Below, piece by piece: positions 1 to 10,110 of a DNA stretch of 10,110 nt. Source of the stretch: Nocardioides sp. (GTDB lineage: Bacteria > Actinomycetota > Actinomycetes > Propionibacteriales > Nocardioidaceae). The notes beneath the pieces were generated by a model. The model did no database searches. It was given only the letters and a program-made list of their open reading frames with translations, and was not told where the DNA came from. The number at the start of each line of letters is the position of its first letter. Positions within the stretch are counted from its first letter, which is position 1. The translations under genes and the position numbers were made by a program. The DNA lies in the NCBI GenBank assembly GCA_021166815.1, contig JAJPEO010000357.1:1-10110 (forward strand), in the 5' to 3' direction.

Positions 1-273
1 GAGGCCGCCGCCGCCCTGGACCGCCTGGTGCGGGCGCTCGAGCGTCGCCGTTACTCCCTCGATGAGCCGGACGGCAACGACGAGACGTGGCGCGAGGACC
101 TCGACCTGGTCGAGCAGGCGCTGGTGGCAGGAGTGTCCCCGGGCGCGCGACGGCGAGCCACCTGGCTACCGCTCTCGGTCACGGGCGTGGGTCGTCCGGC
201 CGTACGGACGCAAGGACCGGCCGGGAGCGACCCGGTCGACGCGCAACGGCGCGAGGACCACCTGGTGGGGTGA
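1..273 (+). CDS. C-terminal end of a probable TgpA-type transglutaminase-like membrane protein (partial)
   Basis: Only the last 90 codons are in the window; the gene enters from the left in frame 1 and stops at TGA 271-273. The visible part is a charged, soluble tail: a helical stretch rich in Ala, Leu and Arg (ALDRLVRALERRRYS), an acidic Trp-containing segment (GNDETWREDLDLVEQAL), then ARRRATWLPLSV and a disordered end. This pattern resembles the cytoplasmic C-terminus of actinobacterial DUF3488/transglutaminase-like (TgpA) proteins, which often lie near DUF3040 and dinB genes. No catalytic domain is visible, so the family call rests on tail similarity and context and is only moderately secure. 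The gene is convergent with the DUF3040 gene, 34 bp away. Confidence 0.55.
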   Translation, partial: EAAAALDRLVRALERRRYSLDEPDGNDETWREDLDLVEQALVAGVSPGARRRATWLPLSVTGVGRPAVRTQGPAGSDPVDAQRREDHLVG

Positions 274-274
274 G

Positions 275-293
275 GACGGCGGCACCCGCCGTC
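275..293. terminator. Hairpin terminator between convergent genes
   Basis: A perfect 8-bp inverted repeat, GACGGCGG then CCGCCGTC with a 3-nt CAC loop, begins one base after the TGA of the left-hand gene and lies 15 bp past the stop of the convergent DUF3040 gene. It has no T-tract on either strand, as is common for actinobacterial hairpin terminators. Its place between two converging genes suggests it ends transcription in both directions. Confidence 0.65.
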
Positions 294-307
294 GACACGG
301 GCCAGCG

Positions 308-736
308 TCAGAAACCGCGTTCGCGGCGACGACGCCAGCGCTCTTCCATGCGCTGCATGAAGGGGGCCGAGCCGCGCGGGCGACGGGGACGGTGGCTGCG
401 CCCGCCGTCCACGACACCGAGGCCGGCGCGACCAGAGCTGCGCACCGAACCGGTCGACGCACCCTGGCTGCCGCCACGCTGGCTGCCCACGGCCAGGACG
501 GCCCCACCGAGCATGACCACGAAGCCGACCACGCCCAGGATGGGCTGGCTCAGCAGCACGGCGGCGACGAGCAGGGCGACGCCCACGAGGATGACGGCCC
601 CGCCGAGGATCGCGCGCCGGCGCGCAGCACGATGGAACGAGGTGCCCCTGAGCGTGGAGGCCAGCTTGGGGTCCTCCTCGACGAGGGCGCGCTCCATCTG
701 CTCGAGCAGTCGCAGCTCTTCCTCCGACAGCGGCAC
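308..736 (-). CDS. DUF3040 family membrane protein
   Basis: This is a 142-residue small membrane protein of the actinobacterial DUF3040 family, whose function is unknown. The N-terminus shows the family signature PLSEEELRLLEQMERAL, followed by EEDPKLASTLRGTS. Two hydrophobic helices (about 42-62 and 66-84) follow, then a Gly/Ser-rich linker and a very basic tail (ERWRRRRERGF). I chose the GTG at 734-736 because the family begins with the PLSEEE motif and a strong GGAGGAGG ribosome site precedes it. The frame runs further upstream to an ATG at 937, inside dinB, but that extension is not family-like. The gene lies 110 bp downstream of dinB on the same strand, so it may be cotranscribed with it or have its own promoter. 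Confidence 0.9.
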   Translation of the reverse strand: MPLSEEELRLLEQMERALVEEDPKLASTLRGTSFHRAARRRAILGGAVILVGVALLVAAVLLSQPILGVVGFVVMLGGAVLAVGSQRGGSQGASTGSVRSSGRAGLGVVDGGRSHRPRRPRGSAPFMQRMEERWRRRRERGF

Positions 737-846
737 CTTTTCCTCCTCCACGGCGTGACCAGTGGGTGACACAAGTCTAGGCACGCCCTGAGGCGAAGGG
801 TAGGCGTCCACGGAAAATGACGTCGTCTCTCTCCTCCCCTGGGGTG
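737..846 (-). other. dinB to DUF3040 intergenic region
   Basis: This 110-bp gap holds the DUF3040 ribosome binding site. It also has a possible actinobacterial -10 hexamer TAGACT on the minus strand at 779-774, about 38 bp upstream of the GTG start, with no convincing -35 partner. I saw no strong hairpin after the dinB stop, only the short near-palindrome CCCCAGGGG (836-844), so read-through from dinB into DUF3040 is possible. No SOS box is visible here. Confidence 0.4.
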
Positions 847-2055
847 TCAGCGACCCCCGATGAGGCTTCCCGGACGCACGGCGGCGCTGCCGAACCGCCG
901 CGTGGCCCGGTCGACGGCGCGATCGGCCTCGGGCCACCCGTGCTCGCGCTCACCGAGGACGAGCTGTCGCTGGGCTCCAGCCCTCGGCACCAGGCCCTCG
1001 ACGCGCACCCCCACCAGACGCAGCCGGGCCCGTTGCAGGCCGAGTGCGTCGTAGAGCCTGATGGCGGCTCGGTGGATCTCGACCGTGACATCGGTGGCCT
1101 CGGGCAGGGTGCGGGAACGGGTGATGGTCGTGAAGTCCGCGAAACGGATCCGGATCGTGATCGTCCGCCCGACCACGGAGGCCGCGCGCATGCGAGCCGC
1201 CACCTTCGCCGACAGCCGCATCAGCTCGCGCACGATCACCTCCCGGTCGTCGGTGTCACGCCCGAAGGTCTCGTCGGCTCCCATGGACCGCTCGGGCTCG
1301 TGCGGGCCGGCCCGGACCGCCAGCTCCTCGCGGTCATGGCCCCAGGCCAGGTCGTGCAGGTGCTGGCCGAGGTGGGGGCCCAACGCACGGCGCAAGGTCT
1401 CCACCGGGGTGTGGGCGAGATCCCCGACGCTCATCAGACCCAGCCGGTGGAGCTGGGCTCGCGTCTTCTCCCCCACTCCCCACAGCTCACCGACGTCGAG
1501 CGGGTGCAGGAACGACGTGACCTCGGCGGGATCGACCACCAGCACTCCGTCGGGCTTCGCCCTCCTGCTGGCGAGCTTGGCGACCGACACCGTCCGGGCG
1601 GCACCGACCGAGCAGCTGATGGCCTGCTCGTCGTGGATCGTCGAGCGCAGCCACTCCGCGATCTCCGCGGGGCCCCCGAGCCGACGTGCAGAACCACGCA
1701 CGTCGAGGAACGCCTCGTCGAGCGAGATCGCCTCCACCACCGGGGTGACCGCGCGAAACACCTCCATCACCGATCGCGACACGCTCGTGAAGGACTCGAA
1801 GTCGGGCGCCAGCACCACGACGTCGGGGCACAGTCGCCGGACCCGGGTCATCGGCATGGCCGAGCGGAGGCCGAACTGGCGCGCCACGTAGTTGGCCGCC
1901 AGGACCACCCCACGGCTGCCGCCGCCGACGACGACCGGTCGTCCGGCGAGCTCGGGACGGTCCCGGGTGGCGACGGAGGCGTAGAAGGCATCCATGTCCA
2001 CGTGCAGGATGGGCGTACGGATGTGGTCGTACGCGGTCCGGTCGGGCGTCACCAC
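847..2055 (-). CDS. dinB: DNA polymerase IV (Y-family translesion polymerase)
   Basis: This 402-residue protein is a normal-length Pol IV, a low-fidelity polymerase that extends primers across damaged DNA. The first metal-binding motif is HVDMDAFYASV (Asp20, with aromatic steric-gate residues Phe24/Tyr25). NYVARQFGLRSAMP follows, and the second catalytic motif is SLDEAFLDV (Asp113, Glu114). The thumb (AKLASRRAKPDG, then LWGVGEKTRAQL helix-hairpin-helix) and little finger (ETFGRDTDDREVIVREL, TITIRIRFADFTTITRS) are intact. A C-terminal QRQLVLG may be the sliding-clamp binding peptide. Two adjacent GTG codons (2055 and 2052) can start translation; the GGGAGG site is 4 or 7 nt away, which slightly favours 2052. 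The gene lies 21 bp after the methyltransferase gene and appears to be the last polymerase gene of the damage operon. Confidence 0.96.
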   Translation of the reverse strand: MVTPDRTAYDHIRTPILHVDMDAFYASVATRDRPELAGRPVVVGGGSRGVVLAANYVARQFGLRSAMPMTRVRRLCPDVVVLAPDFESFTSVSRSVMEVFRAVTPVVEAISLDEAFLDVRGSARRLGGPAEIAEWLRSTIHDEQAISCSVGAARTVSVAKLASRRAKPDGVLVVDPAEVTSFLHPLDVGELWGVGEKTRAQLHRLGLMSVGDLAHTPVETLRRALGPHLGQHLHDLAWGHDREELAVRAGPHEPERSMGADETFGRDTDDREVIVRELMRLSAKVAARMRAASVVGRTITIRIRFADFTTITRSRTLPEATDVTVEIHRAAIRLYDALGLQRARLRLVGVRVEGLVPRAGAQRQLVLGEREHGWPEADRAVDRATRRFGSAAVRPGSLIGGR

Positions 2056-2076
2056 GACGCCTCCCGCGGGAGTGCC

Positions 2077-2823
2077 TCAGGCGCGCGCGAGCACGTGGAG
2101 CTGGGTCGCCAGGGGGAGGTACTCGGGACGGGACGCCACGGCCCGTTCGAGCTCGACCAACGAGGCGGCCGCTCCCGGCTCCAGGTCGAGGAGGCTGCCC
2201 GGAACGAGGTCAGCGAAGACCCGCACCGCCTGGACCAGGGTGACCTCGAAGCCAGCGTCGGCGAGCAGGCCGGACACCTCCTGCTGGGTGAACCGGTGGC
2301 CACGACCGGAGGCCTGGGCGTCGCCGTCGAGCAGCTCGCGGGCGGCCTGGAAGTGCCCCGCCATCGCCCGTGCCACGACTGCGGCGTGGCGCTGGGCGAC
2401 CAACAGGCTGAGGTGGCCCCCCGACCGCAGCACCGAGGAGATCTGCTGCAGAGCAGCAGCGGGGTCATCGACCACCTCGAGGACCCCGTGGCACAGCACG
2501 AGGTCGGCGCTGTCGGCCTCGACCACCTCGGACAGGTCGGACAGGTCTCCCTGCTGGCCGGTGACGCGGTCGCCCACCCCACGCTCGGCGGCTCGGCGAT
2601 CGAGAGAGGCGAGCGCGTCGGGGCTGGGGTCGATGACGCGGACCCGGTGGCCCAGCTCGGCCAGCGGCACCGCGAACCCGCCGGTGCCCCCGCCGATGTC
2701 GATGATGTGCGCCTGCCGCTCCTGGAAGGCAACCGGGGCGTCGAGCACCCCCTGCAACCCGTCCCACACCACCCCGGTGCGGACCGACTGACGACGCTCG
2801 CTGGCAGAGGGATGACCCGGCAT
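2077..2823 (-). CDS. Class I SAM-dependent methyltransferase
   Basis: This 248-residue protein is a Rossmann-fold methyltransferase that uses S-adenosylmethionine; its substrate cannot be read from sequence. Motif I is IIDIGGGTGGFAVPLA (about 40-55), with the acidic ribose-binding Asp65 in VIDPSPDAL, then QGDLSDL (91-97) and the motif IV region DLVLCHGVLEVVDDP (107-121). A GGHLSLLV strand and the C-terminal GRGHRFTQQEV segment resemble the Methyltransf_11/UbiE-like group. The ATG at 2823 is supported by a TAGGGT hexamer 7 nt upstream, a leaderless arrangement, and by the lack of a clear ribosome site. It sits between dnaE2 (28 bp upstream) and dinB (21 bp downstream), which suggests cotranscription, but a direct role in repair is inference from context only. 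Confidence 0.88.
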   Translation of the reverse strand: MPGHPSASERRQSVRTGVVWDGLQGVLDAPVAFQERQAHIIDIGGGTGGFAVPLAELGHRVRVIDPSPDALASLDRRAAERGVGDRVTGQQGDLSDLSEVVEADSADLVLCHGVLEVVDDPAAALQQISSVLRSGGHLSLLVAQRHAAVVARAMAGHFQAARELLDGDAQASGRGHRFTQQEVSGLLADAGFEVTLVQAVRVFADLVPGSLLDLEPGAAASLVELERAVASRPEYLPLATQLHVLARA

Positions 2824-2830
2824 GGCGCCA

Positions 2831-2836
2831 ACCCTA
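2831..2836 (-). promoter_or_regulatory. Possible internal leaderless -10 (TAGGGT) for the methyltransferase and dinB
   Basis: On the minus strand TAGGGT stands 7 nt before the methyltransferase ATG, inside the 28-bp gap after dnaE2. Actinobacterial leaderless genes typically have a TAnnnT hexamer 6-7 nt before the start. If it is real, the methyltransferase and dinB can be expressed without the upstream SOS promoter. No -35 was identified. Confidence 0.45.
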
Positions 2837-2851
2837 GTGCGTCCCACCCGC

Positions 2852-5800
2852 TCATCCCGGGCTCCCGGGGCTGCGGTGCCACAACGTCCGCGAGGCGTGC
2901 TTGCCGGGATCGCCGGCTGGGCGGATGTCGGCGTACGGGGACATCCGGAAGCCGCTGCTGTGCACCAGCACCCGACGTCCGGAGGGCACGTCGGTGTCCG
3001 TGCGATCACTGCGCTCCATCTCGGCGTGCACGGCCGCCATGCCTGCCTCGGTGGTGGGCGCCTGCTGCCAGAGCGCGTGGAGGGCGGGCAGCTCCCAGGC
3101 GCCCGTGCCGAGCAGGGACACCCCGCGCGGTCCCGTACGGCGCAGCTCGCCACGCACCACCAGCAGCCAGGAGCCGAAGATCGTGCGGGCGTAGGGAGCC
3201 TGGGCGTCCTCGAAGAAGGTCACGTCGATCGGCCCGGTGCTGTCGTCGAGGGTCAGGAAGACGACCCGGCGACCTGAGCGCACAGGCGGCGTCTGGGTCG
3301 CGACCTTGACCCCGGCCACCAGCAGCTGGGCACGACTGCGTCGTGCCATGAGGTCGCGACTGCGCGTGACGCCCAGCGCGTCGAGGAACCCGGCGTAGGG
3401 AGCGACGGCGTGCTGGCTCACGTCGAGGCCCAGGATCTCGAGCTCGGCGCACATGCGCTCATGGCGGGTCATCTCCGGCAGGCCACTGGGCCGCTCGGTG
3501 GACCCGTCATCCAGCGGCAGTGTCAGCTGGACCGAGTCGGCGGGTCGCACCGGGAGCGATGAACGTGACTGTGCCGAGGCCCTGGCCCAGACCCCTGGCG
3601 GCGCGAGGGGATGCTGCTCGAGCGTCCCGGCGGCATTCCTGCTCACCGGGTCGGAGCTGTTGCGGGCGGTCGCGTCACCGGCCCGCTCGGTCGCCGCACG
3701 GACGACTCGTCGCGCCGCCACCCCCCGACCCCGGGCCCGCGAGGCCCGGTCGAGGGCCCGGGCGTGCAGGTCGAGGTCGGCCACCTGCAGCAACAGGTCA
3801 CGACGAGTGACCCGGTCTCGGGCATGCACCTCGTGCTCCCCCGCCCCGATGGCGTAGACCGAGTCGAAACCACCGGCCAGCACGAGTCGCTCGAGGACCG
3901 GCCGGCTGACCCTGGCCCGGTGGAAGAAGTCGGACAAGGAGGCGTACGGGGTCTCGCGCGCGGTGACGATCCGGTCGATCTCGGCCTCGCTGATGCCCTT
4001 GACGTCAGCGAGGCTGAGCCGGATGGCGTGCCCGGCGGCGTGGTGCTCACTGCGCTCGACGAGATAGGTGGCGGCGCTGGCGTTGACGTCGAGGCCGAGC
4101 ACACCCACCCCGAACTGGCGTGCGTCGTCGAGGATCAACCGCTTGGGGTACATGCCGGGGTCGTGGGTGAGCACGCCGGCCAGGAAGTGCGCCGGCCAGT
4201 GGGCCTTGAGCCAGGCGGACTGGTAGGTGGGCAGGGCGAACGCCGCGGCATGGGCCTTGCAGAACCCGAAGGAGGCGAAGGCCTCCAACACCTTCCACAC
4301 CTGCTCCACCAGGGACAGGTCGTAGCCACGACCCAGGGCGCGGGGGAAGAACCACCCTCGCGTCCGGGCCATCCCCTCGACGTCGCCCAGGGCCCGCCGC
4401 TTCTCGTCGGCCTCGGCGAAGGAGACCCCGGTGAACTGCGCGATGATCTCGATGACCTGCTCGTGGAAGACCACCACTCCCCGGGTCGACTCCAGGATCG
4501 GCCGGAGGTCGTCGTGGAGGTAGCGGACCGGCTTCCAGCCCTGCTTGGCCTCGAGGTAGGGGGTGATCATGTCGCTCTTGACCGGTCCCGGCCGGAACAG
4601 GGAGATGTCGGTGATGATCTCCTCGAAGTCCTCGATGCCGGACTTGCCGACCAGCTCACGCTGCCCCGGCGACTCGATCTGGAAGACGCCCAGCGTGCGG
4701 GCGTCGCTGATCATGTCGTAGGTCGTGGAGTCGTCGAAGGGCACCTGGGCCTCGTCGTCGAGGTCGATCTCCACGCCGTCCACCCGGGCGATCTCCCCCA
4801 CCGCGTGGGCCATGGCCGACTGCATGCGGATGCCGAGCACGTCGAGCTTGAGGAAGCCGAGGGCCTCGACGTCGTCCTTGTCGAACTGGCTCATCGGGTA
4901 GCCGGCGTAGGAGGCCTCCACGGGGGTCCGGTCGAGCAGGGTCGCGTCGGAGAGCAGCACACCGCAGGGGTGCATCGCGATGTGGCGGGGCAAGGCGTCA
5001 AGCCCCTCGACCAGCTCGAAGAAGCGGTCGAGCTCTCCCCCACCCCGGCCCACCAGGCCCACGCCCCGCAGCTCGGGGAGGTCACGCAGCGCCAGCCGGG
5101 CGTCGCGGGCACGGATGTGGGGGAACGCCTTGGCGAGGGCGTCGATCTCACCGGGCGGCATGCCCAGCGCTGCCCCCACGTCCCGGACGGCGTGGCGGAC
5201 GCGGTAGGTCTCCGTCATGGACACGCAGACGCACCGCTCGGCGCCGTAGCGGTCGAGGATCGCCTCGTAGACCTCCAGCCGTCGAGCCGACTCGACGTCG
5301 ATGTCGATGTCTGGCAACGACTTCCGCAGCGGCGAGAGGAAGCGCTCCATGAGCAGTCCGTGGCGGATGGGGTCGACCCCCGAGACCCCGAGCAGGTAGT
5401 TGACCAGGCTGCCGGCCCCCGATCCCCGGGCCGCGCGCCGGATGCCCATCTCCCCGATCAGGTCGGTGACGTCGGCGACGGTGAGGAAGTAGGAGGCGTA
5501 CCCCAGTGTCCTGATCGTCTCGAGCTCGTCGTCGAGGCGTTTCCAGATGCGCTGGCGCGGCGCCTGGCCGTAGCGCCACCCGATGGCCGCCTCGCAGCGC
5601 AACCGCAACGCCCGGTCGGCGTCGACAGCAGCGGTCCCCGCCTGGGTGAACTCGGGGAAGCGCACCTCGCCGAGGCCCAGGTCCGCGCGAGGGTCGAGGA
5701 AGCATCGCTCGGCCACCGTCCGCGTACGGGCCAGCAGGCGTCGCGCCTCGGAGGTGCTGTCGCCCGCCAGGCCGGCCAGCCGGCAGATCTCCTCGGCCAC

Positions 5801-6685
5801 CTCGTGCATCAGCTTGCCGGACTTGAGGAACCCCTCGGCGTTGCCCCGGGCCTCTCCCGGGCCGACGTGGCGCAGGTGGGCCGAACCGAGCGGCACCCGG
5901 CGACGCGCCGCGTCGAGCACGTCGATGACCGGCGCATCGAGACGGTCGGCATGGCGCACGGCGTTGGTGAGCACCGTCGACACCCCGGCCTGCCGGGCCA
6001 GCCCCATCATCCGCGCCGCGTGAGCCGAGGTGCCGGGACCCCAGCCCTGCGTCGTCGCGCCCAGCCGGTGGGAGACCAGCTCGACGACGAGGTTCTCCGG
6101 GGGCACCACCTCCCGCCACCGGTCGAGCACCTCGTGGGCGAGGTCGGCACGACGGTGGGTCACCAGCGCTCCCAGCTCTGAGGTGGGGCCGAGGAGGACC
6201 AGGACGTCACCTGAGGCCAGGTGGGGCCCCATCGCCTCGAGGGTGCCCACCGGGCGTCCCCGCTCACCGGAGAGGTGGGCCTCCGAGATCATCCGGCACA
6301 CCGCGGCCCATCCCGCGCCACCCTGCGCCAGCAGGGTCACCCGCGGCGCACCGCCCTCGCCGAGGGGGAGCTCGCGGACCGCTCCCCCGCGCACGGGCGT
6401 GCGGCGAGGCATGGACGTGCTGGCCCGCAGCCGCGCGGTGAGCGGCTCCACGGCGAGGTCGACTCCCAGCAGCGGCCTGATCCCGGCAGAGCGGCATGCC
6501 TGGACGAACTTCACCGCGCCGTAGGTGCCGTCACGGTCGGTCAGGGCGAGCGCGTCCATCTCGTGCTCCACCGCCTTCTCGACCAGCACGTGCGGGTGGG
6601 AGGCGCCGTACTGCATGGAGTAGCCGGAGGCGACGTGGAGATGGACGAACGGGTCAGGCGACACCGCTGCGATCCACCGGGACAT
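2852..6685 (-). CDS. dnaE2: Error-prone DNA polymerase DnaE2 (ImuC-type C-family polymerase)
   Basis: This 1277-residue C-family polymerase is of the type used for damage-induced mutagenic synthesis. In order it shows an N-terminal PHP domain beginning FVHLHVASGYS (about 13-23) with GASHPHVLVEKA, and the palm core GSGAGSLVNYLLG (421-433). The catalytic acidic cluster is LPDIDIDVESARR (457-469), the third Asp is in FLKLDVLG (Asp615), and the fingers hold RPGPVKSDMITPYLEAKQG and FHEQVIEIIAQFTG. A helix-hairpin-helix region and a basic, low-complexity linker lead to QLTLPL (about 1052-1057, clamp-binding-like) and a C-terminal OB fold (about 1118-1195). PHP motif II reads TDRDG instead of the usual TDHxx. 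The ATG at 6685 lies 32 nt inside the HEPN gene with no clear ribosome site; GTG at 6664 is an alternative start. No imuA' or imuB neighbour is present. Confidence 0.95.
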   Translation of the reverse strand: MSRWIAAVSPDPFVHLHVASGYSMQYGASHPHVLVEKAVEHEMDALALTDRDGTYGAVKFVQACRSAGIRPLLGVDLAVEPLTARLRASTSMPRRTPVRGGAVRELPLGEGGAPRVTLLAQGGAGWAAVCRMISEAHLSGERGRPVGTLEAMGPHLASGDVLVLLGPTSELGALVTHRRADLAHEVLDRWREVVPPENLVVELVSHRLGATTQGWGPGTSAHAARMMGLARQAGVSTVLTNAVRHADRLDAPVIDVLDAARRRVPLGSAHLRHVGPGEARGNAEGFLKSGKLMHEVAEEICRLAGLAGDSTSEARRLLARTRTVAERCFLDPRADLGLGEVRFPEFTQAGTAAVDADRALRLRCEAAIGWRYGQAPRQRIWKRLDDELETIRTLGYASYFLTVADVTDLIGEMGIRRAARGSGAGSLVNYLLGVSGVDPIRHGLLMERFLSPLRKSLPDIDIDVESARRLEVYEAILDRYGAERCVCVSMTETYRVRHAVRDVGAALGMPPGEIDALAKAFPHIRARDARLALRDLPELRGVGLVGRGGGELDRFFELVEGLDALPRHIAMHPCGVLLSDATLLDRTPVEASYAGYPMSQFDKDDVEALGFLKLDVLGIRMQSAMAHAVGEIARVDGVEIDLDDEAQVPFDDSTTYDMISDARTLGVFQIESPGQRELVGKSGIEDFEEIITDISLFRPGPVKSDMITPYLEAKQGWKPVRYLHDDLRPILESTRGVVVFHEQVIEIIAQFTGVSFAEADEKRRALGDVEGMARTRGWFFPRALGRGYDLSLVEQVWKVLEAFASFGFCKAHAAAFALPTYQSAWLKAHWPAHFLAGVLTHDPGMYPKRLILDDARQFGVGVLGLDVNASAATYLVERSEHHAAGHAIRLSLADVKGISEAEIDRIVTARETPYASLSDFFHRARVSRPVLERLVLAGGFDSVYAIGAGEHEVHARDRVTRRDLLLQVADLDLHARALDRASRARGRGVAARRVVRAATERAGDATARNSSDPVSRNAAGTLEQHPLAPPGVWARASAQSRSSLPVRPADSVQLTLPLDDGSTERPSGLPEMTRHERMCAELEILGLDVSQHAVAPYAGFLDALGVTRSRDLMARRSRAQLLVAGVKVATQTPPVRSGRRVVFLTLDDSTGPIDVTFFEDAQAPYARTIFGSWLLVVRGELRRTGPRGVSLLGTGAWELPALHALWQQAPTTEAGMAAVHAEMERSDRTDTDVPSGRRVLVHSSGFRMSPYADIRPAGDPGKHASRTLWHRSPGSPG

Positions 6686-7085
6686 GGGGCATCAGCCCCA
6701 ACGCCTGCTCGACGACGGCCAGGAACCGGTCGGCATCACGGACCAGGTCGTCCGCCTCACGCTCGCTGACGGCCCTGCTCGATCCGGCCTCGGCCGCTGC
6801 ACGCTTGGTGGCACCGGCGGCGAAGAACCGGGCCCACTCGGTGAGCTCGGGAGCCACCTCGGCCAGCAGCACCCAGGCGTTCTTCTGCCGACGCCCCCGA
6901 GGGGCCGGCCGGGCCCGGGCTGCCAGCAGCGCTGCTGCGGCACGCAGGGCCGAGACATGGGCGCAGGCGTAGCGGGTCGGCACGTCACGAGCCGTGATCG
7001 CCTCGTGCAGCGAGCCTGCCGAGCGCTCGAGGTAGGAGTGGGTCGTGGCCGGCAGGAGATGGGGTGATGAGTCGTGGAACGTCAT
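6654..7085 (-). CDS. SAV_6107-type HEPN domain protein
   Basis: This 143-residue, mostly helical small protein resembles the actinobacterial SAV_6107 HEPN family, often found beside dnaE2. Near the N-terminus SYLERSAGSLHEAITA is followed by RYACAHVSALRAAAALLAAR. Arg38 and His43 form an RX4H pattern of the kind that is catalytic in many HEPN ribonucleases. A basic segment (RARPAPRGRRQKNAW), the helix EVAPELTEWARFFAAGATKRAAAEAG and a C-terminal helix EREADDLVRDADRFLAVVEQALGL follow. Whether it cuts RNA is unknown; the family could be purely structural or a binding partner. It starts at ATG 7085 after a GAGGGG site, 9 bp after DUF6504, and its 3' end overlaps dnaE2 by 32 bp, implying coupled translation. 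Confidence 0.85.
   Translation of the reverse strand: MTFHDSSPHLLPATTHSYLERSAGSLHEAITARDVPTRYACAHVSALRAAAALLAARARPAPRGRRQKNAWVLLAEVAPELTEWARFFAAGATKRAAAEAGSSRAVSEREADDLVRDADRFLAVVEQALGLMPHVPVDRSGVA
6686..6699 (-). promoter_or_regulatory. Hairpin immediately before the dnaE2 ATG
   Basis: The bases directly upstream of the dnaE2 ATG read, on the minus strand, GGGGC TGAT GCCCC: a 5-bp stem with a 4-nt loop occupying the place where a ribosome site should be. It is inside the HEPN coding region. Ribosomes translating HEPN would melt it, consistent with translational coupling. It could also be a chance product of high GC. Confidence 0.35.
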
Positions 7086-7094
7086 CTCGCCCCC

Positions 7095-7385
7095 TCAGTC
7101 CGCGCAGCCGACGAGCTGCCAGCAGCCGTCGGTCCAGTCGAAGGACAGGTCGAACACCCCGGCCACGTCGAGACCGAGCAGGTCGCGACCTCGTGCCGCC
7201 TCCACCCGCCAGAGCTCGCGTTCGGCCACCGGGTCGCCCGATCCCGCCTCCTGCCACCACGGCCGGGTCTCCACCCAGTGGGCCAGCACCGCCCGGACCT
7301 TCCACAACCGGCCCCGCCACAGGAACTGCTCGGGCCCCTCGCTCTCGCCTCGTCGCACCTCGACGGGGTCGTCGTACTGCCTCAT
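7095..7385 (-). CDS. DUF6504 family protein
   Basis: This 96-residue soluble protein matches the actinobacterial DUF6504 family in its opening (YDDPVEVRRG) and the core EQFLWRGRLWKVRAVLAHWVE, followed by a Trp-rich middle and end (PWWQEAG, ELWRVEA, DLSFDWTDGCWQLVG). Eight tryptophans in 96 residues is a high density and suggests a compact beta-rich fold. The family has no established function, but its members are commonly encoded beside translesion polymerases. The ATG at 7385 is supported by AGGAGG 4 nt upstream. It is the first gene of the damage operon, preceded by the SOS box and a structured leader, and followed after 9 bp by the HEPN gene. Confidence 0.85.
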   Translation of the reverse strand: MRQYDDPVEVRRGESEGPEQFLWRGRLWKVRAVLAHWVETRPWWQEAGSGDPVAERELWRVEAARGRDLLGLDVAGVFDLSFDWTDGCWQLVGCAD

Positions 7386-7405
7386 CGCGCCTCCTGAACG
7401 CTCCG

Positions 7406-7464
7406 TCGACCCCGGAACGGCTCAGGTGGTCGGTGGGGGTCGAGGTCACCGCCACCTGAGCCGT
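7406..7464 (-). promoter_or_regulatory. Structured 5' leader: long hairpin with potential pseudoknot before DUF6504
   Basis: Bases 7417-7429 (ACGGCTCAGGTGG) and 7452-7464 (CCACCTGAGCCGT) are perfect 13-bp inverted repeats. One bulged base further in, 7431-7435 (CGGTG) pairs with 7447-7451 (CACCG), giving an 18-bp stem with an 11-nt loop. Part of the loop (7436-7443, GGGGTCGA) is perfectly complementary to 7406-7413 (TCGACCCC), between the hairpin and the ribosome site at 7390-7395. The minus-strand leader RNA could therefore form a pseudoknot close to the DUF6504 start. No U-tract follows, so a classical terminator is less likely than a translational control element or RNA stability element. 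I know of no described RNA family it matches. Confidence 0.65.
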
Positions 7465-7466
7465 GA

Positions 7467-7482
7467 TCGAACAAGTGTTCGA
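7467..7482 (-). promoter_or_regulatory. LexA SOS box
   Basis: TCGAAC AAGT GTTCGA is a perfect palindromic match to the actinobacterial/Gram-positive LexA operator (TCGAAC-N4-GTTCGA). It lies 82 bp upstream of the DUF6504 start, just downstream of the putative -10, so bound LexA would cover the transcription start. The only genes it could serve are the minus-strand operon of DUF6504, HEPN, dnaE2, the methyltransferase and dinB, since no plus-strand gene begins for another 575 bp. Confidence 0.92.
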
Positions 7483-7491
7483 ACACCCCGA

Positions 7492-7522
7492 ACGGTACTA
7501 CCTCGCACCGACAGTGCGTCAA
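7492..7522 (-). promoter_or_regulatory. Putative damage promoter of the dnaE2 operon (PafBC-type match)
   Basis: On the minus strand, CTGTCGGTG (7514-7506), an 8-nt spacer and TACCGT (7497-7492) match the PafBC-dependent RecA-independent damage promoter TTGTCRGTG-N8-TAnnnT in every fixed position except the first T. An overlapping alternative is an ordinary sigma-A-like pair, TTGACG (7522-7517), a 16-bp spacer and TAGTAC (7500-7495). Either would start transcription near 7485, at the SOS box, leaving a leader of about 100 nt. Confidence 0.7.
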
Positions 7523-7543
7523 GAGCGCACGGAAAGCTGTGGA

Positions 7544-8011
7544 TCACACCTCGCGCAGGTACGCGGAGGTGTCCTTGCGCCACAGGAAGAACACCTGGGC
7601 GACGCTCAGCACGAGCAGCACCCCGGCCAGCACGTCGAAGACCGGCGGCAGGTCGTTGACCAGGCAGGTCACCGCCACCAGCACCGCCGTCAGCGCGTTG
7701 GCCAGGAGCATCACCCGGGCCCAGCCGTGCCCGCCGGCGAGGAACGCGTGGAGCACGAGCGCGAGCAGCGCCAGGATGCTCCAGGCCACCACGGCGATCG
7801 CCACGAAGTCCGGGGCGCTGTCGCTGGCCCGCAGCGCCTCGATGCCGCCGTCCTGGAGCGTCGTCTGCGCCGACGGGTTGCCGGCAGCCCAGGCCAGCAG
7901 CAGGTCGTCGCTGCGCCACCAGGTCAGCACCGTGATCACGGCCGCGACCGCGACCGTCGCCCACATCACCCGGAGACTGTTGACGACCGATCCGGGCAGC
8001 TGGCGTGCCAT
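7544..8011 (-). CDS. Four-helix membrane protein of unknown function
   Basis: This 155-residue protein is not one I recognise. It has four predicted membrane helices at about 13-32, 68-92, 98-118 and 123-144. A short extracytoplasmic-looking loop between helices 1 and 2 contains NPSAQTTLQDGGIEALRASDSAPD, and the short hydrophilic tail is WRKDTSAYLREV. No catalytic motif is visible. The start ATG at 8011 has a GAGGAA site 5 nt upstream. It is divergent from the YbaK gene across a 47-bp gap. Its stop is about 20 bp before the damage promoter, with no obvious terminator, so weak read-through into the repair operon is possible. Confidence 0.8.
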   Translation of the reverse strand: MARQLPGSVVNSLRVMWATVAVAAVITVLTWWRSDDLLLAWAAGNPSAQTTLQDGGIEALRASDSAPDFVAIAVVAWSILALLALVLHAFLAGGHGWARVMLLANALTAVLVAVTCLVNDLPPVFDVLAGVLLVLSVAQVFFLWRKDTSAYLREV

Positions 8012-8046
8012 GCGCTTCCTCTCGTCTGCTTCTGCTCTTGCTGGCC

Positions 8047-8052
8047 TAGGCT
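8047..8052 (+). promoter_or_regulatory. Leaderless -10 (TAGGCT) of the YbaK gene
   Basis: TAGGCT ends 6 nt before the YbaK ATG and no ribosome site is present, which is the usual layout of an actinobacterial leaderless gene. The hexamer overlaps the palindrome CCTAGG (8045-8050), so on the minus strand the same bases read TAGGCC and could serve the divergent membrane-protein gene. No -35 is evident. Confidence 0.55.
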
Positions 8053-8058
8053 CGCTCC

Positions 8059-8532
8059 ATGTCGACCGAGCACCCGGCCATCACCTCGTTCAGGAACGAG
8101 CTCCGCCTCCGCGGTGGCGCCGGTGATGTGGTCATCTTGCCCGACAGCGCCCACACTGCAGCACTCGCCGCAGCGGCCCTGGGGTGCGAGGTCGGGGCGA
8201 TCGCCAACAGCCTGCTCTTCGACGCCGACGGCTCACCCGTGCTCATCCTGACCTCCGGGGCCCACCGCGTCGACACCGCGGCCACCGCGTCCCGCATCGG
8301 CGTCCGGCGCCTGGCCCGCGCCACCCCCGACTTCGTGCGCCAACACACCGGCCAGGTCATCGGCGGGGTCTCCCCCATCGACCACCCGGCGCCCGTGCCG
8401 ACCTGGATCGACCCGTGGCTGCGCCGCCACCCGGTCGTCTGGGCCGCCGCCGGCCATCCCGCCGCGGTCTTCTCCACGACCTACGACGAGCTCGTACGAC
8501 TCACCCGGGCCACCGAGGTGGAGGTCGACTGA
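8059..8532 (+). CDS. YbaK/EbsC family protein (aminoacyl-tRNA deacylase-like)
   Basis: This 157-residue protein has the YbaK/EbsC fold, whose best-known members remove wrongly attached amino acids from tRNA. Visible family motifs are LGCEVGAIANSLLFDADGSP (about 41-60), LTSGAHRVDTA, FVRQHTGQVIGGVSPI and the C-terminal VVWAAAGHPAAVFSTTYDEL. The whole protein contains no lysine, and the place where characterised YbaK/ProX proteins have their catalytic lysine appears to be Asn50 in IANSL. Deacylase activity is therefore uncertain, although this actinobacterial-looking subgroup may use another mechanism. The start is the ATG 6 nt after a TAGGCT hexamer. Its stop overlaps the next start (TGATG), so DUF4126 is translationally coupled to it. 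Confidence 0.9.
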   Translation: MSTEHPAITSFRNELRLRGGAGDVVILPDSAHTAALAAAALGCEVGAIANSLLFDADGSPVLILTSGAHRVDTAATASRIGVRRLARATPDFVRQHTGQVIGGVSPIDHPAPVPTWIDPWLRRHPVVWAAAGHPAAVFSTTYDELVRLTRATEVEVD

Positions 8533-9137
8533 TGGACGCACTCGCGCTGACGTTCTCGAGCGGATGGGCCAGTGGCATCAACGCCTACCTGGTCGTCCTG
8601 GTCCTCGGCATCGCCGACCGGCTCGGGTCCCTCGCCTCGATCCCCGACGTGCTCGCCCGCTGGGACGTGCTCGCCGCTGCCGCATTCCTGTACTCGATGG
8701 AGTTCATCGCCGACAAGATCCCCTACATCGACTCCACGTGGGACGCGATCTCCACCGCCATCCGGCCCACGGCGGGAGCGGTGATCGGCGTCCTGCTCGC
8801 CGGTGACGCCTCGTCCCTGGAGCACGCCGTCCTCGGCGTCGTGGGCGGTGGCACGGCGCTGCTCTCCCACCTGGTGTAGGCAGGTGGCTGCCTGGCCATC
8901 ACCTCCTCCCCCGAGCCGGCCAGCAACGTGCTCGCGAGCCTCACCGAGGACGCCGCCGTCCTGGGTGTCGTCTGGTTCGCGCTCGAGCACCCTCGCGCCG
9001 CGGCCGGGATCGCGGGCGTGCTGCTCGTGACCGGACTCGTGCTCCTGGTCCTGATCGCTCGCGCGGTGCGCCGTGGCTGGCGGCGGTGGAAGCAGAGGGA
9101 GCCGCTCCACCTCGCGGGGCATCCCACGGATCGCTGA
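8532..9137 (+). pseudogene. DUF4126 membrane protein, interrupted by an in-frame TAG
   Basis: Starting at the ATG that overlaps the YbaK stop, with a GGAGG site 7 nt before it, the frame encodes a typical DUF4126 N-terminus: SGWASGINAYLVVLVLG, FIADKIPYIDSTWDAISTAIRPTAGAVIG and GGGTALLSHLV. A TAG codon at 8877-8879 (codon 116) stops it. The same frame continues as the expected C-terminal half (TSSPEPASNVLASLTEDAAVLG, a last membrane helix and the basic end ARAVRRGWRRWKQ) to a TGA at 9135-9137. Family members normally have SHLVKAGGRLAIN here, so AAG-to-TAG is one substitution; the nearby Cys in GGCLAI also looks like an Arg replacement. Function of the family is unknown. It is a recent nonsense mutation, a sequencing error or read-through. 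Confidence 0.85.
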
Positions 9138-9140
9138 GCC

Positions 9141-9146
9141 TAGGGT
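9141..9146 (+). promoter_or_regulatory. Leaderless -10 (TAGGGT) of the FAD oxidoreductase gene
   Basis: TAGGGT ends 6 nt before the GTG start of the oxidoreductase, just after the DUF4126 frame ends. There is no ribosome site in the 15-bp gap. This matches the YbaK arrangement and supports GTG 9153 as the start. Confidence 0.55.
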
Positions 9147-9152
9147 GGCCCC

Positions 9153-10110
9153 GTGGCGAACGTGGTGGTGGTCGGCGGTGGGTTCGGTGGGCTCGCGAGT
9201 GCGGCACGCCTGGCCAAGCTGGGCCATGACGTCACGCTGTGCGAGCGCTCCGGCACTCTCGGCGGGGCGCTGAGCTCCGCCCACCTCGACGACTTCACGT
9301 GGGACGCCGGACCCACCAGCACGCTGCTGCCGGCCGTGGTGCGGGACCTGTTCCGCAAGTCCGGACGACCGCTCGAGCGCGAGGTCGACCTCCAGCCGCT
9401 CGACCTCGTCCGGGAGCATCGCTTCGAGGACGGCTCCGTCCTGCGCCTGCCGGGCCACTCCCGCGCCGCCCAGCTCGAGGCGTTCGACTCCCTGGGCCCG
9501 GGGCTCGGGCAGCAGTGGGTCGACCACGTCGCGTCGTACGGCGACACGTGGGCGCTGCTGCGCAAGGAGTGGTACGAGCGTCCGTGGAGCCCCGACGTCG
9601 AGCCTCGCCAGCTCCGCTCGCTGCTGGCCTCGCGGGAGTCGCTGCACACCCGCCTGCGGCGCACGTTCAAGGACCAGCGCCTGCGACTCGTCGCAGGCCA
9701 CACGTCGATCACCGGTGGCCACGACCTGCGCAACGTGCCGGCGTGGGCCGGGCTGACGGTCCACCTCGAGCAACGCTTCGGCACGTGGACCGTGCCGGGC
9801 GGGATGGCCAGGCTCGGGGAGGCGATGGCCCAGCGGCTGCAGACCCGGGGGGTCAGCGTGCAGACCGGCACCGAGGTCCACGACGTGGTGGTCCGTGGCG
9901 GGCGCGCCGTCGGGGTGTCGACCGACGCGGGCGAGATCGACGCCGACGTCGTCGTGGTCGCCGTCGATCCCCGGCGCATCCCCGCGCTGGCCCGGCACGT
10001 GCGGCGCACGACGCCGGCGATCCCGCCGGTCATCTGCCACGTCGGGCTCGAGGGCGAGGTGCCGGACCTGGCCCACGAGGTCGTGCTCCACGGCGACCCC
10101 CGGCTCGTGG
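9153..10110 (+). CDS. CrtI-like FAD-dependent oxidoreductase (partial, 5' part)
   Basis: The first 319 codons are present and the gene runs off the right edge. It begins with an FAD-binding Rossmann motif, VVVVGGGFGGLASAARLAKL (residues 4-23), followed by the ribose-binding Glu31 (LCERS) and GTLGGAL. The next segment, FTWDAGPTSTLLP, is characteristic of the phytoene desaturase (CrtI) and amine oxidase superfamily. A second family segment is FGTWTVPGGMARLGEAMAQRL, followed by the FAD-domain stretch VSVQTGTEVHDVVVRGGRAVGV. Members oxidise carotenoids or other lipophilic substrates, but many actinobacterial relatives have no known substrate and no other carotenoid gene is visible, so I do not assign crtI. 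The GTG start follows a TAGGGT hexamer by 6 nt. Confidence 0.88.
   Translation, partial: MANVVVVGGGFGGLASAARLAKLGHDVTLCERSGTLGGALSSAHLDDFTWDAGPTSTLLPAVVRDLFRKSGRPLEREVDLQPLDLVREHRFEDGSVLRLPGHSRAAQLEAFDSLGPGLGQQWVDHVASYGDTWALLRKEWYERPWSPDVEPRQLRSLLASRESLHTRLRRTFKDQRLRLVAGHTSITGGHDLRNVPAWAGLTVHLEQRFGTWTVPGGMARLGEAMAQRLQTRGVSVQTGTEVHDVVVRGGRAVGVSTDAGEIDADVVVVAVDPRRIPALARHVRRTTPAIPPVICHVGLEGEVPDLAHEVVLHGDPRLV

Follow-up and report, generated by a model that had tools for sequence, protein, structure and literature searches.

The window, by which we mean the whole 10,110-base stretch of Nocardioides DNA that was analysed, carries on its minus strand a DUF6504 gene followed by a HEPN gene and a gene for a dnaE2-type polymerase (Table 1). 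The name dnaE2 for the last of these is putative, based on its genomic setting in the operon and on the SOS box. Upstream of DUF6504 the nearest open frame, at 7544-8011, is without a Pfam match, and in the 158 bases up to that frame lie, in order, TTGACG, a PafBC-type motif, an SOS box, a hairpin that we call H1, its candidate partner P2, the ribosome site AGGAGG and the ATG start codon of DUF6504 (7385-7383, minus strand). Behind dnaE2, a methyltransferase frame overlaps the end of the polymerase gene and precedes a DinB-type polymerase gene (847-2055), both on the same strand (window 847-3153), so that the mutagenesis operon may be longer than three genes. Records matched by the DUF6504 protein of the window are mostly from Nocardioides. 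No paper on DUF6504 was found in the open-licence literature.

Table 1. Features of the putative damage-induced operon and its leader, in window coordinates.
Feature	Position	Strand	Basis
TTGACG, promoter -35-like element	7517..7522	(-)	read in sequence; CTTGAC in most relatives listed
PafBC-type element TGTCGG-N10-TACCGT	7492..7513	(-)	fits TGTCGG-N10-TA-N3-T of PMC8151990
SOS box (LexA operator) TCGAACACTTGTTCGA	7467..7482	(-)	letters checked
H1 hairpin, 18 bp, one bulged A (7430)	7417..7464	(-)	fold and covariation in 85 relatives
H1 loop ACCUCGACCCC, nearly invariant	7436..7446	(-)	leader counts
P2, GGGGUCGA, complementary to UCGACCCC of H1 loop	7406..7413	(-)	letters; leader counts
Ribosome site AGGAGG	7390..7395	(-)	read and checked in letters
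DUF6504 protein, 96 aa, operon gene 1	7095..7385	(-)	PF20114, E 3.3e-20
SAV_6107-like HEPN protein, 143 aa, R-X4-H motif RYACAH	6654..7085	(-)	PF18726, E 6.8e-35; motif read
dnaE2-type DNA polymerase III alpha subunit, 1277 aa (putative)	2852..6685	(-)	PF07733, PF17657, PF02811, PF14579

The sequence in front of H1 gives clues to when the leader would be made. The PafBC motif, as given in PMC8151990, is TGTCGG-N10-TA-N3-T, and the form TGTCNG-N10-TANNNT is present in 73 of the 85 aligned relatives (0.2 expected by shuffles), where it sits 7-11 nt before the SOS box. An SOS box of the LexA type lies at most 160 nt upstream of the hairpin in all 85. The window itself has both the SOS box near the promoter that marks the LexA (SOS) regulon (7467-7482) and the promoter motif of the PafBC regulon (7513-7492), and both DNA-damage systems appear to control the operon, with a PafBC-type promoter adjoining the SOS box. 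If TACCGT serves as the -10 element, the predicted transcription start lies at about 7485 and H1 would begin about 20 nt into the mRNA. Given the SOS box upstream in 85 of 85 relatives and the PafBC-type motif in 73, H1 is probably transcribed; a start downstream of 7417 is unlikely because the conserved PafBC-type promoter lies upstream of the SOS box. Mycobacterial PafBC/LexA promoters share both the motif (PMC8151990) and an SOS box with the window, but no leader RNA is described for them in the accessible passages. The dual PafBC and SOS site before dnaE2 in Nocardioides is known here from sequence only.

Read along the minus strand, H1 consists of the 5' arm ACGGCTCAGGTGG (7464-7452), CGGTG (7451-7447), the loop ACCTCGACCCC (7446-7436), CACCG (7435-7431), the bulged A and the 3' arm CCACCTGAGCCGT (7429-7417). 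A sequence-only reading of this DNA had described an 18-bp stem with one bulge, made of 13-bp arms extended by CGGTG/CACCG, and these letters are where it placed them. It had also matched the loop to a stretch just before the ribosome site, and GGGGTCGA at 7413-7406 indeed complements the loop letters TCGACCCC without a mismatch; the loop letters it gave, GGGGTCGA, are those of the plus strand and so the complement of the RNA loop. Its judgement that the arrangement is unlikely by chance agrees with our searches, in which H1 was the only perfect inverted repeat in the window with arms of at least 12 and a spacer of at most 30, and no such repeat arose in 20 dinucleotide shuffles. The computed folding energy of the minus-strand leader is -57.4 kcal/mol (z -3.9, matched by 1 of 200 shuffles), with -34.9 kcal/mol for H1 alone and -15.7 kcal/mol for the duplex between the loop and GGGGUCGA. 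A plus-strand reading of the leader was set aside on its weaker fold (z -1.9; 10 of 200 shuffles as good); the leader belongs to the minus strand. An upstream open reading frame from the GUG in GGUGACC was likewise rejected, since 32 of 85 hairpins have C-G in place of the base pair that forms the GUG.

The same reading had named covariation in related leaders as the check on its structured leader RNA, and for the hairpin this check came out strongly positive. Near-identical leaders and matches without an SOS box were left out of the alignment, which has 85 rows. Across it, 94.5% of the cells of the H1 stem are paired and two-sided changes occur in 15 of 16 pairs, in an alignment that was made to a covariance model and fitted to the tested structure. 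Double-change cells number 271 (73.7 when shuffled) and the covariation score is 0.580 (0.207 when shuffled; at most 0.132 for slid structures), and none of 500 shuffles reached H1 on any covariation measure, these controls ignoring shared ancestry. RNAalifold on the same alignment returned a closely similar stem with two-sided changes in 13 of 14 pairs. Three pairs are nearly constant (G-C in 83, 80 and 82 of the 85) while the others vary widely, so the stem is not wholly free. The loop, ACCUCGACCCC in RNA, recurs unchanged in 58 of 72 leaders, and its core UCGACC (TCGACC in DNA) is found in all 72. A stem that varies around a loop that is kept argues for recognition of the RNA loop. Judged by the compensatory stem changes and the near-invariant loop, H1 is an RNA element rather than a protein-binding DNA palindrome, and the covarying stem supports a structured leader RNA before the dnaE2 operon.

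We searched for H1 with two covariance models, R1 (built from 39 leaders) and R2 (from 85 hairpins); f1 denotes the family of the window, and f2, f12 and so on denote other actinobacterial families. Leader DNA of the window was matched in 87 of 198 f1 genomes, some by short matches only, and R1 matched in 84 of the 198. A HEPN gene lies 135 to 962 bases from the R1 match, by the listed coordinates, in 82 of these 84 genomes. The remaining two matches (L135, L136) and the second places found in four f1 genomes (L138-L141) have no SOS box in the preceding 160 nt, and genuine H1 copies in f1, as far as neighbouring sequence identifies them, all precede this operon. At L138 (G230:C7:11150-11182), away from the operon, stands a perfect hairpin that has the same loop. 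A dispersed repeat of the REP or MITE type was rejected, as H1 occupies one place in the genome of the window and 80 of the 84 matched f1 genomes have a single match. Among named records, R1 matched on the leader strand in 57 of 75 DUF6504 loci, e.g., in Nocardioides szechwanensis, N. alpinus and N. cavernae.

Beyond the family, R1 matched 61 of 245 genomes in the order sample, 8 of them f2, and R2 matched 52 of 394 genomes in the class sample at E up to 0.01. Fourteen R2 loci outside f1 were read (L165-L178): an SOS box and an operon gene mark seven as genuine, and seven without an SOS box were set aside (L166, L168, L170, L171, L175, L177, L178). Locus reading left out 27 class-sample matches, 25 with E above 1e-3 plus the second places of genomes G172 and G430. 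A phylum sample of 198 gave four matches at E up to 0.001, of which the window itself is the only genuine one; the other three (L324-L326) are without an SOS box, overlap long open frames and were set aside. Matches to R1 or R2 in whole genomes thus come from f1, f2, f12, f28 and f34. A script reading the loop core found it in 24 of 46 DUF6504 leaders outside f1, from 11 families. Applied to the same 46 leaders with an E cut-off of 0.01, R2 detected leader-strand H1 in 19 (best 9.7e-7), all within the 24 of the script, and at that threshold it misses five of them (L179, L182, L206, L207, L218). The R2-positive leaders come from f11, f12, f24, f26, f28, f31 and f37, which adds f11, f24, f26, f31 and f37 to the whole-genome families, so that H1 is found by model in ten actinobacterial families (with f34 represented by L174), and the script alone adds f9, f10, f36 and f43. 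Leader L219 has an R2 match, yet its stem measures only 2 bp by the crude script; no SOS box was found for L223; and L202 (f28) has two H1-like loops within one leader.

The genes behind the leader were scanned with Pfam in the nine f2 genomes with an H1 leader. These are DUF6504 and a PHP domain in L145, HEPN in L147, L149 and L165 (and nearby in L146), a methyltransferase and a DinB-type frame behind an SOS-plus-H1 leader in L142, a methyltransferase behind such a leader in L144, ribosomal L21/L27 in L143, where the SOS box is imperfect, and a DUF4245 gene in L148. The four leaders before other genes (L142, L143, L144, L148) indicate that outside f1 the leader is not confined to a single operon, and the idea that H1 stands only before the dnaE2 operon was dropped on their account. 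Its place before methyltransferase genes suggests a module of SOS genes; ribosomal L21/L27 and DUF4245 fit a mutagenesis module poorly, and as a guess the L143 leader may be left over from a lost operon. Within f1, HEPN is the first gene and H1 is kept in six leaders (L055, L092, L096, L111, L122, L124), and DUF6504 was not found in genomes G166, G055 and G087.

H1 can also be missing where the operon remains. Of 121 f1 genomes with HEPN, 39 are without an R1 match. We read 20 of these 39 leaders: 19 have the SOS box, 18 of them lack the H1 loop, and in the last, L319, the hairpin is there but its loop is altered. H1 therefore seems dispensable, an accessory control that has been lost in these genomes. 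Leaders L316 and L300 have a hairpin with a different loop in the place of H1.

The second complementarity of the sequence-only reading, between the loop and P2, was counted in 72 leaders, after 13 of the 85 had been dropped because the start was missing or doubtful. Downstream of H1 there are 64 copies of GGGGTCG in these leaders versus 4.6 expected from shuffles, and in 57 of the 64 the base facing the first U of the loop is A or G and can pair. The copies are spread over 43 leaders, 17 of which have at least two, and 29 have none. GGGGTCG accompanies H1 in 43 of 72 leaders, compared to 3 of 21 without a model match (L183, L319, L321; p 3e-4, Fisher, with related leaders counted as independent). 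Sixteen of the 72 leaders have no downstream pairing to the loop of at least 6, namely 10 of 58 with the main loop and 6 of 14 with a variant one. The loop half of this helix is too invariant to carry covariation. Sixty leaders contain GGGGTC or GGGTCG. The connector from stem to partner measures 0-6 nt in 18 of them, 7-12 nt in 21 and more in 21; the full range is 0-119 nt, set against a robust stem of up to 15 layers. A connector of 0-6 nt is too short to span up to 15 bp, so the foot of the stem would need to open, and in such compact leaders there is, as far as lengths can tell, hardly room for the second helix beside a complete stem.

The proposed pseudoknot thus stands in part. The strong enrichment of its partner is real, but the partner is missing from 29 of 72 leaders, persists in 3 of 21 without a model match and implies steric strain in compact leaders; we have demoted a simple H-type pseudoknot as the whole story on these grounds. 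P2 may instead pair once the fold has rearranged, pair with a different molecule, or serve some additional role. What the leader shares with H-type pseudoknot and kissing-loop translational regulators is complementarity between its hairpin loop and G-rich letters further downstream, close to the ribosome site. Unlike in those regulators, the partner here is not universal, and compared with an H-type pseudoknot the stem is long for the short connector of compact leaders unless its foot opens. A different fold is conceivable in four leaders from f17 and a Frankiaceae record (L216, L222, L225, L303), whose GGGGAAG can also pair with a CTTCC immediately before it.

Leaders outside f1 hold further elements. 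A second hairpin, H2, with the loop UGGGGAAG, is present in 16 of the 46 non-f1 leaders; over 20 windows its stem covaries, with 81% paired (shuffled maximum 67.5%) and 40 double changes (maximum 26). H3, a CUUCCCC element found in 20 of the 46 leaders and in many of them on a short stem, gave 75.9% paired over 18 windows (shuffled maximum 73.1%) and 15 double changes against a shuffled maximum of 16, which lends its stem weak support. H2 and H3 are complementary over 7 nt and occur together: 15 leaders have both, one has H2 only, five have H3 only and 25 have neither (p 4e-7, relatedness ignored). Leaders L181, L182, L188, L189, L206, L210, L212, L218 and L219 combine the H2 loop with a downstream complementary CUUCCCC, and f20 and f17 leaders have H3 without H1, those of f17 with H2 as well. 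A recurring loop YUCGCGG is called H0; small hairpin-like stretches with UUCGCGG or CUCGCGG lie between the SOS box and H1 in L142, L144, L147, L165, L127, L130, L190, L192 and L214. The window has a compact leader, comprising H1 and a single partner, without CUUCCCC.

The mraW RNA motif has a CUUCCCC terminal loop, which resembles H3. That motif (RF01746, Actinomycetales) is likewise an actinobacterial cis-regulatory candidate, but belongs to other genes, and the window leader lacks CUUCCCC. It is listed in PMC2864571, in the accessible part of which the word CUUCCCC is absent. Rfam gave no matches in the window up to E 1, and four in 27 loci of relatives, all to unrelated families far below the cut-offs and none to mraW.

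Our main reading, which we put at a probability of roughly 0.62, is that H1 is the core of a cis-acting leader RNA that tunes the translation or stability of damage-induced mutagenesis mRNAs. DNA damage would induce the LexA-controlled and mostly PafBC-type promoter, and the leader would be transcribed and fold, presenting the H1 loop as a recognition surface. The loop may bind a protein, pair with the G-rich partner that shortly precedes the ribosome site (here GGGGUCGA), or do both; elsewhere a UGGGGAAG loop would face the CUUCCCC element. The pairing or the bound protein could then set the loading of the 30S subunit on the mRNA, or the lifetime of the mRNA, as repression or as activation. 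From the sequence we infer a post-transcriptional control of the operon. A bolder version, possible but held only tentatively, would make these leaders an actinobacteria-wide multi-hairpin family in which the complementary loops (ACCUCGACCCC/GGGGUCGA and UGGGGAAG/CUUCCCC) form a loop-pairing switch, a portable SOS RNA module before dnaE2 operons, methyltransferase-dinB genes and a few other genes, which would limit or time error-prone repair after LexA and PafBC open the promoter.

H1 might merely shield the 5' end of the mRNA from degradation, with other reasons for the loop and P2. A stem of -34.9 kcal/mol about 20 bases after the predicted start would suit this role, and so would the fact that H1 can be lost, but a protective stem has no need of a near-invariant 11-nt loop, and we consider this explanation unlikely.

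Quite unlikely, too, is that H1 serves as the binding site for a protein of the operon itself, foremost HEPN, in a negative feedback to which GGGGUCGA would be secondary. HEPN proteins are often ribonucleases or RNA binders, and R-X4-H is a motif of HEPN ribonucleases. The motif is kept in HEPN copies across 130 loci, with none showing the start signature without the pattern, although the pattern itself required R and H. A loop that hardly varies on a stem that does is what protein recognition typically leaves, and HEPN adjoins the leader in all 82 f1 genomes with a genuine R1 match, also where it is the first gene. Against this, five of the nine f2 genomes with an H1 leader have no HEPN match (G397, G332, G391, G386, G330), a result on which we demoted HEPN as a dedicated H1 binder. 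HEPN is also present in the 39 of 121 f1 genomes without an R1 match and in most genomes of other families whose leaders lack H1; in four f20 genomes it lies on a different contig from DUF6504.

The sequence-only reading had offered a DNA palindrome or an attenuator as alternatives, and both fare poorly. An element acting at the DNA level could be the operator of a further regulator, as an inverted repeat or through multiple GGGGTCGA sites, or a cruciform. One factor could bind both GGGGTCGA and, in the opposite orientation, its complement in the loop; GGGGTCG is present at least twice in 17 of 72 leaders, and in a few leaders it is present without H1. A palindrome read by protein would, however, keep the letters of its arms, whereas those of H1 vary jointly; the distance from stem to partner ranges from 0 to 119 nt and the GGGGTCG copies are irregularly spaced, all of which makes a DNA element very improbable. 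An intrinsic attenuator or terminator before the operon, for which a strong GC-rich hairpin in the leader would speak, can be dismissed almost entirely, as no terminator-like site (a stem followed by a T run) was found in 7200-7700.

The cis-acting leader RNA of our main reading has precedents in other settings. Control of the tisB/istR-1 type works by a leader/standby mechanism. In the accessible part of the literature, tisB/istR-1 and dinQ/agrB of E. coli are LexA-controlled toxin mRNAs with control at the RNA level, and so combine, as is proposed here, transcriptional control by LexA with a step on the RNA. They are toxin genes with antisense RNAs in enterobacteria, whereas the window holds a polymerase operon in actinobacteria. 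The claim of novelty in the sequence-only reading is accordingly narrowed: RNA control of LexA genes was already known from tisB/istR-1 and dinQ, but the open-licence literature gave no description of a leader RNA preceding an operon for a translesion polymerase, and such a leader is new to it. We regard the candidate as a previously undescribed structured leader RNA family at a new site.

The elements are short and clear, and the two sets of loops and partners lend themselves to exact compensatory tests. Error-prone polymerases rank among the main causes of induced mutation, and accounts of their regulation usually centre on transcription, by LexA and, in mycobacteria, by PafBC. The conserved leader points to an undescribed RNA control step on top of these known DNA-damage switches in many actinobacteria. 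A leader RNA kept across many actinobacterial families suggests that an RNA-level brake or accelerator on mutagenesis may have been missed.
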